DNA from: a virus | Virus record (IMG/VR): IMGVR_UViG_3300046003_007336 | Span: 124,001 to 188,000 of that record | Strand: one strand, 5' to 3' | Length of the DNA: 64,000 nt | Shown here: positions 1 through 64,000 of the stretch, one piece after another | Position numbering within the stretch: position 1 is the first letter of the stretch | Layout of the letters: every line of letters begins with the position of its first letter | Position numbers and translations under genes: made by a program | Notes under the pieces: model-generated | Told to the model about the DNA's origin: nothing | Database searches by the model: none | What the model saw: the letters and a program-made list of their open reading frames with translations, nothing else

Positions 1-1
1 T

Positions 2-253
2 GATCGGGTCTCGAACAAACACCTCACCGAAGCCAGCGTCATCATCGACATCCTGAATCGCGCAGTGGTCAAGAACCGCCACAGCGACGGGAACGACGAC
101 AAGCTGGCCGTCGAGCACTTCCTGACCAAATACACCGAACTCGTCACCGAGGGTCTGGTCCAGTTCGCGCGCAACTCCGGCCTCGTCAACGAAGCCACCG
201 TGGCCGCCGCCGCTGCTGAAGCGGATGCGGAGGAAGCTGCGGCTGCCGAGTGA
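2..253 (+). CDS. Unknown protein, 5' end outside the window
   Basis: The reading frame is open from the first bases of the window, so the true start lies upstream and only the last 83 residues are visible. An internal ATG/GTG restart is possible but there is no reason to prefer it. The visible part begins with a helical stretch that includes TEASVIIDILNRAVV and ends in an Ala/Glu-rich tail (residues AAAAAEADAEEAAAAE), which suggests a small helical, possibly coiled-coil protein. The stop codon overlaps the GTG start of the next gene (GTGA), so the two are translationally coupled. I do not recognise the family. Confidence 0.6.
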   Translation, partial: DRVSNKHLTEASVIIDILNRAVVKNRHSDGNDDKLAVEHFLTKYTELVTEGLVQFARNSGLVNEATVAAAAAEADAEEAAAAE

Positions 254-825
254 CCAACAAGATCATCCTCACGGACGTCGATGAGACCATTCTGAATTTC
301 ACCGGCCCCTTCGAGGCATGGCTTGCAGAGCAGGGCTACACCGTCAACGGAACCCTGCGGGACACCTACGGCATCCACCACCTGATCGGCATCCACGACC
401 TCGACGAGATCACCAGGATTGTGGGCGAGTTCCACGATGCAGGAGAGACCTTCGCAGCCTTGGAGCCGGAACCACACGCTCTTGAAGCCATGACGGAACT
501 CTATCTGGACGGCTTCAGGTTCGTCGCCATCACGGCGGTTGACGATACGCCCAACATCAAGGCGAGGCGTATCGAAAACCTCAACCGGGCGTTCGGGTTC
601 GACTTCGAAGATTGTATCTGTGTCGGTCAGATGCAGCCCAAGACGGAGGCGTTGAAGAAATTCTCGCCGACCGTCTGGGTCGAGGACAACCCCCACCACG
701 CCTACGAGGGCAGCCGGTTGGGTCACCGCACATTCCTGATCAACCACGCCTTCAACGAATATTTCAAAGATGATCTCGTCACGCGGGTCCAGGACTGGCG
801 CGAGATCAGAAAGGCTATCCTGTGA
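250..825 (+). CDS. HAD-superfamily phosphatase-like protein
   Basis: A 191-residue protein that opens with the HAD catalytic motif I DVDETILN (residues 9-16), where the first Asp is the nucleophile and the second the acid/base. A Thr-containing motif II follows (FVAITAVDD, about residue 95) and then an acidic motif IV (VWVEDNPHHA, about residue 144). Size and motif order fit small phage HAD hydrolases such as 5'(3')-deoxyribonucleotidases or polynucleotide-kinase-type phosphatases. The exact substrate cannot be read from the sequence; a nucleotide monophosphate is likely given the kinase-like and thymidine kinase genes nearby. It starts at GTG 250 inside the previous stop (GTGA) and ends by overlapping the next GTG start. 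Confidence 0.8.
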   Translation: MTNKIILTDVDETILNFTGPFEAWLAEQGYTVNGTLRDTYGIHHLIGIHDLDEITRIVGEFHDAGETFAALEPEPHALEAMTELYLDGFRFVAITAVDDTPNIKARRIENLNRAFGFDFEDCICVGQMQPKTEALKKFSPTVWVEDNPHHAYEGSRLGHRTFLINHAFNEYFKDDLVTRVQDWREIRKAIL

Positions 826-941
826 ACTTCATCGCTGAACATGGCGACATACTGATTGGCATCGGCGTCGGTGCCGCCGCCGCTCTGGTGGGCGGAGTCG
901 TCTTCCTCCTGTGGCTTTTCAAGGACTTTCGAATCAGATGA
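822..941 (+). CDS. Small single-pass membrane protein
   Basis: A 39-residue frame that exactly fills the gap between the HAD gene and the next gene. It starts at GTG 822, overlapping the upstream stop as GTGA, and its own TGA (939-941) overlaps the next ATG (938) as ATGA. The product is one hydrophobic helix (ILIGIGVGAAAALVGGVVFL, about residues 10-29) with a basic tail (KDFRIR), predicting an inner-membrane protein with the C-terminus in the cytoplasm. The coupling at both ends is the main evidence that it is a gene. No family is recognised. Confidence 0.65.
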   Translation: MNFIAEHGDILIGIGVGAAAALVGGVVFLLWLFKDFRIR

Positions 942-1489
942 TCTCTGGTTCCTTGCCGCCGCTAGCCGGACACGCAACCGCGACCTCGCGGCTTGGGCCA
1001 TACACATACTCCGTTCGCGGGCGTGACGCCCACGGTCACGAGGTCACACTTGGTTCGTTCACTGACAACGAAAAAGCGATTAGTTTCAAAGTCAAACAAA
1101 TCCTCAACCGTGGCACCTTGGGTTCCTACATAACGCCAAACAAAGCCCTTGCTTTCAACAAAGCGCACGTGGTCATTCAAACGGTCCATCGTTTTCAGAG
1201 ATTCCTGAAGGATGACGAGTTGAAAACTATCGGCTCTATTGTTCTCCCGAATATCGATGCTCGATATCCGACTGCGAAAGGATATGCGGACGCTGAGCTT
1301 ATCGGCCAGTTGGAGTGGGAGTATGTCGATTACAATCTAGTTGCCATAAAGCGTCCAAATAAATGGTATTGCACCATGGAAGTTGTGGCCGAACTGAATA
1401 AACTTACCCCACACAATGGTCACATTATTTGGGAGACCAACTTCGGCGATTTGGAAGCCGACGTATCAAAGGAGATGCTTGCTTGCTGA
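938..1489 (+). CDS. Unknown phage protein, 183 aa
   Basis: I choose ATG 938, which overlaps the stop of the membrane protein (ATGA), over an upstream in-frame start at 911 that would overlap it more deeply. The protein has a beta-rich N-terminal part (GPYTYSVRGRDAHG, GSFTDNEKAISFKV) resembling the 'aromatic strand, acidic turn, short helix, F-x-x' arrangement seen at the C-terminus of several other small proteins here. The rest is mixed alpha/beta. No catalytic motif is visible. The 3' end contains AAAGGAG, which serves as the ribosome-binding site of the next gene. Confidence 0.7.
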   Translation: MISGSLPPLAGHATATSRLGPYTYSVRGRDAHGHEVTLGSFTDNEKAISFKVKQILNRGTLGSYITPNKALAFNKAHVVIQTVHRFQRFLKDDELKTIGSIVLPNIDARYPTAKGYADAELIGQLEWEYVDYNLVAIKRPNKWYCTMEVVAELNKLTPHNGHIIWETNFGDLEADVSKEMLAC

Positions 1490-2019
1490 TAAACCTTTAT
1501 GGCCCGCCCGGCTGCGGGAAATCTACGACCAGAGCGGGGGTGTTCTATCACCTCAAGCAGGCCGGAGTGAACTGCGAAGAGGTCACTGAATTTGCCAAGA
1601 AATTAGTCTGGGAGCATCGGGGCAAGACCCTCGAATGCCAGCCGTATGTCTTCGGCAAGCAGCTTCGTGACATCGAAGTCCTGAAGGGTCAGGTCGCGGC
1701 AATCATCACGGACTCGCCATTGCTGCTCAGCAAGTTCTACGGTGAGAAATACTGCGGTGATCGCTACCCGGCGTCGTTCTACGACTACGTGGTCGATCAA
1801 GCTCGCCTTCACGGTGGGATGAACATCCTGCTCCGTCGAGTGAAGCCCTACAATCCCAAGGGCCGCAACCAGACCGCTGATGAATCCGACGCCTTTGGTG
1901 CCGATCTGAAAGCGATGCTGGATGGTCTTGGCGTCGATTACATCGAACTCGACGGCGACAAGGAAGCGGCCGAGAAAATCGCTACGATGGCCCTGGCCCA
2001 GATGTCTGAGCAACGTTGA
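1483..2019 (+). CDS. P-loop NTPase, nucleoside/polynucleotide kinase-like
   Basis: The protein begins MLINLYGPPGCGKST, so the Walker A P-loop (GPPGCGKST) sits right at the N-terminus as in deoxynucleotide kinases and NadR-type ATPases. A Walker B-like strand (AAIITDSPLLLS) follows at about residue 73. The start is an unusual TTG at 1483, nine bases after an AAAGGAG ribosome-binding site (1467-1473) and overlapping the previous stop by seven bases. An ATG 54 bases earlier would overlap the upstream gene deeply and add residues that do not look like a kinase. Product length is 178 aa. The substrate is unknown; a nucleotide or nucleic-acid 5' end is plausible. The 3' end is overlapped by the convergent HNH gene for 38 bases. 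Confidence 0.75.
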   Translation: MLINLYGPPGCGKSTTRAGVFYHLKQAGVNCEEVTEFAKKLVWEHRGKTLECQPYVFGKQLRDIEVLKGQVAAIITDSPLLLSKFYGEKYCGDRYPASFYDYVVDQARLHGGMNILLRRVKPYNPKGRNQTADESDAFGADLKAMLDGLGVDYIELDGDKEAAEKIATMALAQMSEQR

Positions 2020-2518
2020 CGCAGAGTTCGATGAACTCATCAACGCCGAGAGATTGTTTGGCGTAGTTGACGTGGTAATGGACCCACCAAACATTGTCGA
2101 TTTCGTAAGGCAAGGTTGGGTCTTTCCTATCCAACGATGCCGTCGCTCGGTTGGCACTCTGGAATGCAATCTCCACTCCACTTAGAGCGCATTTTCTCTC
2201 TTGTTTGAGGTATAGGTCCCAAAGGTCTTCGATAGTCACGTGGAAAGCAATGTTCCTGACACGAGCCCCGTTTCGAAAACCGTTGAATCGGGTCAAAGAA
2301 AGCTCGCCGCAACCACGCCAACCACAGTGTTCCGCCATCTTCCTTCCTCGGTAAGCGGGCGCGAGGCGAGGAAGTCCGTAATGATCTAGGTAGTTGCTTA
2401 CGGTCTTGTTGTTGCATCCAATCTCCTTCGAGATGTCAAGGGGAGACCTTTGCTTCTCGATGTGCTCTCTGATCAAGTATTCCTTCGTCAGTATGCTATC
2501 AAATTTTGCGATTCTCAT
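1982..2518 (-). CDS. HNH-type endonuclease with N-terminal helix-turn-helix, likely homing
   Basis: A 178-residue minus-strand protein inside a plus-strand operon. The N-terminal third reads as a helix-turn-helix (SPLDISKEIGCNNKTVSNYL, about residues 22-41). The C-terminal half matches the phage HNH pattern: CALSGVEI, then TASLDRKDP, then DNVWWVHYHVNYAKQSLG and a terminal EFIELC helix. In this family these motifs form a beta-beta-alpha metal nuclease. The start chosen is ATG 2518; the frame continues upstream opposite thymidine kinase, but those residues are a shadow. Its 3' end overlaps the ATPase gene. Opposite orientation and lack of coupling suggest a mobile homing endonuclease that needs no intron. 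Confidence 0.7.
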   Translation of the reverse strand: MRIAKFDSILTKEYLIREHIEKQRSPLDISKEIGCNNKTVSNYLDHYGLPRLAPAYRGRKMAEHCGWRGCGELSLTRFNGFRNGARVRNIAFHVTIEDLWDLYLKQERKCALSGVEIAFQSANRATASLDRKDPTLPYEIDNVWWVHYHVNYAKQSLGVDEFIELCVNVAQTSGPGPS

Positions 2519-2544
2519 GATTCCCAAGTATATTTCGTTTGAAC

Positions 2545-2550
2545 TATTTA
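2545..2550 (-). promoter_or_regulatory. Late promoter box (TAAATA) before the HNH gene
   Basis: On the minus strand the sequence reads GA-TAAATA-GT, 26 bases before the HNH start. It matches the -10 element recognised by gp55-type late sigma factors (TATAAATA in T4). The expected transcription start is about 2539. Only the core hexamer supports it. Confidence 0.4.
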
Positions 2551-2563
2551 TCCTGGAAATAAT

Positions 2564-3112
2564 ATGCCAATAGGACACCTCACCGTAATCTGCGGCCCCA
2601 TGTACGGCGGCAAGACCACCGAACTCCTCAAGCGAGTCCTGTGGTCCCGCAATGGGCTCGGGCGCCACGTCCTCGTGGTCAAGCCAGCCTTCGATAATCG
2701 CTACTCGATGACGAAGATTGTCTCCCATGACGGTCTGTCGGTGGATGCGATGTCGATCAAGACTTGGCGAGACCACGTTGATGGCGGCCGACCCGAACTC
2801 GTATGCTTCGATGAGGTTCAGTTCTTCACCGACCCGCATTTCGACTGCGACATCATTGACGTAGTCAGAGGTCTTCTCGGAGAAGGCGTGGACGTTGTCG
2901 CGAACGGTCTGGACATGACCGCAGACGGTGACCCGTTCCCGATCACTGCTACCTTGATGGCCCTGGCCGACGAGGTCGTGAAGGTGAAATCGAACTGTTC
3001 GATCTGCGGAACGGCTGCCACGAAGACGTTGAAGATCGCGGGCTCTGGTGCCCAAATCGAACTCGGAAGCGTCGGCATGTATGAGCCTCGGTGCAATTCC
3101 CACTGGGAGTAA
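2564..3112 (+). CDS. tdk: Thymidine kinase
   Basis: ATP-dependent phosphorylation of thymidine to dTMP in the cytoplasm, a salvage step that feeds phage DNA synthesis. The 182-residue protein has the type II thymidine kinase layout: P-loop GPMYGGKTTEL (residues 11-21), Walker B/catalytic DEVQFF (about 84-89, with the expected Glu), a lasso-type region with GLDMTADGDPF, and a structural zinc pair CSIC near residue 146 completed by a later Cys in EPRC. Length is normal for the family (about 190). The start ATG 2564 has a weak GGAA ribosome-binding site. It is separated from the previous plus-strand gene by the HNH insertion. Confidence 0.93.
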   Translation: MPIGHLTVICGPMYGGKTTELLKRVLWSRNGLGRHVLVVKPAFDNRYSMTKIVSHDGLSVDAMSIKTWRDHVDGGRPELVCFDEVQFFTDPHFDCDIIDVVRGLLGEGVDVVANGLDMTADGDPFPITATLMALADEVVKVKSNCSICGTAATKTLKIAGSGAQIELGSVGMYEPRCNSHWE

Positions 3113-3143
3113 TTGGTTGCCAAAATATCCCTTCCGCTATATT
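3113..3143 (+). promoter_or_regulatory. Candidate sigma70-like promoter
   Basis: The -10 box TATATT lies at 3138-3143, eight bases before the ATG at 3152. Possible -35 elements are TTGGTT (3113-3118, 19-base spacer) or TTGCCA (3117-3122, 15-base spacer); neither spacing is ideal. The short distance to the ATG suggests a leaderless or nearly leaderless transcript, as at other sites in this genome. Confidence 0.4.
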
Positions 3144-3151
3144 GGTCAGGG

Positions 3152-3478
3152 ATGAAGAAGAAGCCATATCGGGCCAAGAAAGCGAAGGCACTCGGTCTTC
3201 ACTGCGTCACCATCTATTGCGGTGACAACCCGGCTCGTGGTCGAATCCAAAATGATGTCGCCATGCTTCTCAAGCACGATGCCAGCGACGCCGAGTACAT
3301 GTTCTCCTACAAGGTCAACCATGGTCTCCTACAGGTGGCCGTTCCGACCATGGGGCAGGCCCTTGCGGTCAGGATGCTGGGCGGCGAGTTCGTCGTCGAG
3401 ACCCCCTTCTTCTATCAAAGCCACCCGAGCACGAACGGGCGCGGGCGGAACGTCACCTTTACCCTGGTGGCCGATTGA
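3152..3478 (+). CDS. Unknown phage protein, 108 aa
   Basis: The start is taken as ATG 3152, downstream of a -10-like TATATT, because the in-frame TTG at 3113 would lie within the promoter region. The N-terminus is strongly basic (MKKKPYRAKKAKALG), followed by a mixed alpha/beta domain with HCVTIYCGDNPARG and a helix near MGQALAVRMLGGEFV. The basic N-terminus could contact nucleic acid, but no known motif is present. The stop codon overlaps the next start (TGATG). Confidence 0.65.
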   Translation: MKKKPYRAKKAKALGLHCVTIYCGDNPARGRIQNDVAMLLKHDASDAEYMFSYKVNHGLLQVAVPTMGQALAVRMLGGEFVVETPFFYQSHPSTNGRGRNVTFTLVAD

Positions 3479-3807
3479 TGATCATCTACACGACCAACAC
3501 GGCCTACTATCGGGAAATTCCAGCCGGATATGGCTTCCTCCTGTGCAGTCAGGGGGTTTTTTCCATTCTGCCTTACGGGCACTCCCGCAACGCCGTTTAC
3601 AATCTCAGAGAGGCCTTCATCGACCGGCCAGACTTTCGAGGATGGGGGGCGTTCGCCCGAGGCGTTAAAAGAACGTCTCGGCGATGGATTGCTCTGATGT
3701 CCACAAGAGAGGAAGCCGAGAGCATCGCCGATGCCCTCAAGGGTGTTCGCCACGGCTCGAAGAAATTCCACACCATCCTGCATCTGATGGCGGACGAGGT
3801 CCGATGA
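3478..3807 (+). CDS. Unknown phage protein, 109 aa
   Basis: Starts at ATG 3478, sharing a base with the previous TGA; a TTG codon just before it is in frame but less likely. The protein is an alpha/beta domain ending in RRWIALMSTREEAESIADAL, an aromatic strand followed by an 'acidic turn plus helix' like that of other small proteins in this genome. No functional motif is recognised. It is coupled to the next gene by an ATGA overlap. Confidence 0.65.
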   Translation: MIIYTTNTAYYREIPAGYGFLLCSQGVFSILPYGHSRNAVYNLREAFIDRPDFRGWGAFARGVKRTSRRWIALMSTREEAESIADALKGVRHGSKKFHTILHLMADEVR

Positions 3808-4181
3808 TTCGCGCCGTCCACGACCACTCATCGAACCGGAAGCTTCCCGGCAGCAATACGTTCATCATTCATGGCATGCAGATCATGCAGGTGAACAGCT
3901 ACGTCTTCAATGGAACACCACACGCCTCGATGCCCTTCGATCTTTCTAACGGGCGACTTCGAGTTGTTGATATCGGCGACGATGGGGAACCGGTGACGGT
4001 CAGAGCATTCCCGGCCGTAAAAGAAGTCGATTTCTGGGAGTTCGTCTGCGACACCTTTGAGGAGGCACAAACTGTCGTCGCGCACATTCTGCCCCTTCGT
4101 GAGAAATACGACGAGGAGGTCGCCGAGGCGAAGCGCAAACTCGATGCCTCCTGCTATCTGATCGCCGACGTCATCGAATAA
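3804..4181 (+). CDS. Unknown phage protein, 125 aa
   Basis: ATG 3804 overlaps the preceding stop (ATGA); the longer frame from 3684 would overlap the upstream gene by 120 bases and is rejected. The middle of the protein is beta-rich (SNGRLRVVDIGDDGEPVTVR). The C-terminal half is a long amphipathic helix (EEAQTVVAHILPLREKYDEE and following, about residues 80-115) that could form a coiled coil. No family is recognised. It is the last gene before a new promoter. Confidence 0.65.
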   Translation: MIRAVHDHSSNRKLPGSNTFIIHGMQIMQVNSYVFNGTPHASMPFDLSNGRLRVVDIGDDGEPVTVRAFPAVKEVDFWEFVCDTFEEAQTVVAHILPLREKYDEEVAEAKRKLDASCYLIADVIE

Positions 4182-4210
4182 TTGACTGCGGCGGCCAGCC
4201 GGGCTATTTT
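4182..4210 (+). promoter_or_regulatory. Sigma70-like promoter for the nucleotidyltransferase operon
   Basis: TTGACT (4182-4187), a 17-base spacer and TATTTT (4205-4210) form a good sigma70-type promoter in a 58-base gap. The predicted start is near 4217, giving a leader of roughly 23 bases before ATG 4240. Confidence 0.6.
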
Positions 4211-4239
4211 GGCTTACCATTTAATCCAAAGACCCCCAG

Positions 4240-5124
4240 ATGTTGATCGACCGCCTTGTCCAAGCAGGGGTGGCAACGCCCCCGCGTTGGATGCCCGCGA
4301 ACACCCACTATCTCACGATGATGGGCTCGGTGGCCTATGGGGTTTCGGGCGACACGTCGGACGTGGACGTCTACGGCTTCTGCATGCCGCCAAAGGAGAT
4401 GGTCTTCCCGCACATGCAAGGGGTCATCTCTGGCTTCGGCTCGGCTCCCGAAACCTTCCAGCAATACCAGCAGCACCATATGCCGCTGGACAAGGCTGAA
4501 TACGACGTCGTCGTCTACAGCATCGTGAAATATTTCCATCTCCTGATGGAGAATAACCCGAACATCATCGACAGCCTCTTCACTCCGCAACGGTGCATCC
4601 TGCACATGACCGAGGTGGCCCGGTTGGTTCGTGATAATCGGCGCCTATTCTTGCACAAGGGCTGCTACCCGAAGTTCAAGGGCTACGCGTATTCGCAGAT
4701 CATGAAGATCAAGGCGAAGAAGCAGTCCGAGAACGCCAAGCGGGCTGCGTCGATGGAAGAGCACGGCTACGACGTCAAGGCCGCCTACCATGTGGTCCGC
4801 CTCGCGCTGGAGTGCGAGCAAATCCTCGAAGAGGGCAACCTCGACCTGGAGCGCAACCGGGCCCAACTCAAGGCGATTCGTCGCGGCGAGTGGACCTTCG
4901 AGCATCTCGAACAGTGGTTCTCCGACAAGGAAATCCACCTCGAAAACGTGCACGCGGCATCCAAGCTGCCTGCCGTTCCCGACGAGGCGGCTATCCGGGA
5001 CCTTCTGATGAAGTGTCTGGAACTCCACTATGGCAAGCTCGAACAGGCAGCCGTCGTTCGTCAAACTGACATGGCGCGCGTCCTGGCTGAGATGCAGGCG
5101 GTCATTGATAGGCACCAAACCTGA
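4240..5124 (+). CDS. Polymerase-beta-superfamily nucleotidyltransferase (RlaP/YcgL-like)
   Basis: A 294-residue protein with the nucleotidyltransferase signature GSVAYGVSGDTSDVDVYGFC at residues 29-48: the Gly-Ser helix followed by the metal-binding D-x-D. Further family features are the helix-rich C-terminal half, VVVYSIVKYFHLLMENNPNI (about residues 88-107) and AYHVVRLALECEQIL (about 181-195). This resembles the large nucleotidyltransferase family often found next to phage RNA-repair enzymes (Pfam PF10127). It presumably adds a nucleotide to an RNA end or a protein side chain; the target is unknown and no RNA ligase is visible in this window. It has its own promoter and couples to the next gene by TGATG. 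Confidence 0.8.
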   Translation: MLIDRLVQAGVATPPRWMPANTHYLTMMGSVAYGVSGDTSDVDVYGFCMPPKEMVFPHMQGVISGFGSAPETFQQYQQHHMPLDKAEYDVVVYSIVKYFHLLMENNPNIIDSLFTPQRCILHMTEVARLVRDNRRLFLHKGCYPKFKGYAYSQIMKIKAKKQSENAKRAASMEEHGYDVKAAYHVVRLALECEQILEEGNLDLERNRAQLKAIRRGEWTFEHLEQWFSDKEIHLENVHAASKLPAVPDEAAIRDLLMKCLELHYGKLEQAAVVRQTDMARVLAEMQAVIDRHQT

Positions 5125-5510
5125 TGGCCAAGAAGCATCTCCGCATGAGCTACATGGGCGAAGAGAACGCCAAGGCTCTCAACTATCTCCTGTGCTGGCC
5201 GACCAAGATCGGGCCCATGCCGGGTGACTTGACGGTGGCCGAAGTGGTCGAGAGGATGAAAGAAGATGGGTTCCCGTTCAGCTTCGTGCTGGACGGGGAC
5301 CTACCTCGCGACTCACAGTGCCTGCTGGCGTTCTCATCCACTATCAAAGAAGAGACTGATCTCGGGGAATGGACAGCCCTCATCCACACCGAAGAAGCCA
5401 CACCCAACTACGTCTCGAAGATGCTCATCTTTGCCCGCGACGACAAAACCTTCATGCGTCTTGTATTTCTGAACGGGATAACTATTGACCGCGCCGCGAC
5501 CGGGGGCTAA
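5124..5510 (+). CDS. Unknown phage protein, 128 aa
   Basis: The start ATG 5124 overlaps the nucleotidyltransferase stop (TGATG). The sequence alternates strands and short helices and ends with KMLIFARDDKTFMRLVFL, a 'beta strand, acidic turn, F-x-R-L-x-F' arrangement shared with many small proteins in this genome. The stop codon TAA lies within the -10 element of the next promoter. Function unknown. Confidence 0.65.
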   Translation: MAKKHLRMSYMGEENAKALNYLLCWPTKIGPMPGDLTVAEVVERMKEDGFPFSFVLDGDLPRDSQCLLAFSSTIKEETDLGEWTALIHTEEATPNYVSKMLIFARDDKTFMRLVFLNGITIDRAATGG

Positions 5511-5513
5511 GGT
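5485..5513 (+). promoter_or_regulatory. Candidate promoter for a leaderless transcript
   Basis: TTGACC (5485-5490), a 17-base spacer and TAAGGT (5508-5513) are followed by exactly six bases before ATG 5520. The expected +1 therefore coincides with the start codon. The -10 box overlaps the stop codon of the previous gene. Confidence 0.45.
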
Positions 5514-5519
5514 CATCAA

Positions 5520-5900
5520 ATGTCCATGATGACCAAAACCCGCGTTGAGCACCAGGACTACGGAGCCGAGTCAGGCTACAAGTCTCTGACCGACAAAGCC
5601 ATCAAGGAACTCGCGCTGGCGGTTCGCGCCGGGTCTGTGTTCGGAACCTGGAACTTCCGAGAGTCGGAAAAGAACATGATCGGGACGGTCTTCATGGCCT
5701 TCATGCTCATGAACTCCATCCAGAAAAAGATTCTGGTCCGGGACGGCATCTTCCACCTCTACGAATTCATGGACAAAGCCGGTCCTCGGTCGATCAACGG
5801 CTATCCGATTTTCTACTCGTTTCACATGCTGGACCGCGACGACGCCAAGCGGCTCGAAACGGCACTGGATGCCCTCGAATCCTTCATGGGAGAACCCTGA
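5520..5900 (+). CDS. Unknown phage protein, 126 aa
   Basis: ATG 5520 lies six bases after a -10-like TAAGGT, so the mRNA may be leaderless; no ribosome-binding site is visible. The protein is mostly helical, with a hydrophobic stretch MIGTVFMAFMLMNSIQKKIL near residue 52 and a C-terminal strand-helix unit (YSFHMLDRDDAKRLETALDA). No known family. The stop overlaps the next ATG (TGATG). Confidence 0.65.
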   Translation: MSMMTKTRVEHQDYGAESGYKSLTDKAIKELALAVRAGSVFGTWNFRESEKNMIGTVFMAFMLMNSIQKKILVRDGIFHLYEFMDKAGPRSINGYPIFYSFHMLDRDDAKRLETALDALESFMGEP

Positions 5901-6160
5901 TGCCCGGCCATTTCATCGACAAATCCAAATGGGACGACGTCAAGCCGCCGTTCTCCTTCGTGCGGGTCGATAACCCCGAGTTCCGTGACACCCATCGGGA
6001 GATGATGAAGAAGTGGCTGGTCGCCCGGTGCGGCGGCTGGATTTACTTCGACGACGTCGATACGTTCGTGTTCGAGCGGCCCGGCGACGCAATGATGTTC
6101 CGCATCTGGGTGGAGTCCGAGCCCTTCCAGTCCGATGGGTCGATTGATGACCCAGCCTAA
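5900..6160 (+). CDS. Small unknown protein with C-terminal F-R-I-W motif
   Basis: An 86-residue protein coupled to its neighbour by TGATG. Its core reads GGWIYFDDVDTFVFERPGD followed by AMMFRIWVE: an aromatic strand, an acidic turn, a short helix and a final aromatic strand. This is the same arrangement as the F-K-L-R-F proteins found elsewhere in the window (for example at 31425, 40705 and 12399). Function unknown. Confidence 0.65.
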   Translation: MPGHFIDKSKWDDVKPPFSFVRVDNPEFRDTHREMMKKWLVARCGGWIYFDDVDTFVFERPGDAMMFRIWVESEPFQSDGSIDDPA

Positions 6161-6329
6161 CCCGAAGGTCGTCGAATCCCTCGCGACTCTCTGCGCCTTC
6201 ATCGGATGGGCTGAGGAAGATGACGCCGTTTATGGTGGCCGCAAGGCTGACGAAGCCATGAAGGCGTTGTCTATCGTCACCGGCATTCCGACGTCAAAAA
6301 TTCGAGAGGTTGCGGGCGTAGATCGGTGA
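6147..6329 (+). CDS. Small unknown helical protein, 60 aa
   Basis: I choose ATG 6147 (MTQPNPKVVES); an in-frame ATG twelve bases earlier at 6135 is an alternative. Both overlap the end of the previous gene. The product is mostly helical with a short acidic patch (GWAEEDDAVYGG). The stop is overlapped by the next GTG (GTGA). No family is recognised. Confidence 0.55.
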   Translation: MTQPNPKVVESLATLCAFIGWAEEDDAVYGGRKADEAMKALSIVTGIPTSKIREVAGVDR

Positions 6330-6532
6330 ACACATACAATGCCTACGAGCGGCGCGAGACGCTCACCCAGACCCAACTCGAAAATCTCGAAGCCGCCCTG
6401 CTCGATGAGATTCGACGCTACCAGCGCACGCTGGACAACTATCCCCTCGACCGACTGGAGAAATACGGCAAGCCCTACATGGCGGTGCTGCTCGGACGGC
6501 TGGAGGATGTCCAACTCCTGCGGAGACGGTGA
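6326..6532 (+). CDS. Small unknown charged helical protein, 68 aa
   Basis: Starts at GTG 6326 inside the previous stop codon (GTGA). The sequence is almost entirely predicted helix (TQTQLENLEAALLDEIRRYQ, then RLEKYGKPYMAVLLGRLEDV) and rich in Leu, Glu and Arg, consistent with a helical hairpin or small coiled coil. The stop overlaps the next ATG. Confidence 0.55.
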   Translation: MNTYNAYERRETLTQTQLENLEAALLDEIRRYQRTLDNYPLDRLEKYGKPYMAVLLGRLEDVQLLRRR

Positions 6533-6720
6533 TGAGCATCCTGGTCCCGTGTGCGGCCCTCTTCGCGTTGTCGGGTTTTTTCTTCTGGATGGCCCGCACG
6601 ACCTCTCGTAAGCACCGCAAGCGACCGACCCGCCATGAAGCCCTCACGGGCGCCACGATGGGCTCCAAGGAGACCAAGGACGGCATTGTTGTCCTCATGG
6701 GCAAACGGGAGCCAGAGTGA
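6532..6720 (+). CDS. Small membrane protein, 62 aa
   Basis: The start is ATG 6532 (TGATG overlap with the previous gene); a GTG one codon earlier is also in frame. An N-terminal hydrophobic helix (ILVPCAALFALSGFFFWMA, about residues 3-21) is followed by a basic segment (RTTSRKHRKR) and a polar tail. The positive-inside rule predicts a short periplasmic N-terminus and a cytoplasmic C-terminus. It could be an inner-membrane effector; nothing specific is recognisable. Confidence 0.55.
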   Translation: MSILVPCAALFALSGFFFWMARTTSRKHRKRPTRHEALTGATMGSKETKDGIVVLMGKREPE

Positions 6721-7004
6721 TGTCGTTCATGAGGCGACGGGCCAACATGGACTTCATGCACGGCCCCCAGGTTGATTGGGATGTGGGCGGCACGTTTGTG
6801 TTGCTCGAAGACGCCGGGGATGACCCCAAAAAGGTCGCGCTCGCGGTGCGGGCTCACCATGCCCAGCACGACAATCTGATGTCCATGATGGATGCCGTGT
6901 GGCTGATCAACAAAGCACCCGTCTATGTCGCGGGAGGGCTCGATCTCCGAGAGGCCGATCTCCTCAGGGGCCTGCTGGGAAGTCTCGGCGCCACCGTGTC
7001 GTGA
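6720..7004 (+). CDS. Unknown phage protein, 94 aa
   Basis: ATG 6720 overlaps the upstream stop (TGATG); the in-frame GTG at 6717 is the alternative. The Met-rich N-terminus (MSFMRRRANMDFMHG) is followed by a short beta unit (GGTFVLLEDAG) and helices with several His residues (AVRAHHAQHDN). No motif is recognised. Coupled to the next gene by GTGA. Confidence 0.55.
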   Translation: MSFMRRRANMDFMHGPQVDWDVGGTFVLLEDAGDDPKKVALAVRAHHAQHDNLMSMMDAVWLINKAPVYVAGGLDLREADLLRGLLGSLGATVS

Positions 7005-7195
7005 TCTACAAGACGTGCTCGATCTGCGGTCTCTACGATTGCGCGGAGCCCCTATGCGGCGACCCAGACAACGGAACCTGCGGTGCCCCGGACTGCCCGG
7101 AGTATTATCGAAACGCTCGCGTGGGATGCAAGGATTGCCGACCGGTCAAGAAACCGTTTAGTGTCGAATCCCGTACTCGACCGTATCCCACTTGA
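7001..7195 (+). CDS. Small Cys-rich zinc-binding-like protein, 64 aa
   Basis: The start is GTG 7001 in the previous stop (GTGA); a longer frame from 6899 is an overlap artefact. The protein contains eight or more cysteines arranged as CSIC, then C-x4-C, then CGAPDC and CKDC, a pattern consistent with two small zinc ribbons or knuckles. Nothing else is recognisable. It is the last gene of the rightward operon, and its 3' end overlaps the convergent gene at 7158 by 38 bases. Confidence 0.6.
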   Translation: MIYKTCSICGLYDCAEPLCGDPDNGTCGAPDCPEYYRNARVGCKDCRPVKKPFSVESRTRPYPT

Positions 7196-7547
7196 GTTCG
7201 ACAAGGTCCATCTCGGGGTTCATGACCAGCATCTTGATGCAGTTGGGCCCCAGGTTGCCTCGGAGTGATCGAATGGCATCCTGCATGCTCGCAGGGCGAC
7301 GGCCACGGTTCTGAGAAGTTGCGCAAGCCCGGATGCGGGATGCCATGGCTTCGGCTGCGGTCTTGAGCCCATGGGGCTTGGCCCGCACGCGCATCCAGCC
7401 CTCGTTGCCGTCCAGATAGAAACGAATGACCGCTGTCCCCGCTTCGGTGTTGAACGTGGCGGTGACTGACTTGAGTTCGCGAACGCCGCGAAGGACCATG
7501 TCGATGTCGGACAGGGACGGGCGAGGGGTGAGTTCGTGAGCGCGCAT
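7158..7547 (-). CDS. Unknown late phage protein, 129 aa, leaderless
   Basis: The ATG at 7547 lies four bases after a TAAATA late box, so the transcript should start at the AUG and carry no ribosome-binding site. The protein has a beta-rich N-terminal half (VTATFNTEAGTAVIRFYLDG) and a helical middle (LKTAAEAMASRIRACA). It ends with an acidic/aromatic strand. No known family. The late promoter suggests a virion, assembly or lysis-phase role. Confidence 0.65.
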   Translation of the reverse strand: MRAHELTPRPSLSDIDMVLRGVRELKSVTATFNTEAGTAVIRFYLDGNEGWMRVRAKPHGLKTAAEAMASRIRACATSQNRGRRPASMQDAIRSLRGNLGPNCIKMLVMNPEMDLVELKWDTVEYGIRH

Positions 7548-7551
7548 GCCG

Positions 7552-7557
7552 TATTTA
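7552..7557 (-). promoter_or_regulatory. Late promoter box (CC-TAAATA-CG), leaderless geometry
   Basis: On the minus strand TAAATA is separated from ATG 7547 by four bases (CGGC). The predicted start of transcription falls on the start codon. The box overlaps the stop codon of the upstream gene at 7555. Confidence 0.65.
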
Positions 7558-7803
7558 GGCGGGCTTGCCGTTTACCGTCGCCTCGTAGGCGTAGAGGGTC
7601 TGGCCGGTCTCGGCCTCGTAGAGGTCGAACAGGGCGTTCATATTGGTCCGATCTTCGACCGGCACCGGGTCGGCAAGGCCGTCCTGGCTGTTCAGCACCG
7701 ATACCATGTCGTTCAGGGCAGCATCGGCCTTCTCGCCATTCCGAATACGGACCTGGAGAGACTTCACGATGGCGAGCCGTTCGTGGGCGGTGAAGGTCTT
7801 CAT
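7555..7803 (-). CDS. Unknown phage protein, 82 aa
   Basis: Begins with ATG 7803, overlapping the stop of the upstream gene. The N-terminal half is a helix (AHERLAIVKSLQVRIRNGEK), and the C-terminal half contains ALFDLYEAETGQTLYAYEAT. Its stop codon TAA is also the first part of the TAAATA late box of the next gene. No family is recognised. Confidence 0.6.
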   Translation of the reverse strand: MKTFTAHERLAIVKSLQVRIRNGEKADAALNDMVSVLNSQDGLADPVPVEDRTNMNALFDLYEAETGQTLYAYEATVNGKPA

Positions 7804-8324
7804 TGATCGGGCTCGCAGACGGTGGGGGACAGGGTGATGTCCTCGCGGACAGCGAAGCTCCGGCCCTTGGCGGGGCGACCATGCATGACGACATCCGGGG
7901 CGGCGCCGACGCGAACCACGTAGTTGACGTAGTTGAGATTATCGACGAAGCCCACGGCGGCGAAACGCGAGATGGCGGCGGCGCGCAGGAGCGGCTCGGT
8001 GGTTTCGATCTCAGCGGCGGGGAAATCACGGGTCACCCGGCGACCGTTGCGGGCCTTGTAGGTGACGTGGAAATGGTGGGTTTTCTGCGGCAGGACGTTC
8101 TCGCCCAGCCATTCCTGAATGTGCGAGATGGCGGCGTCGTTGAAGCCTTCCATCTTCAGGGCGTTGTCGAGAAAGCGGTTCAGACGACCGTTGTCCAGAT
8201 AGATGGGCGGAACGTCGCGCAGGCTGATCAGGATGCTGTTGGCCTTGTGCTCTTTCAGGAAACCGGTGCCGAACGAGTTGGCATAGTTGGTGAAATCCTG
8301 GACGGTCGCTGCGCAGATATTCAT
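7800..8324 (-). CDS. Unknown phage protein, 174 aa
   Basis: The ATG at 8324 follows a purine-rich ribosome-binding site (GAGGAGAGAG); the frame extends further upstream but that part covers the regulatory region. The protein is alpha/beta with NSILISLRDVPPIYLDNGRL near residue 30, a His-rich strand (KTHHFHVTYKARNGRR), and a C-terminal beta region. Upstream there is a perfect TTGACA (-35) at 8375-8370, but the -10 sequence is poor. Transcribed divergently from the endolysin gene. Function unknown. Confidence 0.65.
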   Translation of the reverse strand: MNICAATVQDFTNYANSFGTGFLKEHKANSILISLRDVPPIYLDNGRLNRFLDNALKMEGFNDAAISHIQEWLGENVLPQKTHHFHVTYKARNGRRVTRDFPAAEIETTEPLLRAAAISRFAAVGFVDNLNYVNYVVRVGAAPDVVMHGRPAKGRSFAVREDITLSPTVCEPDQ

Positions 8325-8391
8325 GGCTCTCTCCTCTTGAGCCCCCTTTGTGCACCCGCGTGGGATATTTGTCAAGCAAATACTCGCAACC

Positions 8392-8397
8392 TAAATA
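8392..8397 (+). promoter_or_regulatory. Late promoter box (CC-TAAATA-TG) for the endolysin, leaderless geometry
   Basis: TAAATA at 8392-8397 is followed by four bases and then ATG 8402. The predicted +1 is at or next to the start codon. It matches gp55-dependent late promoters and the expected late expression of lysis genes. Confidence 0.7.
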
Positions 8398-8401
8398 TGC
8401 G

Positions 8402-9280
8402 ATGGCACAAGAACACATTGACCTCCAGCGCAAACTCAAGGCTCTGGGATATAACCCCGGCGCCATTGACGGTGACCTCGGCCCCAAGTCGCTCCGCGCT
8501 ATCGCGCTGTTCCGCTCTGACTTCAACATCGCAGAAGGCGAATCTGCGGTCCTGACTGGCCTCGCCGACGCCGCAGCCGGTCGTCTCGGGATGTCTCCCC
8601 TGGCCCGCATCACTCCTGATCGTCTCCGCGAGCTTGCTCCGAATGCCAACGTCGCTGTCTTGGCTCCGATCTTGGACCGAGAGTGCTCGACGCACCGCAT
8701 CCTGACCCCTCGTCGTGTTCGCCAGTTCCTGGCTCAACTCGTCCACGAGAGTGGCGGCCTGACCAAGTTCGAAGAGAACCTCCGCTATCGCGACCCGGCT
8801 CGTCTTGATGAAATCTTTTCGGCCGTCCGTGGTATCGCTGATGCCCGCGCTCTGATCGCCAAGGGCCCGCAGGCCATCGCAAACCGCGTCTACGCAAACC
8901 GTGGCGGCAACGGTAACGAAGCCTCCGGCGACGGCTGGCGGTATCGCGGCATGGGCCCCATCCAAATCACCGGCAAGGATAACTGCCGCGCCGCCTCGGC
9001 GTGGACCGGCGTGGACCTCGTCCGCAACCCCGAACTCCTCCTCACCCCCGCCATTGGTATTCGTGCCGCGTGTGGCTTCTGGGTGGCGAACAAAATCAAC
9101 GAGATGGTTGACGAAGACGCAAACGAAGGAGCTATCGGAAACATCACCCAGCATCTGCGTCTGAATGAGGAAGACGATGTCCGTCAGGCCACGCGCGCAG
9201 TCAACGGCCCGGCCTCTGAAGGTCTGGCAGAGCGGCGCCTTGTTCTCGAACGCGCCGGTCAAATCTGGAGACGCCCGTGA
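8402..9280 (+). CDS. Endolysin: peptidoglycan-binding domain plus GH19-like lysozyme
   Basis: Degrades peptidoglycan at the end of infection. Residues 5-65 form a PG_binding_1 repeat (LQRKLKALGYNPGAIDGDLG, with the usual G-P-K-S-x-R-A-I follow-up). Residues 80-292 resemble the glycoside hydrolase 19/chitinase-type lysozymes of phages: FLAQLVHESGG (catalytic Glu), IANRVYANRGGNG, and GWRYRGMGPIQITGKDN, which is the hallmark of this family. Length 292 is typical of two-domain endolysins. There is no signal peptide, so export probably depends on a holin, which I could not identify nearby. It is expressed from a late box four bases before the ATG. The stop overlaps the GTG of the Nudix gene. Confidence 0.9.
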   Translation: MAQEHIDLQRKLKALGYNPGAIDGDLGPKSLRAIALFRSDFNIAEGESAVLTGLADAAAGRLGMSPLARITPDRLRELAPNANVAVLAPILDRECSTHRILTPRRVRQFLAQLVHESGGLTKFEENLRYRDPARLDEIFSAVRGIADARALIAKGPQAIANRVYANRGGNGNEASGDGWRYRGMGPIQITGKDNCRAASAWTGVDLVRNPELLLTPAIGIRAACGFWVANKINEMVDEDANEGAIGNITQHLRLNEEDDVRQATRAVNGPASEGLAERRLVLERAGQIWRRP

Positions 9281-9813
9281 GACGCTACATAGATATCCTG
9301 ATGGAGGCCTCCTTCTCGCATGACGAGATCGAAGACATCCATCACAAAGCCCTGAAGGATACTGGTTTCTGGGGTTCACAAGGCGCGGGTTGCATCATCT
9401 TGGCACGCTCGACTGACCGTATTCTCCTCTGCCATCGTTCCAAGGACGTAGAGCAACCCCACACGTGGGGAAACTGGGGCGGAGCCATAGACCCAGGCGA
9501 GACCCCAGAGGAGGCCGTCCAGCGCGAAGCCTATGAGGAAAGCGGACACCCCGGACCTTTCGAGGCCATTCCCCTGTTCGTCTTCGAGTCGGGTTCGTTC
9601 CGCTACAGCAACTTCCTCGTGGTCGTCGATGATGAGTTCACTCCCACCCCGCCTTCTCGGCAGAACTGGGAAACGCAGGGGCACCAGTGGTGCGAATGGG
9701 GGCAGTGGCCTCAGCCGCTGCACTTCGGCCTCGTGAGCCTCTTCAATGACCCAGCCAGTGTCGCTGCAATTCAGAAAGAGATCGCGGAAAACCGCGCAGC
9801 GAGGGGCGAATGA
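9277..9813 (+). CDS. Nudix hydrolase
   Basis: Hydrolyses a nucleoside diphosphate linked to another moiety. The Nudix box is complete: GGAIDPGETPEEAVQREAYE followed by ESG (residues 68-90), matching G-x5-E-x7-R-E-U-x-E-E-x-G-U. An N-terminal extension of about 35 residues precedes the fold. Phages use such enzymes on dNTPs, ADP-ribose or capped RNAs; the substrate cannot be assigned. Starts at GTG 9277, overlapping the endolysin stop, and is therefore probably co-transcribed late. The next gene follows with an ATGA overlap. Confidence 0.88.
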   Translation: MRRYIDILMEASFSHDEIEDIHHKALKDTGFWGSQGAGCIILARSTDRILLCHRSKDVEQPHTWGNWGGAIDPGETPEEAVQREAYEESGHPGPFEAIPLFVFESGSFRYSNFLVVVDDEFTPTPPSRQNWETQGHQWCEWGQWPQPLHFGLVSLFNDPASVAAIQKEIAENRAARGE

Positions 9814-10388
9814 GGTTCCGTGAACTCTTTGAGAGCATCCTGGCCCAGCCGCCGTCTAGCGACGCCATGTATGCCTTCTATGACGCGCAGGAGCGGGAAC
9901 TCGCCAAGATGGTGGCCGAGTTCCGTTCTGGAGGTGCAGCCCGCCAGGACTGGCCTCTCGTCCCAGCCGCGCGCCTGATCAAGATTTGGAAAGATCATGC
10001 CCGAATGGGCATCGTCCGGGATACGAAGGGCATGCAGGAGATCGCAACCCGTTTCTACTTCAACATCGTCCGCTTGCTCAACAACACCGAGGTGGCCGAG
10101 CATGGCACGAAGTCCAAGGAAGAGGTTCTCCAAGATCACATGGAAGACCCGGAGGAAATGGAAGCCTTCGTCGAGTGGGCAACCGACACCGATCACGGTT
10201 GGAGGATTTCAGACTACGGCTTTCCCCGCCTGACGGAACTCGCGTTTCGTCTCAACGACGCTTACGACGCAGAGGAAAAGCTCCTCGTCTGCGACGCTAT
10301 TTTGAACGTCGTCCACCAGCGTTCCGACATGGCCTCGTGGTTCGTCGAGGGTGGGACCCGAACTCTAGACGCTATTTCTTCGGAGTAG
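9810..10388 (+). CDS. Unknown phage protein, 192 aa (MRFRELFES start)
   Basis: The N-terminal MRFRELFESILA is a type of start often seen in structural or late proteins of T4-like marine and soil phages. The remainder is predicted to be almost entirely helical, with acidic patches (HMEDPEEMEAFVEWA) and a C-terminal helix bundle. No catalytic residues can be assigned. It is third in the endolysin/Nudix late operon (ATGA overlap) and overlaps the convergent gene at 10372 by 17 bases. Confidence 0.65.
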   Translation: MRFRELFESILAQPPSSDAMYAFYDAQERELAKMVAEFRSGGAARQDWPLVPAARLIKIWKDHARMGIVRDTKGMQEIATRFYFNIVRLLNNTEVAEHGTKSKEEVLQDHMEDPEEMEAFVEWATDTDHGWRISDYGFPRLTELAFRLNDAYDAEEKLLVCDAILNVVHQRSDMASWFVEGGTRTLDAISSE

Positions 10389-10695
10389 GGCGGATGCCCC
10401 ACGGCTGAGTTTTCGGCTTCACGACCGAGTGGAGTACCGCCATGGTCTCCCGCATCGTGTTCGCCGACAGGCTGTTGACCACGCTGATGATCGCGTCGTG
10501 CAGGAGAATAGGCACGCCGTCGAGGGACCAGCGGGCGATGAGAGAGTGGAACTTCCGCGTCGTCGTGGTCACCTCGTCGTTCAGATCAGTCTCCGTGAGG
10601 ACGACGGTGGTGAACCCGAAACGCCCGACCGTGATTGCGATCTTGGTCACTTCGCCGGTCGGCTTCGTCATCGTGATGGTTGCGGTCTCGGGCAT
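10372..10695 (-). CDS. Unknown phage protein, 107 aa
   Basis: The start is ATG 10695 with a TTGGAG ribosome-binding site about ten bases upstream; the frame continues to 10749 but without a better start. The protein is beta-rich at the N-terminus (TATITMTKPTGEVTKIAITV), with many Thr residues and an amphipathic region (FHSLIARWSLDGVPILL). Two promoter-like elements lie upstream on the minus strand: TTGACA at 10749-10744 and a late TAAATA at 10777-10772. Function unknown. Confidence 0.6.
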   Translation of the reverse strand: MPETATITMTKPTGEVTKIAITVGRFGFTTVVLTETDLNDEVTTTTRKFHSLIARWSLDGVPILLHDAIISVVNSLSANTMRETMAVLHSVVKPKTQPWGIRPTPKK

Positions 10696-10771
10696 GCGCG
10701 ATCTCCAAAATGGTTCAGACCAGCATTGCACATTTGGATTGCGTGTCAAGAAAAGACTGCGACGAGGACCC

Positions 10772-10777
10772 TATTTA
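10772..10777 (-). promoter_or_regulatory. Late promoter box (AC-TAAATA-GG)
   Basis: TAAATA on the minus strand, 76 bases before the start of the gene at 10695. It lies in the divergent region shared with phoH. Confidence 0.45.
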
Positions 10778-10828
10778 GTCTCGCAACTTTCTTCGAAAGT
10801 CTCCACACATCTCCAAAAAACGGACTCC

Positions 10829-10834
10829 TAAATA
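10829..10834 (+). promoter_or_regulatory. Late promoter box (CC-TAAATA-CA) before phoH
   Basis: TAAATA on the plus strand, 51 bases before the GTG of phoH. The leader contains the ribosome-binding site TAGGAG. Confidence 0.5.
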
Positions 10835-10885
10835 CAAGGTGCGGCACACACGACCTAACCTTTCCTCTTACTAGGAGACCTAACA

Positions 10886-11668
10886 GTGGCACGACAAATG
10901 AAGCGCGCTAACGCCAAACGCGCTGACAAGCCTAACCCCCGCGAAGACCGCAACCAGTCCTATGGCCGCCAAGGTCAGCAACAGCGCGAAACCCGCGATG
11001 ACAGTGCTGAATCGATGCGCCCCAAAAAGCGGGTTGAACTCCTCCCACGCAGCGTTGCTCAAGAGGATTACTGTGACGCTCTCCTCGACCCCGACAAGCA
11101 CGTCGTGTTCGCCATGGGCCCCGCAGGTTGCGGAAAAACCCTTCTCGCCACCCAGTATGCCGTCAAGGGTCTCCTCGACGGTAGCTTCGATAAAATCGTC
11201 ATCACTCGTCCGGCCGTCTCGGTCGATGAGCAGCACGGCTTCCTGCCAGGCGGCCTCGTAGAGAAAATGCAGCCGTGGATGATGCCCATCCTGGACGTCT
11301 TCAAAGAACACTTCTCGCCCGCCCAGGTCGCGAAGATGATTCAGAACGAAGTCATCGAGATCGCACCGCTAGCCTTCATGCGTGGTCGGACGTTCAAGAA
11401 CTCCATCATCATCGCCGACGAAATGCAGAACTCAACGACGAGCCAGACCAAAATGGTCCTGACCCGTATCGGCGAGAACTCGAAAATCCTCATCACGGGC
11501 GACCTCAAGCAACACGACCGGGGCTTCGACACCAACGGTCTCAAGGATTTCGTTGAACGCCTTGAGAAGCGCGTCAGCCCATCGATTTCGGTCATCCGCT
11601 TCGGGAACTCAGACGTGGAACGTCACCCCGTCATCGAAGACATTCTCGCCATCTACGGCGACGATTGA
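10886..11668 (+). CDS. phoH: PhoH-like ATPase
   Basis: A cytoplasmic P-loop ATPase of the PhoH family, very common in T4-like phages; PhoH2-type relatives act as RNA helicase/RNases, but the phage role is not established. The first 45 residues are a basic, low-complexity extension (RQMKRANAKRADKPNPRED). The ATPase core follows with Walker A GPAGCGKTLLA (about residues 78-88), ITRPAVSVDEQHGFLPGG, Walker B IIIADEMQNSTT, and sensor-like ILITGDLKQHD. Translation starts at GTG 10886 behind a CTAGGAGACC ribosome-binding site. A late TAAATA box lies upstream and a strong terminator downstream, so this is a single-gene transcript. Confidence 0.92.
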   Translation: MARQMKRANAKRADKPNPREDRNQSYGRQGQQQRETRDDSAESMRPKKRVELLPRSVAQEDYCDALLDPDKHVVFAMGPAGCGKTLLATQYAVKGLLDGSFDKIVITRPAVSVDEQHGFLPGGLVEKMQPWMMPILDVFKEHFSPAQVAKMIQNEVIEIAPLAFMRGRTFKNSIIIADEMQNSTTSQTKMVLTRIGENSKILITGDLKQHDRGFDTNGLKDFVERLEKRVSPSISVIRFGNSDVERHPVIEDILAIYGDD

Positions 11669-11694
11669 TCTGCACTGCTTTGCCGCATAGAGAG

Positions 11695-11718
11695 GGCGCC
11701 CTTCGGGGCGCCTTTTTT
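11695..11718 (+). terminator. Rho-independent terminator after phoH
   Basis: A perfect 7-bp stem GGCGCCC / GGGCGCC closes a TTCG tetraloop (11695-11712) and is followed by six T residues. A textbook intrinsic terminator in the plus direction. Confidence 0.95.
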
Positions 11719-12043
11719 ATAGGACGTCGATGACGTCCCCATCCGCGTCCAGATAGGTGATCGTGTAGCGGGGGTCCGACGTGGACATGCAAGACAGACA
11801 GCAAGCCACTATCTCAACGGTGCCTACGGGGTCCTGGGAGGGGTCCCTGACGGCCTGAATGGTGGTTTGGCATGTCGGGCACCGAACCGTCAACATACAG
11901 TCGCAGCGGGCCGCCCTAGGGGCTCCACAACGCAGGCAGCGGACGTTCTGGTCTATCAGATGATCTATCGGAGTCACGAAATCCTCCAGAATTAAATCAA
12001 GGGCGAGCGGATAGTCAGTCCACTCGCCCTTAGACCTTACCAT
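11717..12043 (-). CDS. Cys-rich zinc-ribbon-like protein, possibly a remnant of a longer gene
   Basis: A 108-residue frame with paired cysteines CLRC, CDC, CPTC and CLSC, typical of one or two zinc ribbons. The ATG at 12043 has no convincing ribosome-binding site. The same frame stays open and coding-like for another 36 codons upstream (with SYLGLRIILCG just before the ATG), so the annotated start may be only an internal Met. Upstream coding potential switches frame at about 12151 (see the next entry). It is not preceded by an obvious promoter. I therefore treat it as a gene of uncertain start, perhaps the 3' part of a broken reading frame. Confidence 0.5.
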   Translation of the reverse strand: MVRSKGEWTDYPLALDLILEDFVTPIDHLIDQNVRCLRCGAPRAARCDCMLTVRCPTCQTTIQAVRDPSQDPVGTVEIVACCLSCMSTSDPRYTITYLDADGDVIDVL

Positions 12044-12330
12044 CCCGCAAAGGATGATTCGGAGGCCTAGATAGGAGGCCTTGAAGTTTTTCGCTTCGGC
12101 GCACCCGTCCGAAGACAGATGTAATGCTTGGTGTCTGAGACGGTCTTCTAACCGCTAGCTGAGTATGGTTCAGCCATTTCCTCCACCACTGAACGCAGGG
12201 GACTCGGACTACATCCAGATCGTCTTGCGACGATCTCGAAGGTTCAATGTGCCGTTCCTCTTGCGAGGGGGCTTGGCTTCCCTTCCTTGAGCCCGAAGCT
12301 CTGGGTTGGGGTGGGTGGCTGCGCGGCCAC
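12044..12330 (-). pseudogene. Interrupted coding sequence upstream of the zinc-ribbon gene
   Basis: Reading the minus strand from GTG 12330 (11 bases after an AAAGGAG site) gives about 28 codons, then a TGA at 12246-12244. The same frame continues with EIVARRSGCSPSPLRSVVEE, which looks like a helix-turn-helix, to a TAG at 12150-12148. A shift of -1 at that point gives a frame (RLEDRLRHQALHLSSDG) that runs without stops into the zinc-ribbon protein. One stop and one frameshift in a coding-like stretch suggest a decayed gene, an assembly error or recoding. Hairpins are also present: a GCAA-loop stem near 12222-12240 and a GGAGGCCT direct repeat at 12061-12081. I found no convincing tRNA in this 355-base region. 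Confidence 0.4.
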
Positions 12331-12387
12331 CGCCTGAACAACTCCTTTCTAGCCAGACCCGATCAGGGGTGCAACTGGATTTTTCGG

Positions 12388-12414
12388 TTATCCACAGGCT
12401 ACGAGTTATCCACA
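12388..12414 (+). promoter_or_regulatory. Pair of DnaA-box sequences
   Basis: TTATCCACA occurs at 12388-12396 and again at 12406-12414, in the same orientation and 18 bp apart. Both are perfect matches to the bacterial DnaA box consensus TTATNCACA. The second lies in the last codons of the minus-strand gene at 12399; the first lies outside coding sequence. They could mark a replication-related site. Confidence 0.5.
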
Positions 12415-12998
12415 GTTTCTGTGGGCAAATATGCCCACTCTGGGAAACGAAGTTTGAAAGCGATCAGGTCTCCCTGCTTCTCGAAGAAGAGGGTGTGCTG
12501 GGCCGTGACCGCTCCCTTGAAATGCTCGTAGAAACCCCACAGGCCGCCCAGCGGGTTCGTCCGCGTGAACTCGCGATAGATGGTATTGTGATCGACCGTC
12601 GAGAGGTCACGGACCTCGACGCCATAAAAGATTTTCCCCGCTGCCAGCATCTCCTGGTAGCGATCTTCGTTGAGGTAGTTGGTGTTGATCTCGCCTGCGG
12701 GCTGCCAGAATCGGTTGTCCCCCGTGCGGATGCGGGTGTCGCGGCACATCTGGATGACGCGCTTGGCCTGCTTGTAGTCTCCCAATTTGATGTGACGGCG
12801 CACGCTATCCAGCCACTGAAAGCGGATGTGTCGAAGATGGAGGTCGCCGTTCAGGCCGTCCTGGTCTTTACGGTAGTTCTCTTTCTCCGTCCGCATGTGA
12901 TTGAGGTCGCGGTTGCAGCGGTCCCGAATTAGCGCAAGGCCGCGCCGCCCGCGCTCGCGCTTCCCAGCCCGCCATTCTGCTGCGGAGATGAACCTCAT
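12399..12998 (-). CDS. Unknown phage protein, 199 aa, with F-K-L-R-F motif
   Basis: The N-terminal half is basic and helical (EWRAGKRERGRRGLALIRDR, about residues 8-27). The C-terminal part reads HTLFFEKQGDLIAFKLRFPE (about residues 168-187): an aromatic strand, a charged turn and F-K-L-R-F. The same terminal unit recurs in several other proteins of this phage. ATG 12998 overlaps the stop of the gene at 12995, so it is coupled to the Lar-like gene. Function unknown; the last codons carry a DnaA-box sequence. Confidence 0.7.
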   Translation of the reverse strand: MRFISAAEWRAGKRERGRRGLALIRDRCNRDLNHMRTEKENYRKDQDGLNGDLHLRHIRFQWLDSVRRHIKLGDYKQAKRVIQMCRDTRIRTGDNRFWQPAGEINTNYLNEDRYQEMLAAGKIFYGVEVRDLSTVDHNTIYREFTRTNPLGGLWGFYEHFKGAVTAQHTLFFEKQGDLIAFKLRFPEWAYLPTETVDNS

Positions 12999-13663
12999 TG
13001 GATATCGTCAATCGGCGGCGTGCGCCACTCTGTCTGGAGCCACCGTTGGTCGGCCCGGCTCTTTTCGTCGAAGTGGTCACTCCCCGCTGTCTCCTCAAAG
13101 GTGAACTCTGAACCGAGTTCGATGTGCTTGAGACGAACGTTAGACCAGCGATAGTAAAAGAGGTCGCGATCATCGAGCCTGAATACGAATGGCCGGATAT
13201 ACTGTTCGGAGATCGAGTATTGACGCTTCTCACCAATAGATGGTGTCACGGTGCCGCGCCAGATGTCGTATATCCGTTTGCCATCCTCGGTAAAGACGGG
13301 GCGGAGGGCGGAGAGGAAATGCCCGGCGATGCGGCCACGAGGAAGTCGGTAGACGCTCTGGGTGGTCTTGGCGTATTCGAACAGCCCCTTGGTCGTTCGG
13401 GACACCACGACGTGTTGTTTTGGAAGAGTGATTGAAAGGGGGATACGGATTTCGTCGCGGTTCCACCGCTCGGCGGCTTCCCGGCCAGTCAGTTCGTTCC
13501 GGTTCTCGGCCACAAGTGGTCCATCGCAGCAATTCGGCCGCGAGCACGAGACCCGCATGTTTATTCTGCTATAACTGTTGCCGGGTGCGAACGCCGAAGC
13601 CAGTCCCGGATAATTGCCGCACCACGGGCAGGCGTTCATCACTGGCTTGATCTTCGGATACAT
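12995..13663 (-). CDS. Lar-like zinc-ribbon protein with a long C-terminal extension
   Basis: The first 75 residues match the restriction-alleviation (Lar) family: CPWCGNYPGL (first Cys pair), VSCSRPNCCDGP (second Cys group), and REAAERWNRDE, the family's typical A-x-x-x-W-N-x-R ending. In the Rac prophage, Lar modulates type I restriction. Lar is about 60-70 residues, whereas this protein has 222. The remaining 145 residues are beta-rich with an unusual content of Arg/Tyr (RPFVFRLDDRDLFYYRW) and are not recognised. A TTGACA lies upstream at 13697-13692 but its -10 box is poor. Confidence 0.65.
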   Translation of the reverse strand: MYPKIKPVMNACPWCGNYPGLASAFAPGNSYSRINMRVSCSRPNCCDGPLVAENRNELTGREAAERWNRDEIRIPLSITLPKQHVVVSRTTKGLFEYAKTTQSVYRLPRGRIAGHFLSALRPVFTEDGKRIYDIWRGTVTPSIGEKRQYSISEQYIRPFVFRLDDRDLFYYRWSNVRLKHIELGSEFTFEETAGSDHFDEKSRADQRWLQTEWRTPPIDDIQ

Positions 13664-13700
13664 CTTCCGGGTCTACCACACCGAATATACATGTCAAGCA

Positions 13701-13730
13701 AAAGAAAAGGGCCGCCCTTTCGAGCGGCCC
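13701..13730 (-). terminator. Rho-independent terminator after the capsid gene
   Basis: A stem of GGGCCGC / GCGGCCC (13709-13715 with 13724-13730) around an eight-base loop. On the minus strand it is followed by TTTTCTTT. It ends the capsid operon 27 bases after the gp23 stop. Confidence 0.85.
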
Positions 13731-13756
13731 CCTCTTACCATCAGTAAGAACTGGTC

Positions 13757-14968
13757 TTAGATGAAGGTCAGGTTGGCGGTGTTGATACCGACCAGACCCA
13801 GGTAGTCAGCAGCGTTACCCAGCGAGTTCGCCGTGTTGGTCAGTTCGACGTAGCCGTAGCGCGTCATGAACGAAACAACCGGTTCCATCGTGTTGGGGTC
13901 GATGACGACGCCCGACGAGGTCAGCGGCACGTAGGGGCAGTAGAACGCGGCGGCGTCCATTTCGTTGCCCTTGTAGCCGACCAGAACCGGGGTTCCGTCC
14001 GAAGCGTACTGGTCAACGTAAACGCGCATCGTGTTGTTCAGGGTGCCGACGAACTTGGTGTTGGTCGGAGCCTCGAACACGCCTTCCGTGGTGCGGGCGA
14101 ACGCCGAAGTGGTCGCCGACTGGAGGACGGTCAGAGCGGTCGGGGAAACGACAACCCAGTTACCGGCGCCACGACGGGTGCGGGCGGCGATCAGGTTGGC
14201 CTGACGGTTGATCAGGATGGCCAGAGCAGCGTGAACGTCACCAACGAAGGTCGGGGTGCCGGTCTTGGCGTTCTGGTCGAACGTCGCGGTCGGAGCACCC
14301 GGCAGGGCGCGCAGCGAGACGAGGATTTCCTGGTCGATCTCGGCGGTGATTTCCTGAGCGAGGGCGCCCATGATTTCAGCCTCGATGTCAATGCCCTGCT
14401 GAGCTTGGGCGTCCTGGGCAGCTTCGAAGGTCCAGCGAGCCGCGAGCTTGCGGGTCTTGGCTTCAACAACTTCCTTCAGGATTTGGATGGAGATACGGTT
14501 ACCCGCACGACCTTCCAGAGCAGCCGTCACAGCAGCCTTCGGGTTGGCGACGTTCTCGTTACCCGAGTAGTAGCGGGCGATGTCGAACGGCGACAGAGCT
14601 TCCGAACCAGCGGTCACGCCCGAGCCGTTCGTGGGAACGGTGTCGGCATAGCGAACGCGCAGGGTGTGGATTTGGGCAACCGGACCCGTCATCGGCTGGA
14701 CGCCGATGATTTCGTTGGCGATGACGGTCGGCATGACGCGGCGGATAACCGGCAGGATGACCTTGTTCAGCGTGGCAACGTTGGCGGCCGAGGTGGCGCC
14801 CGAGGTAGCGGTTTCCATCAGAGCACGGCGGGTGTTATCCAGCACGGTCTCCATGATCTTCTTCTTGTTCGCGTTGAGCGAACCGTCGAAGTTGTGGGTC
14901 AGGTCGTTGCCTTCGCAAAGAGCTTGCTTGGTCGCCTGCCACTGGGATTCAAAAAGGTTCTTAGACAT
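13757..14968 (-). CDS. 23: Major capsid protein, T4 gp23-like
   Basis: Forms the hexamers of the head shell. Diagnostic gp23 segments are MTGPVAQIHTLRVRYADTV (about residues 92-110), the central helical region with QEITAEIDQEILVSLR, and GAGNWVVVSPTALTVLQSAT. At 403 residues it is shorter than T4 gp23 (521), suggesting loss of an insertion domain. T4 gp21 cuts after hydrophobic-x-Glu; candidates here are IME40 and LME52, so maturation probably removes about 40-52 residues. The ribosome-binding site is TTAGGAG. It follows the scaffold gene by 21 bases and ends at a strong terminator. Confidence 0.95.
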   Translation of the reverse strand: MSKNLFESQWQATKQALCEGNDLTHNFDGSLNANKKKIMETVLDNTRRALMETATSGATSAANVATLNKVILPVIRRVMPTVIANEIIGVQPMTGPVAQIHTLRVRYADTVPTNGSGVTAGSEALSPFDIARYYSGNENVANPKAAVTAALEGRAGNRISIQILKEVVEAKTRKLAARWTFEAAQDAQAQQGIDIEAEIMGALAQEITAEIDQEILVSLRALPGAPTATFDQNAKTGTPTFVGDVHAALAILINRQANLIAARTRRGAGNWVVVSPTALTVLQSATTSAFARTTEGVFEAPTNTKFVGTLNNTMRVYVDQYASDGTPVLVGYKGNEMDAAAFYCPYVPLTSSGVVIDPNTMEPVVSFMTRYGYVELTNTANSLGNAADYLGLVGINTANLTFI

Positions 14969-14989
14969 AGTATAAAATCTCCTAAGGGA

Positions 14990-16234
14990 TTAGTTTTTCT
15001 GAATACCGGCAAGACGGACGACTTGCGCGATATTGGCTTCGATTTCCGGGTCGGTTGCTTGAATGCTTTCGACCAACCGGTTGTTACGTTGGTCACCAGT
15101 GACCACCGCAGCAGGTTGCGCCTTGGTCTCAGAGAGAACCCTGGCAGTCTGCGATTGCATCTTCCGAGCGGGCGCCGATTCGGCGACAACAGGGAGGAGG
15201 CGTTCAAAAGACTTGCGGAGTTGCGCCGTGGGGGTGCTATCCAGCATGCCTTCCATCACAGCCCGCTTTTCGCCACGTAGTGGAGCGAGAAGTTCGGACA
15301 TGATCTTCGCACGTTCCGAGCGGTCTTCGGCCAGACGTGCCTTGCGGACGGCGGCTTCAGAGGCCTTCTCGGCTTCCATGAGACGAGCCTTCGAGGTTTC
15401 GAGTTCGGCCTTTTGGGACTCCAGAATGTTCTGGAGCTTCTTGGCTTCGGTCGAATCGGCGAAGTAGCTGGACATGAACTCGGAGATGAAGGACTCGAAA
15501 ATCTTGCGTCCGAAGTGATTCTGACGGTTGCGTTCGAGGTCTTCGTGGATTTGTCCCATTTCGCGAGTGAGTTGCTCGCTGACGTGACGGTCCAGTTTCC
15601 GGGCGGATTCTTTGATGAATCGCTCCTGAGTTTCCTTCAGGCGACGACGGTTCTCGGTGACCAGCTTGATGCGGGTTTCAACCAGGGCCTTACGGTCGAG
15701 GTCGAATTCTTCAAGCTCACGGCCAAGTTGCTTGACCACGAACTCGTCGATTTTCTTGACGTGCGTGTTGTGTGCTTCCGAAAGCTTGGTCTTGAGGACG
15801 TTGACTTCGTTTGCAGCGGCGACGCGCGCCTCGGCTAGGCTCTTGCGCTCAGCGCGAAGGGCCTTGACTTCTTCTGCCAGTTGAGTGGCAATGAAAGTAT
15901 TTGCGCTCGTGAGTTGTTCATTGATGCGCTTGCGGTAGGTCGAGCGACCTTCAGCCAGGGCAGTTTTGACCGACTCGTGAGCTTCACGCAGCTTGTCCAG
16001 TTCAGCGGACTTCTGCGACTCGTAGGACTTGATTACGTCAGTGATGGCGCAATCCATAGCCTCTACAAGATGGTTCTTGTCGTGTTCGTAGCGTTGAGCC
16101 AGTTCAGAACGAACCGATTCTTCAACCTCTGCGCGGACCTCAGAAACCTTTGCATCAAAGGCTTCTTGCAGCGTCGCGAGAAGTTCCGCAGGGAGCACGT
16201 CCGAACCAAGAATGTCGGTTAGGGTTTTATCCAT
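14990..16234 (-). CDS. 22: Prohead core scaffold protein, gp22-like
   Basis: A 414-residue, highly charged and almost entirely helical protein: long coiled-coil segments rich in Glu, Lys and Ala between residues 20 and 310 (for example VRAEVEESVRSELAQRYEHD). It occupies the exact T4 position between protease and capsid genes, and it carries many L-x-E sites for gp21 cleavage. T4 gp22 is 269 residues, so this one is longer. It forms the internal core around which the shell assembles and is destroyed at maturation. A late TAAATA box and a GAGGAG ribosome-binding site precede it. Confidence 0.85.
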   Translation of the reverse strand: MDKTLTDILGSDVLPAELLATLQEAFDAKVSEVRAEVEESVRSELAQRYEHDKNHLVEAMDCAITDVIKSYESQKSAELDKLREAHESVKTALAEGRSTYRKRINEQLTSANTFIATQLAEEVKALRAERKSLAEARVAAANEVNVLKTKLSEAHNTHVKKIDEFVVKQLGRELEEFDLDRKALVETRIKLVTENRRRLKETQERFIKESARKLDRHVSEQLTREMGQIHEDLERNRQNHFGRKIFESFISEFMSSYFADSTEAKKLQNILESQKAELETSKARLMEAEKASEAAVRKARLAEDRSERAKIMSELLAPLRGEKRAVMEGMLDSTPTAQLRKSFERLLPVVAESAPARKMQSQTARVLSETKAQPAAVVTGDQRNNRLVESIQATDPEIEANIAQVVRLAGIQKN

Positions 16235-16302
16235 TGGATTCGAATCTCCTCAGGTGAAATATTTCTCGGGAGGAGAGCATATCGGCCACTCTTCTCTATC
16301 CA

Positions 16303-16308
16303 TATTTA
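16303..16308 (-). promoter_or_regulatory. Late promoter box (AG-TAAATA-TG) for gp22-gp23
   Basis: TAAATA on the minus strand, 68 bases before the gp22 start and downstream of the terminator at 16371-16399. It allows separate high expression of scaffold and capsid. Confidence 0.6.
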
Positions 16309-16370
16309 CTTACGGGTGATTCAAACCTCTGATTTACTGTCAAAAAACGTGTTTTTCTTTGCCAGAAAAG

Positions 16371-16399
16371 CAAAACCCCTCGGAGAATACTCCGAGGGG
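16371..16399 (-). terminator. Rho-independent terminator after gp21
   Basis: A perfect 10-bp stem CCCCTCGGAG / CTCCGAGGGG (16376-16385 with 16390-16399) with an AATA loop. On the minus strand TTTTGCTTTTC follows. It separates the protease transcript from scaffold and capsid. Confidence 0.95.
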
Positions 16400-16426
16400 C
16401 AAGCTATACTCTTTCGAGTGCAGTCT

Positions 16427-17047
16427 TTAGAGCTTTTGAACCCAGTTCAGAAGCTCCTTGTGGAGGTGCTTCTGGGCCTTGGGGTCATCCATAACGGCCT
16501 CAGCAAGTGAGGAAATCATGTTTCCACGGCGGCCCTGCATGGCCTCGTAGACGGCCTTCGGATAAGCATCCGGGGCCGAGGGCTTCGCAACGATATCAAC
16601 GGTGACGATCTCGAAATCTGAGACACGCCCTGAGTCATCAACATCACCTGAACCACGGCTTGAAACGCCGAGCTTGACGCCCGATTCCAAGAGGGTCTTG
16701 ATGATGTTGCCCATCGGCGTCGGCAGAATCTTGAGGCTGCCGTGACCGACGTTGTTCTCCATCCACATCTTGGTGATCATGTGTGAAACACGGTCGATGT
16801 TGATGGTGAGCTTATCAGGGTGATCACACTCGCCGAGAACACTGTCTCCGCGAGAGATGATCGAGTTTACGTCGTCTACTGCCTTTTCGATTTCTCGAAC
16901 CGGGTAAACGCGACCGTTAAGGTTGCGGACGCCGCCCTGGATGAACACACCCTTGAGGGTGAGGCTCTTTCCTTTGCCTTCGCCTTCGTCTTTTGCTTCG
17001 ACGATGACGCCTGCTTGATCAAAGTTTAGTCTTTCTACTAGCAGCAT
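16427..17047 (-). CDS. 21: Prohead core protease, gp21-like
   Basis: A serine protease that cleaves the scaffold and capsid proteins during head maturation. Family motifs are GGVRNLNGRVYPVREI (about residues 39-54), VLGECDHPDK with the catalytic His (about 75-84), INIDRVSHMITKMW, and GVKLGVSSRGSGD with the catalytic Ser (about 128-140). Length 206 is very close to T4 gp21 (212). It lies between the acidic core protein and the scaffold in T4 order and is followed by a terminator. Self-cleavage is expected near the C-terminus, as in T4. Confidence 0.93.
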   Translation of the reverse strand: MLLVERLNFDQAGVIVEAKDEGEGKGKSLTLKGVFIQGGVRNLNGRVYPVREIEKAVDDVNSIISRGDSVLGECDHPDKLTINIDRVSHMITKMWMENNVGHGSLKILPTPMGNIIKTLLESGVKLGVSSRGSGDVDDSGRVSDFEIVTVDIVAKPSAPDAYPKAVYEAMQGRRGNMISSLAEAVMDDPKAQKHLHKELLNWVQKL

Positions 17048-17070
17048 GAGCAGCGTCCTCCCTTACTTGA

Positions 17071-18024
17071 TTACTTCTTGAGACCCGACAGCGGCGAACG
17101 GGTGTTCGGCTTGGAGGTCTTGCCACCAACGCCAACTTCCGAGCCTTCTTTGCTGTTCTTCGGAGCAGCAACCGACGAGAGTGCCGAGTTGGCAGTCTTG
17201 ACGTTGTTGCGACGCTTCTTCAGGTCTTTGACGCCCGGAGCGGTTTCGCGCTCAAAACCAACGTGGTTGGTGGACTTCAGACGAACCGGCTCACCGCCTT
17301 GACGGGCAGCGATGGACTTCTGCGGCAGGGTGGACTTGCCCTGTTGAGCGAAGGTCTTGCCAGCAGCGATTTCCTTGCCATCGGTGGACAGATCGATGTT
17401 GATCTTTTCCAGTTCCGAAACGACCGACTCAGCCAGATCGTCGAAACCTTCTTCGATTTCGTCTTCTGCACCGGCTTCCGGGCCCATGTCGTCTTCGAGG
17501 CCAACGGCAGCAGCAGCGTCGTCAGCTTCCGGCTCCGAACCTTCGGCGTCGAAGCCGAACTGGTCGCCTTCGTCAGCACCGTCGTCGAGACCGCCATCTT
17601 GGCCGAGCATCTCTTCGAACTTGTCGGCCAGACCTTCGAGAGACGCCAGGAGGTCTTCCATGCGCTCTTCGACGTCTTGCGCCGGGGCTTCTTCGCCGCC
17701 CATTTCAGCGGGTTCTTCAACGTCGAAGTTGCCGCCCATGCCATTGGCATCGTCAGCTTCGCCTTCTTCGGCTTCGGCGCCGAACGGGTTGGCATCGGCT
17801 TCTTCGCCTTCACCATCCGTCAGTTCGGACATGTCGGCTTCAGAGAAGTATTCCTCTTCGACGACTTCTTGATCGAAGCCTTCGGCCGAGGGGTCTTCGC
17901 CATTGCGCATCGATTCGTGAATCTGACGGGCACGGGCGACGATGAACTGATGCATCAGTTCTTGAGCTTGTTCTGCGTCACCGTTGAGGTGATGAATCAC
18001 AGCTTGTTCGAGGATAGAGCGCAT
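17071..18024 (-). CDS. Acidic prohead core protein, gp67/gp68-like
   Basis: A 317-residue protein lying between the portal region and the protease, where T4 has genes 67 and 68. Residues 1-40 (SILEQAVIHHLNGDAEQAQE, then FIVARARQIHESM) resemble the helical start of T4 gp67. Residues 42-190 are extremely rich in Glu, Asp, Ala and Gly, and the last 100 residues are basic and Ser/Lys-rich. This fits an internal core protein that fills the prohead and is processed by gp21. It is far longer than T4 gp67 (80). A late box lies 45 bases upstream. Confidence 0.7.
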   Translation of the reverse strand: MRSILEQAVIHHLNGDAEQAQELMHQFIVARARQIHESMRNGEDPSAEGFDQEVVEEEYFSEADMSELTDGEGEEADANPFGAEAEEGEADDANGMGGNFDVEEPAEMGGEEAPAQDVEERMEDLLASLEGLADKFEEMLGQDGGLDDGADEGDQFGFDAEGSEPEADDAAAAVGLEDDMGPEAGAEDEIEEGFDDLAESVVSELEKINIDLSTDGKEIAAGKTFAQQGKSTLPQKSIAARQGGEPVRLKSTNHVGFERETAPGVKDLKKRRNNVKTANSALSSVAAPKNSKEGSEVGVGGKTSKPNTRSPLSGLKK

Positions 18025-18068
18025 TTTTTTCTCCCAAAAAGGTTGCTAGACGCATTAGCGTCCTGCTT

Positions 18069-18074
18069 TATTTA
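18069..18074 (-). promoter_or_regulatory. Late promoter box (AC-TAAATA-AA)
   Basis: TAAATA on the minus strand, 45 bases upstream of the acidic core protein gene. Confidence 0.6.
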
Positions 18075-18121
18075 GTTTTGAGAGAAACCGGCGTCAGAAT
18101 AGGCTGCGAAAAGGCCGGTTT

Positions 18122-18367
18122 TTAGAACATACCGCCGCCCATGCCACCGCCATCGGCTGGTGCGCCGTACATGATCGCCAGAAGGTCTTCGCGTTTCATG
18201 TTCTCTAGCGTGCGCAGGGCGCGCATTTTCTTCAGCCTGTTGAGATGACGCAGCGTCAATACGGGTTTGCGGGTGTCGCTAAGCTCGCGTTTATTCAGCT
18301 TGTCTGCGGCGGGGTCGTAATACCCCGTCGAGACGTCTTGTGGGTCATTGAACTCGTTGAGCTTCAT
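18122..18367 (-). CDS. Small basic head-associated protein next to the portal
   Basis: An 81-residue protein with a conserved-looking basic helical core (KPVLTLRHLNRLKKMRALRT, about residues 34-53) followed by DLLAIMYGAP and a Gly/Met tail. I recognise this pattern as a small protein commonly found next to the portal gene in T4-like phages; its exact role is unknown. It probably belongs to the prohead core or the portal initiation complex. It has its own late box at 18395-18390 and an upstream GGAG ribosome-binding site. Confidence 0.65.
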   Translation of the reverse strand: MKLNEFNDPQDVSTGYYDPAADKLNKRELSDTRKPVLTLRHLNRLKKMRALRTLENMKREDLLAIMYGAPADGGGMGGGMF

Positions 18368-18389
18368 GAATGTCTCCAGGCCTCTGGCT

Positions 18390-18395
18390 TATTTA
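18390..18395 (-). promoter_or_regulatory. Late promoter box (GC-TAAATA-AG) overlapping the portal stop codon
   Basis: The TAA stop of the portal gene forms the first half of the TAAATA box on the minus strand, 23 bases before the next start codon. Confidence 0.55.
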
Positions 18396-20189
18396 GCCGA
18401 GCGGACCAGCGGGAGCCCCACCAGGAGGCGGAGCACCCGGTGCGCCACCATCGGCTGGCGGTGCACCCTCCATCTCGCCACCTTCCATATCCGGCTCGTC
18501 CATCGGCATGTCGTCCATACCCATGTCGCCCATCGGACGGATACCAACCGAAGACAGGTCCGCATCGTTCTCGCTTTCGGCCGGGCTGGAACCCGTCGCG
18601 CGCTTGAGCTTGGCGGCGTTTTCCTGTTTCCACAGCGTCTCGTTTTCGAGGATTTCTTCTTCCGTGAGGTTGAGGAACCGCTTGAGCTTGAAACGCTCAG
18701 AGAGAATCTTGATGCCAGCGACTTGGCTATAGACGGCGGCTTGCGCCTGATCGACTTCGATCTGACGATACTTGGTGAAGTTCTGCGGCGGGTTGAAGCG
18801 AATCTCGTAGAGGTTCGAATCGATCACCATCTCACCTGACTCTGCCAGGAACTTTTTGAACTCGAAATCGAAGACGGGGGCCAGCAGGGTCTGGAGACGC
18901 ATGCAGTATTTGTTGAAGCGGTATTCCTGAATCATCGCGGCGCCGAGCTTGCCGTCGTTGTAGGCACCCTGGCCGCTCTCGTCGTCGCCGAGCGGGAGGT
19001 ATGATTGCGGGATGCGGAGACCACGGGCCAGCTTCTTGGTGAACGCGGTCATGTCGCCGATCTCACCGAGGTTGTCTCCGCCCGGCAGGGTTTCGACCTT
19101 GGAGCCCCGGCCTTCAGCGGACTGTGCGAAGTAGAAATCCTCGTTGATCGACAGGGGATTGTAGGCCGCGTCGATCATGGAGTTGCCGCCGCCGCTGTGG
19201 TTGGGGATACGACGCTGGTGGATTTCGTTCTTCACCTGCTCGATGTGAGCACGAGCCTTGACGGGTGGCATGTTGCCGACGTCGATGTAGAAGACGCGGC
19301 GTTCTGGCGCGCGCTGGACGCGATAGATGATGACCGAGTCCTCAAGGAGTTCCTTCTGCTTGAAGGTCTTGAAAACCGGCTCCAGAACCGACTGACCGAA
19401 CGGCCAGTTGATGTCCATGCCGACGCTGAGGCTGAGGTGAACGACGTGATCTGCGTCGATGGCGAACAGTTCGTTCGACGGGTTGTTGTTCTGGCGCATC
19501 TGGCGCGGGTCACGCCCAGCACCAGCCATACCGAACGCACCGGAACCACCGCCCGACGACGGGCGAGCCGTGGTGATCGCGGCGCCGCCGTTGGCAGAGC
19601 GATACTGGCTCATGTCGGCCTTGGAGGCAGCGAACTTCGCTCCGTTGTTGTAGTCGAAACCACGGATGAAATACTCAATGGGCTTCTTGCCGTCTTCTTC
19701 ATCGACGCGGACCATCTCGACCGAGTAGTGATCGAGCCAGAGCCATTCAAAGGTCTCTGGGTCACGAAGGAAGAACGCATCGCCGTTCTTGATGCAGTTG
19801 CGGAACGTATACCAGAGACGTTTGCGGAACTCGTTCGTCTTGACCCACTTCGCCATGTTGGATTTGAGGATTTTGATCTCAGTCTCGGTGGCGGAATCGT
19901 CCAGATAGTGGATTTCGAACGGCTCGTCGTTCTGCTCCTCAGACTGGGTGCAGAAATCAGCGATAGTGTCGAGAGCCGCGTTGATGTCGGAGTCGCGGTC
20001 CATGTCGTCATACTGGTAATAACGCTGGATGCGGTTCGGGTGACCAGCGTAGACTTCCGGGAGGTAGCTCGAATAGTTTGAGCTTGTACCAGTGGGCTCC
20101 GACATCCTGTCGTAGAAACCCATCGCCTGGGACGCGCCGTTGTTATCTTGTGTCGGTTGAGCTACCGAGAAATACTTACGCCAACTCAT
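18393..20189 (-). CDS. 20: Portal vertex protein, T4 gp20-like
   Basis: Forms the dodecameric portal at one head vertex through which DNA is packaged. Segments typical of gp20 include RIQRYYQYDDMDRDSDINAA (about residues 57-76), a clip/stem region with YFIRGFDYN, and LEDSVIIYRVQRAPERRVFY followed by the long helix of the stem. The C-terminal 50 residues are Gly/Pro/Met-rich and low complexity. Length 598 compares with 524 in T4. I use ATG 20189; a GTG twelve bases upstream is in frame. A late box lies at 20250-20245. It heads the head-gene cluster. Confidence 0.95.
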   Translation of the reverse strand: MSWRKYFSVAQPTQDNNGASQAMGFYDRMSEPTGTSSNYSSYLPEVYAGHPNRIQRYYQYDDMDRDSDINAALDTIADFCTQSEEQNDEPFEIHYLDDSATETEIKILKSNMAKWVKTNEFRKRLWYTFRNCIKNGDAFFLRDPETFEWLWLDHYSVEMVRVDEEDGKKPIEYFIRGFDYNNGAKFAASKADMSQYRSANGGAAITTARPSSGGGSGAFGMAGAGRDPRQMRQNNNPSNELFAIDADHVVHLSLSVGMDINWPFGQSVLEPVFKTFKQKELLEDSVIIYRVQRAPERRVFYIDVGNMPPVKARAHIEQVKNEIHQRRIPNHSGGGNSMIDAAYNPLSINEDFYFAQSAEGRGSKVETLPGGDNLGEIGDMTAFTKKLARGLRIPQSYLPLGDDESGQGAYNDGKLGAAMIQEYRFNKYCMRLQTLLAPVFDFEFKKFLAESGEMVIDSNLYEIRFNPPQNFTKYRQIEVDQAQAAVYSQVAGIKILSERFKLKRFLNLTEEEILENETLWKQENAAKLKRATGSSPAESENDADLSSVGIRPMGDMGMDDMPMDEPDMEGGEMEGAPPADGGAPGAPPPGGAPAGPLG

Positions 20190-20244
20190 ATGTCGTCTCA
20201 CTTTTAAGTCAAGGGGCAGTATAGCAGAGCCCGCATTGTGAGAC

Positions 20245-20250
20245 TATTTA
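20245..20250 (-). promoter_or_regulatory. Late promoter box (AC-TAAATA-GT) before the portal gene
   Basis: TAAATA on the minus strand, 55 bases before ATG 20189, just after the stop of the upstream gene. Confidence 0.6.
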
Positions 20251-20263
20251 GTATAGACAGAAC

Positions 20264-23101
20264 TTAGGAATCTTTGATCTGGGTTAGGAGGACGTTTGTT
20301 CTCCGGGCAGCAGCCCGCTGTTCTTGCTGAATACCAAGCATGGCCTCGAACATTCCCTTCATATCCTTCTGGGTTTTGTTCAGTTGCTCGAACAATCCGG
20401 TGTTGGCGCGGTTGGCGTTTGTCTGTGCAGCCAGGGTTTCGTTGATGGTTCCCAGGCGGCCTTCGGTAGCCCTCGCAGCGTCTGGCGCGGTGGCGGGGCG
20501 GGCTCTGCCGAAGTTTCGGGCCAGCATGCCACCCAAGGCTGCTGGCATAGTCATGGGATTCAAGAGGGGGGCGGCGCGGGCCAATGGCCGTGCAGCATTA
20601 CCCGCCATGCGACCGAGGCCACCAACGAACCTGTCCGTGCGGTCGCGGCCAATCAGATCACGGCCCAGGATGGCCCCATCCATGAGGAGAGAGCCGATGG
20701 TTCCGATAACCGGAACGGTTCCCATAGCCGACGAGAGGCCTTCCATTCCGGCGCCGACACCGTCGCCCTCGGCGAGACGCATAGCAGCCAGACCGGCACC
20801 AACGCCGAGACCGACGCCGGGGATTTTCTTACCCAGGATGCCGCCAACGCGTCCTGCAACACGAGCACCGATGCGAGCCGCACCGCGCATACCAGCACGA
20901 CCACCCACACGACGAGCAACGCCACCGGCAACCCGCGCGACGCGAGACCCAGCAGATGCATGGGTTGCGACAGATGCGGCCGGGCGGGAGGCTCCACGAA
21001 CGCCGCCTGCGACGCTGCCAGCAACGTCAGTAGCCGCTCCGGCGATATCACCCATGAACATGCTTCCCATCAGGGCGGCACCGCCAACGGCTCCCGCGAG
21101 ACGACCGCGACCACCACCCATGAGGCGACCGGCCACACCGGCTGCACCGCGTCCACGACCCATGTGGCGGCCACCATCGGAAACGTCACGCACACGGCTG
21201 CCGAAGCTGCCACGGGCCGCTCCACCACCACCACGACCACCGCCACCACCGCCTCGTCCACCACGTCCACGACGGCCCCGGCCACGACCGAAGCCGCCGC
21301 CCATGCCACCATTGACGATCACGTTTGCGGCGTTGATGTTGACGTTGCTTCCCATCATGTGACGGAAAATGCCACCGATGACCTTCGGGCCCAGCCAGAG
21401 CAAAAGACCGGCACCGACGAGGGCGATCTTTTTGGCCGTGTCACCGAAGGTGTTGCCGATGAAATCCAGACCAGACGTGAAGGCATTGACGACGTGCCCG
21501 ATAGGGGCCGCGATCATGGTCAAGTAGCTGATAAGGGTCAGGATGCCCTTACCGAAATCTGCCGCGATATCGATGCCCGTCTGGAGAGTTTTGGCGAACC
21601 GCTCAACGTCTTCGGGTTTGAGATTGGCGAAGTAGTTGCCGATCTTTTCACCGAGCATCTTCGCAGCCATTTCGAAGTTCTTGAACGACTCGGAATCGAA
21701 CATGTAGGCCATGTTCTCATCGAGCTTCTCAAGGCTGCCGAACAGTCCCTCCAGAACGCTTCCGGCGAGCCGCTTGAAGATGTTACCAAGGGCCAGAAGA
21801 CCGTTGGTCAGGCCCTTGTTGGCCTCCTGCTGCTGAGCCAGTTGACGGAACTCGGCCGCCGACATGTCCTTCATCGCAGCATCCATGTTGATGATCTGCT
21901 CAGCGTGAGTGTTTCCGGCCAGAACTTGTAGGCGGAGAGATTCGCGGTTCGCGTCAACTTCGCGCTTGAATTTCTGCATGAAGGCGAACGAGAGGTCTTG
22001 GCCCTCAGTCGCCGACGACGCGTTGTCCATCGCGGAAATCCAGTCCTGCTGGGCCGAGATCATCTGTGGGAGGCCGCCCTGCGCGAACATCTCGGTGCCC
22101 TGGTTGAACAGGGCCGACTGATGACCGAGAGCGTTGGACATGAAGTTGGCCAGCAACTGGCCGGACTCGCCGGGGATAGCTGCCATGGCCGAGACGGCGC
22201 CGTTGGCGGCAGCCGAGAAGTTTTCCATGGAAGCCTCGGTCATTCCGCCCATGCGGGCCGTAATGGCGGCTTGAGACATGGCCTCCATGGTGGCCTTGAG
22301 GATTTCCTCACGGCCCTTACCGAATGCCTTGGAGAGATCACCCACGCCTTTGGCGAGCGCGATTGAGTTGGCCTGAGAGCGCGTCGAGTTGGCGGCTTCC
22401 ATGTTGCCGAAGTGACGCTGCTGTTCGAGGTATGACATCGTCACCTCGTTGAGGCCCTCAATGGTGTAGCCGTACATGCCGAATTTCTCGGTTGACTGGC
22501 GAACACCCTTGGCGAGTCGCATAACGTCCTTCTGTCCGAAGGCCGCGATGGTCTTGCCATTTTTCTTGATCAGGTCGGCGAAATCAGACAGCGGGAGACC
22601 AGCGGCAGCGGCAGACCGCGCCATGGTGAACAGGCTTCCGTTGAAGGTCTGACCGACCTCGGCTGTATCCCGGTAGGTGCGGATGAGGTTTGTCGCGCCG
22701 CCGATCATGCCGCCGATGACGCCACCCATGCCGAAGTATCCAGCGAACTTGGACAGTGACCGACCGGCCTCGTCTGAGTTCTGACCCAGGACGCCAACGC
22801 CCTTGGCTGCGCCCGACAGGGAACGACGCATGATGCCCCGTTCGTTCTCATCGAGCTTGTGGGATTTGCGGCTCTGGCCTTCGCGACGCTTCAGATCACC
22901 GTCGAGCTTCACCCTGGCCTTGGCACGATTGTCTTCTTCGCGATCACGGGCGCGGTCCTTTGCGCTCGTGCCAGAACCGGAAGACTTGGAGTTGCGATTC
23001 TTCTGATCGGCGAGCGAGCGCGTGACCCTATCGAGAGAACCAGTGTTCTTCCGAAGTTCATTCATGAACTGCTCAAACTGTTCGGAAGAAATATCGCTCA
23101 T
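20264..23101 (-). CDS. Large virion protein, tape-measure-like, with a Gly/Arg-rich central region
   Basis: A 945-residue protein. The first 110 residues are hydrophilic and helical. Residues 110-150 and 520-600 contain hydrophobic, Gly-rich segments that could cross membranes. Residues 600-780 are a low-complexity Gly/Arg/Ala stretch including repeated G-R-G and R-G-G units, and the C-terminus is again helical. Length, helical content, hydrophobic patches and position next to gp26/gp51 suggest a tail tape measure or another internal tail protein injected with DNA. This is inference; T4 gp29 (590 aa) shows no similarity that I can see. A late TAAATA box lies 29 bases upstream. Confidence 0.6.
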   Translation of the reverse strand: MSDISSEQFEQFMNELRKNTGSLDRVTRSLADQKNRNSKSSGSGTSAKDRARDREEDNRAKARVKLDGDLKRREGQSRKSHKLDENERGIMRRSLSGAAKGVGVLGQNSDEAGRSLSKFAGYFGMGGVIGGMIGGATNLIRTYRDTAEVGQTFNGSLFTMARSAAAAGLPLSDFADLIKKNGKTIAAFGQKDVMRLAKGVRQSTEKFGMYGYTIEGLNEVTMSYLEQQRHFGNMEAANSTRSQANSIALAKGVGDLSKAFGKGREEILKATMEAMSQAAITARMGGMTEASMENFSAAANGAVSAMAAIPGESGQLLANFMSNALGHQSALFNQGTEMFAQGGLPQMISAQQDWISAMDNASSATEGQDLSFAFMQKFKREVDANRESLRLQVLAGNTHAEQIINMDAAMKDMSAAEFRQLAQQQEANKGLTNGLLALGNIFKRLAGSVLEGLFGSLEKLDENMAYMFDSESFKNFEMAAKMLGEKIGNYFANLKPEDVERFAKTLQTGIDIAADFGKGILTLISYLTMIAAPIGHVVNAFTSGLDFIGNTFGDTAKKIALVGAGLLLWLGPKVIGGIFRHMMGSNVNINAANVIVNGGMGGGFGRGRGRRGRGGRGGGGGGRGGGGAARGSFGSRVRDVSDGGRHMGRGRGAAGVAGRLMGGGRGRLAGAVGGAALMGSMFMGDIAGAATDVAGSVAGGVRGASRPAASVATHASAGSRVARVAGGVARRVGGRAGMRGAARIGARVAGRVGGILGKKIPGVGLGVGAGLAAMRLAEGDGVGAGMEGLSSAMGTVPVIGTIGSLLMDGAILGRDLIGRDRTDRFVGGLGRMAGNAARPLARAAPLLNPMTMPAALGGMLARNFGRARPATAPDAARATEGRLGTINETLAAQTNANRANTGLFEQLNKTQKDMKGMFEAMLGIQQEQRAAARRTNVLLTQIKDS

Positions 23102-23129
23102 AATGCCCGCATCTGCTAGTATTCATTGA

Positions 23130-23135
23130 TATTTA
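23130..23135 (-). promoter_or_regulatory. Late promoter box (CA-TAAATA-TC) for the tape-measure-like gene
   Basis: TAAATA on the minus strand, 29 bases before ATG 23101, in a divergent late promoter region. Confidence 0.65.
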
Positions 23136-23168
23136 TGTGTTCGATTATGTGGGCAGTTTATGCGTCCA

Positions 23169-23174
23169 TAAATA
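23169..23174 (+). promoter_or_regulatory. Late promoter box (CA-TAAATA-CG) for gp26
   Basis: TAAATA on the plus strand, 28 bases before ATG 23202, with an AAAGGAA ribosome-binding site in between. Confidence 0.65.
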
Positions 23175-23201
23175 CGGACATAAGTCATTCCAAAGGAACT
23201 C

Positions 23202-24077
23202 ATGACCAACATTGTTGACGGCCCCGAGACCGAAGTTGCGATCAACCCACTCACCAAGTATTTCCGCGTTCCGGGTCTCGACGTGACTCTGCCGACTCAG
23301 GGTATGTTCTTCCCCGCTGGCACGGCGTCTCTCCAGGAAGGCGGCACCGCCTCCATTCTGCCGATGCGGGCAGCGGACGAACTCCTACTCAAGCATCCCG
23401 ACATGCTGCTGAGCGGCAAGGCCATTGAGGAACTCATCCGTAGCTGCGTTCCGGCCATTCACGACCCCATGCTGGTAAGCACGCCGGACCTCGATGTCCT
23501 CCTGCTCGCTATTCGTGCAGCGACCTACGGGGACGAGATGGAGGTGCAGGCCGACTGCCCGAACTGTGGCGCCGAGAACCTCTTCGGAGCCAACCTGCCG
23601 ATGATCTTGCAGAACGCCAAGGTGATCACGGAGGAGGACATCCAGGTTCGCCTGTCAGACGATCTGGTCGTCTATGTCCGGCCCTACAACTTCAAAGACG
23701 CCACCCGGCTGTCGATCATGACCTTCAACGAGACCCGCAAGGTTCAGAATATCGAGAACACCGACGAGGAGCCCGACGCCAAGGTCAAGCAGATGAACAC
23801 CAGCATGGAATCGCTGACCAAGCTGTCGGTGGAAATCATGTCCGACTGCGTGGTGAAAATCATGACCCCGGATGGCGAGGTCACCGACCGCAACCATATT
23901 CGTGGCTTCGTGGTCAACACGACCAGGAACTGGACGTCTAAAATCGACGAAAAGCTTCAGGAACTCAACGAGAAGGGCATCGACAAGTCTGTCAAGGCAA
24001 CGTGCTCGTCTTGTAAGCACGAATGGGACACCAGCATCGAGTTTGACCCGGCAAGTTTTTTCGATTCCGGCTCCTGA
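23202..24077 (+). CDS. 26: Baseplate hub protein, T4 gp26-like
   Basis: A 291-residue member of the T4 baseplate family: LPTQGMFFPAGTASL (about residues 29-43), PMRAADELLLKHPDMLLSGK (about 56-75), the R-A-A-T-Y-G-D unit near 106, and two zinc-type Cys pairs CPNC (about 115) and CSSC (about 269). T4 gp26 has 208 residues. In T4, gp26 and gp51 act in baseplate hub assembly. The last codons contain the heptamer T-TTT-TTC, from which a -1 shift would extend the protein by 77 residues into the gp51-like frame. A late box and a good ribosome-binding site precede it. Confidence 0.88.
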   Translation: MTNIVDGPETEVAINPLTKYFRVPGLDVTLPTQGMFFPAGTASLQEGGTASILPMRAADELLLKHPDMLLSGKAIEELIRSCVPAIHDPMLVSTPDLDVLLLAIRAATYGDEMEVQADCPNCGAENLFGANLPMILQNAKVITEEDIQVRLSDDLVVYVRPYNFKDATRLSIMTFNETRKVQNIENTDEEPDAKVKQMNTSMESLTKLSVEIMSDCVVKIMTPDGEVTDRNHIRGFVVNTTRNWTSKIDEKLQELNEKGIDKSVKATCSSCKHEWDTSIEFDPASFFDSGS

Positions 24078-24082
24078 GGGCC
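24056..24082 (+). promoter_or_regulatory. Programmed -1 ribosomal frameshift site joining gp26 and gp51
   Basis: In the gp26 frame the heptamer T-TTT-TTC (24056-24062) is a canonical X-XXY-YYZ slippery site, five codons before the gp26 stop (24075-24077). A small hairpin GGCTC-CTGA-GGGCC (24069-24082) begins six bases downstream, the usual spacing of a stimulatory structure. The -1 frame leads directly into the gp51-like reading frame, which has no ATG, GTG or TTG start of its own before its conserved core. Confidence 0.7.
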
Positions 24083-24295
24083 ACGACCTACGAAGGGGTA
24101 CAGGCTCTGATCAACCAGTACCGGTATGAGCAGAGAGAACTCAGGCAGCACATCATTTCCATCCTGTGGCACATGCGGGGTGGGATTTCCCGCGAAGAAG
24201 CGTGGAGCCTTGCCCCGGTTGAGCGCGCTGATATAATGAAGTTCATCGAAGAACGAATGAAGATCGTCGAGAAAACAAAGCTACCCATGATATGA
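24062..24295 (+). CDS. 51: gp51-like baseplate hub assembly protein, expressed as a -1 frameshift extension of gp26
   Basis: A 77-codon reading frame between gp26 and the next gene. Its sequence (HIISILWHMRGGISREEAW, then APVERADIMKFIEERMK and a terminal TKLPMI) resembles the small gp51 'hub assembly catalyst' proteins of T4-like phages, with M-R-G-G-I-S and Pro-terminated end. No usual start codon lies before this core; CTG 24074 is the only weak candidate. The frame is exactly -1 relative to gp26 and begins at a slippery T-TTT-TTC, so the likely product is a 364-residue gp26-gp51 fusion made at low frequency. The coordinates give only the part after the shift. The stop overlaps the next ATG (24292). 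Confidence 0.65.
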   Translation, partial: RFRLLRATTYEGVQALINQYRYEQRELRQHIISILWHMRGGISREEAWSLAPVERADIMKFIEERMKIVEKTKLPMI

Positions 24296-24774
24296 CGAAA
24301 CGTATATCCGACAGCGAAATCTACGTCTCAGTCCCAGTTCCGAAGTCGATGGTTTCGGAGATGGGGGACCTCATGGCCGAGTTCTATCCAGGCCTACGCA
24401 TCAACGAAGTCAGCACCACTATGCTGGCTTTGCTCTTGCTCTCAAGGGGAGACAACGTTGAGTGGATGCGTGGCATGGTGGATGAAATCAACCTGCCAAA
24501 CTACGAAATCGCCGCCCGAGAACATCCCGTGGAAGTAGAGGGCAACACGACCGCCAATCTGGGTAAAATTCTATGGTGCGCTCAGAACGCATCTGCGGGA
24601 TGGAGCTATCGGTTCGTTAGAAAACGTCGGAGGAATGCCGAACTCGTCACGGTCGGCCATGTTGAGTTCAGCTTCACCGAGCCCCTCGACGTATCGAAGT
24701 TTTTCTTCAGCTTCACGGACGCAAAGCCTATCGACTCTTCTGAATCTCTTCGATGTGGATACCAGCAAGGTTGA
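24292..24774 (+). CDS. Unknown phage protein, 160 aa
   Basis: Coupled to the gp51-like frame by an ATGA overlap and therefore part of the same late transcript. The N-terminal half is helical (PKSMVSEMGDLMAEFYPGLR, then TTMLALLLLSRGD). The C-terminal part reads VEFSFTEPLDVSKFFFSFTD, the strand-turn-aromatic arrangement shared with other small proteins here. Function unknown; its late expression suggests a tail-assembly role. The 3' end overlaps convergent RNase H by 47 bases. Confidence 0.65.
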   Translation: MTKRISDSEIYVSVPVPKSMVSEMGDLMAEFYPGLRINEVSTTMLALLLLSRGDNVEWMRGMVDEINLPNYEIAAREHPVEVEGNTTANLGKILWCAQNASAGWSYRFVRKRRRNAELVTVGHVEFSFTEPLDVSKFFFSFTDAKPIDSSESLRCGYQQG

Positions 24775-25117
24775 GATGACGCCGGACGTGCGTGCATCGC
24801 CATCCTGGCTTATTGTTGGCCAACGTCCGATATAGCTCAAGGACCGACTGCAAGCTGGCGTCCTTGCATCGCCACGTTCCGTTAGCCTGATTGACCACCA
24901 GATTGGAATCGCCGAGGAACTCGACGTCCGGGTAGCCGCACTCATCGGCGAGTGTGGCAGCCATCAGAAGGGCCAGCCACTCCGCCTTGTTGTTCGTGCC
25001 GTGGTCGAGGCGATAGTGAACCACTTTCTTGGCGATGCCGGGTTGGTCTGGCACGAACACGCATGCCTCCATGGAGCCGGGGTTGGGCTGGCAGCCGCCG
25101 TCGAAGTAGATTTTCAT
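24728..25117 (-). CDS. rnh: Ribonuclease HI
   Basis: Degrades the RNA strand of RNA-DNA hybrids, for example primers. The 129-residue protein starts at ATG 25117 with MKIYFDGGCQPNPG, carrying the first catalytic Asp. It continues with GTNNKAEWLALL (catalytic Glu) and VEFLGDSNLVVNQANG (second Asp). It ends with the HVRRHLN and GIHIEEI segments where the last acidic/His residues usually lie. This is the RNase HI type rather than the T4 Rnh (a FEN-like nuclease). Upstream extension to 25171 is not supported. It is coupled to the membrane protein gene by ATGA. Confidence 0.9.
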   Translation of the reverse strand: MKIYFDGGCQPNPGSMEACVFVPDQPGIAKKVVHYRLDHGTNNKAEWLALLMAATLADECGYPDVEFLGDSNLVVNQANGTWRCKDASLQSVLELYRTLANNKPGWRCTHVRRHLNLAGIHIEEIQKSR

Positions 25118-25353
25118 CAGAAGTTTTGGAGTTCCTGACCGCGCTTGGTCTTGATAAAATACTGATGACACTTCGCAGTGGTGTGCATCTTGGTGACGGA
25201 GACGCCGGGCCTCACCTCGGTGGTGACCAGATACCGGTCTCCTACAATGCAGCCGTTGGCGAAATAGTCAACCGCCGACAGGCTGGCCACGCATATCGCG
25301 ACCACGAATCCGACTGCCACCAATGTGGCAATCCGGTCGTCTTTGTTCTTCAT
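25117..25353 (-). CDS. Small membrane-anchored protein, 78 aa
   Basis: The N-terminus has a charged start (MKNKDDR) and one transmembrane helix (IATLVAVGFVVAICVASLSA, residues 8-27). About 50 periplasmic residues with two Cys (CIVG, KCHQ) follow. No lipobox is obvious. Its stop overlaps the RNase H start and its ATG overlaps the stop of the upstream gene, so it belongs to a coupled operon. The function is unknown. Confidence 0.6.
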   Translation of the reverse strand: MKNKDDRIATLVAVGFVVAICVASLSAVDYFANGCIVGDRYLVTTEVRPGVSVTKMHTTAKCHQYFIKTKRGQELQNF

Positions 25354-25619
25354 GGCCGGGCCATTTTTCTGACCGCCCGAGCCTGCGCTTTCGCGGCCTC
25401 GCGCATGTAATCCCGAGCCAGCTTCGGGGCCTTTTCCTTCACATATGTGGATGGCGTGTGGCGGCCGGGGTCATCCTTGAGGAGACGCTTCTTGTAGAAA
25501 CCACCGCGACCATACTTGACCGCCTGCTGGACGTCCGCAGGAGCAACCCCACGAACGCCAGCTTCGATTTTCTTGACCTCGCCACCACGAGCCAGGAACT
25601 CCGCCATGTAGTCGGTCAA
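25350..25619 (-). CDS. Unknown basic phage protein, 89 aa
   Basis: I choose the TTG at 25619, which overlaps the upstream stop as TTGA, in line with the coupling used across this operon; ATG 25607 is the alternative. The product is basic (KYGRGGFYKKRLLKDDPGRH, then a helical KAQARAVRKMARP tail), so nucleic-acid binding is possible. Codons further upstream (to 25772) are a shadow of the neighbouring gene. Confidence 0.55.
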   Translation of the reverse strand: MTDYMAEFLARGGEVKKIEAGVRGVAPADVQQAVKYGRGGFYKKRLLKDDPGRHTPSTYVKEKAPKLARDYMREAAKAQARAVRKMARP

Positions 25620-26401
25620 CGGCGCGCACCCCGGATGTTGTTGACGCCCGTGGCGTCCCGGTTTCGAGCACCCCGCAATCCCGGAGGCGCACGGTCGCCC
25701 TGCCGGAGCGGCGGGTCGGTCAGGCGCAACAGGTAGTCGGCTTTTTCCTGATAGCGGAACTCGACGCCCCATTTGTTCCGGTCATTGCTTTCGCCCTCGC
25801 GAATGATGCAGACATTCCACTTCGCGTCAGTGGGCAGAACCCCATGCAGCTTGATCGGCACGGCGTTGTAGGCCGAGCGCACCGCCTTGCCGTCATCGAC
25901 CACGACTGCTCGGTTGACGAGTTGGACGTGACGCTTCACCCGCCCATCGTGGGGCTGAATGAGGGTGATGGGCCCAGAGGTCTTTTTCATCATGTCCTCG
26001 GCTTGCGAGCGATGCGTCCGAACCATCTCGACCACGAGGGCACGACGGGTCGCCGGATGCAGGGAGACGGTGTTACCGACTGCGCCCAGCAGCAGCTTCG
26101 TGCGCTCGTCGAGGCTCGACCGTCCGTTCTCATCAAAGAGATAGGCGCGATAGGGCTCCAGGGTCTTCGGAAGGTTGTCCGAGGTCAGCGACGAGATCGA
26201 GACGCCCAGCGCGGCCATTTCACCCAGAAGGGCTTCATTGATGGTGGCGAAGATTTCCGGCGACGTGCGGAGCCACGGGGCGAACCCGGCCAGAACACCG
26301 TTGTAGTAAGAAATCTCGTTGCGGATGAAAGAGCGCAGCCGGGGCTTGTCGTCCGGGGCAACCTCTGCTTCAAAAGTCCATCGTGATGGCATATGCGCCA
26401 T
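25616..26401 (-). CDS. Unknown phage protein, 261 aa
   Basis: ATG 26401 has a TTGGAG ribosome-binding site. The N-terminal two thirds are helical (SRWTFEAEVAPDDKPRLRSF, about residues 6-25, and DERTKLLLGAVGNTV). A central stretch is His/Arg-rich (VRTHRSQAEDMMKK), and the C-terminal part is beta-rich (KWNVCIIREGESND, then GVEFRYQEKADYLLRLTD) and ends in a disordered Arg/Gly tail. I recognise no family. It is the first gene of the coupled group that ends in RNase H. Confidence 0.6.
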   Translation of the reverse strand: MAHMPSRWTFEAEVAPDDKPRLRSFIRNEISYYNGVLAGFAPWLRTSPEIFATINEALLGEMAALGVSISSLTSDNLPKTLEPYRAYLFDENGRSSLDERTKLLLGAVGNTVSLHPATRRALVVEMVRTHRSQAEDMMKKTSGPITLIQPHDGRVKRHVQLVNRAVVVDDGKAVRSAYNAVPIKLHGVLPTDAKWNVCIIREGESNDRNKWGVEFRYQEKADYLLRLTDPPLRQGDRAPPGLRGARNRDATGVNNIRGARR

Positions 26402-26459
26402 AGTGTTTCTCCAAATATGAGAGCATCATATCCAGCGAGACCTCCGAAAAGCAAAATGT

Positions 26460-26864
26460 TTAGGGGTTGGGCTTCAGGGTGTTGGCCTGAATGCGGGCCG
26501 ATATCCATTTGTTGAACGACAGGGGGTCCAATAGGGCATGTGAGACCATGATCTCGTAGGTTTCCCAGTAGGACATCTCGGATTTGGAAGCACAAATCCG
26601 CAGAACCGTTCGGGTGAAATCGTCGGGGTTCAGGGTGACCAGGGCTTTGAGTTCATCCGAGGAGCCGTAGTATTTGGGCCAGTCGGATGCCTTCTGGGAA
26701 ATCCGGCGCCGTTTCTTGCCCTTTAGGGGTGGCTTGGCCACGCGGTTCCAGAAAATCTTCTTGCCGATATAATACATCCCGGTAGAGATTTGCTCAATGC
26801 GATAGATGAAACCAACCGCATCTTCAGGGGCCTGCGTAAACTCTTGGCCATCATACATCCACAT
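26460..26864 (-). CDS. GIY-YIG-like endonuclease (Seg-type), leaderless late gene
   Basis: A 134-residue protein with VGFIYRIEQISTGMYYIGKK at residues 17-36: a degenerate first motif (F-I-Y instead of G-I-Y) and an intact Y-I-G motif. It continues with SDWPKYYGSSDELKALV and a later MSYWETYEI, where GIY-YIG enzymes carry the catalytic Glu. This layout matches the short Seg-like homing endonuclease domains of T4-like phages. It ends without a separate DNA-binding domain, so targeting ability is uncertain. ATG 26864 lies five bases after a late TAAATA box. Confidence 0.65.
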   Translation of the reverse strand: MWMYDGQEFTQAPEDAVGFIYRIEQISTGMYYIGKKIFWNRVAKPPLKGKKRRRISQKASDWPKYYGSSDELKALVTLNPDDFTRTVLRICASKSEMSYWETYEIMVSHALLDPLSFNKWISARIQANTLKPNP

Positions 26865-26869
26865 ACCCC

Positions 26870-26875
26870 TATTTA
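26870..26875 (-). promoter_or_regulatory. Late promoter box (TG-TAAATA-GG), leaderless geometry
   Basis: TAAATA on the minus strand with five bases (GGGGT) before ATG 26864. The predicted +1 is the A of the start codon. Confidence 0.65.
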
Positions 26876-26914
26876 CAGTTTACAGCACCGGCCCTCGTGT
26901 TGTAGTGTGCTGGC

Positions 26915-27265
26915 ATGCGCTTGAAGAGAGGCGAGGTCGCCAAGAAGCGGCGTGTTCGCACCCGGAGGACAAAAAGAACGGCACCGAGCATCCGCTCGAT
27001 GATTCGTCCTGCCCGCTACGCTGGGTTCGATTTCATGGTGCAGTTGAAGCCGGTGTCTCGTTGGGACTTCGAGATCATCGACCGTAATCCCCTCTTGGAA
27101 ACCATCCGGGCGGCTGGCCTATCGCGCTTCAAGATCGTCAAGACCGATGGGTATGCGGATGCCTTCATTCGCATCTACGTGGCCAATATAGCTGCCGTCC
27201 TGGCTATCAAGATGATCGCGGGCGACGAAGTTTGGAAGATATTCCGTCTCGTCGATAAGAAGTAA
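26915..27265 (+). CDS. Unknown basic phage protein, 116 aa
   Basis: The first 35 residues are strongly basic (MRLKRGEVAKKRRVRTRRTK), typical of nucleic-acid-binding tails. The rest is a small alpha/beta domain with FDFMVQLKPVSRWDFEIID and a C-terminal strand-helix-strand (ADAFIRIYVANIAAVLAIKM). No ribosome-binding site is visible. A possible promoter TTTACA-16-TGTAGT ends about eight bases before the ATG, again suggesting a short or absent leader. Function unknown. Confidence 0.6.
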   Translation: MRLKRGEVAKKRRVRTRRTKRTAPSIRSMIRPARYAGFDFMVQLKPVSRWDFEIIDRNPLLETIRAAGLSRFKIVKTDGYADAFIRIYVANIAAVLAIKMIAGDEVWKIFRLVDKK

Positions 27266-27266
27266 T

Positions 27267-27296
27267 TTGGTTCCCGGATAGGGGTTCTAATATACT
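27267..27296 (+). promoter_or_regulatory. Sigma70-like promoter, leaderless geometry
   Basis: TTGGTT (27267-27272), an 18-base spacer and TATACT (27291-27296) are followed by exactly six bases before ATG 27303. Confidence 0.55.
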
Positions 27297-27302
27297 TCAT
27301 GT

Positions 27303-27818
27303 ATGAACGAAGATGACCCCAAGCTTGACGAGTTCCTCAGCCTTCTGAATACCGCCGTTTCTGTTGAAGAACTAGAAAAAATCGAAGAAGATGAAGAAGA
27401 AGAACTCGACACATCTCTGAGTTTTGTTACTTCATCCAATACCCTTTGGGTGAACGGCAACGTCGGTATTGGCGCAAGCGTGGGTCATTCCACGTTGAGC
27501 TTCACCGGAGGAGCTACATTTTCAAGCGGCAACGCGTTCTCGACTTCGCATGCCGAATATCTACGAGGCGAGGAAATCGAAGGTCAGTTCGTCGTCGAGG
27601 TTAAATCTGAACTTCCGGTGGTGATCAAGACCCAGAACGGAGAGATCAACCTCGACAAGCTGGCGGCAATGATGACTCGTATGGACGAGGTCTTCTGTGT
27701 GGTCGAGAAAATGAACGCCGACGACCCAAACTTTCCCGCACTCCAGACGGCATATCGGCACTTCCGGGTCGTCGAAGCTATCGCCCGCAGCACGCCTCCG
27801 CCCGAAGATGGCGAGTGA
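27303..27818 (+). CDS. Unknown phage protein with acidic N-terminus, 171 aa
   Basis: ATG 27303 lies six bases after the TATACT box, so the transcript is probably leaderless. The first 40 residues are very acidic (EELEKIEEDEEEELDTS). The middle (SSNTLWVNGNVGIGASVGHS) is Gly/Ser-rich and beta-like. The C-terminal part is helical (LDKLAAMMTRMDEVFCVVEK). No recognised domain. The next gene overlaps its last 11 bases. Confidence 0.65.
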   Translation: MNEDDPKLDEFLSLLNTAVSVEELEKIEEDEEEELDTSLSFVTSSNTLWVNGNVGIGASVGHSTLSFTGGATFSSGNAFSTSHAEYLRGEEIEGQFVVEVKSELPVVIKTQNGEINLDKLAAMMTRMDEVFCVVEKMNADDPNFPALQTAYRHFRVVEAIARSTPPPEDGE

Positions 27819-28131
27819 GTGGTTCAACACCGCCTACATGGCGGTGAGATCGGGTCATCGACCCCTATATGACGTTGTGAGACGCCCGCAGTGGCATAAC
27901 CTGACAGTCGAGGGAGCACTGGCGGTCTTGCTGGACAAACGATTCAGCGTGCCCCTCAAATATCATATCGACGATGCCTATATGGCCTCGGAAGAATTCC
28001 TCAACCTTCTCGACGAGACCAACACCGACCTGGGGCCATGGGTGTCGTTTCGCCACAACGAATCCGTCTACATGGTTTTCTCAAGCGCGGCAGACGCGGC
28101 GGTGTTTCGCCTGATGTGGTCCGCCTACTAG
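27808..28131 (+). CDS. Unknown phage protein, 107 aa, with C-terminal F-R-L-M-W
   Basis: Overlaps the previous gene by 11 bases. The C-terminal segment WVSFRHNESVYMVFSSAADA followed by AVFRLMWSAY is a clear member of the recurring 'strand, acidic/Ala turn, F-[KR]-L-x-[FW]' family of this phage. Its N-terminal half (RPQWHNLTVEGALAVLLDKR) is helical. Function unknown. The 3' end just overlaps the convergent gene at 28128. Confidence 0.65.
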   Translation: MASEWFNTAYMAVRSGHRPLYDVVRRPQWHNLTVEGALAVLLDKRFSVPLKYHIDDAYMASEEFLNLLDETNTDLGPWVSFRHNESVYMVFSSAADAAVFRLMWSAY

Positions 28132-29042
28132 AACCGACCCAAGGCGTCGATGGCGAGCGGGATGTCTCCCCAGATCGCGGCGGCCTTGTCGCCATAGAAA
28201 TAGTCCGGCTGCCCGGAATCGCGCTTTTTCTGAAGAGCACGAAGGTTGTTGTGCATGGTGTTCTTGAGACTGTGGAAGCCGAACATGAACTCCTCCAGAC
28301 CCTGCACGTCTCCAGCGGCCTTGAGTTCCTTGATGCGCGGCACCGCATTGCGGACGTCTTCCATCTTGAAGTCGCCCATGATGAGGAAGCCCAAACTGGA
28401 AAATGTTTTGATCACATTCAGCGACGCCATGAAGGCCGCGTTGACGGCCGATTTCTTCTCGGGATTGTCGCGGGCCATGCGGAGGGCCGTAGCGGCTTCC
28501 TTGTAGGACGCCAGGATGGCCTTGCCGATGGGGGCGAGTTGTCCGGGCTCGACAGTGATCTTGCCGCCAGACTCGACGAAGTCCCGCATCGATATTGCGG
28601 TGCGGGGCGTCATCCGGGCGCCTTCCAGGACACCGTTCTTGCCCCCGTAGGCGAGCCACTTCGCGATCACGTTCAAGTAATCGGGCACCTCATCCATGGA
28701 GTTGATGTAGTTGCCGCCATAGAAAATCGGGATGAAGTCTCTGACGACGATGCCGGGGTTCTTGCGGGCCAACCCATGCAGGGTGTCGAAGCCCATGTGG
28801 TGCTCATCGGAGCGCGCGATGGGGATGATGTGGTTCGACGTCTTCGAGATCATCGTGTAGCCGACCTCACCCATAGTTCCCGGCTTTGCGTCGCCATCCC
28901 CCATGGAGTTGCCATCGTAGACGTAGACGCGCCACCGCTCGACGTCCGCGAGGCTATCGGTGATCTGATATTTCTTCGGGTCCAGCGCAGGGTGGAGTTG
29001 GAACGGCTGGATGGATTCGACGAGGGTGATCAGATTGCGCAT
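28128..29042 (-). CDS. Unknown late phage protein, 304 aa, leaderless
   Basis: The start ATG 29042 (MRNLITLVESIQ) lies four bases after a late TAAATA box. Such an N-terminus is common among late proteins of T4-like phages, for example the MRFRELFES protein at 9810. The body is mixed: an N-terminal beta-rich part (VERWRVYVYDGNSMGDGDAK), a His-rich turn (IARSDEHHMGFDTLHG), and a long helical C-terminal half. Not recognised. Late expression suggests a structural or assembly role. An upstream in-frame ATG at 29060 would lie in the promoter. Confidence 0.65.
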   Translation of the reverse strand: MRNLITLVESIQPFQLHPALDPKKYQITDSLADVERWRVYVYDGNSMGDGDAKPGTMGEVGYTMISKTSNHIIPIARSDEHHMGFDTLHGLARKNPGIVVRDFIPIFYGGNYINSMDEVPDYLNVIAKWLAYGGKNGVLEGARMTPRTAISMRDFVESGGKITVEPGQLAPIGKAILASYKEAATALRMARDNPEKKSAVNAAFMASLNVIKTFSSLGFLIMGDFKMEDVRNAVPRIKELKAAGDVQGLEEFMFGFHSLKNTMHNNLRALQKKRDSGQPDYFYGDKAAAIWGDIPLAIDALGRF

Positions 29043-29046
29043 CGGA

Positions 29047-29052
29047 TATTTA
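29047..29052 (-). promoter_or_regulatory. Late promoter box (GC-TAAATA-TC), leaderless geometry
   Basis: TAAATA on the minus strand with four bases (TCCG) before ATG 29042. Confidence 0.65.
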
Positions 29053-29065
29053 GCCCTCAAATTCT

Positions 29066-29467
29066 CTAAGCATCACGGACCTCGGGGAATCGGAGACGGA
29101 ACTCCACCCCGGCACGAGCTTTCTCGAAAGCGACCAGGATTTTTCCTTGCCTCGGGCACAGGATGACTGTCCAGCGACCGAGTTCCAGATCGTCTGCAAT
29201 GATTTCGAGAATGGCCTGAACGACCATCTCAACATCGTCATCGCGATACTCAATGAAGGCTTCGAGTTCGAACACGACCTTGATGGCCTTGACGACTCGT
29301 TCGGGCGTGGCCGCGAACACGCTGCCACAATAGTCGAGATAGCCAGTGGCGGTAAGTTCCGCCCGCCGTTGATTGGCAACCCCCCACCGGCCCTGTAGGA
29401 GGCCGTGCGGGAACTGCGGAACTTTTTCGCTGATTTCCGACGCGGTTTCGAGGGAACGGAGATGCAT
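29066..29467 (-). CDS. Unknown phage protein, 133 aa, with F-R-L-R-F motif
   Basis: ATG 29467 overlaps the stop of the upstream gene (ATGA). The protein ends with RWTVILCPRQGKILVAFEKA followed by RAGVEFRLRFPEV: aromatic strand, basic turn, helix and F-R-L-R-F. The rest is helical (VVKAIKVVFELEAFIE, then VEMVVQAILEIIADDLE). It belongs to the recurring small-protein family of this phage. Function unknown. Confidence 0.65.
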   Translation of the reverse strand: MHLRSLETASEISEKVPQFPHGLLQGRWGVANQRRAELTATGYLDYCGSVFAATPERVVKAIKVVFELEAFIEYRDDDVEMVVQAILEIIADDLELGRWTVILCPRQGKILVAFEKARAGVEFRLRFPEVRDA

Positions 29468-29862
29468 CAAACAATCCCCGTGTGCGTCGGTCCCGAATAG
29501 AGGAGCATGAATTTGGCGATGTCTTCTTTGTTCGTGAAGCACACGCCCCAGGACATGCCGAGGCTGACGCCCCGCACGGAGGTCCACGGCCCGTCGAAGG
29601 GGTCGTCCTTCAGGTATTCGATGAGGTCTTCAACGGCACCGAGACATTCCAGGAGGCTGTCGATCAGGGCTGCATGCCGATATCCGCGTTTGGCCATGGC
29701 GACCATCTGGACGGCAGCTTGGTCGCCATTCAGATATTCGAAAATGCTGGCTGGCGGCGAATAGCCGGGGAGATGGGAGAACTGATAGACGCCGTTGGAC
29801 GAATATCCGCCAGTCATGACGAGATGGAGTTTGTCGATCTTGACGCCAGCGTTACTTTCCAT
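29467..29862 (-). CDS. Unknown phage protein, 131 aa, with C-terminal F-M-L-L-Y
   Basis: ATG 29862 overlaps the end of the upstream gene by 11 bases. The C-terminal unit SLGMSWGVCFTNKEDIAKFM then LLYSGP repeats the strand, acidic turn and aromatic-strand arrangement seen in neighbouring genes. The middle is a Leu-rich helix (ALIDSLLECLGAVEDLIEYL). Function unknown. Confidence 0.65.
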   Translation of the reverse strand: MESNAGVKIDKLHLVMTGGYSSNGVYQFSHLPGYSPPASIFEYLNGDQAAVQMVAMAKRGYRHAALIDSLLECLGAVEDLIEYLKDDPFDGPWTSVRGVSLGMSWGVCFTNKEDIAKFMLLYSGPTHTGIV

Positions 29863-30232
29863 ACCAGCACCAGCGGGGCTCAATGGCGAGGAAGGCGTAG
29901 GGGTCATTGGCGACGTGCCCCCACGCCTCGTTGTAGGCCCGGAAGCCCTTCTCCTCGGTGATGTCGGAATCGTTGAAATCGTTTTCGGGGTACTCGATAT
30001 CCTGGAGCCAGGACAGGATGGAATCTGCCGCAGTCTCTGGGGTATCGAGTGGATAGGGGAAGGGCTCGGCGGTCTTGCTGTCGGTCCAGAACAAGATCAG
30101 CCGTGCAGGCTTGCCTTCGCGCTCCTCGACACGAAAATGCGTTGCGCGGCGGTGCTGGCCGAGCATAATCTGCATCACCGAGACGAGGTCTCGGCGACTA
30201 CGCGTCCCAATATCGATGGAGAAGTTGTCCAT
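29852..30232 (-). CDS. Unknown phage protein, 126 aa
   Basis: The start is ATG 30232, overlapping the stop of the gene at 30232 (ATGA). The protein contains a beta-hairpin-like centre (ATHFRVEEREGKPARLILFW), a helical unit (ETAADSILSWLQDIEYPE), and an aromatic C-terminus (AIEPRWCWYGK). Nothing is recognised. It belongs to the same minus-strand operon as its neighbours. Confidence 0.6.
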   Translation of the reverse strand: MDNFSIDIGTRSRRDLVSVMQIMLGQHRRATHFRVEEREGKPARLILFWTDSKTAEPFPYPLDTPETAADSILSWLQDIEYPENDFNDSDITEEKGFRAYNEAWGHVANDPYAFLAIEPRWCWYGK

Positions 30233-30633
30233 CAGCGAACCCGCTTGGACGGCTGGCCGGGCAGAATCATGGCGCCGCCACTCGCGCGACAATCGTCGGC
30301 GAAGCTCAGACGGGCGTCACCGTCGATTTCCTCGACGACCGGGAAGGGACCCACGTTGGGTTCCTTGGCGGCCTTCTTGGTCGTCTCGTCGATCTGACGC
30401 ACGTAGTCGCCCACGGACTGCCCCTGAACGGTGCAGAACCATTGGACGGGCGGCTGGCCTTTCTGGGGCGGGGTGTTGTGGTTGTCGAACCAGTAGTCGA
30501 GGATGCGTTCGGCGTCCTCGCGGTCCTGCCAGCCGGTCGCGCGTTCGATCTTCACCCAACCCGCGCCGTCGTAGGCGTCCTTGGGACGATATCCATCATA
30601 GTAGAAGGCGCGGCCGAGGCGAATGACGAACAT
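30232..30633 (-). CDS. Unknown phage protein, 133 aa
   Basis: Begins MFVIRLGRAFYYDGYRPKDA and contains AGWVKIERATGWQDREDAER, an aromatic strand followed by an acidic turn and a helix. The C-terminal 50 residues look partly disordered and basic. It starts at ATG 30633, overlapping the stop of the GlyRS-like gene, and ends by overlapping the next start. Unknown function. Confidence 0.6.
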   Translation of the reverse strand: MFVIRLGRAFYYDGYRPKDAYDGAGWVKIERATGWQDREDAERILDYWFDNHNTPPQKGQPPVQWFCTVQGQSVGDYVRQIDETTKKAAKEPNVGPFPVVEEIDGDARLSFADDCRASGGAMILPGQPSKRVR

Positions 30634-31370
30634 CAGAGCACACCCTGGCTGACCACGACCATGCGGTCGATGCCGAAGGCGACCTCGAAGACCCGGTTGG
30701 GTTTCTGGCCGGGGATGTCAGGGAAGTCGGTGCGGATGGAGGTCGAGGCGACTTCCTTCCATTCCGGGGTGCCGGTCGTGGGCGACGTCCACAGGACTTC
30801 GATGTCGATGGTCTCCGTGGAATACGAGGGCAGGCGGTCGCTCGGAACCAGCCGGGTTTCCAGACCGGTCAGCTTGGCGACCACGGGCACGAGCGCATCA
30901 CGAACGGTCTGCGGGATGGGCGCCATGGTGTTCTCGCCGTAGATGCACTGGAACTCCAACTGGTAGAAGGAATTGAAGCGCAGCTTGGCCGCCGTCGCGC
31001 CGTCCGAGCGTTCCTGCCGGAAGCTCTGGCCCATGGTGTAGACGCAGAAAGGCGGCTTGGCGTTGGTGGACCGGAAGAGTTCGACCGCCATCAGGTAGGA
31101 GCCCATCGTGGTCTCAGCCCGCAGGGCGTAATCCTGGCCTGCGATCTGGTCACGGAGCACGAAGACGTCGTCGTCGGCGTAGGCTGCGGACATGAGGCTG
31201 CGCGGCATGAGGACCGGAGTGTCGGTCTCCTCGAAACGCCACATCTGGTTCATGTCCAGCAGGGTCTTCTGCACGCAGCCGACCAGCGAGGACTTGATGA
31301 TTTCGCGGAGGCGAATCTCGTGGTCACGCCATGAGCGAAGCGCGGTCGTATCGTAGGGGGCGGATGACAT
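30633..31370 (-). CDS. Class II aminoacyl-tRNA-synthetase-like protein, closest to the glycyl-tRNA synthetase core
   Basis: A 245-residue protein that carries the three class II motifs. Motif 1 ends in FEETDTPVLMP (about residues 46-56). LRAETTMGSYL corresponds to the L-R-P-E-T-A-Q-G signature of glycyl-tRNA synthetase. Motif 2 is MGQSFRQERSDG (about residues 113-124) with the conserved Arg. Motif 3 is VFEVAFGIDRMVVV with the ATP-binding Arg. There is no anticodon-binding domain, and the protein is about half the size of a bacterial GlyRS. Adenylate-forming chemistry therefore looks possible, but charging of tRNA is uncertain; it might aminoacylate another acceptor. It has its own sigma70-like promoter and heads a four-gene minus-strand transcript. 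Confidence 0.75.
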   Translation of the reverse strand: MSSAPYDTTALRSWRDHEIRLREIIKSSLVGCVQKTLLDMNQMWRFEETDTPVLMPRSLMSAAYADDDVFVLRDQIAGQDYALRAETTMGSYLMAVELFRSTNAKPPFCVYTMGQSFRQERSDGATAAKLRFNSFYQLEFQCIYGENTMAPIPQTVRDALVPVVAKLTGLETRLVPSDRLPSYSTETIDIEVLWTSPTTGTPEWKEVASTSIRTDFPDIPGQKPNRVFEVAFGIDRMVVVSQGVL

Positions 31371-31396
31371 GGTGGGCTCTCTCTAAAGGTCCCGCC

Positions 31397-31424
31397 ACCA
31401 TAGTGGGAATGATTATTTCGTCAA
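31397..31424 (-). promoter_or_regulatory. Sigma70-like promoter for the GlyRS-like operon
   Basis: On the minus strand TTGACG (31424-31419), a 16-base spacer and TATGGT (31402-31397) precede an AGAGAGAG ribosome-binding region and ATG 31370. Confidence 0.6.
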
Positions 31425-31811
31425 TCAAAAAAAGTCTGTCTTGTCATCGCCGAAGCGAAGCTTAAACGCCATCATGTCACGCTCTCTGGAGAACTTGATC
31501 TCCACTCTACAGTATTGACTGGGAGGAAAAGTGGCCCAAAGGGATTTCTGCCTTGCGCAGTTAGCATTCATCCAGACCCGTCCGGTGCAGTTCCGGTTCG
31601 CGAACGCGATCATGCATTCACCATCTCGGTCGAACTGGTAATATTCCTGAACGAGAGGATAGGTGTCGAAATCATATTGGAGGATGAAACGGGGTTTCTC
31701 CAATAGAGACGATATTGCTCCCCGAAAGGTGAGGCAAATCTCGACGGCGTAGAGGATTTTGTCTCCTCTCTGCCCCGAACTATCCGCCCAGGTTCGCCGA
31801 ACGACCTTCAT
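31425..31811 (-). CDS. Unknown phage protein, 128 aa, with F-K-L-R-F motif
   Basis: The C-terminus reads QYCRVEIKFSRERDMMAFKL then RFGDDKTDFF, one of the clearest members of the family described under findings. The N-terminal part is beta-rich (GDKILYAVEICLTFRG, then RFILQYDFDTYPLVQE). It starts at ATG 31811 overlapping the upstream gene and ends just before the promoter of the GlyRS-like operon. Unknown. Confidence 0.65.
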   Translation of the reverse strand: MKVVRRTWADSSGQRGDKILYAVEICLTFRGAISSLLEKPRFILQYDFDTYPLVQEYYQFDRDGECMIAFANRNCTGRVWMNANCARQKSLWATFPPSQYCRVEIKFSRERDMMAFKLRFGDDKTDFF

Positions 31812-32119
31812 CGCGGCGCCGGGGTGGTCCAGTCATGGAAACGAATGGCGGCGCGGTAGAATCGCAGCCACGCCAGCACCTGCATGACAGGGTGGCCGAT
31901 GAGATTGTGGACTGCCCACGCGTGCTTGGGCCAGTTGAGGCGGCGTCCTTCCAAGGCGGAGGGCTTGAGGAGCATGACGGTCTCAATGGCATCGTTGCCC
32001 TCGGCGACGTGACGCGCCCCCGACTTGGTGACGATCTCCACGCGCGCGAGACCGGTCTCGGGGAGGATGACCTCCGCGATCTCGTCCGGTGCAAGCAGGT
32101 GGAGACCGGCCTTGATCAT
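31808..32119 (-). CDS. Unknown phage protein, 103 aa
   Basis: ATG 32119 lies in the stop of the membrane protein gene (ATGA); the longer frame to 32533 shadows neighbouring genes. The N-terminal half has AEVILPETGLARVEIVTKSG. The C-terminal half is aromatic and basic with a helix (AWAVHNLIGHPVMQVLAWLR) and FHDWTTPAPR at the end. Unknown function; it could be peripheral to the membrane. Confidence 0.55.
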   Translation of the reverse strand: MIKAGLHLLAPDEIAEVILPETGLARVEIVTKSGARHVAEGNDAIETVMLLKPSALEGRRLNWPKHAWAVHNLIGHPVMQVLAWLRFYRAAIRFHDWTTPAPR

Positions 32120-32367
32120 CAGAAAATCAGGTCGAGAATCGAACCGATAACAAACAGGATGAGGCCGAGCACGCCAAGTTTGGCCTGAAGATCGAACGGA
32201 TTGTTGGTGCCGGGCTTGAACGGGCGAAGCATTCCGTAGATGCCGAAACCAATGCTGGCCAGCAAGGCGAGCACGGCCAGGATGTTTGCCCCCAAGAGGA
32301 GGAGTGCTCCGGCAAAAACGATCAGGCCGAGCGAGATCATTTTTTCTTTGTTGGTTGCGATTTGCAT
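32119..32367 (-). CDS. Small polytopic membrane protein, 82 aa
   Basis: Three hydrophobic segments: SLGLIVFAGALLLLGANI (about residues 12-29), AVLALLASIGFGIYGML (31-47) and LGVLGLILFVIGSILDLIF (64-82). The short basic N-terminus (MQIATNKEKM) should stay in the cytoplasm. The size and topology would fit a holin or another small membrane effector, but it is 23 kb from the endolysin gene and carries no specific signature. Coupled by ATGA to the genes on both sides. Confidence 0.55.
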   Translation of the reverse strand: MQIATNKEKMISLGLIVFAGALLLLGANILAVLALLASIGFGIYGMLRPFKPGTNNPFDLQAKLGVLGLILFVIGSILDLIF

Positions 32368-32582
32368 CAGTCGGGTTCTTCCAATTTGACGGTGACGGGT
32401 TCGAAGTTTTCCTGGCCGAGAGTTTCGAGCCAGTGCGTAACGGTGTCGGGAACCGACAACAAGACGGCTTTCTGGAACGGTTGATTGGGCCGCCCTCCCT
32501 TTCCCACGTAGGTTCCTGGGATGAGAGAACCATCGCGGCCTCTGCCTTTGCAACGTAGAACGACGAATTCTTGAGTGGCCAT
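32367..32582 (-). CDS. Unknown small phage protein, 71 aa, leaderless late gene
   Basis: ATG 32582 lies five bases after a late TAAATA box. The product begins ATQEFVVLRCKGRGRDGS and contains a short beta domain with PGTYVGKGGRPNQPF, then a C-terminal VTVKLEEPD strand. No family recognised. It is followed by the coupled membrane protein gene, which would therefore also be expressed late. Confidence 0.6.
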   Translation of the reverse strand: MATQEFVVLRCKGRGRDGSLIPGTYVGKGGRPNQPFQKAVLLSVPDTVTHWLETLGQENFEPVTVKLEEPD

Positions 32583-32587
32583 GCTGC

Positions 32588-32593
32588 TATTTA
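32588..32593 (-). promoter_or_regulatory. Late promoter box (GT-TAAATA-GC), leaderless geometry
   Basis: TAAATA on the minus strand with five bases (GCAGC) before ATG 32582. The first three bases form the TAA stop of the 25-residue gene upstream. Confidence 0.65.
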
Positions 32594-32668
32594 ACTTACG
32601 GTAGCGGACGCAAGGGTCTCAAGGAAGATCAGGGCCTCTTCCCGCATGGCTTCGTGGTTGGTCGTCAC
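32591..32668 (-). CDS. Candidate 25-residue protein
   Basis: A GTG at 32668 overlaps the stop of the CoaB/aldolase gene (GTGA). The frame runs for 25 codons, filling the entire gap to the late box, where its TAA is part of TAAATA. The product (MTTNHEAMREEALIFLETLA, then SATVS) is one amphipathic acidic helix. The evidence is only the coupling and the exact fit to the gap. It could be a small regulator or chance. Confidence 0.4.
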   Translation of the reverse strand: MTTNHEAMREEALIFLETLASATVS

Positions 32669-33984
32669 GCGACCAGACCACCCGTCTTGGCCGACAGATC
32701 GAAGTGCGTTTCGATGAAGGCGATCACTTCCAGCGCGGGCGTCGAGCGCGAGAACACGATGTTGGGGCCGTGCTCATCCAGCATGACGGCCTTGATGCCC
32801 GGTGCGACCTTCTGGAGGCCCCGTGAGGTGGCTTGGCCGCATTGGTGGCTGCCGCACTCGTTAGGCCTCTGATCGACGTGTGAGAGGACTTCTGACGCAC
32901 CATCACGGGGTGGGCAGTGGAAATGCACGATGCACTCGGCCTCGGGGTGCTCGCGGAAGATCACCCGCTGAGACTGGCCGCCGACGCTGGGCTTGCCGCC
33001 GTGGGCGATCACTTTCTCGTCCCCGTATTCGACCAGGATGAGGCCTTCCTCGGGAAGCTTGTTGAAGTCGCGCTTGCGGCGCGATGTCAGGATGGAGCCG
33101 TCGTCGATCTTGGCGGCGAAGTGGCCCACCGTCGCGCCCCGGAAGGGCTTATAGGCGCCACGCACGATGCAGTGATTGACGACCTCGCGGAGGTTCTCGG
33201 GCACACGGGGGTCACCCCACGCCACAGGCGGACCATCGACGACGGTCGAGCGCGTGAAAGTGTTGGTCGAGCGCGAGAGCAGCATTTCGACCAAGCCGTC
33301 GAGGCACTCGTTTCGGTCATGCGTCTGGAAGTGACGCGATTCCTCGGGTGTCACGACCATGTTGAGGCGCGTCACCGTGTCGTTGGCCAGCACCAGATTG
33401 GCGGAGTTGGCCTTGAGGAGATGGAGCCCGGCCGCATACTGTTCGTCCGGCGTCGCCCCCGTCGTGGTCTTGAAGGCGACGAGGAAGATGTCCTTCCGCT
33501 CCTTGCGGATGCGCGAGATCAGCTTGTCGGCGGGGTCGAGGGCCATCCATCGACTGCCTTCACTGGTTTTCAGCCTCTCCTCATGGGAGCCAGAATTCGT
33601 CCTATCCCAAAGGTAGGTTGACGGCGGCTGTGCCGTCTTCATCACCACACCGTCGTAGTCGCACAGGGCGGCGTTCATGATAATGACGCGGGTCTCGGGG
33701 TCAGCGATCAGCCCATCCACGAGATCACTGACATCCTGGTTGGTGACCAGACTGCTCGTGTGATCGGCCATCTTGGTCAGATGTAGGGTGACCTCGCGCT
33801 CGGCCTGCTCTTCAAGCACGGTCGCGTAGGTGTTCGAAATCGCGCGACCTTCGCGCGCCGCTTCCACCATGGTGTTGATGATGACGCGTTCGAGATAACG
33901 GGCCGTTCCGCCGAATGCCGGAGCCGCCAGAGCGAGGTGGTTGCGAACGTGGGAGAAAGTCCCACCGCCGATGACGTGTATCAT
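32665..33984 (-). CDS. Fusion of a CoaB-like (phosphopantothenoylcysteine synthetase) domain and a class II aldolase domain
   Basis: A 439-residue protein. Residues 1-215 resemble the CoaB/DFP fold: VIGGGTFSHVRNHLALAAPA at the N-terminus, IIMNAALCDYDG near residue 100, DKLISRIRKERKDIFLVAFK (about 154-173), and LLKANSANLVLANDTVTRLN. Residues 235-439 resemble class II aldolase/adducin: SRRKRDFNKLPEEGLILVE, the zinc-binding ECIVHFHCPP (His-x-His, about 353), and MLDEHGPNIVF with a third His. CoaB makes phosphopantothenoylcysteine for coenzyme A; class II aldolases handle sugar phosphates. I do not know of this combination in characterised phages, and its substrate is unknown. Coupled to neighbours at both ends. 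Confidence 0.7.
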   Translation of the reverse strand: MIHVIGGGTFSHVRNHLALAAPAFGGTARYLERVIINTMVEAAREGRAISNTYATVLEEQAEREVTLHLTKMADHTSSLVTNQDVSDLVDGLIADPETRVIIMNAALCDYDGVVMKTAQPPSTYLWDRTNSGSHEERLKTSEGSRWMALDPADKLISRIRKERKDIFLVAFKTTTGATPDEQYAAGLHLLKANSANLVLANDTVTRLNMVVTPEESRHFQTHDRNECLDGLVEMLLSRSTNTFTRSTVVDGPPVAWGDPRVPENLREVVNHCIVRGAYKPFRGATVGHFAAKIDDGSILTSRRKRDFNKLPEEGLILVEYGDEKVIAHGGKPSVGGQSQRVIFREHPEAECIVHFHCPPRDGASEVLSHVDQRPNECGSHQCGQATSRGLQKVAPGIKAVMLDEHGPNIVFSRSTPALEVIAFIETHFDLSAKTGGLVA

Positions 33985-34229
33985 TGCTCGGTCTCGATGA
34001 AAGGGGCGGGTTGGTCGTTTTTGTGGAGGATTTCGGCTTCGAGGTTGTCCTCGTGATAGCCCATGCCGGTTTTCTTCTCGGAGTCGATGCGGACATAGTG
34101 GCCCACAGGGACTTCGCCCTTCGCGGTGATCATCTTCGCGTCGGTGGGGTCACACGGGTTCGAGACCACGCAGACGCCGAGGTCGAGTTGATGTCGGACG
34201 AGAACCCGATCACCTTTGGCGAACTTCAT
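33981..34229 (-). CDS. Unknown phage protein, 82 aa
   Basis: Starts at ATG 34229 and overlaps both neighbours by ATGA. The N-terminus (MKFAKGDRVLVRHQLDLGVC) followed by PVGHYVRIDSEKK looks like a small SH3-like beta barrel of the kind found in many 'KGDxVxV' phage proteins. Function unknown; such barrels often bind protein or nucleic acid. Confidence 0.6.
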   Translation of the reverse strand: MKFAKGDRVLVRHQLDLGVCVVSNPCDPTDAKMITAKGEVPVGHYVRIDSEKKTGMGYHEDNLEAEILHKNDQPAPFIETEQ

Positions 34230-34690
34230 TTTTCCTGCTCCTTCAAGGCGGCCTCAAGGGCGCGCTGAAGCACCTCGGGTGGAACAGCGAAACCATCCCG
34301 AGACAGTGACGCCATCATGGCCGCGACCGGAGCTTCGACGACCGGCTCAACGTAAATTTCCGCGTCAATGCTGAACGAGGCGCCCTTCACTGAGCAGGAA
34401 CCGTTCTCGATAGTGGCCGTGACATTGACGACGCTGCACGACCGAATGGACAGCGGGTTGCCCAACCGGTCCAGAATAGCGTTGATGTCATCCCGCAGAC
34501 AGAAAGGCCACGCGTGATCGCTCGTCGCCACGACGTCGCCGGTATGCTCACCGGGGACGACACCGACTTTGTTCTCGTCGGCGAACATGACGATCAAGTT
34601 CGAGTCGGCGGCCCACGTCCAGACAACGTAGTCCCAGCCGTTCTTGCGCGCCAGTTTCTCGACTGCCTTGAGGTTCGGGACTTCGGTCAT
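34226..34690 (-). CDS. Unknown phage protein, 154 aa
   Basis: ATG 34690 overlaps the stop of the upstream gene. An internal segment reads LKAVEKLARKNGWDYVVWTW, and a later part is beta-rich with Cys residues (IRSCSVVNVTATIENGSCSV). The C-terminus is helical (VPPEVLQRALEAALKEQEK). No domain recognised. An alternative ATG at 34708 is in frame. Confidence 0.6.
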   Translation of the reverse strand: MTEVPNLKAVEKLARKNGWDYVVWTWAADSNLIVMFADENKVGVVPGEHTGDVVATSDHAWPFCLRDDINAILDRLGNPLSIRSCSVVNVTATIENGSCSVKGASFSIDAEIYVEPVVEAPVAAMMASLSRDGFAVPPEVLQRALEAALKEQEK

Positions 34691-34977
34691 CAGTTCTCGA
34701 TCAGCCACGCGTCTTCCGTGCCCTGCGGGTTGGCCAGGAAGGAATCACAGTCTTCGGAGTTGGCGAACTCCGTCATTTCGGCCAGCCACCTCTTCTCGTT
34801 GAGGCCGGAGAAATATTTGGCGCAACTCGGGTCAACCTCGACCCTGATCTTGCCGTTGTGGACCGTACAGGCGAACATCACGCCTTCCAGCAGGGTGTCC
34901 CCTACGGAGTAGCCGTCCAGAAAGGCGACGTCGATCTCGGTCGGGGCGTCCTCGTCTCCCTTGACGAAAACCTTCAT
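34690..34977 (-). CDS. Unknown phage protein, 95 aa
   Basis: Coupled to both neighbours. The protein consists of a beta-rich N-terminal half (MKVFVKGDEDAPTEIDVAFL, then MFACTVHNGKIRVEVD) and a helical, acidic C-terminal half (NEKRWLAEMTEFANSEDCDS). Not recognised. Confidence 0.6.
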   Translation of the reverse strand: MKVFVKGDEDAPTEIDVAFLDGYSVGDTLLEGVMFACTVHNGKIRVEVDPSCAKYFSGLNEKRWLAEMTEFANSEDCDSFLANPQGTEDAWLIEN

Positions 34978-35378
34978 GCGCTGGCCTCCAGCTTGTCCTC
35001 ACCGGCCTCCAGCTTGGCCCACTGAGCGGCCTCCACGGCTTCATATTCATCCTCGGTCAGGATGGAGGTCTCGCCGACCTCGAAGCCGAAGTCGCGGAAA
35101 ACCTGGGCCCATTTTTCGAACAGTTCGTCCTGTTTCTCGACGGTGACGTCCATTGAGCCGAAGCCGAGGATTTCGAACTGAGGATTGAAGGCGACTTCGT
35201 GGCGGCCATACTGGTCTTCCAAGGCCGCCCGGTGGATGAACTGGTCGGATTCCAGAGCGGCCTCAAAGGCGTCAAACTGCGCCTCGGTGCCATCGACTGA
35301 CAAGACGAAGATGCGATGAACATCGTTTTCTGCGTGGTCTGAGAAGGCGACGAACCCGAAGGTGAACAGTTTGCGCAT
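34974..35378 (-). CDS. Unknown phage protein, 134 aa
   Basis: Starts at ATG 35378 in the stop of the upstream gene. The protein alternates strands and helices (RKLFTFGFVAFSDHAEND, then EAQFDAFEAALESDQFI, then FEILGFGSMDVTVE), suggesting a ferredoxin-like alpha/beta fold. It has a strongly acidic helical tail (EDEYEAVEAAQWAKLEAGED). Function unknown. Confidence 0.6.
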   Translation of the reverse strand: MRKLFTFGFVAFSDHAENDVHRIFVLSVDGTEAQFDAFEAALESDQFIHRAALEDQYGRHEVAFNPQFEILGFGSMDVTVEKQDELFEKWAQVFRDFGFEVGETSILTEDEYEAVEAAQWAKLEAGEDKLEASA

Positions 35379-35809
35379 CAGCGGTTTCCTTTTGCGGACG
35401 ATTTGGCGAGCTTGTGTCCGGCGACGAAGCGGCGGCTCTCGGCCATGAGTTCCTGGTCGAGCGCGCTGGTCTTCGGGTTCGAATAGACGGTCTCGTTGTC
35501 CTTCAGCTTCTTCTTCAGGACGGCGAGTTCATCGCCCTTTTCGAGGATGACCCGAAGGCTGGCCACGAGGGCTTCACGGGTGACCGGGATGCCGGGCTCG
35601 GTCTGGTCGGGGTCCTCGTTATACATGCGCGTGAAGGCGATGCTGGACCCGCGCACGAGTTCACGGATGTCGCGGATGTCGTCCTCATAGGCGTTCAACC
35701 ACCGCTCCAGTTCGCGGTCGAGGTGGCCACCATCGCCCGAGGCCATGTCGGCGATGTTCAGCATCGCGGCAACCATGTTCTCTTCGCGAGTGAGGAAGAA
35801 ATATTTCAC
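35378..35809 (-). CDS. Unknown helical phage protein, 143 aa
   Basis: I choose GTG 35809 (MKYFFLTREENMVAAML) because a TTGGAG ribosome-binding site lies seven bases before it; an in-frame TTG at 35821 overlaps that site. The protein is nearly all helical (LERWLNAYEDDIRDIRELVR, later ILEKGDELAVLKKKLKDNE). It is the first gene after a good sigma70-like promoter and leads the coupled block that includes the CoaB/aldolase gene. Confidence 0.6.
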   Translation of the reverse strand: MKYFFLTREENMVAAMLNIADMASGDGGHLDRELERWLNAYEDDIRDIRELVRGSSIAFTRMYNEDPDQTEPGIPVTREALVASLRVILEKGDELAVLKKKLKDNETVYSNPKTSALDQELMAESRRFVAGHKLAKSSAKGNR

Positions 35810-35836
35810 GAGTTTCTCCAAGGGATTTGGTTTACG

Positions 35837-35864
35837 AATATAACGGGCTTTGTCGTTCTGGCAA
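35837..35864 (-). promoter_or_regulatory. Sigma70-like promoter
   Basis: On the minus strand TTGCCA (35864-35859), a 16-base spacer and TATATT (35842-35837), 28 bases before GTG 35809. The predicted leader includes a TTGGAG ribosome-binding site. Confidence 0.65.
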
Positions 35865-35869
35865 GGGGT

Positions 35870-36085
35870 TTAGAACACGTCCGAAAATATAAGGCGAAAC
35901 TCTATCTCGGCCGCAGCAGTCTGCGCGGCGACGATGAGGGGCCATCGTGAATTCGTGACGGTGAGTTGGGGATGCTGCTCAGCAAAACGGGCGGCCTCGC
36001 GTTCCCGCGCACAGACCGGGCAGGGCACGCGCCCGACGCCAACCGGCGCATTGCCAGTGCAGGACGGAACCGCGATCTCAATCAC
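35870..36085 (-). CDS. Small C-x-x-C protein with F-R-L-I-F, paralogue of the next gene
   Basis: A 71-residue protein: CTGNAPVGVGRVPCPVC (zinc-type cysteines), REREAARFAEQHPQL, then AAEIEFRLIFSDVF. It aligns along its whole length with the product of 36082-36288, so the two are tandem duplicates. The C-terminal strand matches the recurring F-[KR]-L-x-F unit. It is the last gene of its operon. Function unknown. Confidence 0.65.
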   Translation of the reverse strand: MIEIAVPSCTGNAPVGVGRVPCPVCAREREAARFAEQHPQLTVTNSRWPLIVAAQTAAAEIEFRLIFSDVF

Positions 36086-36288
36086 TGCACCAACTCCCCG
36101 TAGAGGAGAAGGAACTCCATGCGGGCCGCCTCATCATCGGCGTGGATGCGAAGATCATTCTCGGGAGTCCACTGCGTTTGCAGTCTGGGATGCTCTCTGG
36201 CGAACTTGGCGGCACGTTCGCGATCAATACAAAAAGCACACGAGCCCACCGACAAGCCGGAGTTATCACACGACCGAATCTTTAGCAC
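36082..36288 (-). CDS. Small Cys-containing protein, tandem paralogue of the previous gene
   Basis: The GTG at 36288 gives a protein that lines up with its neighbour: CDNSGLSVGSCAFC, DRERAAKFAREHPRL, then ADDEAARMEFLLLYGELV. The ATG at 36333 would add 15 residues with no counterpart and would overlap the upstream gene. Shared features are a C-x-x-C pair, R-E-R-x-A-A-[RK]-F-A-x-[EQ]-H-P and the terminal F-x-L-x-[FY] strand. A zinc-binding mini-domain is inferred. Confidence 0.6.
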   Translation of the reverse strand: MLKIRSCDNSGLSVGSCAFCIDRERAAKFAREHPRLQTQWTPENDLRIHADDEAARMEFLLLYGELVQ

Positions 36289-36289
36289 A

Positions 36290-36694
36290 TCAGCCACGGG
36301 CACGAATCCCCTCAAGCTGAACGCGGAGTTCATCGCATTCTTCGCGAGATGGTTTGCCCTCGCTGGCGTTGATGATTGACGACACTACCGAGGCGGAGAC
36401 CTGGGCCCCACGGGCGATGTCGGCCATCGACCGCATCGTGCCAAGATGGTTGGACCACACATAGGCGGTCAGATCGTCGCGGGTCTCGAACTTCCCGGTC
36501 GTCTTCGGGCGCCGGGCTTTCTTGACACGCGGCTCGGGGACGGGCGGCACCCATCCGGCGACGAAGATGTAGGTCTTGCCCCCGCTGGTGTCGTAGCCGA
36601 GGTCACGGGCCATCTGGAGGCATTTGTGGCAGTCGTGACTGTCCAGCCCCTCGGTGATTCCATGGCGGCAGGTGCGGTATTCCCAGAAAGACAT
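36290..36694 (-). CDS. Cys/His and helix-turn-helix protein, possible regulator
   Basis: The first 35 residues contain CRHGITEGLDSHDCHKC, a possible zinc site. A basic linker (EPRVKKARRPKTTGKFE) follows. The C-terminal part is a helix-turn-helix of the Xre/Cro type (RSMADIARGAQVSASVVSSI, about residues 91-110). This makes it the best candidate DNA-binding regulator in this operon. Overlaps with neighbours by ATGA-type junctions. Target unknown. Confidence 0.6.
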   Translation of the reverse strand: MSFWEYRTCRHGITEGLDSHDCHKCLQMARDLGYDTSGGKTYIFVAGWVPPVPEPRVKKARRPKTTGKFETRDDLTAYVWSNHLGTMRSMADIARGAQVSASVVSSIINASEGKPSREECDELRVQLEGIRARG

Positions 36695-36876
36695 CAGTAT
36701 TTCCCGTTCAGCGACTTGCCGCCTTTGAGGGCGTGAACCATCAGGGCGTCGCCCAAAATATCCCCAAGATTGGTCTGGCCGGTTTCTTCACCAGCCCGCC
36801 AGGGCTCCTCAGCCTTGCGCTGGGCCTCTAGGCGGTCGATGCGGGCGCGACGTTGTTCCGGTGTTTCACGTGGCAT
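36694..36876 (-). CDS. Small charged phage protein, 60 aa
   Basis: An N-terminal charged helix (ETPEQRRARIDRLEAQRKAE) followed by NLGDILGDALMVHALKGGKS. The start ATG 36876 overlaps the upstream gene by 11 bases and the stop overlaps the next ATG. Not recognised. Confidence 0.55.
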   Translation of the reverse strand: MPRETPEQRRARIDRLEAQRKAEEPWRAGEETGQTNLGDILGDALMVHALKGGKSLNGKY

Positions 36877-37231
36877 CGGGAAGCTCCGTCAGGAAACGCT
36901 CGATAGTCTTTTCGAGGTCGCGGACGCGCGAGATGTGATCGCGTTTCTCGTCGGCCAACGACTTGCGGGCGGAGAGAAGGTGATGACGCATGTACGCGTA
37001 GGCTTCCTCGGGCTCGATGGCCCGCATGGACTTCCGGGAGTCCGTCGAGGCCAGTTTCTCATCGACTGAGTAGCCCTGTCCCTGTTCCTTCATGTCGTCG
37101 AGCGACATCACCCAGAAGACGCCGCCGCGAACGCGAACGATTTTGGCCGGGCAGTCCCAGCCGAACGTGGATGTGTCGCCCGAATACCAGATGTAGTTTC
37201 CGACGACGATGTGTTCGACCGGAAGGCTCAT
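36866..37231 (-). CDS. Unknown phage protein, 121 aa
   Basis: ATG 37231 overlaps the upstream stop (ATGA). The N-terminal half is a beta domain (EHIVVGNYIWYSGDTSTF, then AKIVRVRGGVFWVMSLDDM). The C-terminal half is a long charged helix (MRHHLLSARKSLADEKRDHI, then RVRDLEKTIERFLTELPD) likely to form a coiled coil. Function unknown. Confidence 0.6.
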   Translation of the reverse strand: MSLPVEHIVVGNYIWYSGDTSTFGWDCPAKIVRVRGGVFWVMSLDDMKEQGQGYSVDEKLASTDSRKSMRAIEPEEAYAYMRHHLLSARKSLADEKRDHISRVRDLEKTIERFLTELPDAT

Positions 37232-37551
37232 TCGGACTTGCCCCAGACGACGTCGGTTTGGCTGATAGTGGTTTCGACGCCAGCCTTCCACTGCCACACA
37301 ACACCGCCGTAAGGTCCGGTGGTCGCGGCATCATCATACCAGTGTAGAGTGATGACCACCCAGGTGTCGTCGCTGTTCTCGCTGATGCCATGGAGCATCA
37401 CACGCATGCTCTCGTGGTCGGTCATGAAGGAATCAAACTGAAAATCGTCTCGATGGGACCGCTGGCGGAGAACCAGAAACTGGGGCAACTCCACGCAGGG
37501 ATTTTCGACGGCAGTGTTGAGGACTGCGAGGAACTTGGTGATGTCGATCAT
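37228..37551 (-). CDS. Unknown phage protein, 107 aa
   Basis: Starts at ATG 37551, coupled to both neighbours. Composition is beta-rich and aromatic (SDDTWVVITLHWYDDAATTG, then GGVVWQWKAGVETTIS). The N-terminus is a helix (DITKFLAVLNTAVEN). No recognised domain. Confidence 0.6.
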   Translation of the reverse strand: MIDITKFLAVLNTAVENPCVELPQFLVLRQRSHRDDFQFDSFMTDHESMRVMLHGISENSDDTWVVITLHWYDDAATTGPYGGVVWQWKAGVETTISQTDVVWGKSE

Positions 37552-37904
37552 TTGATTTCAAACTCCTCGGTCCACATGACCGTCATGTTCTTGTAGGTCA
37601 CGGTATGGTGGAGAACCTTCCAGCCAAGGTCGGTGGCGGTGATGAACAGGGTGGGGAACGGCTTGCCCTCCTCCCAGATGTAGTGGCCATAGCGGAACAC
37701 CTCCGGGTCGCCCCACGAACCGACGCATTTGTCAGCGTGCGTGCTGCTGCACCGTTTGAGCCGACGCGTCTCCAGCTTCCCCTTCGCGGCGATTTTGTCG
37801 AAAATATCCGACCCGAATGCCTTGACGGCTTGCTCGCGCGAATACCCCTTCCTCTTTTTAAGGTCGGTGTAGTCGGTGAACAGCGAGGTCTCGGGGATAA
37901 TCAA
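37548..37904 (-). CDS. Unknown phage protein, 118 aa
   Basis: The start is TTG 37904, inside the stop of the upstream gene (TTGA). The protein has a helical N-terminal half (LKKRKGYSREQAVKAFGSDI), a Cys pair (KRCSSTHADKC) and a beta-rich C-terminal half (VLHHTVTYKNMTVMWTEEFE). Not recognised. Confidence 0.55.
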   Translation of the reverse strand: MIIPETSLFTDYTDLKKRKGYSREQAVKAFGSDIFDKIAAKGKLETRRLKRCSSTHADKCVGSWGDPEVFRYGHYIWEEGKPFPTLFITATDLGWKVLHHTVTYKNMTVMWTEEFEIK

Positions 37905-38185
37905 ATTCGAGCCCCCATGTAGACCGTAACATTGAAGACGACCGACTTCAGGCCGCGCGTGCCCCCGATGACGGGGAGCGAAAGCGATTCCATACCGCTG
38001 AGGGCCACGTAGCCGACTTCATCCATGACCGGCAGATCGCGCAGCAGGGGGCGCGACGGGATGGCCGAAATCAGGGCGTGAACGTCGTCCATCAGCATGT
38101 GGGTGGTGAATGCGTTCGCGGTCTCGCCGAGGTCTTGTTGAACCCAGTCGGGTCCGCCGACATACTGGAAGGTGACCTTGATCAT
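37901..38185 (-). CDS. Unknown phage protein, 94 aa
   Basis: A beta-rich protein (MIKVTFQYVGGPDWVQQDLG, ending LKSVVFNVTVYMGARI) with one helix (TTHMLMDDVHALISAIPS). One base separates it from the upstream gene. Function unknown. Confidence 0.6.
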   Translation of the reverse strand: MIKVTFQYVGGPDWVQQDLGETANAFTTHMLMDDVHALISAIPSRPLLRDLPVMDEVGYVALSGMESLSLPVIGGTRGLKSVVFNVTVYMGARI

Positions 38186-38186
38186 C

Positions 38187-38558
38187 TTAGAACCTCAGGC
38201 TCGGCTTCGTCATTCCCTGCGGGGTGATGACGTGGTATTCGTCGTCACCGCCCTCCTCCTGATACCTCAGGACCAGCTTACCCGACGCCATGTGGGCGGC
38301 GATCTTCGCGGAGTCGGTTTCGTCCCAGCATCCCCAGACCGTGATGCCGTTGCGATAGGTGCCGTCCTGCCGGTCGAAGAAAACGACGCCCCCATTCTGG
38401 AATTCGATTTCGATCAGCCGCTTCGGGTCCGGCCCAACGCGGCTCTCGATGAGTTCGCGGGTGTAGTGGTTCTTCAGGAGCGCGGCGTTCAGCGCGTCGA
38501 TGTCCTTGAAGACCACGTTCTCGCTCTGGTGGACTGACAGTTGGTTTTCGCTCGACAT
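38187..38558 (-). CDS. Unknown phage protein, 123 aa
   Basis: First gene of the long minus-strand array that runs down to 35.9 kb. The centre is beta-rich (RLIEIEFQNGGVVFFDRQDG, then GITVWGCWDETDSAKIAAHM), and it ends in KPSLRF. There is no clear promoter in the 80 bases between it and the gp46 terminator, though read-through or an unrecognised promoter is possible. Function unknown. Confidence 0.6.
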   Translation of the reverse strand: MSSENQLSVHQSENVVFKDIDALNAALLKNHYTRELIESRVGPDPKRLIEIEFQNGGVVFFDRQDGTYRNGITVWGCWDETDSAKIAAHMASGKLVLRYQEEGGDDEYHVITPQGMTKPSLRF

Positions 38559-38614
38559 GCGGGGCTCCGAAAAATGGTTTCCCCAACCTACAGCGAAATT
38601 CTATCTTGTAAAGG

Positions 38615-38648
38615 AAAAACGAAGAAAGGCCCCCGAAGGAGCCTTTCT
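38615..38648 (-). terminator. Rho-independent terminator after gp46
   Basis: An 8-bp stem AGAAAGGC / GCCTTTCT (38623-38630 with 38641-38648) and ten-base loop. On the minus strand it is followed by TCGTTTTT. It lies three bases after the gp46 stop codon. Confidence 0.85.
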
Positions 38649-38650
38649 CT

Positions 38651-40708
38651 TTAGTTGTGGGCCTCGTCCTGGTCCAATGTAGTAAAACCGTTTTCCTTCC
38701 TGACCCACATCGTTCGGTCGATGCGGCCAACGAGTTCCTCGCGGTGGCTGATGAGGAAGACGTTCTTGCCACGGTCTCGGGCCATCCCCTTCAGAACACC
38801 CAGAGCGGCTTCGGCGCCCTGGCCACACATCCCGGAGTCCATGAGTTCATCCAGCCAAATCAGGTTGATCGACGTGTTCATGCTTTCCCAGACATCGCGG
38901 AAGCCCCACGAGGTCGCCATGATGACGCGGTTCATTTCGCCACGAGAGAGTTGCTCGAAATCGTAGTCCTGGCCCAGGAGGGTGATATCTACGGTGAGGT
39001 CAGATTGGAACTGAACCTCGTGCGGAAGACCAAGCTTGTCGAGGTAGAAATTCAAACGCGAGTTCAGATAGGAGAGGTTCTGGTCGATGATGCGCTTGCG
39101 AATGAACGAGTCCTTTCCGGTCAGGAGCTTCAGAAGGAATTCCTGGTGCTTGAGGAGTTCAGTCAGGTTGTTGATCGGGTCGTAATCGATCACTTGCAAG
39201 GCAGCTTTGAGGTCCGTGACTTGGTTCTCGAAGGGGTTGACGGCTTCGAGTTCCTGTTTGAGATCGCGCTCGATGGCGTCGCGGGCTTGCTTGGTCCGGT
39301 AGACGTCGTCGCGTGACTTGAAGTTTACGTCCGGTTTTTCACCCAGTTCTCCCAAACGATTCAACGTGGTCTCGATGTCGCGAATGATGCGGTCCATTTT
39401 GACCTTGCCCGCCGCGAGTTCAGCGTCCTTGGCGTCGGCCTCGATGAGGAGGTCGGCCTGTCGGGTTTTCTCTTCATCTTTCAGTTGCTCGATCTCGACG
39501 AGGACGAGTTCCGCTTCATCGCGGGCCTGAATGGCTTCAGCGTCTTCGCGGTCGGCCTTGGTGATCAGGTCAGCTTTCTGGGTCTCCAGGTTGGACAGCA
39601 CGGTTTTGAGGTGATCGGTGCCCTTCAAACCCTGCCCGCAGCAGACACAGTCAGAGGAATCGCTGGCCAGGATGTCGGCGTCGATCTTCAGAATATCCTT
39701 GCGGAGTTTGGTGGCAGCATTGACGTGACGATCTGCGTAACCGAGTTTGCGGTCATGGTCGGCCATCATGCGCTTCACCTGTGCCTCCACGCCCTGAGCG
39801 GCGGATGCTCGTAGTCGTCGGGCCTCAACCTCCACGGCGGAGAGTTCTCGCTTCAAGAGACTGACCTCGCGTTCGCCACCGTCTAGGGCAGCAGTGAACT
39901 CGCGTTCGCGTTCCATGAAGGCATCAAGAGCATCGAAGAGCTTGATCTCCGCGTCGAAGTCCATGGCTTCCATGAGGGCGAGATCGGCCGTCAGCGTGTC
40001 GATGCGGGTTTTGCTCGTCCGCCCCCATGTATCGAATTTCAGCACGGCCTGCGTGACGGCGTTCTCGATGCGGGAGTTGGCCTCAATGGTGGCATTGATC
40101 GATGCGGTCTGGTCCCGGATGCCGTCCTTGGTCAGCGTGATGAGCTTCTTCAGGACATCGGCCCGCTGACTGATCTGCGTAATGCCGAGCAGTTCTTCGA
40201 TCACGGCTCGCTGGTCGCTCACGCTGAGCTTGAGGAAGGGGTCGGTGAAGGTGTTGAGGGCCACGATGTGCTTGAACATCGTGTGCGTCATGCCGAGCAA
40301 GCGTTCGATCTCTTCCTGCGTATGGCGGTTCTCGCCTTGCGCCTCGTCGGTCTCGATCTTGAGTTCCTCGTCATTGCTATAGAGCTTCATGACGTCTGGC
40401 TTCTTGCCGCGCTCGATGCGGTAGGATTTTCCATCCCGTTCGAACTCGATGGTGACCAACATCGCCTTGCCGTTGATGTTGTTGATCAAGTTGGGGATTT
40501 TGATCTTCGTCAGCGGCTTGCCGAACAGAGCGAATGAGATCGCTTGCAGCATGGTGGATTTGCCCGCTCCGTTGCGGGTCGTGCCTCCATTGCTGTCCGT
40601 GCTCGAACCCAGGACCAGAGTCAGTCCAGCATCATCAAGCTTGATAGCCTGCGTGACAGCACCGACGCTGAGGAAGTTCTTCATGGTGACGTTGGTGATC
40701 TTGATCAT
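38651..40708 (-). CDS. 46: Recombination nuclease ATPase subunit, T4 gp46 (Rad50/SbcC-like)
   Basis: With gp47 it forms the complex that resects DNA ends for recombination-dependent replication and host DNA breakdown. The 685-residue protein starts at ATG 40708 (MIKITNVTMKNFLSVG). The Walker A is GAGKST preceded by an unusual Ser/Asn/Gly-rich loop (SSTDSNGGTTRN). Two long coiled coils flank a zinc hook SDCVCCGQGLKG at about residues 350-361, and the C-terminal ATPase lobe has the signature region LSRGEMNRVIMATSWG and Walker B LIWLDELMDSG. T4 gp46 has 560 residues. An intrinsic terminator follows; gp47 is 4.3 kb away rather than adjacent. Confidence 0.95.
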   Translation of the reverse strand: MIKITNVTMKNFLSVGAVTQAIKLDDAGLTLVLGSSTDSNGGTTRNGAGKSTMLQAISFALFGKPLTKIKIPNLINNINGKAMLVTIEFERDGKSYRIERGKKPDVMKLYSNDEELKIETDEAQGENRHTQEEIERLLGMTHTMFKHIVALNTFTDPFLKLSVSDQRAVIEELLGITQISQRADVLKKLITLTKDGIRDQTASINATIEANSRIENAVTQAVLKFDTWGRTSKTRIDTLTADLALMEAMDFDAEIKLFDALDAFMEREREFTAALDGGEREVSLLKRELSAVEVEARRLRASAAQGVEAQVKRMMADHDRKLGYADRHVNAATKLRKDILKIDADILASDSSDCVCCGQGLKGTDHLKTVLSNLETQKADLITKADREDAEAIQARDEAELVLVEIEQLKDEEKTRQADLLIEADAKDAELAAGKVKMDRIIRDIETTLNRLGELGEKPDVNFKSRDDVYRTKQARDAIERDLKQELEAVNPFENQVTDLKAALQVIDYDPINNLTELLKHQEFLLKLLTGKDSFIRKRIIDQNLSYLNSRLNFYLDKLGLPHEVQFQSDLTVDITLLGQDYDFEQLSRGEMNRVIMATSWGFRDVWESMNTSINLIWLDELMDSGMCGQGAEAALGVLKGMARDRGKNVFLISHREELVGRIDRTMWVRKENGFTTLDQDEAHN

Positions 40709-41262
40709 ACAGGGAATCTCAGTTTGAATTCTATGGCGGTTTTCTCGTCGGTGAAGGCAAAGCCGGTAGCGGTGCGGAAGGCGTAGCCCTTGCTGTTGTG
40801 GGCCAGCCACATCCACATCTGGGCGAGTTCTTCGGACATGCGGAAGAAACCGTCGCCGTAATCGTTGACAGACGATTCCGCGAAGATGAGCCGGAACTTG
40901 CCCGAGGTGGGCAGGGTCGGCATGTAGGCCCGCTCGGTTGATTGACCGGCAAACTTGGAGCCATACTTGTGGAACCAGCGTAGGAAACGAGTGCGATCTG
41001 CCTTCTTGCCGAACAGGACAGTGATGTCTGTGAACTTCATTTCAACCAAGGGGGCGGCAGTGCTGAACGACGAAACGAGTTGAAAATTCGTGACGTCGGG
41101 GTTTCCGCCCAACCAGATTGCGAAATGGAACAGATTGAAGCAACGGTGCGGTTCACCGAGGCCGGGTTGGCGCAGGGACGGTGCGGTCTTTTCTTGAAGG
41201 GGAACCGCGTAAGTAACGCCCCACTCTGACAACCGACCTCTGCTAAGGTTTTCTTCTATCAT
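40705..41262 (-). CDS. Unknown phage protein, 185 aa, with F-K-L-R-F motif, leaderless
   Basis: ATG 41262 lies six bases after a TATACT -10 box; a second ATG at 41283 lies within the promoter. The C-terminus (KGYAFRTATGFAFTDEKTAI then EFKLRFPV) is a clear example of the family unit: strand, acidic turn, helix, F-K-L-R-F. Another part (MKFTDITVLFGKKADRTRFL) resembles an internal copy of the same arrangement. It precedes and overlaps gp46 by four bases (ATGA), so gp46 is probably co-transcribed from the same promoter. Function unknown. Confidence 0.7.
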   Translation of the reverse strand: MIEENLSRGRLSEWGVTYAVPLQEKTAPSLRQPGLGEPHRCFNLFHFAIWLGGNPDVTNFQLVSSFSTAAPLVEMKFTDITVLFGKKADRTRFLRWFHKYGSKFAGQSTERAYMPTLPTSGKFRLIFAESSVNDYGDGFFRMSEELAQMWMWLAHNSKGYAFRTATGFAFTDEKTAIEFKLRFPV

Positions 41263-41268
41263 TGTTGG

Positions 41269-41297
41269 AGTATAGACGAGCACCCCCGAGGAGTCGA
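41269..41297 (-). promoter_or_regulatory. Sigma70-like promoter, leaderless geometry, for the gp46 operon
   Basis: On the minus strand TCGACT (41297-41292), a 17-base spacer and TATACT (41274-41269) precede ATG 41262 by six bases. Confidence 0.5.
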
Positions 41298-41388
41298 AAA
41301 TCGAAATCGGTTAACGGAAGATTTCGTTCTCGGCTGTACTTCATCGTTACTTGCGGGAAAACTGCTTGGCAAGAAACGCCAGCGGGGT

Positions 41389-41394
41389 TAAATA
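41389..41394 (+). promoter_or_regulatory. Late promoter box (GT-TAAATA-AG), leaderless geometry
   Basis: TAAATA on the plus strand, with five bases (AGCGC) before ATG 41400. Confidence 0.65.
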
Positions 41395-41399
41395 AGCGC

Positions 41400-41903
41400 A
41401 TGACCCCTTATCTGTTTCACGGCACGTCCATCTACGCCATGCTGGAGATTGCCAGCCAGAACCGCGTTGAGGGCGGCCAGAACGATGATTTCCACCACGG
41501 CGTCAGCCTGACGCGCTCGCTCGATCTGGCGGGCGATTTCGCCAACACCTCCGATGTGATCTGGCGCGACCATATGGGGATTGGCGAAGACCTCCCCGAG
41601 ACCACGGGGGCCGTTCTGGTCTTCAGTCGCGAGCTTCTCGAACAGGGCCACGAACTCACCGAGGTGGACTTCTTCGACGACGAGACCCGCGATGAACAGG
41701 AAGAGCGCACCAACGGCTCCATCGAAGAAGCCTCGACCTACATCGTCGCCATCGTGGTCAACCCGGTGGACCTGGAAACCTATGCGATGATGGCGTCACA
41801 GACCGACATGCTCTCCGACCCCACTGCGGTTATCGCATCGTTGAAGACCAGCGGCCTTATGATCTCGCCCGAGCAGGCATCGGCCAATTTCTCAGAAGCG
41901 TGA
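41400..41903 (+). CDS. Putative ADP-ribosyltransferase-like protein, leaderless late gene
   Basis: A 167-residue protein starting MTPYLFHGTSIYAMLEIASQ. The H-G-T-S near the N-terminus, followed by GVSLTRSLDLAGDFA, is typical of small phage and bacterial ADP-ribosyltransferase-fold proteins, where the His/Thr residues bind NAD. A late acidic segment (DEQEERTNGSIEEAS) could supply the catalytic Glu. T4 uses ADP-ribosyltransferases (Alt, ModA, ModB) to modify host RNA polymerase, but this protein is not obviously related to them. The fold call is by motif only. It is driven by a late box five bases before the ATG, unlike early T4 Mod proteins. Confidence 0.5.
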   Translation: MTPYLFHGTSIYAMLEIASQNRVEGGQNDDFHHGVSLTRSLDLAGDFANTSDVIWRDHMGIGEDLPETTGAVLVFSRELLEQGHELTEVDFFDDETRDEQEERTNGSIEEASTYIVAIVVNPVDLETYAMMASQTDMLSDPTAVIASLKTSGLMISPEQASANFSEA

Positions 41904-42632
41904 AACCAGACTGTAGTGCGTCTCGTTGACTATGCCGATGGAATCGTCCTGCATGGCTAGCTCAAGCATGGCCAGCCGTTTCTTGCGTCCGTTCCAGTGT
42001 ATCGAGACTGGTCGGCATTTTAGACCAGACCATTTGTGCTCACACGCTGCGATGTCTTGCCGAGTCTGCACCGGGCCGATCTGATCAGAACCCCCCTTGG
42101 CCTGAACAGGGACGACGCATTCAACGCCATCTCTATCCCGACCGACGTAAATGTCGTCTATTTCTACTTGACCGATACTCGGTATCTTGGTTCGAAGATG
42201 GCTCTGAATACGATGGAAAGTTCCATCTAGAAACTTGCTCATCAGTCCATTATCTGCCACCGTGGCGAGAACGGACTGTTCGTCGTTGGTTCTATATTTC
42301 TGAACCATCTCTGGAGAGTTATCTATTACTTGGATTGTCTCGATGGTCTCGTTCGGGAGAATCCGGCACTCGTTGGCGAGGTAGAAACGGTAGAGGGCAT
42401 CACCGGCTGGTTTGATAATCCACGTTTTTCCTGCCGGGGCGGTGTTCGTAATATGCGTCGGGAGTTCTTGTCTATACCGATATGAGTAGACGATGTCGCC
42501 AAGGTTCTTGGGCGTTTTTACGTTTTCTACTTGCCCGAGTTCTTCTCGGTCGAAAACAAACTCGGTAGCTCCGGGTGTGTAATGTTTGTAGAACACGGTA
42601 GTCATGATGTAAGAATAGGCACTAACTCTCAT
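41892..42632 (-). CDS. PD-(D/E)XK-like endonuclease
   Basis: A 246-residue protein. Residues 150-200 read GQVEIDDIYVGRDRDG, then VVPVQAKGGSDQIGPVQTRQ and the following Asp and Cys. The acidic residues followed by V-x-A-K fit the nuclease signature (E/D, then x-x-K), and Q-x-x-Q-D-x-x-A-C then C-R-P-V-S-I matches a family of phage and bacterial restriction-endonuclease-like proteins. I place metal-dependent DNA cleavage at moderate confidence. The promoter is TATACT, eight bases before ATG 42632, so the message may be leaderless. A second Met ten residues in is possible. It is convergent with the ART-like gene (12-base overlap). Confidence 0.6.
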   Translation of the reverse strand: MRVSAYSYIMTTVFYKHYTPGATEFVFDREELGQVENVKTPKNLGDIVYSYRYRQELPTHITNTAPAGKTWIIKPAGDALYRFYLANECRILPNETIETIQVIDNSPEMVQKYRTNDEQSVLATVADNGLMSKFLDGTFHRIQSHLRTKIPSIGQVEIDDIYVGRDRDGVECVVPVQAKGGSDQIGPVQTRQDIAACEHKWSGLKCRPVSIHWNGRKKRLAMLELAMQDDSIGIVNETHYSLVSRF

Positions 42633-42640
42633 AACCCAAT

Positions 42641-42667
42641 AGTATAGATGGGTTGCGAATACTTCAA
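42641..42667 (-). promoter_or_regulatory. Sigma70-like promoter for the nuclease-like gene
   Basis: On the minus strand TTGAAG (42667-42662), a 15-base spacer and TATACT (42646-42641). The -10 ends eight bases before ATG 42632. Confidence 0.5.
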
Positions 42668-42689
42668 CTTTTTCTTGATGATTTTTTCG

Positions 42690-42717
42690 TTGACAAAATA
42701 ATCCTCGGAGCTAATTT
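42690..42717 (+). promoter_or_regulatory. Sigma70-like promoter for the phosphoribosyltransferase operon
   Basis: TTGACA (42690-42695), a 16-base spacer and TAATTT (42712-42717), 24 bases before ATG 42742, with an ACGAGGA ribosome-binding site. It is divergent from the nuclease-like gene promoter. Confidence 0.65.
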
Positions 42718-42741
42718 CAGGGGGCTCAACGAGGAACCCCC

Positions 42742-43590
42742 ATGCTTCAACTTGTCCCCACCGCCACCGCACCGGAAACCGTCCGCTTCTCAGTTCATCG
42801 GTTCGATGACCTCGATACCGCGCCATTCAGCACCGACGACTATTCGCGGATGAAGTTCGGCGCAGACTCCGTGGCGAAACGGTTCGCCAACGAGATGGCC
42901 CAGGTCTTCTTCGATCAGCACCGCGAACTTCTGACCACCCGCTGCGTGGTCCTGCCAGCCCCGGCCACGACGGTTCCGGTGGCCTCGACGATGATGACCC
43001 TGCACTTCATCGACCGCCTCAATGTCCTGCTCGACCGGGCCGGAATGGAGCCCGTCGAGTGGTCGCACGTCCATCGCAATTTCTCATTCAACGACACCTA
43101 CGCGTCCGCCGACAGCGACACCCGCAAGGAGATGCTGGCCCGCGACCGCACCTTCCTGAACACCGACTACATCGAAAACGCCACGATCATCTTCGTCGAT
43201 GATGTGGTGATCACCGGCGCCCATGAGAACCGCATGGAGGCGTTCGTCCGTGACTGCGGCCTCGTCAATCAGATCGTCCTGGCCGCCTACGCGCGCTATG
43301 ACGGCGTCGTGGCCTCCACGGAGATGAAGCTCAACCATGCGCGCATCAAGACGGCGGCCGACATGGTCAGCCTGTCGATGGACGAGCCCGACTTCCGCAT
43401 CACCACTCGGGGCGTCCGACTCATGCTCGGAGAACAGCCCCAGCAGTTTGCCTTCCTCCTCAGCGAGGCAAGCTCGGATTTCGTGCGCGAACTCTATCGG
43501 TGCGCCATCGTGAAGGGCTATACCCGTCACGAGCCCTACGCGGCCAATGTTCAGGTTCTGCGGCTGGTCGTGCAGGAAATCGACGGATGA
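42742..43590 (+). CDS. Phosphoribosyltransferase-like protein
   Basis: A 282-residue protein with the type I PRTase signature at residues 149-162: TIIFVDDVVITGAHE, two acidic residues followed by a T-G turn that binds the PRPP phosphate. An upstream strand VVLPAPATTVPVASTMM may form the pyrophosphate-binding loop. Type I PRTases transfer ribose-5-phosphate to a base or, in some phage proteins, act on other acceptors. The specificity is not readable and this protein does not look like a standard purine or pyrimidine PRTase. It is the first gene of a four-gene plus-strand operon (coupled by ATGA/TAATG). Confidence 0.7.
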   Translation: MLQLVPTATAPETVRFSVHRFDDLDTAPFSTDDYSRMKFGADSVAKRFANEMAQVFFDQHRELLTTRCVVLPAPATTVPVASTMMTLHFIDRLNVLLDRAGMEPVEWSHVHRNFSFNDTYASADSDTRKEMLARDRTFLNTDYIENATIIFVDDVVITGAHENRMEAFVRDCGLVNQIVLAAYARYDGVVASTEMKLNHARIKTAADMVSLSMDEPDFRITTRGVRLMLGEQPQQFAFLLSEASSDFVRELYRCAIVKGYTRHEPYAANVQVLRLVVQEIDG

Positions 43591-43892
43591 ACATCGAACT
43601 ACCCGGCGCCGTCCTTCCTTCGAACTGGGTTCTAGCGACGATGCCAGCCATCGAACGCCTGCAACCCGGCATCACGGAGAAGGGCGAGGGCTGGGTAGTT
43701 CTGGTCGCCCGCGAACATCGCGACGCCGCGTTCATCACTCAAGAAGAACGCTATCATGAGATGCTCGGGTGGGCACGAGAGAACAACATCGAAATCGACC
43801 TCCGCATGATCGCGCAAGTCGGAGATACATTCTGGAAGGCTGAGGTTGCCACCTACGGCGCCGCCTCCCTGTTCTATTTGAGGTGGTCGTAA
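43587..43892 (+). CDS. Unknown phage protein, 101 aa, with C-terminal F-Y-L-R-W
   Basis: ATG 43587 overlaps the PRTase stop. The N-terminus (MNIELPGAVLPSNWVLATMP) is followed by an alpha/beta region (WVVLVAREHRDAAFITQEER) and the C-terminal TFWKAEVATYGAASLFYLRW. The last unit matches the recurring F-x-L-R-[FW] arrangement. Unknown function. Confidence 0.65.
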   Translation: MNIELPGAVLPSNWVLATMPAIERLQPGITEKGEGWVVLVAREHRDAAFITQEERYHEMLGWARENNIEIDLRMIAQVGDTFWKAEVATYGAASLFYLRWS

Positions 43893-44236
43893 TGGCGTCG
43901 AAAGCCGAGATTCAAGAACGCAAAATCCGCAAGGCCGTCATCGCCGCCTTGAAGGAAGTCTCGCGATGGAAAGCCTACAAGGACAAGATCGTGCGCGACG
44001 ACGGTCTGTGGATAAAGGAGGGAGACCATCGCGGCCACGAGGGCGCGACGCTCAATATCGGTTCGCCACATCACCGCGTTCCCCAACTGTACGTCAAACT
44101 CCAGCCCCACCGCCATCGCCAAACGGACCTCACCCGAGACGAACTCACTGACCTGTGGGACAAGATGAAGTTCTCGGAAGAGGGAGAATGTCTGTTGCCC
44201 CGGCCGGTCCTGGGACTGCTCGGGGTGGCCGAATGA
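43892..44236 (+). CDS. Unknown phage protein, 114 aa
   Basis: ATG 43892 overlaps the previous stop (TAATG). The N-terminus is a basic helix (MASKAEIQERKIRKAVIAAL), then a His-rich stretch (GDHRGHEGATLNIG, then PHHRVPQLYVKLQPHRHR) and a helical tail. The His-rich region could bind metal, but no known motif fits. The stop overlaps the next ATG. Confidence 0.6.
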   Translation: MASKAEIQERKIRKAVIAALKEVSRWKAYKDKIVRDDGLWIKEGDHRGHEGATLNIGSPHHRVPQLYVKLQPHRHRQTDLTRDELTDLWDKMKFSEEGECLLPRPVLGLLGVAE

Positions 44237-44982
44237 TCATTCTGACCAAGGGGCCCATCGATATGGATGCCCTGCTCGGCACATCGGCGATCAAGCTCAA
44301 GAAAGCCCCGACGATCAAGGTCGCCGAGACGGAGGCGTCGCCACACACCTTCTACCGTTTCTTCTGGAACAGCGTCACCTTCGAAACGCTGGGCGCGATC
44401 ATGCACGAGGACGACCTCTGCACGTGCAAGCTGGAGCACGACGTCCGCGCCGCCGTGACGTGGCTCAACGACGCCAGATATCGCTATCACCTCCACGAGG
44501 ACCGCCTAAAGTTTTCCGAGAAAGTTTCGGAAGAGGATTGGTCCCGCGTCAATCGCTATTGGAGCGATTACCGGGAGTGGCCCGGTAGTACGATTTCCAA
44601 CTATGCCGACTACGGTGCACAACTCAACCGCAGCCTGAACCGCGATGAGAAGACGAAAAACTGGGAGACCCAGCATCTCTTCCTCTACATCTACGATCTC
44701 AAGACGGCCGAACGTTTCGCCAAAAAGTTTGGCATGACGTTCACCGAGGAAGAGATTCCGTGGAACCCGGCGCCGAAGCCTGTCCCGGCACCCGTGTTCG
44801 TCCACGGTGACCTCGACCATAGCGGTTGCGTCACCCCCACGCCTGCGGTGTCGCCAGGATGGCAGTTCGCCTCGCCGACGATTGACACCCAGAGTGCCGA
44901 ACCGCCGACGAGGCGTTGGTTGTCCAAAATGTTGTTCGGAAACCCTGGTACGTCTGACGAAGTTGGGCGCCGGAGGCTTTAG
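44233..44982 (+). CDS. Unknown phage protein, 249 aa
   Basis: Coupled to the upstream gene by an ATGA overlap. The N-terminal half is helical with a Cys pair (HEDDLCTCKLEHDVRAAVTW). The middle has an aromatic, Arg-rich region (WSRVNRYWSDYREWPGS) and a strand-helix unit (HLFLYIYDLKTAERFAKKFG) resembling the recurring family. The last 60 residues are Pro-rich and likely disordered. Its final bases overlap gp47, which is convergent. Confidence 0.6.
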   Translation: MIILTKGPIDMDALLGTSAIKLKKAPTIKVAETEASPHTFYRFFWNSVTFETLGAIMHEDDLCTCKLEHDVRAAVTWLNDARYRYHLHEDRLKFSEKVSEEDWSRVNRYWSDYREWPGSTISNYADYGAQLNRSLNRDEKTKNWETQHLFLYIYDLKTAERFAKKFGMTFTEEEIPWNPAPKPVPAPVFVHGDLDHSGCVTPTPAVSPGWQFASPTIDTQSAEPPTRRWLSKMLFGNPGTSDEVGRRRL

Positions 44983-46019
44983 AGGTCGGGCAGAGACCGA
45001 TAGATTTCCACGAGCTTGTCCGGCTTCATGGTTGGGCTCTGAACGGACAGGAGACCATCGACGACGATCTGATCGACCGATTGGAAGATCACCTCCTCGT
45101 TGAACTCCTGGACGCCGTAGTCACGCGGCGCATGGATGAGTTCGATCTTCCGCAGGCTGTGGCTCTGGACGAACGTCTCCTTGATGAGTTGGGCTTCCTC
45201 GTAGGAGATGTCGATGTCCAGCGTGCAGCGCGCGGTCAGCTTGGGCTTCAGCATCCGCTCGGTGTCGTTTAGGAGTTGGCTGAGCGTGAAGGTGCGGAAC
45301 AGAGGCTGGTCCGGCCACGCCTTGAACTCGGGCTCCTTGCCCCATTCGAGGAACATCATGCCCCGGTCTTCGTCCCATGAGTCCGCGAAGTTGAACGGGA
45401 ACGGGTTGCCGGTATAGATGACCTTGCCCTTCGCCTGACGGAAGTGGAAGTGGCCCGAGAACACGTATTCGGTCTCGTTGATGGAATCGAAGTCTTCGGC
45501 CTCAATGCCGACGCCGCTGTGCGGCATTGGAACCTTGGCGTTCATCATGAAGCCGGGCAGTTCCAGGTGGCCGAAGACGTAGCGGGATTTGACCGACTTC
45601 ATCATCTTGTGCTCATCGCCGACCAGCCACGGCAGAACCGTCACGCCACCAATCGTAGTGGGCTCGCGGATGACGTTGATGTTCGGCAGATGGCGGGCGA
45701 ACTCGATGGAGGAGATGTCGCGCTTGTTCCGATACAGGAGATCGTGGTTGCCCGGAATCCAGATCACCTGCTTGAAGGCGTCGTTGAGCTTTTGCATGCC
45801 CTCAAGGCTGTAGTGCATCGTCGAGACGTGCAGGGAGTGGCGGTTGTCGTGCCAGTCCCCGAGCATCAGACAGGTTTCGGCACCCCAGGTCCGGGCCTCT
45901 TCAATGAACCAGTCGATGAAATCGAGGTTGTCCTGATTGGCCACCGGGCTATTGCCGGTGCGGCCGAAGTGAATGTCAGTAAGGGTGACGGCCTTCTTGA
46001 ATAGTTGGTCCATGTCCAC
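44979..46019 (-). CDS. 47: Recombination nuclease catalytic subunit, T4 gp47 (Mre11/SbcD-like)
   Basis: Partner of gp46 in end resection. The 346-residue protein (T4: 339) contains the calcineurin-type phosphoesterase motifs: LTDIHFGR (about residues 13-20, D-x-H), LMLGDWHDNRH (about 51-61, G-D-x-x-D), WIPGNHDLL (about 87-95, G-N-H-D), and the late FSGHFHFRQ and FGHLELPG His motifs. Manganese-dependent exonuclease activity is expected. The start is ATG 46019 or the second Met two codons later. A possible promoter lies upstream (TTGCAC-18-TAATCT). It is divergent from the adenine methyltransferase gene. Confidence 0.95.
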   Translation of the reverse strand: MDMDQLFKKAVTLTDIHFGRTGNSPVANQDNLDFIDWFIEEARTWGAETCLMLGDWHDNRHSLHVSTMHYSLEGMQKLNDAFKQVIWIPGNHDLLYRNKRDISSIEFARHLPNINVIREPTTIGGVTVLPWLVGDEHKMMKSVKSRYVFGHLELPGFMMNAKVPMPHSGVGIEAEDFDSINETEYVFSGHFHFRQAKGKVIYTGNPFPFNFADSWDEDRGMMFLEWGKEPEFKAWPDQPLFRTFTLSQLLNDTERMLKPKLTARCTLDIDISYEEAQLIKETFVQSHSLRKIELIHAPRDYGVQEFNEEVIFQSVDQIVVDGLLSVQSPTMKPDKLVEIYRSLPDL

Positions 46020-46083
46020 ATGATCTAGAATGTAGACCAGAGATTACACCACCGGGGAGCCGGGGTGCAAATAACATGCGGAC

Positions 46084-46089
46084 TAAATA
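46084..46089 (+). promoter_or_regulatory. Late promoter box (AC-TAAATA-GT), leaderless geometry
   Basis: TAAATA on the plus strand, five bases (GTCCC) before ATG 46095. Confidence 0.65.
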
Positions 46090-46094
46090 GTCCC

Positions 46095-46661
46095 ATGACC
46101 AAGGTAAACAACGCCGTCGCGATCACTGGTGGAAACCACAAGGGTGATCGCCACGTAGACGACTTCTACCCCACCACACCCGAGTGCGTGTATTCCTTTC
46201 TGGCGTTGGAGCGTGATCACCTCAAGGGCATGAAAATTCTTGAGCCCTGCTGCGGCGACGGGGCGATTTCGAAAATCCTCATCCAGGAAGGGTTCGAGGT
46301 CGAGAGTGCGGACCTGTTCGACCGGGGCTACGGAGAGGTCGGGAAGGACTTCCTGTGGACGATGGAGACGTCGTGTCAGGCTCTGATCACCAACCCGCCG
46401 TTCAAGCTCGCGGAGGCGTTCATCTACCACGCTCTGGAGGTGCTGGAGGTCGAGTATATGGCCATGCTGTTGAAATCTCAGTATTGGCACGCCAAGGGAC
46501 GCTCCGCCCTATTCGCGAAGCATCCCCCGGCAGTCGTCTACCCGATGACGTGGCGCCCGGATTTCCTCGGCAAGGGTTCGCCGACCATGGACTGTCAGTG
46601 GACGGTCTGGCGAAAGTCTGACGTCAAGGGCACGCTGTATCAACCGATGATGAAGGTCTAG
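46095..46661 (+). CDS. DNA adenine N6-methyltransferase
   Basis: A 188-residue protein with SAM-binding motif I as LEPCCGDGAISK (about residues 50-61) and catalytic motif IV NPPF (about residue 101). That motif is characteristic of amino-methyltransferases of the N6-adenine type. No separate target-recognition domain is visible, so it is probably a compact solitary methyltransferase that protects phage DNA from restriction. The start ATG 46095 lies five bases after a late TAAATA box; an upstream in-frame ATG at 46065 lies inside the promoter. The 3' end overlaps the convergent gene at 46658. Confidence 0.8.
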   Translation: MTKVNNAVAITGGNHKGDRHVDDFYPTTPECVYSFLALERDHLKGMKILEPCCGDGAISKILIQEGFEVESADLFDRGYGEVGKDFLWTMETSCQALITNPPFKLAEAFIYHALEVLEVEYMAMLLKSQYWHAKGRSALFAKHPPAVVYPMTWRPDFLGKGSPTMDCQWTVWRKSDVKGTLYQPMMKV

Positions 46662-47176
46662 GCGCGGAACTGTTTCCCTTCGCGCTGTAGGAAGTTGTTT
46701 ACGTCGTTTCGAGTCAACGTGCGGCCGGGGAACTTGGCGTTGACGGCGCGGCATATGTCGTCGATCTTGACTTTCTGAGATGCGTTCGCCAACTCGATGA
46801 TCAGATGCTTCTGGTCCAGGTTGAGCGGGGCGACTGGGCCACTATCTTCGACCAGTTTGTCCAGCCTAATGAACTGTTTGTGGGGAGCTTCTCCGTGGAC
46901 TTTATATTGGCTGATCGTCCCGTGGCTGAGACCAAGTTGAACTTCGACCAGGGAATGCCAGTTCTTGTTTTTCTTGAGTTTCTGGGTAGCTTTCTTCTCA
47001 AAATCGTTGAATGAGACCATCCCCTCGGCTTCGTGGGCTATGTGGTGTTCATCCAACATCTCGGTCAGGCGTTCGATCTCCGAGCGGGCGTCGGCGAGTT
47101 CTCTGGCCTGCTGTGTATTCAGTCGCAGCAAGTCGTTCAAGTTCTTCTCGAACTGAGAGATGACTTTGTCGGTCAT
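46658..47176 (-). CDS. Coiled-coil and helix-turn-helix protein, 172 aa
   Basis: Residues 1-45 form a coiled coil (LNTQQARELADARSEIERLT). A helix-turn-helix follows (WHSLVEVQLGLSHGTISQYK, about residues 73-92). The C-terminal half contains another short helical unit (DDICRAVNAKFPGRTLTRND). It may be a DNA-binding regulator. It is the last gene in a three-gene minus-strand operon, coupled to its upstream neighbour. Confidence 0.6.
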   Translation of the reverse strand: MTDKVISQFEKNLNDLLRLNTQQARELADARSEIERLTEMLDEHHIAHEAEGMVSFNDFEKKATQKLKKNKNWHSLVEVQLGLSHGTISQYKVHGEAPHKQFIRLDKLVEDSGPVAPLNLDQKHLIIELANASQKVKIDDICRAVNAKFPGRTLTRNDVNNFLQREGKQFRA

Positions 47177-47658
47177 TTGAAACTCTCGTGAACAAGATTG
47201 CGGTGGTTCTTGAGGAAAACAACCTTCTCCTTGATAAGTTCATCCTTCCGGCGCGTGAAAGAAGCCAGTTGGTTCGCTTGGTCCCAGTCACCCATTTGTC
47301 TGAGTTCACCCAAAGACAGCCCCGAGGGTCCGGCTGCGAGAAGAAACTCTAGCATCCTGCGCTTGTCATAATTCCGCCGCTGTTTCTCGGGTTTCTCGGC
47401 GGCCAGGGCGACGCGGATGCGAGCAGTAGCATCCTTCACCGCACTCCGATACCGGTTCACATCCTCATTGGCCCGTCTGAGTTCAGACCTGGACGAAAAT
47501 GGGTCGTCGGCTTCGTCGTTGGTGAATTTGAGACTACCGACGTCGATACCGTCAGCGACAAGCATGCTCTTGAACTTATCGAGGAACGCGAGGCGTTCTT
47601 TCGGTTCTTCGGAAGACAACGCCACTTTCAGCATGTGGGTTAGCTGCTTCTCACTCAC
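47173..47658 (-). CDS. Unknown helical protein with winged-helix-like part, 161 aa
   Basis: A charged, helical protein. The N-terminal part (MSEKQLTHMLKVALSSEEPK) is followed by a coiled-coil stretch (RANEDVNRYRSAVKDATARI). A C-terminal part resembles a winged helix (EFLLAAGPSGLSLGELRQMG, then QLASFTRRKDELIKE). Similar composition to both neighbours suggests a common complex or regulatory unit. Coupled at both ends. Confidence 0.6.
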   Translation of the reverse strand: MSEKQLTHMLKVALSSEEPKERLAFLDKFKSMLVADGIDVGSLKFTNDEADDPFSSRSELRRANEDVNRYRSAVKDATARIRVALAAEKPEKQRRNYDKRRMLEFLLAAGPSGLSLGELRQMGDWDQANQLASFTRRKDELIKEKVVFLKNHRNLVHESFK

Positions 47659-48326
47659 TGGGACGCATGCTGATGAACAGTTGAATTCACCACCCCCTGA
47701 ATCATTTTCTGGAACTCGGGGTCAGCGAGAAAATCGGCTCTCGCGATCTGGAGTTGGCTGTTGAGGCTGGTCACTTGCGATTCAAGTTCGATGCGTTGGC
47801 GGAGATTGAAAATCTCCCGCTTCGAATCGGCGAAGAACTGCTTTTTTCCCTTGTAGGCCAAGGACTTGAGCCACGCCTCAGACTCGTCGTTATCCCGCTC
47901 ACCGAGTTCGATACGGAGCTTTTTAATCTCGCGTATTTCGGGGTTTCGGTAGGCGAAATCGAAGGGAAGAAACAGTTTGTCCGCTCGTGCCTTGGCGAAC
48001 TCGTACTTGACCGCATCTGGATTTTTTTCGTTCACCGAAATGACCGCCCAGGTCTCCGGTCGGCCGGGCTTGGTTGCGGATTTGCTCGGAGCCACCTGTC
48101 CGTTCAAGAGAAGATTGTTAAACTTCCCTCCCATTTTGATAAGGCCGCGCGCCGCCGATATCAGGGCTCGTAGCTCCCACATGTATACGGGGTTTTGGGA
48201 CATGACCGCGTCGAAAAGAGTTACCTTTTTCTTCCCGAGAGTGTCGAAATACGCGTCCATGCGATCTCGGGCAGAGGACAACGCGGGTGGTTCGCCAAGG
48301 GTGGACGACGAGACTACGAGTTTCAT
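47655..48326 (-). CDS. Unknown phage protein, 223 aa
   Basis: ATG 48326 has the ribosome-binding site GAAAGGAA; an ATG 24 bases further upstream is in frame but less well placed. The N-terminal part is helical (LRALISAARGLIKMGGKFN). A central basic region (KSATKPGRPETWAVISVNEK) and a C-terminal coiled coil (SKREIFNLRQRIELESQVTS) follow. No domain recognised. First gene of a minus-strand operon that may be driven by a TTGACC element near 48380. Confidence 0.6.
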   Translation of the reverse strand: MKLVVSSSTLGEPPALSSARDRMDAYFDTLGKKKVTLFDAVMSQNPVYMWELRALISAARGLIKMGGKFNNLLLNGQVAPSKSATKPGRPETWAVISVNEKNPDAVKYEFAKARADKLFLPFDFAYRNPEIREIKKLRIELGERDNDESEAWLKSLAYKGKKQFFADSKREIFNLRQRIELESQVTSLNSQLQIARADFLADPEFQKMIQGVVNSTVHQHASQ

Positions 48327-48406
48327 GGGGTTCCTTTCGGCAATGTTCACCGCGTAGGCTCATCCCATGAAGGGGTCAATTAAAAAAATGGAGCCCTGGC
48401 GTTTTT

Positions 48407-49336
48407 TTAATTCCCCCGCATCGCCTTCAGCATCTGCTGTGCCACGGCTCTGATCATCGGCACCGGAACCGCATTGCCGGTCTGCTTTCTGATCTCGCGA
48501 GCCGACACCACGATCTTGAAATCGGCCGGGAAGCCTTGGAAGGCCAGGAGTTCACGCGAGGACGGTAGCCGGACCCCGTTGACCAGAATGTAGTTGTGGC
48601 TGCCCTCGCGGCGCAGCGCGACGCTGTAGGGAAGGGCAGAGACCAACCCGGCCTTGTTCTCGTGCCAGATGGCCGGGAAGGGGGGCTGGACAGCCTTGGC
48701 CAGCATGCTGGCGGCTCGCTTGTCGCGGATGTATTGGCTGGCCAGCAGGCTGGCGTCCTGGTCCGCGCCGGGTTCGAGGAAGTCGGCCAGATTGGCGCGC
48801 GTCAGGTTCACCTCCGGCCACTCGAACGGGACGTCAGTGCGGAAGCCGACGATGATGGTCCGCTCGCGCTTCTGCGGCAGGCCGAAGTCCAGTGCATTGA
48901 GGATGCGGGTGTGGACTCGGTAGCCCAACCCCTGAAGGGTCTGTTCGATCACCGCGTAAGTGTTGCCGCCGTCGTGGGCCTTCAGGTTCTTGACGTTTTC
49001 GAGCAGGAATGCGGCTGGCTTCTTCTCATCCAGGATGCGAGCGATGTCGAAGAAGAGCGTCCCCTTCGTGGTGTCCTGAAATCCGAGGCGTTTGCCCGCC
49101 ACGCTGAAGGCCTGACACGGAAATCCACCGAGGAGGATGTCGTGATCGGGGATGTCACGAGCATCAATCGCAGTGATATCGCCGGACGGGCGGTGGCCGT
49201 AGTTGGCCTCATAGGAATCACACGCCTTGGCGTCGATCTCCGAGGAGAATACGCACTCACCGCCGAGTTCATCGAACGGTATCTTGATGCCACCGATACC
49301 CGCGAAGAGGTCGATGAACTTAAAGGTTTCAAACAT
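48407..49336 (-). CDS. DNA cytosine C5-methyltransferase, leaderless
   Basis: A 309-residue Dcm-type enzyme with all key motifs: I (FKFIDLFAGIGGIKIPF), IV with the catalytic Cys (LLGGFPCQAFSVAG), VI (FLLENVKNL), VIII (GLPQKRERTIIVGF) and X (RKQTGNAVPVPMI). The target-recognition region is about residues 175-265. It could protect phage DNA from cytosine-directed restriction or modify host DNA. Its TATACT promoter ends five bases before ATG 49336, giving a leaderless message. Confidence 0.93.
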   Translation of the reverse strand: MFETFKFIDLFAGIGGIKIPFDELGGECVFSSEIDAKACDSYEANYGHRPSGDITAIDARDIPDHDILLGGFPCQAFSVAGKRLGFQDTTKGTLFFDIARILDEKKPAAFLLENVKNLKAHDGGNTYAVIEQTLQGLGYRVHTRILNALDFGLPQKRERTIIVGFRTDVPFEWPEVNLTRANLADFLEPGADQDASLLASQYIRDKRAASMLAKAVQPPFPAIWHENKAGLVSALPYSVALRREGSHNYILVNGVRLPSSRELLAFQGFPADFKIVVSAREIRKQTGNAVPVPMIRAVAQQMLKAMRGN

Positions 49337-49341
49337 TCAGA

Positions 49342-49371
49342 AGTATACCGGCTAGTATAGAGGTGGTTCAA
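49342..49371 (-). promoter_or_regulatory. Sigma70-like promoter, leaderless geometry, for the cytosine methyltransferase
   Basis: On the minus strand TTGAAC (49371-49366), an 18-base spacer and TATACT (49347-49342), then five bases (TCTGA) before ATG 49336. A second TATACT lies at 49359-49354. Confidence 0.55.
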
Positions 49372-50159
49372 TATTCGTCGAAGGTGCCGACGACTTTGCT
49401 CATGACGCTCAGAATATGAGATTTCGTCACGTTCTTGATGCGCAAGCAGTCCTGCATCTCGCGCATTACTTCGTCTGATATGAAGCCCACCTTGCCTGCA
49501 CTGCGGAGGTGGAAGACCATGTGATCTTCCGGGATTCGGCAGATCAGTTCGGTCTTGGAGTGGCTCGTGTAGGAGATGATCTTCTCATCAGTCTCCGCGT
49601 CTGAAATCCACAGGTTGTTCGTGGTCCGGTCGCCGATGTCCTTGGTCACCCACTCGGCCTTCATGGGGCGGCGGAGATGCTTGAGGAGATGCTCGCCACT
49701 CTCGTTCCAGACAGCGACCTTCTCATTGGAGTAGATCATCGTCGAAATGCCGAACTCGCCGCCGCATTCTTCCATGACCTCGTCGAGTTCGTGGAAGAGG
49801 TCGTCCATGATTTTCTGCATGGCGATCTCTGGCGGAGTCTCTTGCGTGAGCCCGGCCGACCGCCTCGTCAGCACAATCTGGAAATGCCGCCCCGGCGCGA
49901 TGCGGTCGGGCTTGGCGCCCTGGCATTTCAGTTCCGTGATGGAGGTGATGTTACCCCTGCGGTCGCGACAGACGACATCGCGGAAGGTCCGCTTCGACTT
50001 CGTGTTCTTGGGGGTGAAGTTGTGCGCCGGGTAGCCGTGCGCCTCGCGGAACATCTGCTCGTGAGTGGGGCCGTTGATCACCAGCCTGCCGTTGTTCTCC
50101 GAGTAGTTCCGGTTCAGTAGTATTTCGAAATTCGAAATCGCTTGAGGGGTAGTGAGCAT
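49368..50159 (-). CDS. Unknown phage protein, 263 aa, start codon inside an inverted repeat
   Basis: A mixed alpha/beta protein. The N-terminal third is basic (YPAHNFTPKNTKSKRTFRDV). The middle is acidic and helical (DDLFHELDEVMEECGGEFG), and the C-terminal third contains a strand-helix unit (SKTELICRIPEDHMVFHLRS) resembling the recurring small-protein family. Nothing specific is recognisable. Its ATG (50159-50157) overlaps the arm of an 11-bp perfect inverted repeat that also covers a -10-like TATGGT, which points to repressor or RNA-hairpin control. Confidence 0.65.
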   Translation of the reverse strand: MLTTPQAISNFEILLNRNYSENNGRLVINGPTHEQMFREAHGYPAHNFTPKNTKSKRTFRDVVCRDRRGNITSITELKCQGAKPDRIAPGRHFQIVLTRRSAGLTQETPPEIAMQKIMDDLFHELDEVMEECGGEFGISTMIYSNEKVAVWNESGEHLLKHLRRPMKAEWVTKDIGDRTTNNLWISDAETDEKIISYTSHSKTELICRIPEDHMVFHLRSAGKVGFISDEVMREMQDCLRIKNVTKSHILSVMSKVVGTFDEY

Positions 50160-50194
50160 GGTCTCCGTGACTGCTTTGACAATACGGAGACCAT
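50158..50194 (-). promoter_or_regulatory. 37-bp inverted repeat spanning a -10-like box and a start codon
   Basis: Perfect arms ATGGTCTCCGT (50158-50168) and ACGGAGACCAT (50184-50194) are separated by 15 bases. On the minus strand the outer arm contains TATGGT-like sequence and the inner arm contains the first bases of the ATG. It could be an operator for a dimeric repressor or a hairpin that hides the start codon. Confidence 0.6.
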
Positions 50195-50233
50195 ACCCTT
50201 TACTTATTGGTGACTACAAATTACTTCGCCGTC

Positions 50234-51094
50234 TTAGTATTCGTCGTCCATCGTTTCTTCGGTGATGGACGCAGATTTTGCCTTACGGCCGGGCTTGGCC
50301 GGGGCCGGGGTCATCGGAGCCTGATGGGCGAACTTCGCGCCCAGTTCGTCTTCGATCTGTCGGGTATAGGACGGAGCCGCACCTGCCATGATGAGAATGT
50401 CGTCGCGGATAAGCTGCGTGCGCTTCTCGACATTGGCGACCCGTAGGAAGCAGTTCCGAACGGTGGTGGTGTAGAACGCGAACGGGTTGTCGCCCTTGGC
50501 CTCGTTGAACTGGAGGCCGACCTGGGAGAGTTGCAGGAGGGCGTTGGAACGCATCTCGTCAACGTAGGAATATCCCCGCCAGTTGTTGCGACGCGAATAC
50601 CGGTCGGCAAGCATCATGAACATCTGTGCGAGACGGTTGGAGATTCGACCCCGTTCGGGCGCGAAACCATCTCCGTCAAGGGGGCCCTTCCAATGAGAGC
50701 GACCGACCTCGACCGCCACGCCGTCACGGAGGACATAGTGGGAGAAAGGCGGGAAGTTGACGCGGAGGTGACCCTGGCCATCGACGCTGCGCGAACGACG
50801 TTTCTTGTCATCGCAGAGCGGGACGTGGGCGTGCGTCATGACGCGGAAGACAACATCTTCGACGTTGGTCAGTTGCTCGACGACGGCGTTACCGCGCCGT
50901 GGCTTCGAGTTCCTTTTGACCATGACGCGTTCAGCGAACTCCTCGGTGACCTTGCCAACGCCATCGACGATTGCATGATACTCGGAGAACTTCGGGTCCA
51001 CGAACTCGCAGTAGGAGTTCTTGGAACGGTGAATCTCCAGTAGGAGTTCTTTATTCGTGATGTAGTTTAGCTTTTTGGGGGGAGTTGGGGTCAT
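50234..51094 (-). CDS. 55: Late-transcription sigma factor, T4 gp55-like
   Basis: Directs host RNA polymerase to TAAATA late promoters, normally together with gp33 and the sliding clamp gp45. The strongest similarity is to the gp55 core: AQMFMMLADRYSRRNNWRGY (about residues 164-183), then SNALLQLSQVGLQFNEAKGD and NPFAFYTTTVRNCFLRVANV, followed by the R-D-D-I-L-I segment. The N-terminal half (MTPTPPKKLNYITNKELLLE) contains the I-H-R-S-K-N-S-Y-C region typical of T4-like gp55 homologues. Length 286 compares with 185 in T4. The ribosome-binding site is TAGGA. A TATACT lies 30 bases upstream but its -35 is unclear. Confidence 0.92.
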   Translation of the reverse strand: MTPTPPKKLNYITNKELLLEIHRSKNSYCEFVDPKFSEYHAIVDGVGKVTEEFAERVMVKRNSKPRRGNAVVEQLTNVEDVVFRVMTHAHVPLCDDKKRRSRSVDGQGHLRVNFPPFSHYVLRDGVAVEVGRSHWKGPLDGDGFAPERGRISNRLAQMFMMLADRYSRRNNWRGYSYVDEMRSNALLQLSQVGLQFNEAKGDNPFAFYTTTVRNCFLRVANVEKRTQLIRDDILIMAGAAPSYTRQIEDELGAKFAHQAPMTPAPAKPGRKAKSASITEETMDDEY

Positions 51095-51198
51095 GAATTC
51101 CTAGTTGGGGGAACGATTTATCCAGTATAGCGTTCCGGGTTTACTTGGGCTATATATACTTGTAAAATAACAGTAATCTCTGGACTTTACTCCTCCGA

Positions 51199-51204
51199 TA
51201 AATA
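51199..51204 (+). promoter_or_regulatory. Late promoter box (GA-TAAATA-TC) for the baseplate operon
   Basis: TAAATA at 51199-51204, followed by an ACGGAG ribosome-binding site and ATG 51222, giving a leader of about 11 bases. Confidence 0.65.
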
Positions 51205-51221
51205 TCGGAAACGGAGTTGCT

Positions 51222-52256
51222 ATGTCTGATACACTATTCGGAGAAGAATATATTTCGTTCGGCCAGCCCGGATATGCGGCGCAGCAAGAACGATTTCGGA
51301 GCGCGAGCAACGCCGAAGCTGTGCGGGCGGCGACTGATCGCTTCAGTGCCGCGCAGGCGACAAGCGAAGCACGTCTGAACGCCAACCTCGCGGCGATTAA
51401 CGGAGCCAGCACTCCAGATCAGTTCGGCGCCATTCTGAACCGCCTCGGTAGCGGCGGCGGAGCCACGGTGTCTCCTGGCGCGATGTCCTCAAGCGGTGGT
51501 GCGGCAGCAGCAGGCGGCGCGGCGGCAGTGGTTCCCGGAGGCGCCGTGGGCACCTACAACGCCGATGGTTCCTATAACCTCGAAGACGTAGAGGTTACCG
51601 GCGAGCGAGTTCGTCAAGTCCAGATGTCAGATGATCGGCGTGTTCGCCTCAAGGCCATCGTGGGGCAAGAAGAGAACGTCTATGGACCGAACGAGCCCGA
51701 GAACCTTCTCTCTATCCTGCACAGCACGGGCGGGATGCTGTTCCCCTATACGCCCACCATCTCGGTGAGCCAGGACGTCGATTACCGGTCTGCCGACCTC
51801 ACCCATACCAACATGGACATCATGTCCTATAGCCGGACGCCAAGCGTGACGTTGTCTGTCACGGGTCGGTTCTCGGTGCAGAACCAGCGCGAAGGCCGTT
51901 ATGCTCTGGCCGTGCTGCATTTCCTCCGCGTTGTTTCGAAGATGCATTTCGGCGAGATCGATGCCGAAGAAGGCAAGGCCGGGCTGCCGCCTCCCGTTCT
52001 GTGCTTCGACGGATACGGGAACTACATGTTCAACAATCTTCAGTGTGTGCTGAAATCCCACAACTACACATTCGATGACACGGTCGATTACGTGGACATC
52101 AAGGGCCTGAACACGATCACCCGCGTCCCGTCTCTGTTCACGCTCGCGATAACTCTGACCGTCACCCGCTCACCACAGTCCCAGCGAAGCGAATTCAACA
52201 TGACCGACTTTAGGTCCGGCCGCCTCATGCGCGGCGGAAACAAGGGGTGGATTTAA
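51222..52256 (+). CDS. Baseplate tail-tube junction protein, T4 gp48/gp54-like
   Basis: The C-terminal half (residues 140-344) matches the tube-like baseplate proteins that cap the hub and initiate the tail tube: LLSILHSTGGMLFPYTPTIS, RSADLTHTNMDIMSYSRTPS, LAVLHFLRVVSKMHFGE, and GLPPPVLCFDGYGNYMFNN. The N-terminal 130 residues are low complexity and Ala/Gly-rich (AAAGGAAAVVPGGAVGTYN). It is first in a plus-strand baseplate operon driven by a late box. Whether it is the gp48 or gp54 counterpart cannot be decided here. Confidence 0.8.
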   Translation: MSDTLFGEEYISFGQPGYAAQQERFRSASNAEAVRAATDRFSAAQATSEARLNANLAAINGASTPDQFGAILNRLGSGGGATVSPGAMSSSGGAAAAGGAAAVVPGGAVGTYNADGSYNLEDVEVTGERVRQVQMSDDRRVRLKAIVGQEENVYGPNEPENLLSILHSTGGMLFPYTPTISVSQDVDYRSADLTHTNMDIMSYSRTPSVTLSVTGRFSVQNQREGRYALAVLHFLRVVSKMHFGEIDAEEGKAGLPPPVLCFDGYGNYMFNNLQCVLKSHNYTFDDTVDYVDIKGLNTITRVPSLFTLAITLTVTRSPQSQRSEFNMTDFRSGRLMRGGNKGWI

Positions 52257-52564
52257 TGTCCAAGATCAACTACGCACCATCATCGCCATATGCGAGCACT
52301 GCACAAACTTCGTGGCATATTGGTCGCTATAAGCATCGCCGCATTGTCGCGCACCGCGATGATCGCATCTATGTAGTCAAGACCGGAGAAGAATACCGCC
52401 CTGACAAGCTCGCGTTGGCTCTTTACGGCAGCGAAGCCTATTGGTGGGTGTTCATGGTCAGAAACATCAAAGTAATCCGCGATCCTATTTGGGATTTCAA
52501 GGCCGGTCTCAGTATAATGGTGCCTTCGGCGGCGCATCTGAAGTCTGCCTTGGGAGCAAAATGA
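52256..52564 (+). CDS. 53: Baseplate wedge protein, T4 gp53-like
   Basis: A 102-residue protein whose C-terminal half (EYRPDKLALALYGSEAYWWV, then DPIWDFKAGLSIMVP) matches the gp53 family, which joins the wedge to the hub and contains a LysM-like domain. T4 gp53 has 196 residues, so this is a short version. ATG 52256 overlaps the previous stop (TAATG). The next gene overlaps its end (ATGA). Confidence 0.8.
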   Translation: MSKINYAPSSPYASTAQTSWHIGRYKHRRIVAHRDDRIYVVKTGEEYRPDKLALALYGSEAYWWVFMVRNIKVIRDPIWDFKAGLSIMVPSAAHLKSALGAK

Positions 52565-55548
52565 GCGGACCAATGAGAAGGACGCCTGCTGGAACGGCGG
52601 CGCCGGTCAACAGCGGAGAGATGCTCCAAGATAGAGCCGTTACCGGGCCCGTTGATCGCGAGGCTCTGGCGGCTCTCGCTCGTCCACCAACGCCTGAAGA
52701 AACTGCCGCCTACGATGCTCGTCGCGCGGCAACGGAACAAGACGCCCAGCCCGCGCCGGAGCGCGCCGTCATCACTGACGAGCGGGCCTATGCGATTCAG
52801 GACGAGCTTGCCGCTGACGACGAGTGGTACAAGCCCAATCCGCTGAACCGATATCTGAATGCCGCCTATCATTTCCGCTTCTGCATGGCGTCAGACTCTG
52901 ATTTCCTGTCGGCCCAGAACGGTGGCGGTAGCCTGATCGACGCCTATGATGACGTGGCAAAGGTCGTCCTGGCCGAGAGCGGCGTCACGGCAGGCTTCAA
53001 CATCAAAGAAGTTCGCATCCAGCAAAAAGTCGGAATCGTTTCTCCCGAGCAGATGCAGAATGGTGTGGCCAAGTTCGACATCACCATCATCGAGAACCTG
53101 GGCACATCATTCTTGGAAAAAATGAAGAATGCTGCGTTGAAGCTCCGCATCAAAAACATCCGCGAATGCCCGTACTTCCTCGAACTCTACTTCATGGGAT
53201 ACGACGAAGACGGTGCCCCCGTAACGAACTTGCTCGCCGACGACGACCTCGGCCAAGGCGGTCGCTGGGTGTATTCGCTTGGCGTGTCGAAGATCAAGAC
53301 CGCCTTCGAATCGCAAGGCTCGGAATATCAAATCGAAGCCCGCCCGTTCTCCAGCATCACGGCCAACTCCGAGGCAGGCCGCATCTCCGACATGATCACC
53401 ATCAAGGGTCGCACGGTCGGTGAGATGCTGACAAGCCTCGCCGAGGCCCTCTCGACCGCGCAAGACGAACGCCACGGTTTCCCGCTGGTTACTTACAAGT
53501 TCACCACGCACCCGATCACCAACTATGAGGGCGAAGACCTTTCGACGTTCTCCATCGCGCCGCCCGACCCGGAACTCAATGACGCCTCAAACCTCACCAT
53601 GGATGAGTCCGGTATACCCACTATCCAGATCAGAGGCGGGACCATCGCCGGAGCCGTAAACACCATCCTGGCCAGTTCGGCTCGTGTGCAGGAACTGGCC
53701 AAGAACATCCCCACGACCTCAGAGGTCGATACGTCTGAAGAACAATCGACAGAGAGCCGGGTCCGCGAATCCATCGTGTTCCAGATCGAACCAGAGGTCG
53801 TCAACGGCGAGTTCGACCACGTAAGCGGAAAATATGCCTCCGAGGTCAACGTTCACATTCATGGCCTCTATACGCAGTCCCCCATTGTCTCTCGCCAACA
53901 GGTGGAAGACGCGAAGGACCCAGCCGTTCAGGCACAGATGATCACCAAGTTGAGAGAGAACGGGTTGCTGCACAAGCGATACGATTATCTCTTCACGGGC
54001 AAGAACACCGAAGTCATCAACGTGGATACCAACTTCGAGTTCGCGTGGTCTGCTGTTTTGCCGCTCGTCTACGGTCACCGCATGACCAATGAATCTGTCA
54101 CCACGCATGCTCGTTTCAACGAGAACGTCATGGTCGCGCGCGGTTTCCAAGCAGAACTTACCGCTCTGCGAGATCAAATCCGCGAGGCCAACTTGCGTCT
54201 CGCCACGGCGCAGGAAGAACTCGCAGAACTCGACTCCGAAGACGACGGATACGAGGCCAAGAATGCCGAGGTCGCCGCGATCAGCGCAGAGCGGAATACC
54301 CTTCAGGCACAATCGGACGCCAAGAACGAGCAGCTATCCAACAGTCGTATCGCTGTTCGGGATACCGCACCAGAGCAGGACAGCCTACCGAGTGGAACAA
54401 TTTTCTACGCGGAAGACCTCGACGAGGTCTCTCAAGAAGACCAGATGCTCGCTATCTCGTTCAGTCAGCAAGACACCCGTGCGGCCACCGGAGAGGGAGC
54501 CTCGGCGCCCTACCATCGTGACCGAGGTCTCTACGGAGCCATTCTGGACCAACTCTATACCGGACAGATGCTCAGCATCGACCTGGAGATCAGAGGTGAC
54601 CCATTCTGGCTCGGACAGTCCGACATCGAGCGCAGAGAGGCCAACGCGGCATCTGCGACCGCGCGCGCTGCCGGGACGCCTGCACCGGCTGCTACATCAG
54701 CGGCGGCCGATTTCTTCAAGGGCGAGAACACCATCCTGTTCACCATGGCATTCCCGTTCACGGTGGATGACGACGGTGGCGTGATCATGCGCGAAAACGA
54801 CGCTGGGTCTCGCAAGGATTTGTTCGACGGTTTCTACACCGTGGCTGGTGTTGAGCACATCTTCGAAGGAGGGCAGTTCCGCCAGACTCTGGACTGCAAA
54901 CGCCTTCCCCTGATCGCCATCCTGAACTCTCAGGGCCTCCAGAGTGAGAACCAAGCCCAGTTCGACGCCGCTCAGGGTAACGCTCCTCCTGGAGATACGG
55001 GAGCCCCGTCTGACCTCGCCAACGCGGGTGCTGCGGCTCCTGCCGCAACCGGAACGACTGCACAGAATATGACCATCATGTATGATCAACTTCGCAGAAA
55101 CGGCTATACGGAGGAAGGAGCAAAAACGATGGTGGCCCAGATCGGTCGCGAGAATGGTTTCCAACCCGACATCATGTTTGGAAGTCACGACGACCCCTAC
55201 AACCGGGCTCGCAACAGCGGCATCATGTCTTGGCAGGGGGAGAGAGCCGATGCCGTTCGGGCCTACATGCAGCAGCGCGGCTTCGTCAATCGAGACGGTA
55301 CGTTCTCGCGTAGCGAAGCGGCTCTGCGGGCTCAGGTGGACTTCATGCACCAGGAGCTACAAACGGCACCTTATCGACGTTCTTACAACGCCATGCGGGC
55401 TCCTGGCGGAACCTATCAAACCATCGAAAGCGTGGTTGGCGACAACTACGTGCGGTGGAGACGAACCGACCCCGTCTACAGCGCGAACGGTTATCGGAAC
55501 CAGAATAGGGCTTACAACCAAATCAACCAACTGGTTGGCGGAACCTAG
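52561..55548 (+). CDS. Large baseplate hub protein with C-terminal tail lysozyme domain
   Basis: A 995-residue structural protein. Residues 1-830 form several beta-rich domains (for example SALPLTSL-like repeats are absent, but AKFDITIIENLGTSFLEKMK, about residue 170, and SFSQQDTRAATGEGASAPYH, near 630, are typical of hub-type virion proteins). Residues 835-995 match a phage tail lysozyme: MYDQLRRNGYTEEGAKTMVA, then REN, GIMSWQGERADAVRAYMQ and VDFMHQEL. The local cell wall cut during DNA entry is the probable function. It follows gp53 in the position where T4 has the gp5 lysozyme. Confidence 0.75.
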   Translation: MSGPMRRTPAGTAAPVNSGEMLQDRAVTGPVDREALAALARPPTPEETAAYDARRAATEQDAQPAPERAVITDERAYAIQDELAADDEWYKPNPLNRYLNAAYHFRFCMASDSDFLSAQNGGGSLIDAYDDVAKVVLAESGVTAGFNIKEVRIQQKVGIVSPEQMQNGVAKFDITIIENLGTSFLEKMKNAALKLRIKNIRECPYFLELYFMGYDEDGAPVTNLLADDDLGQGGRWVYSLGVSKIKTAFESQGSEYQIEARPFSSITANSEAGRISDMITIKGRTVGEMLTSLAEALSTAQDERHGFPLVTYKFTTHPITNYEGEDLSTFSIAPPDPELNDASNLTMDESGIPTIQIRGGTIAGAVNTILASSARVQELAKNIPTTSEVDTSEEQSTESRVRESIVFQIEPEVVNGEFDHVSGKYASEVNVHIHGLYTQSPIVSRQQVEDAKDPAVQAQMITKLRENGLLHKRYDYLFTGKNTEVINVDTNFEFAWSAVLPLVYGHRMTNESVTTHARFNENVMVARGFQAELTALRDQIREANLRLATAQEELAELDSEDDGYEAKNAEVAAISAERNTLQAQSDAKNEQLSNSRIAVRDTAPEQDSLPSGTIFYAEDLDEVSQEDQMLAISFSQQDTRAATGEGASAPYHRDRGLYGAILDQLYTGQMLSIDLEIRGDPFWLGQSDIERREANAASATARAAGTPAPAATSAAADFFKGENTILFTMAFPFTVDDDGGVIMRENDAGSRKDLFDGFYTVAGVEHIFEGGQFRQTLDCKRLPLIAILNSQGLQSENQAQFDAAQGNAPPGDTGAPSDLANAGAAAPAATGTTAQNMTIMYDQLRRNGYTEEGAKTMVAQIGRENGFQPDIMFGSHDDPYNRARNSGIMSWQGERADAVRAYMQQRGFVNRDGTFSRSEAALRAQVDFMHQELQTAPYRRSYNAMRAPGGTYQTIESVVGDNYVRWRRTDPVYSANGYRNQNRAYNQINQLVGGT

Positions 55549-56066
55549 TTGTAGGCTGCCCGCCAACGACGGTAGGTGGCTTCGTTGCACCACGAATTCT
55601 GGAAGGCTTCACGGGCGCCCCGCGTGCCAACGCGGATGCCTTCCCATTCGCCGCTGGTTTCTCGAACGCCGATCACAACCGACTCGGCTCGCGAGATGGC
55701 GCGAATGGCGTCGCCGCCTTCGCCGCGCCACGGGTTCATTTGCAGTCCTCGCGCCGTCAGCCCCGAGGATGAGAAATCATATTCTTCGATGCGGGACTGG
55801 GTCCTGAACAACGACTGGCTCAGGTTGGTGGTGCCCGCGTAGGCGGACAGGCCCATGTAGGACGGGAGGCGAACGTTCGTCCTGACATTCTTCACGATGA
55901 CGGAGAAGCGCGGGTTCGCATCCGAGCCATCACACTCGAAACTGATCTCGACGCCGTTTCGAGTCGTGACCCAGACATCGGCCTCCCCATTGGAACGCCA
56001 GACTTCATCGCCAGCCAGGGCGGGCGTCGCGAGCAGGGCCATCAAGGCAATAAGAGCGATTTTCAT
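55545..56066 (-). CDS. Secreted protein with signal peptide, moron-like
   Basis: A 173-residue protein with a clear Sec signal peptide (MKIALIALMALLATPALA, cleavage after residue 18 expected). The mature part has a beta-rich centre (GVEISFECDGSDANPRFSVI) and an Arg/Trp-rich tail. No membrane segment follows, so it should be periplasmic. It lies on the opposite strand between two late plus-strand genes, with its own TTGACA (56100-56095), though the -10 is unclear. This is the typical arrangement of a moron gene that may alter host envelope or exclude other phages. No domain is recognised. Confidence 0.7.
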   Translation of the reverse strand: MKIALIALMALLATPALAGDEVWRSNGEADVWVTTRNGVEISFECDGSDANPRFSVIVKNVRTNVRLPSYMGLSAYAGTTNLSQSLFRTQSRIEEYDFSSSGLTARGLQMNPWRGEGGDAIRAISRAESVVIGVRETSGEWEGIRVGTRGAREAFQNSWCNEATYRRWRAAYN

Positions 56067-56104
56067 GTCTTGATGATGTATTAAGTCCGGCTTTTGTCAA
56101 GCCA

Positions 56105-56110
56105 TAAATA
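56105..56110 (+). promoter_or_regulatory. Late promoter box (CA-TAAATA-TC), leaderless geometry, for the spike gene
   Basis: TAAATA on the plus strand with five bases (TCAGC) before ATG 56116. Back to back with the TTGACA of the secreted protein gene. Confidence 0.7.
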
Positions 56111-56115
56111 TCAGC

Positions 56116-57702
56116 ATGAATAAGAAGTGCTGCAAAAAGAAGATCACCGATCACGCCATTTACGTCGGCATCGTGAAAAGCAATACTGACCCACAGTGCA
56201 TGGGACGAATTTCCGTCTGGATTCCAGAACTTGGCGGAGACCCAGCTAATGCCTCGAACTGGTATACGGTCTCGTATGCATCCCCGTTTGCTGGGGCGAC
56301 CTCACCCGATAATCTTCGGCGCGATGCGGAAGACATGGATGGCTCGCAGTCCAGCTACGGGATGTGGATGCAGTCCCCCGATCTTGAAAACCAAGTCCTG
56401 GTTTGCTTTGCCAACGGTGACGTCGGCAAGGGTTTCTGGTTTGCTTGCTTGTGGCAGGCCAACATGAACCACATGGTTCCCGGCATCGCGTCCTCCGTGA
56501 CACCGGATGGCAGCACGGCACCTTCGGTCGAATACAACAAGCGAAGCGACGTCAACGTCAACTCCCCCAAACGTCCTGGCTTCATGCCGCTTCACAACGC
56601 TCTCCAGACGCAGGGGCTGGGCGAAGATTTTGAGCGCGGATGGACAACGGCATCGGCTCGTCGGGAATCACCGTCCAAGGTCTACGGCATTCTGTCTCCG
56701 CGTGGCAACCAACTCTACATCGACGACAATCCCGAGAACGAGTTCATGCGTATGCGGACTCGCAACGGGGCGCAAATTCTTGTCCACAACACGTCCGGCT
56801 ACGTCTACATCAACTCCAAAGACGGTGCCTCCTGGGTTGAAATCTCAGACACGGGCGTGGACATCTATTCCCAGAACAGTGTCAGCATCCGAGCCGAGAA
56901 CGATCTCAACTTCCGAGCCGACCAGGACATCATTCTAGACGCGGGCGGAAACATTCGCGGCACAGCGGGCGGCGCGGTATCGTTCAAGAGCGGAGCCAAC
57001 ACTGAAATTGCGGCCGGGGGCTCATTCATTTCCAGCGCAGGCGGAGACCTCACCCACAAGGCGGGCGGAAACATCGCGCAGAGCGCGGGCGGGACGGCAG
57101 CCAGAACGGCTGCGTCGATCAAGGATAACTCTGGCGGCCCGGCTGCCCCTGCGGCTTCGGCTCCTGGCGGCGTGAACCGCATGCCCGCCCATGAACCGTG
57201 GCCCTATCACCCTGGCGCGACCTCCATGGGGGCACAGATCGGAAGTGGAGACGGCATCAACCACGATGCTGATCGCGTCAACGCATCAGGAGACAATGCC
57301 GCCGACGAACCCACGACGGGCTCTGGGCGTCTTGGTGGAGGAGCCGACAAACTGGCTGGTGTCCACCCCGATCTCGTGCGCGTTGTTCGACGTGCCGCCA
57401 CGATCACGACGTGTGATTTCCGAGTTCTGGAAGGATTGAGGACGCGGGCCCGGCAGGTTCAGCTTGTGCGCTCCGGCGCATCCAAGACAATGAACAGCCG
57501 CCACCTAACCGGACACGCTGTGGACCTTGGTGCTCTGGTCGGCGGCAAAATTAGCTGGGCGTGGCCTCACTACAACAAAATCGCACGGGCGATGAAGGAA
57601 GCTGCCCGACTCGAACGCGTTGAGATCGAGTGGGGCGGAGACTGGCGATCATTCAAGGATGGCCCGCACTTCCAACTTTCGTGGGCTAGGTATCCGCGAT
57701 AG
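56116..57702 (+). CDS. 5: Baseplate spike, gp5-like, with C-terminal M15 peptidase domain
   Basis: A 528-residue protein. Residues 10-130 are an OB-fold domain as in gp5/VgrG-type spikes (AIYVGIVKSNTDPQCMGRIS, then QVLVCFANGDVGKGFWFACL). Residues 180-340 contain beta-helix-like repeats rich in Gly, Ser and Asn (IRAENDLNFRADQDIILDAG). Residues 400-528 form an M15-type D,D- or L,D-peptidase: VLEGLRTRARQVQLVRSGAS, SRHLTGHAVDLGAL with the zinc His and Asp, and DGPHFQLSW with the second His. In T4 the gp5 spike carries a lysozyme instead. The late promoter is leaderless. Confidence 0.85.
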   Translation: MNKKCCKKKITDHAIYVGIVKSNTDPQCMGRISVWIPELGGDPANASNWYTVSYASPFAGATSPDNLRRDAEDMDGSQSSYGMWMQSPDLENQVLVCFANGDVGKGFWFACLWQANMNHMVPGIASSVTPDGSTAPSVEYNKRSDVNVNSPKRPGFMPLHNALQTQGLGEDFERGWTTASARRESPSKVYGILSPRGNQLYIDDNPENEFMRMRTRNGAQILVHNTSGYVYINSKDGASWVEISDTGVDIYSQNSVSIRAENDLNFRADQDIILDAGGNIRGTAGGAVSFKSGANTEIAAGGSFISSAGGDLTHKAGGNIAQSAGGTAARTAASIKDNSGGPAAPAASAPGGVNRMPAHEPWPYHPGATSMGAQIGSGDGINHDADRVNASGDNAADEPTTGSGRLGGGADKLAGVHPDLVRVVRRAATITTCDFRVLEGLRTRARQVQLVRSGASKTMNSRHLTGHAVDLGALVGGKISWAWPHYNKIARAMKEAARLERVEIEWGGDWRSFKDGPHFQLSWARYPR

Positions 57703-59128
57703 AGCGGCATAGCTCGTAGAACGACGCCATCTCTGGGAAAGTCGCCAGGAAATCTGTTCCTCGGCGCCGGTCATGCTCTGAGAAAAAGAGGAAGAAATCT
57801 GCTCGCTCCCTCTTGGCCCGTTGCCCTGACGGTGCAGAGGCAAACTCGCCTTTGATGACGTTGTAGAGCCGTTCGAACTTGTCGATCTCCCAGAGATGGA
57901 AGCCGTTGTATCCCACGTCCGGGTTCTCGGGCTGAATACGGTGATCGCGCATCCATTCCAGGGTTGCGGCAACGTGTTCAAGATAATCGTCCGTCAGGAT
58001 GTAGGCGGCCTGATGCTTGGGGTCTCGCAGGTAGGGGAAGTCCATCAACAGAGGGGCGTGAGAGGGGTCTGTGGCCCTTCCGAGGTGTTTTACTCTCAAC
58101 GCCAGCATGTCCGCCAAGAAAGGCGTGTAGGACGTCACGGAGAGGGCGTTGAAGGTGCTCATGATGACGAACGAGACGTCCGGGCAATCTTGCAGGAAGG
58201 AATCGATGCCAGCCAGCCACTTCGCGTAGTCGAGGCCGTTTCGGATGTATTCGGCCTTAGCTCCATGAGCCTCCGCGCTTGTGTAGATGACTAGCTTCTT
58301 GACCGAGCCCGCATCGGTGATCTTCTGGCAACGGTCTAGGAACTTGGCCATCAGGGGAGCCGGGACGCACATGTTGGTGTTGATGGATAGTTCGAGGTCT
58401 GGGCGAGGGTTGGCGATAATCCAGTCCAAGACCTTGAAGGTGTTGGGGTTCATCAAGGGCTCGCCGCCCGTTATGCGGAAGTGTTGGAGGGCTGGGTAGA
58501 GTTCGGGCCACCACTTCCAGAAAGCTTCCACGTAGGGATTTGCTTCCCGGTTCGGGATGGGCATCATGCCCTTGGCCTTCATATCTTCGAGGTTGTTGAA
58601 CTTTCTCGACGTCGGGTACGGGCCATATTTCTCGATTTCAGCCATCCACATCGACGACACCACCGGCATGCAGTAGGAGCATTTGAAATTGCACGCATGG
58701 CCGAAACTGACTTCAACGTAGGACGGCTGAACGTTGGCATCCCACTCGGTCTTGCCTAGTCGGTCGATGTCTGGAAAGGCCCACGCTTCTGCTGATTTGT
58801 AGACACGGTCTGAAGGATTGTTGGACCCGTTGTCCTCGACCCTCCAACAGTAATCGCATTCCTCGGGGCGTTTGCCATTCAGCATGAGGCGACGCTGCTC
58901 TTTTTTGAAGGCCGAGTTGTGAAGTGCGTTTGGGTTGGCCAGCACTTCTTCGACGCTGACCTTGTGGACGGCCGGGTGGTGGCAAGAATGGGTGGTGCCG
59001 TTCTGGAGGTGGATGGTGACCTGATTCCATTTCGCGGCGCACATGGTCGGCGACACCGCGTCGAGGGCGTCAAGGGTCTTTTGAAGACGGGGTTCTTCGC
59101 TCGACCTGAGCTTCAGGCGATGAATCAT
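57686..59128 (-). CDS. Radical SAM protein (twitch-domain type)
   Basis: A 480-residue protein with the 4Fe-4S-binding cysteines GHACNFKCSYC (C-x3-C-x2-C) at about residues 147-157. A SAM-binding strand follows (HFRITGGEPLMNP, about residues 217-229). An N-terminal Cys-rich part (CAAKWNQVTIHLQNGTTHSC, then ECDYCW) and a C-terminal region without extra clusters follow the layout of phage-associated radical SAM proteins next to glycosyltransferases. The substrate is unknown. It heads a probable surface- or DNA-modification cluster (57.7-63.3 kb). It overlaps the spike gene by 17 bases, convergently, and is coupled to the upstream gene by ATGA. Confidence 0.8.
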   Translation of the reverse strand: MIHRLKLRSSEEPRLQKTLDALDAVSPTMCAAKWNQVTIHLQNGTTHSCHHPAVHKVSVEEVLANPNALHNSAFKKEQRRLMLNGKRPEECDYCWRVEDNGSNNPSDRVYKSAEAWAFPDIDRLGKTEWDANVQPSYVEVSFGHACNFKCSYCMPVVSSMWMAEIEKYGPYPTSRKFNNLEDMKAKGMMPIPNREANPYVEAFWKWWPELYPALQHFRITGGEPLMNPNTFKVLDWIIANPRPDLELSINTNMCVPAPLMAKFLDRCQKITDAGSVKKLVIYTSAEAHGAKAEYIRNGLDYAKWLAGIDSFLQDCPDVSFVIMSTFNALSVTSYTPFLADMLALRVKHLGRATDPSHAPLLMDFPYLRDPKHQAAYILTDDYLEHVAATLEWMRDHRIQPENPDVGYNGFHLWEIDKFERLYNVIKGEFASAPSGQRAKRERADFFLFFSEHDRRRGTDFLATFPEMASFYELCRSIADT

Positions 59129-59988
59129 TCGTTCCTCAGGCGGAAAGTTTCGCGGAAGAATACCGAAGCCTGTTCGTCCAGAACAGGGATGACGAAGCCG
59201 GTCTTGCGTTCGATTTCGTATCCGTGCTTTTCCATTGCTTCGACGACATCAGTATGCTGCACGGACTTCCAGAGGCCGTCGAACCAGTCATAGTCGCGAA
59301 CCTGGACGTGATCGAAACTGGGGTCAAGCATCATCGCCCAACCCATGCGGGCCCCCAGCATCGCCCATACCCCATGAGTGACGTCGGCGCCGACGCAGGA
59401 CCAGACCCGGATGTTGCGGATGTTGGTCGCGTGGAGAGCCTTCATCTCGTTGGCGGGAACCCGCATGCCCCGGTCGAGCGTGAGCTTCACGCCTTCGCGG
59501 AAGCCGACTCGGAAAGCCTGATAGGGCGAACCGTTGTTCCACACTTCAGAGAAGCATTTGTTGATGCCCTTGTATTCGTCCTGCCAGCAGAAATCGACCG
59601 CATGGGTGGGGTTGCTGGACGTCTCGTGACCGACGCCACCCGCGAGGACGAATGCCTTGCTCCAGAGCTTCAGACCGCCGTTTCCGTACATGAGACCGTT
59701 CATCATGTTGATGCCGTTCCACGAGAAACAATCGTTTGGACGCGCCGGGTCTAGTTCGATGGTCTCGTTGAAGAACTCCGGCATGACGATGTTGTCGGCG
59801 TCTACAGAGATGAACCAGTCGGTCTCGGACTGTTCGGCGCAGGCGCGGTGAGCGGCATCGAAGCCCTTCACACCGTGGACCCGCTTGGCCCACGGTGCTT
59901 TCTCCAACAGGTCGGCGTAGTGTTTTTCGGCGTTGGGCTCATCGTATGAGATGAAAAAAATGTCGAACTCAGTCAGGGAATGCTGCAC
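59125..59988 (-). CDS. Glycosyltransferase, GT-A-like
   Basis: A 287-residue protein with FISYDEPNAEKHYADLLE near the N-terminus and TDWFISVDADNIVM (about residues 55-68), where D-A-D is the metal-binding D-x-D of GT-A enzymes. A C-terminal His (GYEIERK region upstream of FVIPVL) may complete the site. It probably transfers an activated sugar to a phage or host acceptor. Start ATG 59988. Coupled to the radical SAM gene. Confidence 0.75.
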   Translation of the reverse strand: MQHSLTEFDIFFISYDEPNAEKHYADLLEKAPWAKRVHGVKGFDAAHRACAEQSETDWFISVDADNIVMPEFFNETIELDPARPNDCFSWNGINMMNGLMYGNGGLKLWSKAFVLAGGVGHETSSNPTHAVDFCWQDEYKGINKCFSEVWNNGSPYQAFRVGFREGVKLTLDRGMRVPANEMKALHATNIRNIRVWSCVGADVTHGVWAMLGARMGWAMMLDPSFDHVQVRDYDWFDGLWKSVQHTDVVEAMEKHGYEIERKTGFVIPVLDEQASVFFRETFRLRNE

Positions 59989-59994
59989 AGGGCC

Positions 59995-61572
59995 TCAGAA
60001 ATACTTTACCAGATACCCAGCAAAGTACGGCATACGGACATGTATTTCAAATTCATCGGTAATCTCTACCGGTGTCTTGTGAATACTACCGTCAACGAGT
60101 TCCACGATATCTTTGATCGGACCCGTCGCCGGAGCGTAGAAGGTATCGTCGCCTTTCTTGATGTAGAATAGTTCTGCATATTTGCTTGCGGTTGGGCTCT
60201 CTCCCAGGAACGAGGCATGCTTGGGGCCCCCACCACCGCTCACCCTGATCTTGATCGTCGTGGGGTCGATGAGATCGAAAATGATCGCCGCTGGTCTGTC
60301 GAGCGGGCTGTCCAGGGTCACGAGCGGGCGAGGAATCGAAGGGTCGATGGCCAGCCCACCCGCCTCTTCATAGTAGTCTATGAAGGTGCAGAGTTCGGCC
60401 TTTGTCTTTACCCGGATAGTGGTCAGGTCTTCGATCTCACCGAAGTCCATGGGCGCGTTGCACAGCGGGACAGAAATCCCATCGACGGATATTTCATCGG
60501 TACGAAAATGAGAAGGATGCACCGTGTTGGTTTTTCTGAGAACGCCCTTATCAAGTCTATAAACGATGAGACCGGGCGGCACCGGGTCTGACGAGTTGAG
60601 GTGGCGGGCGGTGACCCATTTGGTGTCCGGGGTTTCACTGATGAACGAGTACACGCGCTCGTACATGAGTTGGACATAGACGGAGAACTCGTCGGGCAAG
60701 ACCGAGGTGAGGTTGATGCGCACGCCATCCCTGAGTTCGACCATTACGGTCGTGATGACGGCGTCGATGTCTCCGGGCTTGGTGATGACCACCATGGTTT
60801 TGTCATGGGGACGATCATACGGGATGCTGCCATCTCCGTACATGTGGACGGTCAAAGTTCGACCCTCGTCAGCGACGCCGATGATCACACAAGATTTCAG
60901 GGTATCGAAATCTTCTGCGGTAATGCGTGGCGCCTCGACAAACTCTTCGAAACGGCTGCCGAGCGGCAATCTCGTTACTGTCTCTTCGTAGCCCGATGGG
61001 TCGAATGTGTTCAGAGTGGTTCGGTACTCGAAGCCGATGTGCTCGAAGGAACCTACAGCGATGATATCGAAATGCTCACCCCGGATACTGATCGGCGTCG
61101 GAACCACCATGGTTTTTTTCGCGGCCAAATCCTTCAAATCGACCTTCATGGTGAATGCGATAGCGTCTGTGGTCTTGTCGATAAAGAGGAACTCCGCCGT
61201 CACGACTTCCTGACAGACGAGGTCGAGGCCCTTGGTCTTGTTGATCAGGCGGACGTCAACCAGGGAGCCCTCTTTGGGCATCGTGAGGAGAATCAAAGAA
61301 GTCTGCGGCGCGGTTCCGAGAGCACCAACCGGAATGAGGTCGGTGGATAGGCGGCGAACAAGGAATGGGCGCGTTGGAACCAGAACGTGACTGAGACGAT
61401 CTGGAGAGAGGGAGACGCCCCACGCGTCCGGGGAATCTTCTCCGGTCATGAACCGGAGAGCGATCTCGTCCTCGACGGACAGAACCGCATAGGCGGCGTG
61501 GTCTGGAGATGGCCGGAGACTAACGCCATGGATGGTCCCCATGCGCTCGTCGTAGTAGACGAATCCGGTCAT
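59995..61572 (-). CDS. Large unknown phage protein, 525 aa
   Basis: A mostly beta-rich protein with repeated segments such as PTPISIRGEHFDIIAVGSFE, DGVRINLTSVLPDEFSVYV and IKIRVSGGGGPKHASFLGE. No signal peptide and no catalytic motif are evident. Located within the glycosyltransferase cluster, it might be a virion protein or the acceptor of the modification made by its neighbours. It ends six bases from the GT-A gene and overlaps the next gene upstream by ATGA, so it shares their transcript. Confidence 0.6.
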   Translation of the reverse strand: MTGFVYYDERMGTIHGVSLRPSPDHAAYAVLSVEDEIALRFMTGEDSPDAWGVSLSPDRLSHVLVPTRPFLVRRLSTDLIPVGALGTAPQTSLILLTMPKEGSLVDVRLINKTKGLDLVCQEVVTAEFLFIDKTTDAIAFTMKVDLKDLAAKKTMVVPTPISIRGEHFDIIAVGSFEHIGFEYRTTLNTFDPSGYEETVTRLPLGSRFEEFVEAPRITAEDFDTLKSCVIIGVADEGRTLTVHMYGDGSIPYDRPHDKTMVVITKPGDIDAVITTVMVELRDGVRINLTSVLPDEFSVYVQLMYERVYSFISETPDTKWVTARHLNSSDPVPPGLIVYRLDKGVLRKTNTVHPSHFRTDEISVDGISVPLCNAPMDFGEIEDLTTIRVKTKAELCTFIDYYEEAGGLAIDPSIPRPLVTLDSPLDRPAAIIFDLIDPTTIKIRVSGGGGPKHASFLGESPTASKYAELFYIKKGDDTFYAPATGPIKDIVELVDGSIHKTPVEITDEFEIHVRMPYFAGYLVKYF

Positions 61573-62435
61573 TTCAATGCCTCCTCGTAGGTGGCCAGCA
61601 CGGCGTCGGAAATGAACTCCTTGACGTGATAATGGAAGGGAAGATGCTGCGAGAACCTCCCGACCTTGACGGACAAATTGGGGGTGACGGTTCCAGAGAT
61701 ATACTTGGTCCAGTCCTCCTCCAGGTTGGCGATCTGCCAGTCTTGAAGGCGAGATTTCATGTGCACGAAAGTCGGGAGACCGCGACCCGGATAGGTCATC
61801 TCGCGCTCCTTGCCGATCAGCTTCATGGCAAGAGCGAACACGACGTCTGTGCTGACCTCTTTGGGTCGGGTTTCATCCAAATATTCGAAGAAAAACTTTT
61901 CCCAGTTGTGATAGATGATCTCAGCCATGGCGAATAGCTCCTGCGCTGCTTCGTTGGCCTTGAAGAACATCATTGCCGTATAGACGTTGGGGAGATCGTT
62001 CGAGGTGAAAGTCCGGCGATAGTAGTCGGAGGTGATGACATCTCCTCGATAGCTATGGACTTCGGTGCATGCCCAAACATCCTGGGTCGCCAGAATGTCC
62101 CACCAATGATCTACACTCGCGGGGAAGATCATGTCGGCATCGAGCTTGATCGTCTCCTCATAGGGGGTGACGTGCATGGCCTTCCATTCGTTTTCGAGTT
62201 TCCAGTCCGAGTTGCTCGCCTCGTCCAACCACGGAACGTCGATGACCTCGTCGAACACCTCGCGATAGCGATCTGGGACTTCCTGCCCCGGCGTGATGAC
62301 AACGCTCAGATGGGGGACGTCGGTCTGTGTGGCTTTCAGGCTTAGGGCCAGACCATAAGCGAGACGGAGGTAGTCGGTGGAGCCATTCTGTGCGAATACC
62401 AAGAACCCCCGCTTGCGTTTGAATGTCCTGCTCAT
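61569..62435 (-). CDS. Glycosyltransferase-like protein, GT8-type
   Basis: A 288-residue protein beginning RGFLVFAQNGSTDYLRLAYG with PYEETIKLDADMIFPASVDH at about residues 92-111, where D-A-D is the D-x-D motif of sugar transferases. It resembles the next gene in its N-terminal signature (R-x-F-L-x-F-A-x-N) and overall length, so the two look paralogous. Coupled to both neighbours. Donor and acceptor unknown. Confidence 0.75.
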   Translation of the reverse strand: MSRTFKRKRGFLVFAQNGSTDYLRLAYGLALSLKATQTDVPHLSVVITPGQEVPDRYREVFDEVIDVPWLDEASNSDWKLENEWKAMHVTPYEETIKLDADMIFPASVDHWWDILATQDVWACTEVHSYRGDVITSDYYRRTFTSNDLPNVYTAMMFFKANEAAQELFAMAEIIYHNWEKFFFEYLDETRPKEVSTDVVFALAMKLIGKEREMTYPGRGLPTFVHMKSRLQDWQIANLEEDWTKYISGTVTPNLSVKVGRFSQHLPFHYHVKEFISDAVLATYEEALK

Positions 62436-63322
62436 TCGTCACCGTAAAGGCTGACGATCTGATCGATGTGGCGACCAATAGAAAACTTGTTCATGATGTG
62501 AACATTGATGCCCTTCACGTTTGCGACGGTGAACTTGTATCGGTGTGTCTCGTCATTGATGAGAAAAATGAACTCGTTGCGACGCGGGACTGAGATGAGT
62601 TCGTCACAGTCGAACGATGTCAGAATTTCCCGAGCAGGAAGCTCGGCCACCAGACCCTCCGTCCAGCCATTCATGATATGCATCGCGATTGAGAACGCAT
62701 AGTCGTTGCGAAACAAGCGACCAGGGAAGCGATAGAGGTGCTGATAGTAGGCGTAGTTCTCACGCACGTGATCAACCATGTCGAAGATAATTTTCACCTC
62801 CGGGGTCTTGCGGAAATACACGCAGGTGGCCCAAGCCATTTTGAGACCGAAAGGCTCCAAGCGGGCCTCGTCTGCTTGAAGGGGTTTCTGGTTGATTTTG
62901 CGCGCCGATGTGTTGATGCGGAAAGCCTCCGGGCTGTCCCAGACCTGATCGAGTGTCTTGTCCATGACGAGATAGTCGGCGTCTATGAGGATGGTCTCAT
63001 CATAGGGGCTCAGGTGATAGGCCATCGCCCTCGTGGCGTTCTTCCACGGAACTTCGCGAGCAGTCGAGAGAGTGTCGTGGACCTTGCGGGTATTGTTTCC
63101 ATCAGATTCGTAGGGACGAATGATGATGTCATCGAAGGCTCTATTCACCAGAGCTTCCCCGCGCGACTTCACGAGCCAGCCGTGATCACCATCGCTGGTG
63201 ACGAGGCAGACCTTGATGTCGGGACCCAGATTGGACTTGATCATCAGAGCATTGCAGAGCGCGATGGCGACGTAGTCGATCTGTTCGTTGTTGTTAGCGA
63301 AAATGAGAAAACCGCGCGACAT
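62432..63322 (-). CDS. Glycosyltransferase-like protein, paralogue of the previous gene
   Basis: A 296-residue protein beginning SRGFLIFANNNEQIDYVAIA with YDETILIDADYLVMDKTLD at about residues 107-125, carrying D-A-D. Middle and C-terminal parts also follow the neighbour (MAWATCVYFRKTPEVKIIFD, then IGRHIDQIVSLYGDE). It is probably a duplication. The stop and the start overlap adjacent genes (ATGA). Confidence 0.75.
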   Translation of the reverse strand: MSRGFLIFANNNEQIDYVAIALCNALMIKSNLGPDIKVCLVTSDGDHGWLVKSRGEALVNRAFDDIIIRPYESDGNNTRKVHDTLSTAREVPWKNATRAMAYHLSPYDETILIDADYLVMDKTLDQVWDSPEAFRINTSARKINQKPLQADEARLEPFGLKMAWATCVYFRKTPEVKIIFDMVDHVRENYAYYQHLYRFPGRLFRNDYAFSIAMHIMNGWTEGLVAELPAREILTSFDCDELISVPRRNEFIFLINDETHRYKFTVANVKGINVHIMNKFSIGRHIDQIVSLYGDE

Positions 63323-63672
63323 CAGACCCCCGTTGCGGCTTTCACCGTGCGCGCTTTGCGGAGAGCTTCCATGTCCATGTAATATTCACCGAGAGCGTCT
63401 GTGTAGATTTCCTTGAGGTTGGCGAGGAATATTTCGCAATCTGGAATCATGATCGGGACGTTTTTCTCGGCCAGAATAATCTGGTCCCAGTTCTTACCAT
63501 CTTGGATGAGCATATCCACGAAGGCGATTAGTTCCCGACTGGCTTTGAAAATGCCCCCGTGGCTGGCAAGCATCAGGGCATTGTCAAACCGCTGTTCGAG
63601 AATTTTCTTCTGCTGAAAAACAGTCGTGGCGTAGTTGGCGTGCTCTAGTGCTTTGGATAGACGGTCGTCCAT
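63322..63672 (-). CDS. Conserved unknown T4-like phage protein, 116 aa
   Basis: ATG 63672 follows an AGAGGA ribosome-binding site; the longer frame to 63702 is less likely. The sequence (VFQQKKILEQRFDNALMLAS, then GGIFKASRELIAFVDMLIQD and NVPIMIPDCEIFLANLKEIY) is nearly all helical and resembles a protein that I associate with T4-like cyanophages and relatives. Its function is not known to me. It is the first gene of the glycosyltransferase operon. Confidence 0.65.
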   Translation of the reverse strand: MDDRLSKALEHANYATTVFQQKKILEQRFDNALMLASHGGIFKASRELIAFVDMLIQDGKNWDQIILAEKNVPIMIPDCEIFLANLKEIYTDALGEYYMDMEALRKARTVKAATGV

Positions 63673-63728
63673 GAAATCCTCTCGAATACGAGGTGAAATC
63701 ATAGCAGAACCGACTATTGAAGTCGATT

Positions 63729-64000
63729 TTAGAAGCCAGATACGGTGGTGTACGAGGGAGTCGCCATACCAGACAGCGCGAGGTTGGGGCGATAGTGATC
63801 GAACGCGATGTTGGTGCCTGAGGAGACATTGTCCTCGAACCCGGTGTGCTCATCGTTCATGGTAATGACGAAGCGGATGCCATTGCCGTTTCCGCCGTTG
63901 GTGCCGACACGGTTCAGAACCTGGGCGGTGATCGTCAGGTCGTTGGATGCATAGGCACCTGAGCCGATGTTGACGCCGTTGAAAATCGTCACCGGAGAGG
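63729..64000 (-). CDS. C-terminal end of a probable structural protein (5' end outside the window)
   Basis: The frame is open to the window edge, so the gene begins beyond 64000; the visible GTG at 63992 is probably internal. The 87 or more residues shown are Gly/Asn/Ser/Thr-rich with beta character (GSGAYASNDLTITAQVLNRV, then FEDNVSSGTNIAFDHYRPN), like a tail-fibre or other virion protein. Nothing more can be said. Confidence 0.5.
   Translation of the reverse strand, partial: SPVTIFNGVNIGSGAYASNDLTITAQVLNRVGTNGGNGNGIRFVITMNDEHTGFEDNVSSGTNIAFDHYRPNLALSGMATPSYTTVSGF

Follow-up and report, generated by a model that had tools for sequence, protein, structure and literature searches.

Evidence for −1 programmed ribosomal frameshifting at a gp26-like, probable tail assembly chaperone locus

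A gp26-like phage gene that ends a few codons after a slippery heptamer, with an open −1 frame running on beyond its stop, raises the question of whether two separate genes or two lengths of one protein are encoded. Such a locus lies in the 64-kb stretch of DNA analyzed here, referred to as the window, which was taken from a 198.5-kb virus record of a giant T4-like phage, one of the Atu_ph07/Phosso-like jumbo phages. An initial annotation had proposed that gp26 and gp51 are linked by −1 frameshifting, as an equivalent of the lambda G/GT chaperone pair. On the basis of sequence comparison, −1 programmed ribosomal frameshifting at this locus is close to certain, and it is very probable that the locus encodes a tail assembly chaperone (TAC) in two lengths, TAC-N and TAC-NC, through −1 slippage on T_TTT_TTC.

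Results

The slip site and the two reading frames

The gp26-like ORF ends in GCA AGT TTT TTC GAT TCC GGC TCC TGA, with the TTC of the heptamer (24056-24062) as the fifth codon before the stop (Table 1). The −1 frame opens at 24062 (CGA...) and stops at TGA 24293-24295, across the ATG of the next ORF at 24292. The first ATG, GTG or TTG of the extension is codon 37, the M of MRGGIS, in the middle of the predicted domain. The initial annotation had described these elements correctly: the heptamer in slip phase five codons before the gp26 stop, and a 77-codon −1 frame with no usual start before MRGGIS and an ATGA end.

Table 1. Features of the chaperone locus and its neighbors in the window
Feature	Position	Strand	Basis
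gp20-like portal protein, conserved synteny	18393..20201	-	PF07230 E=1.5e-97; order as in RaK2, CBB, 121Q, XaC1
Probable tape measure protein, 945 aa, divergent neighbor	20264..23101	-	tblastn homologues, relatives' annotation
TAC-N, gp26-like probable tail assembly chaperone, short product (291 aa)	23202..24077	+	PF12322, phrog_150, AlphaFold/BFVD
Slippery heptamer T_TTT_TTC	24056..24062	+	in-frame X_XXY_YYZ; T_TTT_TTY 191/194 loci, A_AAT_TTT 3/194
TAC-C, −1 frame extension, 77 codons, giving the predicted 364-aa fusion TAC-NC	24062..24295	+	homologues, pN/pS, predicted helical domain
Candidate stimulatory hairpin GGCUC 24069-24073 / GGGCC 24078-24082	24069..24082	+	-7.2 kcal/mol
Zero-frame stop TGA, short product	24075..24077	+	sequence
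ATGA junction, −1 frame stop overlapping start of next ORF (24292-24774)	24292..24295	+	sequence

The short form matched PF12322 T4_baseplate (E=2.4e-18, 67 bits against a cut-off of 24.5) and phrog_150 'baseplate hub' (E=2e-23). Its AlphaFold model (pLDDT 93.6) gave BFVD fold matches down to 2e-27 to phage proteins named gp26 or 'baseplate hub assembly', including gp26 of Aeromonas phage 25, and a fold search against solved structures gave no match. The extension is predicted to be all-helical (pLDDT 91) and has homologues in Atu_ph07, Phosso and SCTP-2. No convincing family was found for it in Pfam and PHROGs, and Foldseek returned only weak matches, among them proteins named as chaperones of tail assembly or of the tape measure (E > 2).

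The heptamer is not expected by chance at this place. The window has 58% GC, its long ORFs encode Phe by 600 TTC and 102 TTT codons, and T is the last base of 17% of their codons. The expectation for T_TTT_TTY is about 4e-5 per codon position, which comes to about 0.001 for the final 25 codons of a single gene. The length of the open −1 frame was considered as evidence and rejected, since 47% of the long ORFs in the window have a −1 frame that runs for at least 72 codons past the stop; a long open −1 frame alone is therefore weak evidence. The case from this single genome is suggestive, and the comparative data decide. The window has a second in-frame T_TTT_TTC, in a 287-aa ORF (59124-59988, minus strand), but there the heptamer is close to the start of the ORF instead of its end and is probably coincidental.

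Conservation of the slip site in related phages

In order to examine the junction in relatives, we surveyed 194 loci (105 of them non-redundant), comprising 18 from phages and the window and 176 from IMG/VR. The 14 family members proved too diverse for one joint alignment to be used in scanning the collection, and three sub-group alignments were used instead, one for each of the three scans that gave the IMG/VR loci. The phage relatives, at 26-38% protein identity, were Atu_ph07, Phosso, SCTP-2, XaC1, 121Q, CBB, RaK2, XacN1, Vibrio 2.275, PA5oct, RAS14, PHA46 and pEa_SNUABM_47; the related phages XbC2 and GAP32 and the more distant P-SSM2 and C48C1 were also compared.

All named phage relatives carry T_TTT_TTY at a C-terminal FF pair, 0 to 11 codons before the stop, followed by a −1 extension of 60-80 codons. 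The initial annotation had suggested aligning related junctions for conservation of the heptamer, and this comparison bore the proposal out: T_TTT_TTC or T_TTT_TTT occupies the site in 191 of 194 loci and A_AAT_TTT in the other 3, such that every locus (194/194) has an in-frame X_XXY_YYZ heptamer. The loci with A_AAT_TTT (L057, L059 and L061) have a different tandem-slip heptamer and keep the −1 extension. At other Phe codons of the surveyed genes, TTT after a T-ending codon is expected at about 17%, and the slip pattern occurs at 3 of their 57 other FF pairs.

These data also bear on an artifactual origin, in which an indel introduced by sequencing or assembly would break a single gene of the contig in two, as might be considered for a metagenome-derived record. 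The identical sequence is present in two further contigs, and phage genomes at about 26-38% protein identity change frame at the same codon; the indel explanation, to which we assign a negligible probability, is already refuted by these independent genomes.

Constraint on the −1 frame and the question of an independent start

In every group, the T-type loci show zero entropy over bases one to six of the heptamer, and at the slip the position-specific variability switches from following the codons of the 0 frame to following those of the −1 frame. Pairs of moderate divergence gave a pN/pS in the −1 frame of 0.23 for the window group and 0.16 for cyanophages; the respective values were 1.3 and 0.9 for the 0 frame and 2.3 and 2.5 for the +1 frame. 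An R-x-R-L-L motif directly after the slip is conserved in the −1 frame. Together with the profile matches given below, the comparisons establish the slip site and −1 constraint from that site on, and show the family to be homologous to T4 gp26 and gp51.

The main alternative is that the −1 ORF is a separate small gene with its own start, either a non-standard CTG overlapping the TGA or an internal ATG, expressed by translational coupling. The ORF is often annotated as separate, Atu_ph07 and Phosso have an ATG overlapping the gp26 stop, and 36 non-redundant loci, mostly from cyanophages, have an ATG at extension codon 3. The absence of a start codon in relatives, which the initial annotation had also proposed to check, holds for PA5oct, whose extension contains no ATG, GTG or TTG anywhere, but not for these phages. 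However, constraint is already present from the slip on, ahead of every start; in the window the first start, at codon 37, falls in mid-domain; early starts, where present, are mostly without a Shine-Dalgarno match; and a separate gene would leave the invariant heptamer without an explanation. Because of the constraint from the slip on, the start-free extension of PA5oct and the few Shine-Dalgarno matches, independent initiation is unlikely as a general mechanism, and we consider a separate gene at this locus highly improbable. In phages with an ATG beside the stop, independent starts may give additional product.

RNA structure downstream of the slip site

The window hairpin has 5 bp, a 6-nt spacer after the heptamer and the zero-frame stop codon inside its loop. 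The GC-rich hairpin that the initial annotation placed six bases downstream is thus present as described, but within the window it does not exceed chance: it is not stronger than in dinucleotide shuffles (z -1.2 for 25 nt and about 0 for 60 nt), and a best-helix test gave p of about 0.5. In many relatives, however, longer hairpins with the same spacing are real. Across the window group, the RNA 3′ of the slip folds more stably than controls taken within the genes, at a mean z of -1.60 versus -0.19 (p = 3e-6). A significant helix about 6 nt after the heptamer is found in half of the loci in this group, with paired changes in the helices (e.g. GGCUCCUGA/UCAGGAGCU, GGCUCUUGA/UCAAGAGCU and AGGAUCUUAGCU/GGCUGAGAUCCU).

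The cyanophages have a hairpin 5-6 nt downstream that is significant in 90% of loci and stronger than that of the window group. RNAalifold gave a weak consensus fold for them and was replaced by direct pair counts and helix tests; one pair of the hairpin is U-A in 36, G-C in 12 and A-U in 4 of 60 distinct sequences. In loci of the cyanophage type (L123-L202 and L024), the conserved hairpin contains the ATG annotated as the start of P-SSM2 gp51, and this start may be occluded by the hairpin or unused. The RaK2-like group showed no significant downstream hairpin in stability and helix tests.

The homopolymer of six T could suggest slippage by the transcribing polymerase instead of the ribosome. 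Six T is a short run for slippage by bacterial RNA polymerase. The three A_AAT_TTT loci keep the pattern for a tandem tRNA slip and not the T6 run, and the covarying hairpins lie at ribosomal spacing. We therefore regard transcriptional slippage as extremely improbable, and ribosomal frameshifting is retained as the explanation of the site.

Gene neighborhood

The initial annotation had taken the divergent 945-residue gene for the tape measure, and both position and homologues agree with this. The ORF has tblastn homologues at the equivalent place in relatives (E down to 2e-42), which supports the assignment, and the corresponding neighbor in RaK2 and pEa_SNUABM_47 is annotated as 'putative tape measure protein' or is similar to one. 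At residues ~595-650 the probable tape measure protein is of low complexity and rich in Gly and Arg (GRGRGRRGRGGRGGGGGGRGGGG), a composition that seems atypical of tape measure proteins.

The gp26-like gene adjoins the probable tape measure gene, as is expected of a tail chaperone gene. The order of portal, tape-measure-like protein, divergent gp26-like gene and extension is common to RaK2, CBB, 121Q and XaC1. A TAC gene between the tail tube and tape measure genes on one strand, which is common though not universal, is absent from the examined loci of the RaK2/Phosso type, where the tape measure gene is divergent and no tube gene directly adjoins; the order tube-TAC-tape measure is present in distant relatives such as LIS04.

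Relation to T4 gp26 and gp51

When searched against the 124 ORFs of the T4 region, a cyanophage fusion profile matched T4 gp26 at 1e-11 and T4 gp51 at 5e-6, and a profile of the cyanophage extension alone ranked gp51 first (3e-5). A pooled profile matched T4 gp51 at 1e-3, and the window-group profile also ranked gp51 first, but at E 0.43; the direct similarity of the window family to T4 gp51 is weak (E 0.24-0.43). The match of the extension, which for the window group is tentative, is limited to the C-terminal part of T4 gp51, so the −1 ORF itself is not 'gp51' as first named. The best reading of these profile matches is that T4 gp26 corresponds to the short form and T4 gp51 to the whole long form. 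The proposed −1 frameshifting and the analogy to the lambda G/GT chaperones are strongly supported, but the members of the pair would be a gp26-like short form and a gp51-like fusion. PMC3004832 names both T4 proteins among the hub assembly chaperones, gp51 being required for assembly and absent from the particle.

Relatives continuing in the +1 frame

In a further set, the gp26 family continues in the +1 frame: BRock, LuckySocke, GiJojo, pSt2308, SP-15, LIS04, SagM-GXN1, Mel-JY01 and LR756508 (loci L020, L021, L022, L026, L205-L208 and L210). Besides one uncultured phage, the set holds phages of Streptomyces, Bacillus, Listeria, Streptococcus and Microcystis. Close to the end of the gene, CTG TTT C is common to the four Streptomyces phages; some genes have TTT-C at the FF position, and LIS04 has TTT A; SP-15, LIS04 and SagM have the codons CGA TTY in common, just ahead of the stop. 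These are candidate slip sites only, for possible +1 or −2 recoding. Scans of IMG/VR for more +1-type relatives of SP-15 and SagM gave almost nothing.

We tentatively suggest that the direction of recoding may have changed within one chaperone family, from sequence patterns that leave this somewhat in doubt: −1 at T_TTT_TTY in T4-like phages of Gram-negative and cyanobacterial hosts, +1 (or −2) in the Streptomyces, Bacillus, Listeria, Streptococcus and Microcystis phages, and two genes replacing recoding in T4.

Discussion

In the proposed mechanism, the majority of ribosomes would complete the gp26-like ORF and release the 291-aa TAC-N. In what we infer to be a minority, the two Phe-tRNAs on T_TTT_TTC would slip back together by one base; translation would resume at 24062 with CGA and terminate at 24293, and the resulting TAC-NC of 364 aa would carry an additional helical domain beyond the shared part. 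If the lambda gpG/gpGT pair is a guide, coating of the tape measure protein would fall to the part common to both forms, and recruitment of tail tube subunits to the added domain.

Tail chaperones of T4-like phages are reportedly the subject of Vladimirov, Gautam and Davidson (Virology 566:9-15, 2022), with T4 itself said to have separate short and long genes; the abstract is said to describe frameshifting as conserved in several T4-like groups. Frameshifted T4-like tail chaperones are already known, and the window locus adds a well supported case, which gains strength from the survey, the PA5oct extension without start codons, the covarying hairpins and the A_AAT_TTT variant. Such data show T4-like phages at large to be no exception, and they support the published view of gp51 as the long tail chaperone. 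In many jumbo phage and cyanophage records, a joined feature should take the place of the separate −1 ORF call ('gp51' or hypothetical). The initial annotation knew of no such report for T4-type gp26/gp51, which was mistaken, as T4-like tail chaperones were described by Vladimirov, Gautam & Davidson 2022 (per PMC10885494 and PMC12846349). Citing that work, PMC10885494 states that certain T4-like phages do not frameshift and have a short TAC gene beside a longer, fused one, and PMC12846349 cites it for T4-like phages whose TAC-N genes contain polyT slippery sites.

The closest known systems are these T4-like tail chaperones, which share the protein family, the scheme of a short and a long form and the polyT slippery site in TAC-N; T4 differs in having two separate genes, whereas the window phage has one frameshifted pair. 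Lambda gpG/gpGT likewise consists of a short form and a minor form extended by −1 frameshifting, encoded beside the tape measure gene. It differs in its slip site and in the tube gene that adjoins in lambda but not here, while the window short form is larger, has CxxC pairs and is divergent to the tape measure gene. The tail chaperone of Vandenendeviridae and Andersonviridae, as presented in PMC12846349, also has a poly-T slippery site (GTTTTT motif) and a −1 frame open through a region annotated as a separate ORF or as intergenic, but these are other phage families than that of the window phage. Finally, cyanophage 'gp26' and 'gp51' (e.g. P-SSM2) share the heptamer and the arrangement and are annotated as two genes, differing from the window locus in a shorter extension of about 60 aa, the early ATG and a strong conserved hairpin.

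Follow-up and report, generated by a model that had tools for sequence, protein, structure and literature searches.

A glycyl-tRNA synthetase-like catalytic core lacking an anticodon-binding domain in jumbo phages

Gene locus

The DNA analysed here, hereafter the window, is a stretch of 64,000 nucleotides that corresponds to positions 124001-188000 of a 198,512-base virus contig (G000) from a large phage. The gene of interest (Table 1) is an intact open reading frame (ORF), and its ATG is preceded by a GA-rich stretch resembling a ribosome-binding site. The ORF overlapping its stop codon gave no match in Pfam or PHROGs, and the sole relative of that ORF sits on a near-identical contig; it is an orphan and not a conserved partner. 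The possibility that this coupled ORF supplies a split anticodon domain was rejected, since it possesses no such domain and no relative beyond the near-identical contig. Upstream, at a distance of 1.3 kb, lies the gene for a 439-residue protein (32665-33984, minus strand; phrog_35624) with a DFP/CoaB-like region, which scored below the cut-off, and a class II aldolase domain; this neighbor is not conserved among relatives. A search of phage records revealed no useful nucleotide-level relatives of the window, and the absence of a PADLOC match led us to reject a known defence system.

Table 1. Features of the glycyl-tRNA synthetase (GlyRS)-like gene, its product and associated genes. Coordinates are those of the window except in the last row.
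Feature	Position	Strand	Remarks
GlyRS-like catalytic-core gene	30633..31370	(-)	245 aa, ATG to TGA; TGA overlaps the next ATG
Downstream ORF	30232..30633	(-)	133 aa; start overlaps the stop of the GlyRS-like gene (TGATG)
Long helix and motif 1-type strand	31203..31325	(-)	residues 16-56; N41, P52, L54 and P56 conserved; DSSP of the AlphaFold2 model
GlyRS-like signature LRAETTMG	31101..31124	(-)	residues 83-90; E86 invariant (66/66)
Motif 2, SFRQE-loop-RFNSFYQLEFQC	30945..31025	(-)	residues 116-142; R118, E120, F135 and E139 invariant
Strand EVASTSIRTD	30726..30755	(-)	residues 206-215; S209 (65/66) and S211 (66/66) at the GlyRS Gly and Ala positions
Motif 3, VFEVAFGIDRMVVV	30651..30692	(-)	residues 227-240; E229, G233 and R236 invariant; A231 where GlyRS has Ser
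Lone CUA (amber) tRNA, G73	L023:9582-9657 (Phosso); also in L052-L054, L056, L058-L060, L065		rhizobial-type jumbo phages

Sequence motifs and active site

The initial annotation had placed all three class II motifs and the GlyRS signature within 245 residues, and each of them was recovered: a motif 1 region, LRAETTMG, motif 2 (SFRQE...RFNSFYQLEFQ) and motif 3 (FEVAFGIDR). The motif 1 region is the dimer region of class II enzymes. Invariance counts are based upon a sequence alignment of 66 dereplicated family members, among which E86, R118, E120, E139, R213, E229 and R236 are conserved in 66/66. Alignment with Thermus thermophilus GlyRS pairs these residues with E188, R220, E222, E239, R311, E359 and R366, respectively; the T. 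thermophilus numbering up to 328 was read off the alignment produced by the tool, whereas that from 359 to 366, and the glycine-binding role of the aligned residues, follow what is generally known of GlyRS structures. The retention of R118 and R236 in all 66 members means that the motif 2 and motif 3 arginines have not been lost. With its catalytic residues invariant, the protein most likely adenylates something. In the second clade of the family, the motif 2 loop has the length found in GlyRS and aligns without gaps.

The amino acid is less easily read from the alignment. Throughout the family, Gly307 and Ala309 of GlyRS are replaced by Ser209 and Ser211, and the EPS/EPA motif of GlyRS is absent, EP(S/A) having become E(V/I)A through the change of Pro to Val or Ile. 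Ser361 of GlyRS is replaced by alanine (A231) in 65 of the 66 members; since alanine also occupies this position in an actinobacterial-type GlyRS (L197), the substitution is no argument against glycine. The substrate is probably a small amino acid, with glycine the first candidate, the pocket changes at S209 and S211 leaving the choice uncertain.

The protein ends at residue 245, nine residues beyond R236, and so carries no anticodon-binding domain. The corresponding Pfam family (PF03129, HGTP_anticodon) was found neither elsewhere in G000 nor in five of six related phage genomes; the single match, in Sinorhizobium phage Phosso, lies far from the gene within a 665-aa open frame. The proposal of a core without an anticodon-binding domain is thus borne out. 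Glycine identity in GlyRS normally requires C35 and C36 of the anticodon (PMC9976931).

Relationship to class II synthetases

Searches with the window protein against Pfam revealed a PheS-type core (E = 9.9e-5) and a class II core (E = 5.5e-4), and those against NCBIfam placed GlyRS first (PRK04173, E = 3.4e-10), followed by HisRS (7.5e-8) and SerRS (1.5e-3). The PDB entry for GlyRS 8t5n was matched at E = 1.9e-5 from the single sequence and at 5.6e-13 from the family profile. Neither the window protein nor 16 relatives matched any PHROG. In pairwise comparison with class II proteins, a GlyRS fragment scored 66 bits, other synthetases 7-17 bits and E. coli EpmA the lowest, 3.8 bits. With hhalign the family gave a probability of 98.8 and a score of 105 against GlyRS, whereas the E. 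coli proteins HisRS, SerRS, ProRS, ThrRS, PheS and EpmA reached 30-46; the GlyRS side of this uneven comparison was a fragment of only 137 residues, a handicap that falls on GlyRS. Readings as a HisRS/HisZ-like or SerRS-like protein are weaker in the profile comparison.

An AlphaFold2 model based upon a 17-sequence alignment reached a pLDDT of 90.5 and a pTM of 0.89. The comparison of this model with known folds by Foldseek and VIA-align returned a class II fold with GlyRS as the top structural neighbors (Z = 22.4); the first 18 VIA rows are all GlyRS, and ProRS, glycine:[carrier protein] ligase, HisRS and ThrRS follow 2-3 Z units behind. The fold by itself indicates a class II core leaning to GlyRS, and it is the sequence profile that decides for GlyRS. 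Judged by profile, sequence and predicted fold, the closest kin of the window protein is the alpha2-type GlyRS, by a wide margin in the hhalign comparison. A GlyRS-type catalytic core in a phage, as originally suggested, is therefore upheld by profile, sequence, predicted fold and the phage contig itself, and is no chance resemblance. Four further small phage proteins in BFVD (K7QJG2, A0A141HRQ2, A0A292GIB7 and A0A2I7SAH4; 185-217 aa) have a class II synthetase-like fold at 11-16% identity.

Distribution and bacterial copies

Family members were found by tblastn in 21 phage records, the carriers including Caulobacter phages CcrBL9, CcrSC, BL47, C1, J4 and RB23, five Brevundimonas giants, Sinorhizobium phage Phosso and Xanthomonas phage XbC2. 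Existing labels on these proteins include hypothetical protein, aminoacyl-tRNA synthetase and serine-tRNA synthetase. Two scans of IMG/VR yielded 19 and 62 loci. This widespread family is apparently uncatalogued, being absent from PHROGs and represented by no dedicated model in Pfam or NCBIfam; no earlier description or biochemistry was found in the literature searched, most subscription journals lying outside its coverage.

A genome scan revealed the gene on 17 bacterial contigs, mostly from Devosia and Phenylobacterium, where 4/19 and 9/101 genomes, respectively, are carriers; some of these contigs extend over hundreds of kilobases. In the phylogenetic tree, which is dominated by phages and has GlyRS at its far side, 16 of the 17 bacterial copies fall, together with two viral rows, in one well-supported set nested inside the phage sequences. 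This nesting makes transfer from phage to bacterium likely, and further exchange possible. Pairs of bacterial chromosomal copies show a dN/dS of 0.05-0.17, that is, purifying selection, so the gene is of use outside the phage as well. Alpha2-type GlyRS was detected in none of 80 sampled Pseudomonadota genomes; in the control search, 7 of 14 well-known genomes proved to have it. A copy of the host GlyRS is thus an unlikely origin for the phage enzyme, which would be independent of its hosts.

tRNA genes and gene neighborhood

No tRNA gene was found in the window, an Rfam scan included. The statement in the initial annotation to that effect holds for the window and does not extend to the phage: the rest of the contig carries 14 (Infernal) to 18 (ARAGORN) tRNA genes, among which the search for tRNA-Gly revealed two, with anticodons tcc and gcc. 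Among 55 dereplicated viral loci, tRNA density is 0.69/kb in the 0.5 kb nearest the gene vs 0.11/kb at 4-8 kb, about a sixfold difference, and 24 of these loci have a tRNA gene within 1 kb. Such proximity is weak evidence, since the loci are non-independent and jumbo phages in general have their translation genes clustered. The window, the Caulobacter and Brevundimonas phages and the bacterial copies have no adjoining tRNA genes. Elsewhere the adjoining tRNA varies by clade (Gly, Ala, Glu, Arg, Pro, Ser, Asn, Met or amber), from which we conclude that the family as a whole has no fixed cognate tRNA.

Inventories gave 18 tRNA genes in G000, 24 in Bambus, 28 in CcrBL9 and 7 in G001, and 60 in Phosso and 53 in G004 in the parts read, the contigs of G000, G001 and G004 being possibly incomplete. 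Every inventoried phage except G001 has tRNA-Gly, and only G001, Phosso and G004 have CUA tRNAs. A fixed tRNA-Gly partner was rejected because G001 possesses the enzyme and seven tRNAs, none of them tRNA-Gly, and because the neighboring tRNAs vary.

No operon partner is conserved across the family. In the Phosso clade the gene neighbors include CysRS, PTH2, an RNA ligase and an R2K ATP-grasp ligase; the last (L023:6271-7128 in Phosso) adjoins the RNA ligase and CysRS and is a candidate aminoacyl-transferring enzyme. A 463 kb phage contig carries a bacterial class A RNase P RNA (L017:11283-11603; 208 bits) within the tRNA array adjoining the family gene. At another locus, two matches to tRNA (L010:11971-12113 and 12123-12260) measure 143 and 138 bases, roughly double the usual length, and may contain insertions; a skipping-rope RNA (L010:9193-9310) lies near them.

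Proposed function and alternatives

The reading that we prefer, with a probability of about 0.5, is that this protein is an active enzyme which adenylates glycine (or alanine or serine) and charges the acceptor ends of tRNAs independently of the anticodon. A presumably dimeric class II adenylating enzyme, sharing its ancestry with the alpha2-type GlyRS, would use ATP to activate a small amino acid (most likely glycine, possibly alanine or serine) and load it onto the CCA end of tRNAs or of tRNA-like acceptors, with no more than its catalytic core and the loop of motif 2. Its specificity would lie in the acceptor stem and not in the anticodon. In jumbo phages this would provide a charging activity beside their own tRNA genes, independent of the unrelated alpha2beta2 GlyRS of the host. 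Attachment of a small amino acid to RNA during infection is most likely, a protein acceptor being less so. An RNA acceptor is favored by the tRNA neighborhood, by CysRS and PTH2 among the neighboring genes and, in one clade, by a motif 2 loop as long as that of GlyRS, whereas the absent anticodon domain, the C35/C36 requirement of GlyRS and the lone bacterial copies favor a different or broader one.

That the enzyme modifies a protein instead of RNA is unlikely. The missing anticodon domain would suit such a role, as would the bacterial chromosomal copies, which are under purifying selection without tRNA neighbors, and class II proteins devoid of tRNA-binding domains, such as PoxA, do modify proteins according to a review (PMC9437257). 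However, phage tRNA genes cluster around the gene, and no family-wide conserved neighbor fit to be the protein target was found. Nor is EpmA a particular relative: kinship with EpmA/PoxA was rejected on sequence (3.8 bits and a 15-column hhalign match), so that the analogy drawn in the initial annotation stands for architecture and falls for sequence. Of that reading as a whole, phage origin, GlyRS core and missing domain remain, and the surroundings in many relatives point to tRNA genes and not to a protein target.

A more far-reaching scenario, in which an anticodon-blind, GlyRS-related phage family charges tRNAs by the acceptor stem alone, includes an amber tRNA pair and was later captured by bacteria, seems distinctly unlikely. 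The component of it that concerns the amber codon, namely an orthogonal pair in the Phosso clade, made up of the enzyme and the CUA tRNA upstream of its gene, that would decode UAG in the manner of PylRS/tRNA-Pyl, is on its own quite improbable. In all nine loci of this clade, a CUA-anticodon tRNA lies 65-1884 bp upstream of the enzyme gene, and it has been kept with a constant G73 although the acceptor stems have diverged. It stands apart from the main tRNA arrays in Phosso, where it is annotated as an undetermined tRNA, and in G004, and an enzyme making no contact with the anticodon would fit such a tRNA. The 266 kb phage contig G001 has two CUA tRNAs (L154:198 and 277) among only seven tRNA genes. 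Against the pair, Bambus and CcrBL9 carry the enzyme and no CUA tRNA, and synteny within one clade may reflect descent alone. UAG recoding was rejected for the nine loci, in which no ORF is homologous on both sides of an in-frame TAG; TAG is rarely used there, yet it remains a stop.

It is very improbable that the protein is an amino acid:[carrier protein] ligase similar to Bradyrhizobium Bll0957, which loads glycine onto the phosphopantetheine arm of a carrier protein. Bll0957 is an alphaproteobacterial core-only class II enzyme with glycine as its substrate and a Z of 19.8 to our model, and a CoaB-like region is encoded 1.3 kb from the gene in the window. GlyRS nevertheless ranks higher in structure (Z = 22.4, a difference of only 2.6), the CoaB-like neighbor is not shared by relatives, and the PP-binding domain (PF00550) was found in one of seven phage genomes (XbC2), with none in G000, although a carrier protein of the host might serve instead. 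Known members are zinc-dependent according to the review (PMC9437257); in the sequence alignment of the 66 family members no cysteine is invariant, the only frequent ones being C109 (47/66) and C142 (51/66).

Host translation is often rewired by phages, and human GlyRS in complex with Ap4A (2zt5) is among the structural neighbors, yet interference with host glycylation, or the production of Ap4A-like signaling nucleotides without charging, is highly improbable, the retention of the gene by bacteria under purifying selection disfavoring a toxic inhibitor.

Comparison with known systems

Giant phages are known to encode tRNAs and full-length synthetases. Huge phages with synthetases are on record (PMC7162821), and jumbo phages are reported not to keep a conserved synthetase complement (PMC7824862). 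The review of duplicated synthetases names glycine aa:CP ligases as paralogues of GlyRS and, in the passages retrieved, mentions no phage core-only GlyRS (PMC9437257).

The alpha2-type GlyRS (PRK04173; 8t5n, 1b76) is the best match in sequence, profile and fold, and shares LR-x-ET, the FR-x-E of motif 2, the E139 site and the GxDR of motif 3. The phage protein differs in its 245 residues vs about 450-690, in having neither the insertions nor the C-terminal anticodon-binding domain, and in the family's serines (S209/S211) for Gly/Ala and E(V/I)A for EP(S/A). Bll0957 (3mf2, 4h2s) has the same core-only class II architecture; it is longer, at about 300 residues, and scores below GlyRS in fold, no Cys is invariant in the alignment of the phage family, and no carrier protein was found in six of seven phage genomes. 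EpmA/PoxA, a LysRS-like EF-P lysyltransferase, is likewise synthetase-like and free of an anticodon domain, yet it is the weakest sequence match compared. PylRS without its N-terminal domain (Methanomethylophilus alvus, 6jp2) is of similar size (about 275 aa; TMt 0.51, profile E = 5e-4). PylRS is functional as a class II enzyme and leaves the anticodon unread; it differs in its large amino-acid pocket and in having its own tRNA-Pyl, the phage family as a whole having no fixed tRNA partner. The phAPEC8 protein K7QJG2 (190 aa) and A0A141HRQ2 (217 aa) are also phage-coded, single-domain Foldseek matches, but with their low identity they are apparently separate families.

Set beside these systems, the core-only synthetases described here form a family that is conserved in several jumbo-phage groups and was probably passed on to bacterial chromosomes. 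Should it charge RNA, it would offer a natural test of how far a class II core can dispense with an anticodon domain, and would be a source of small enzymes orthogonal to the host; should it modify protein, it would represent a new means by which phages control their hosts.
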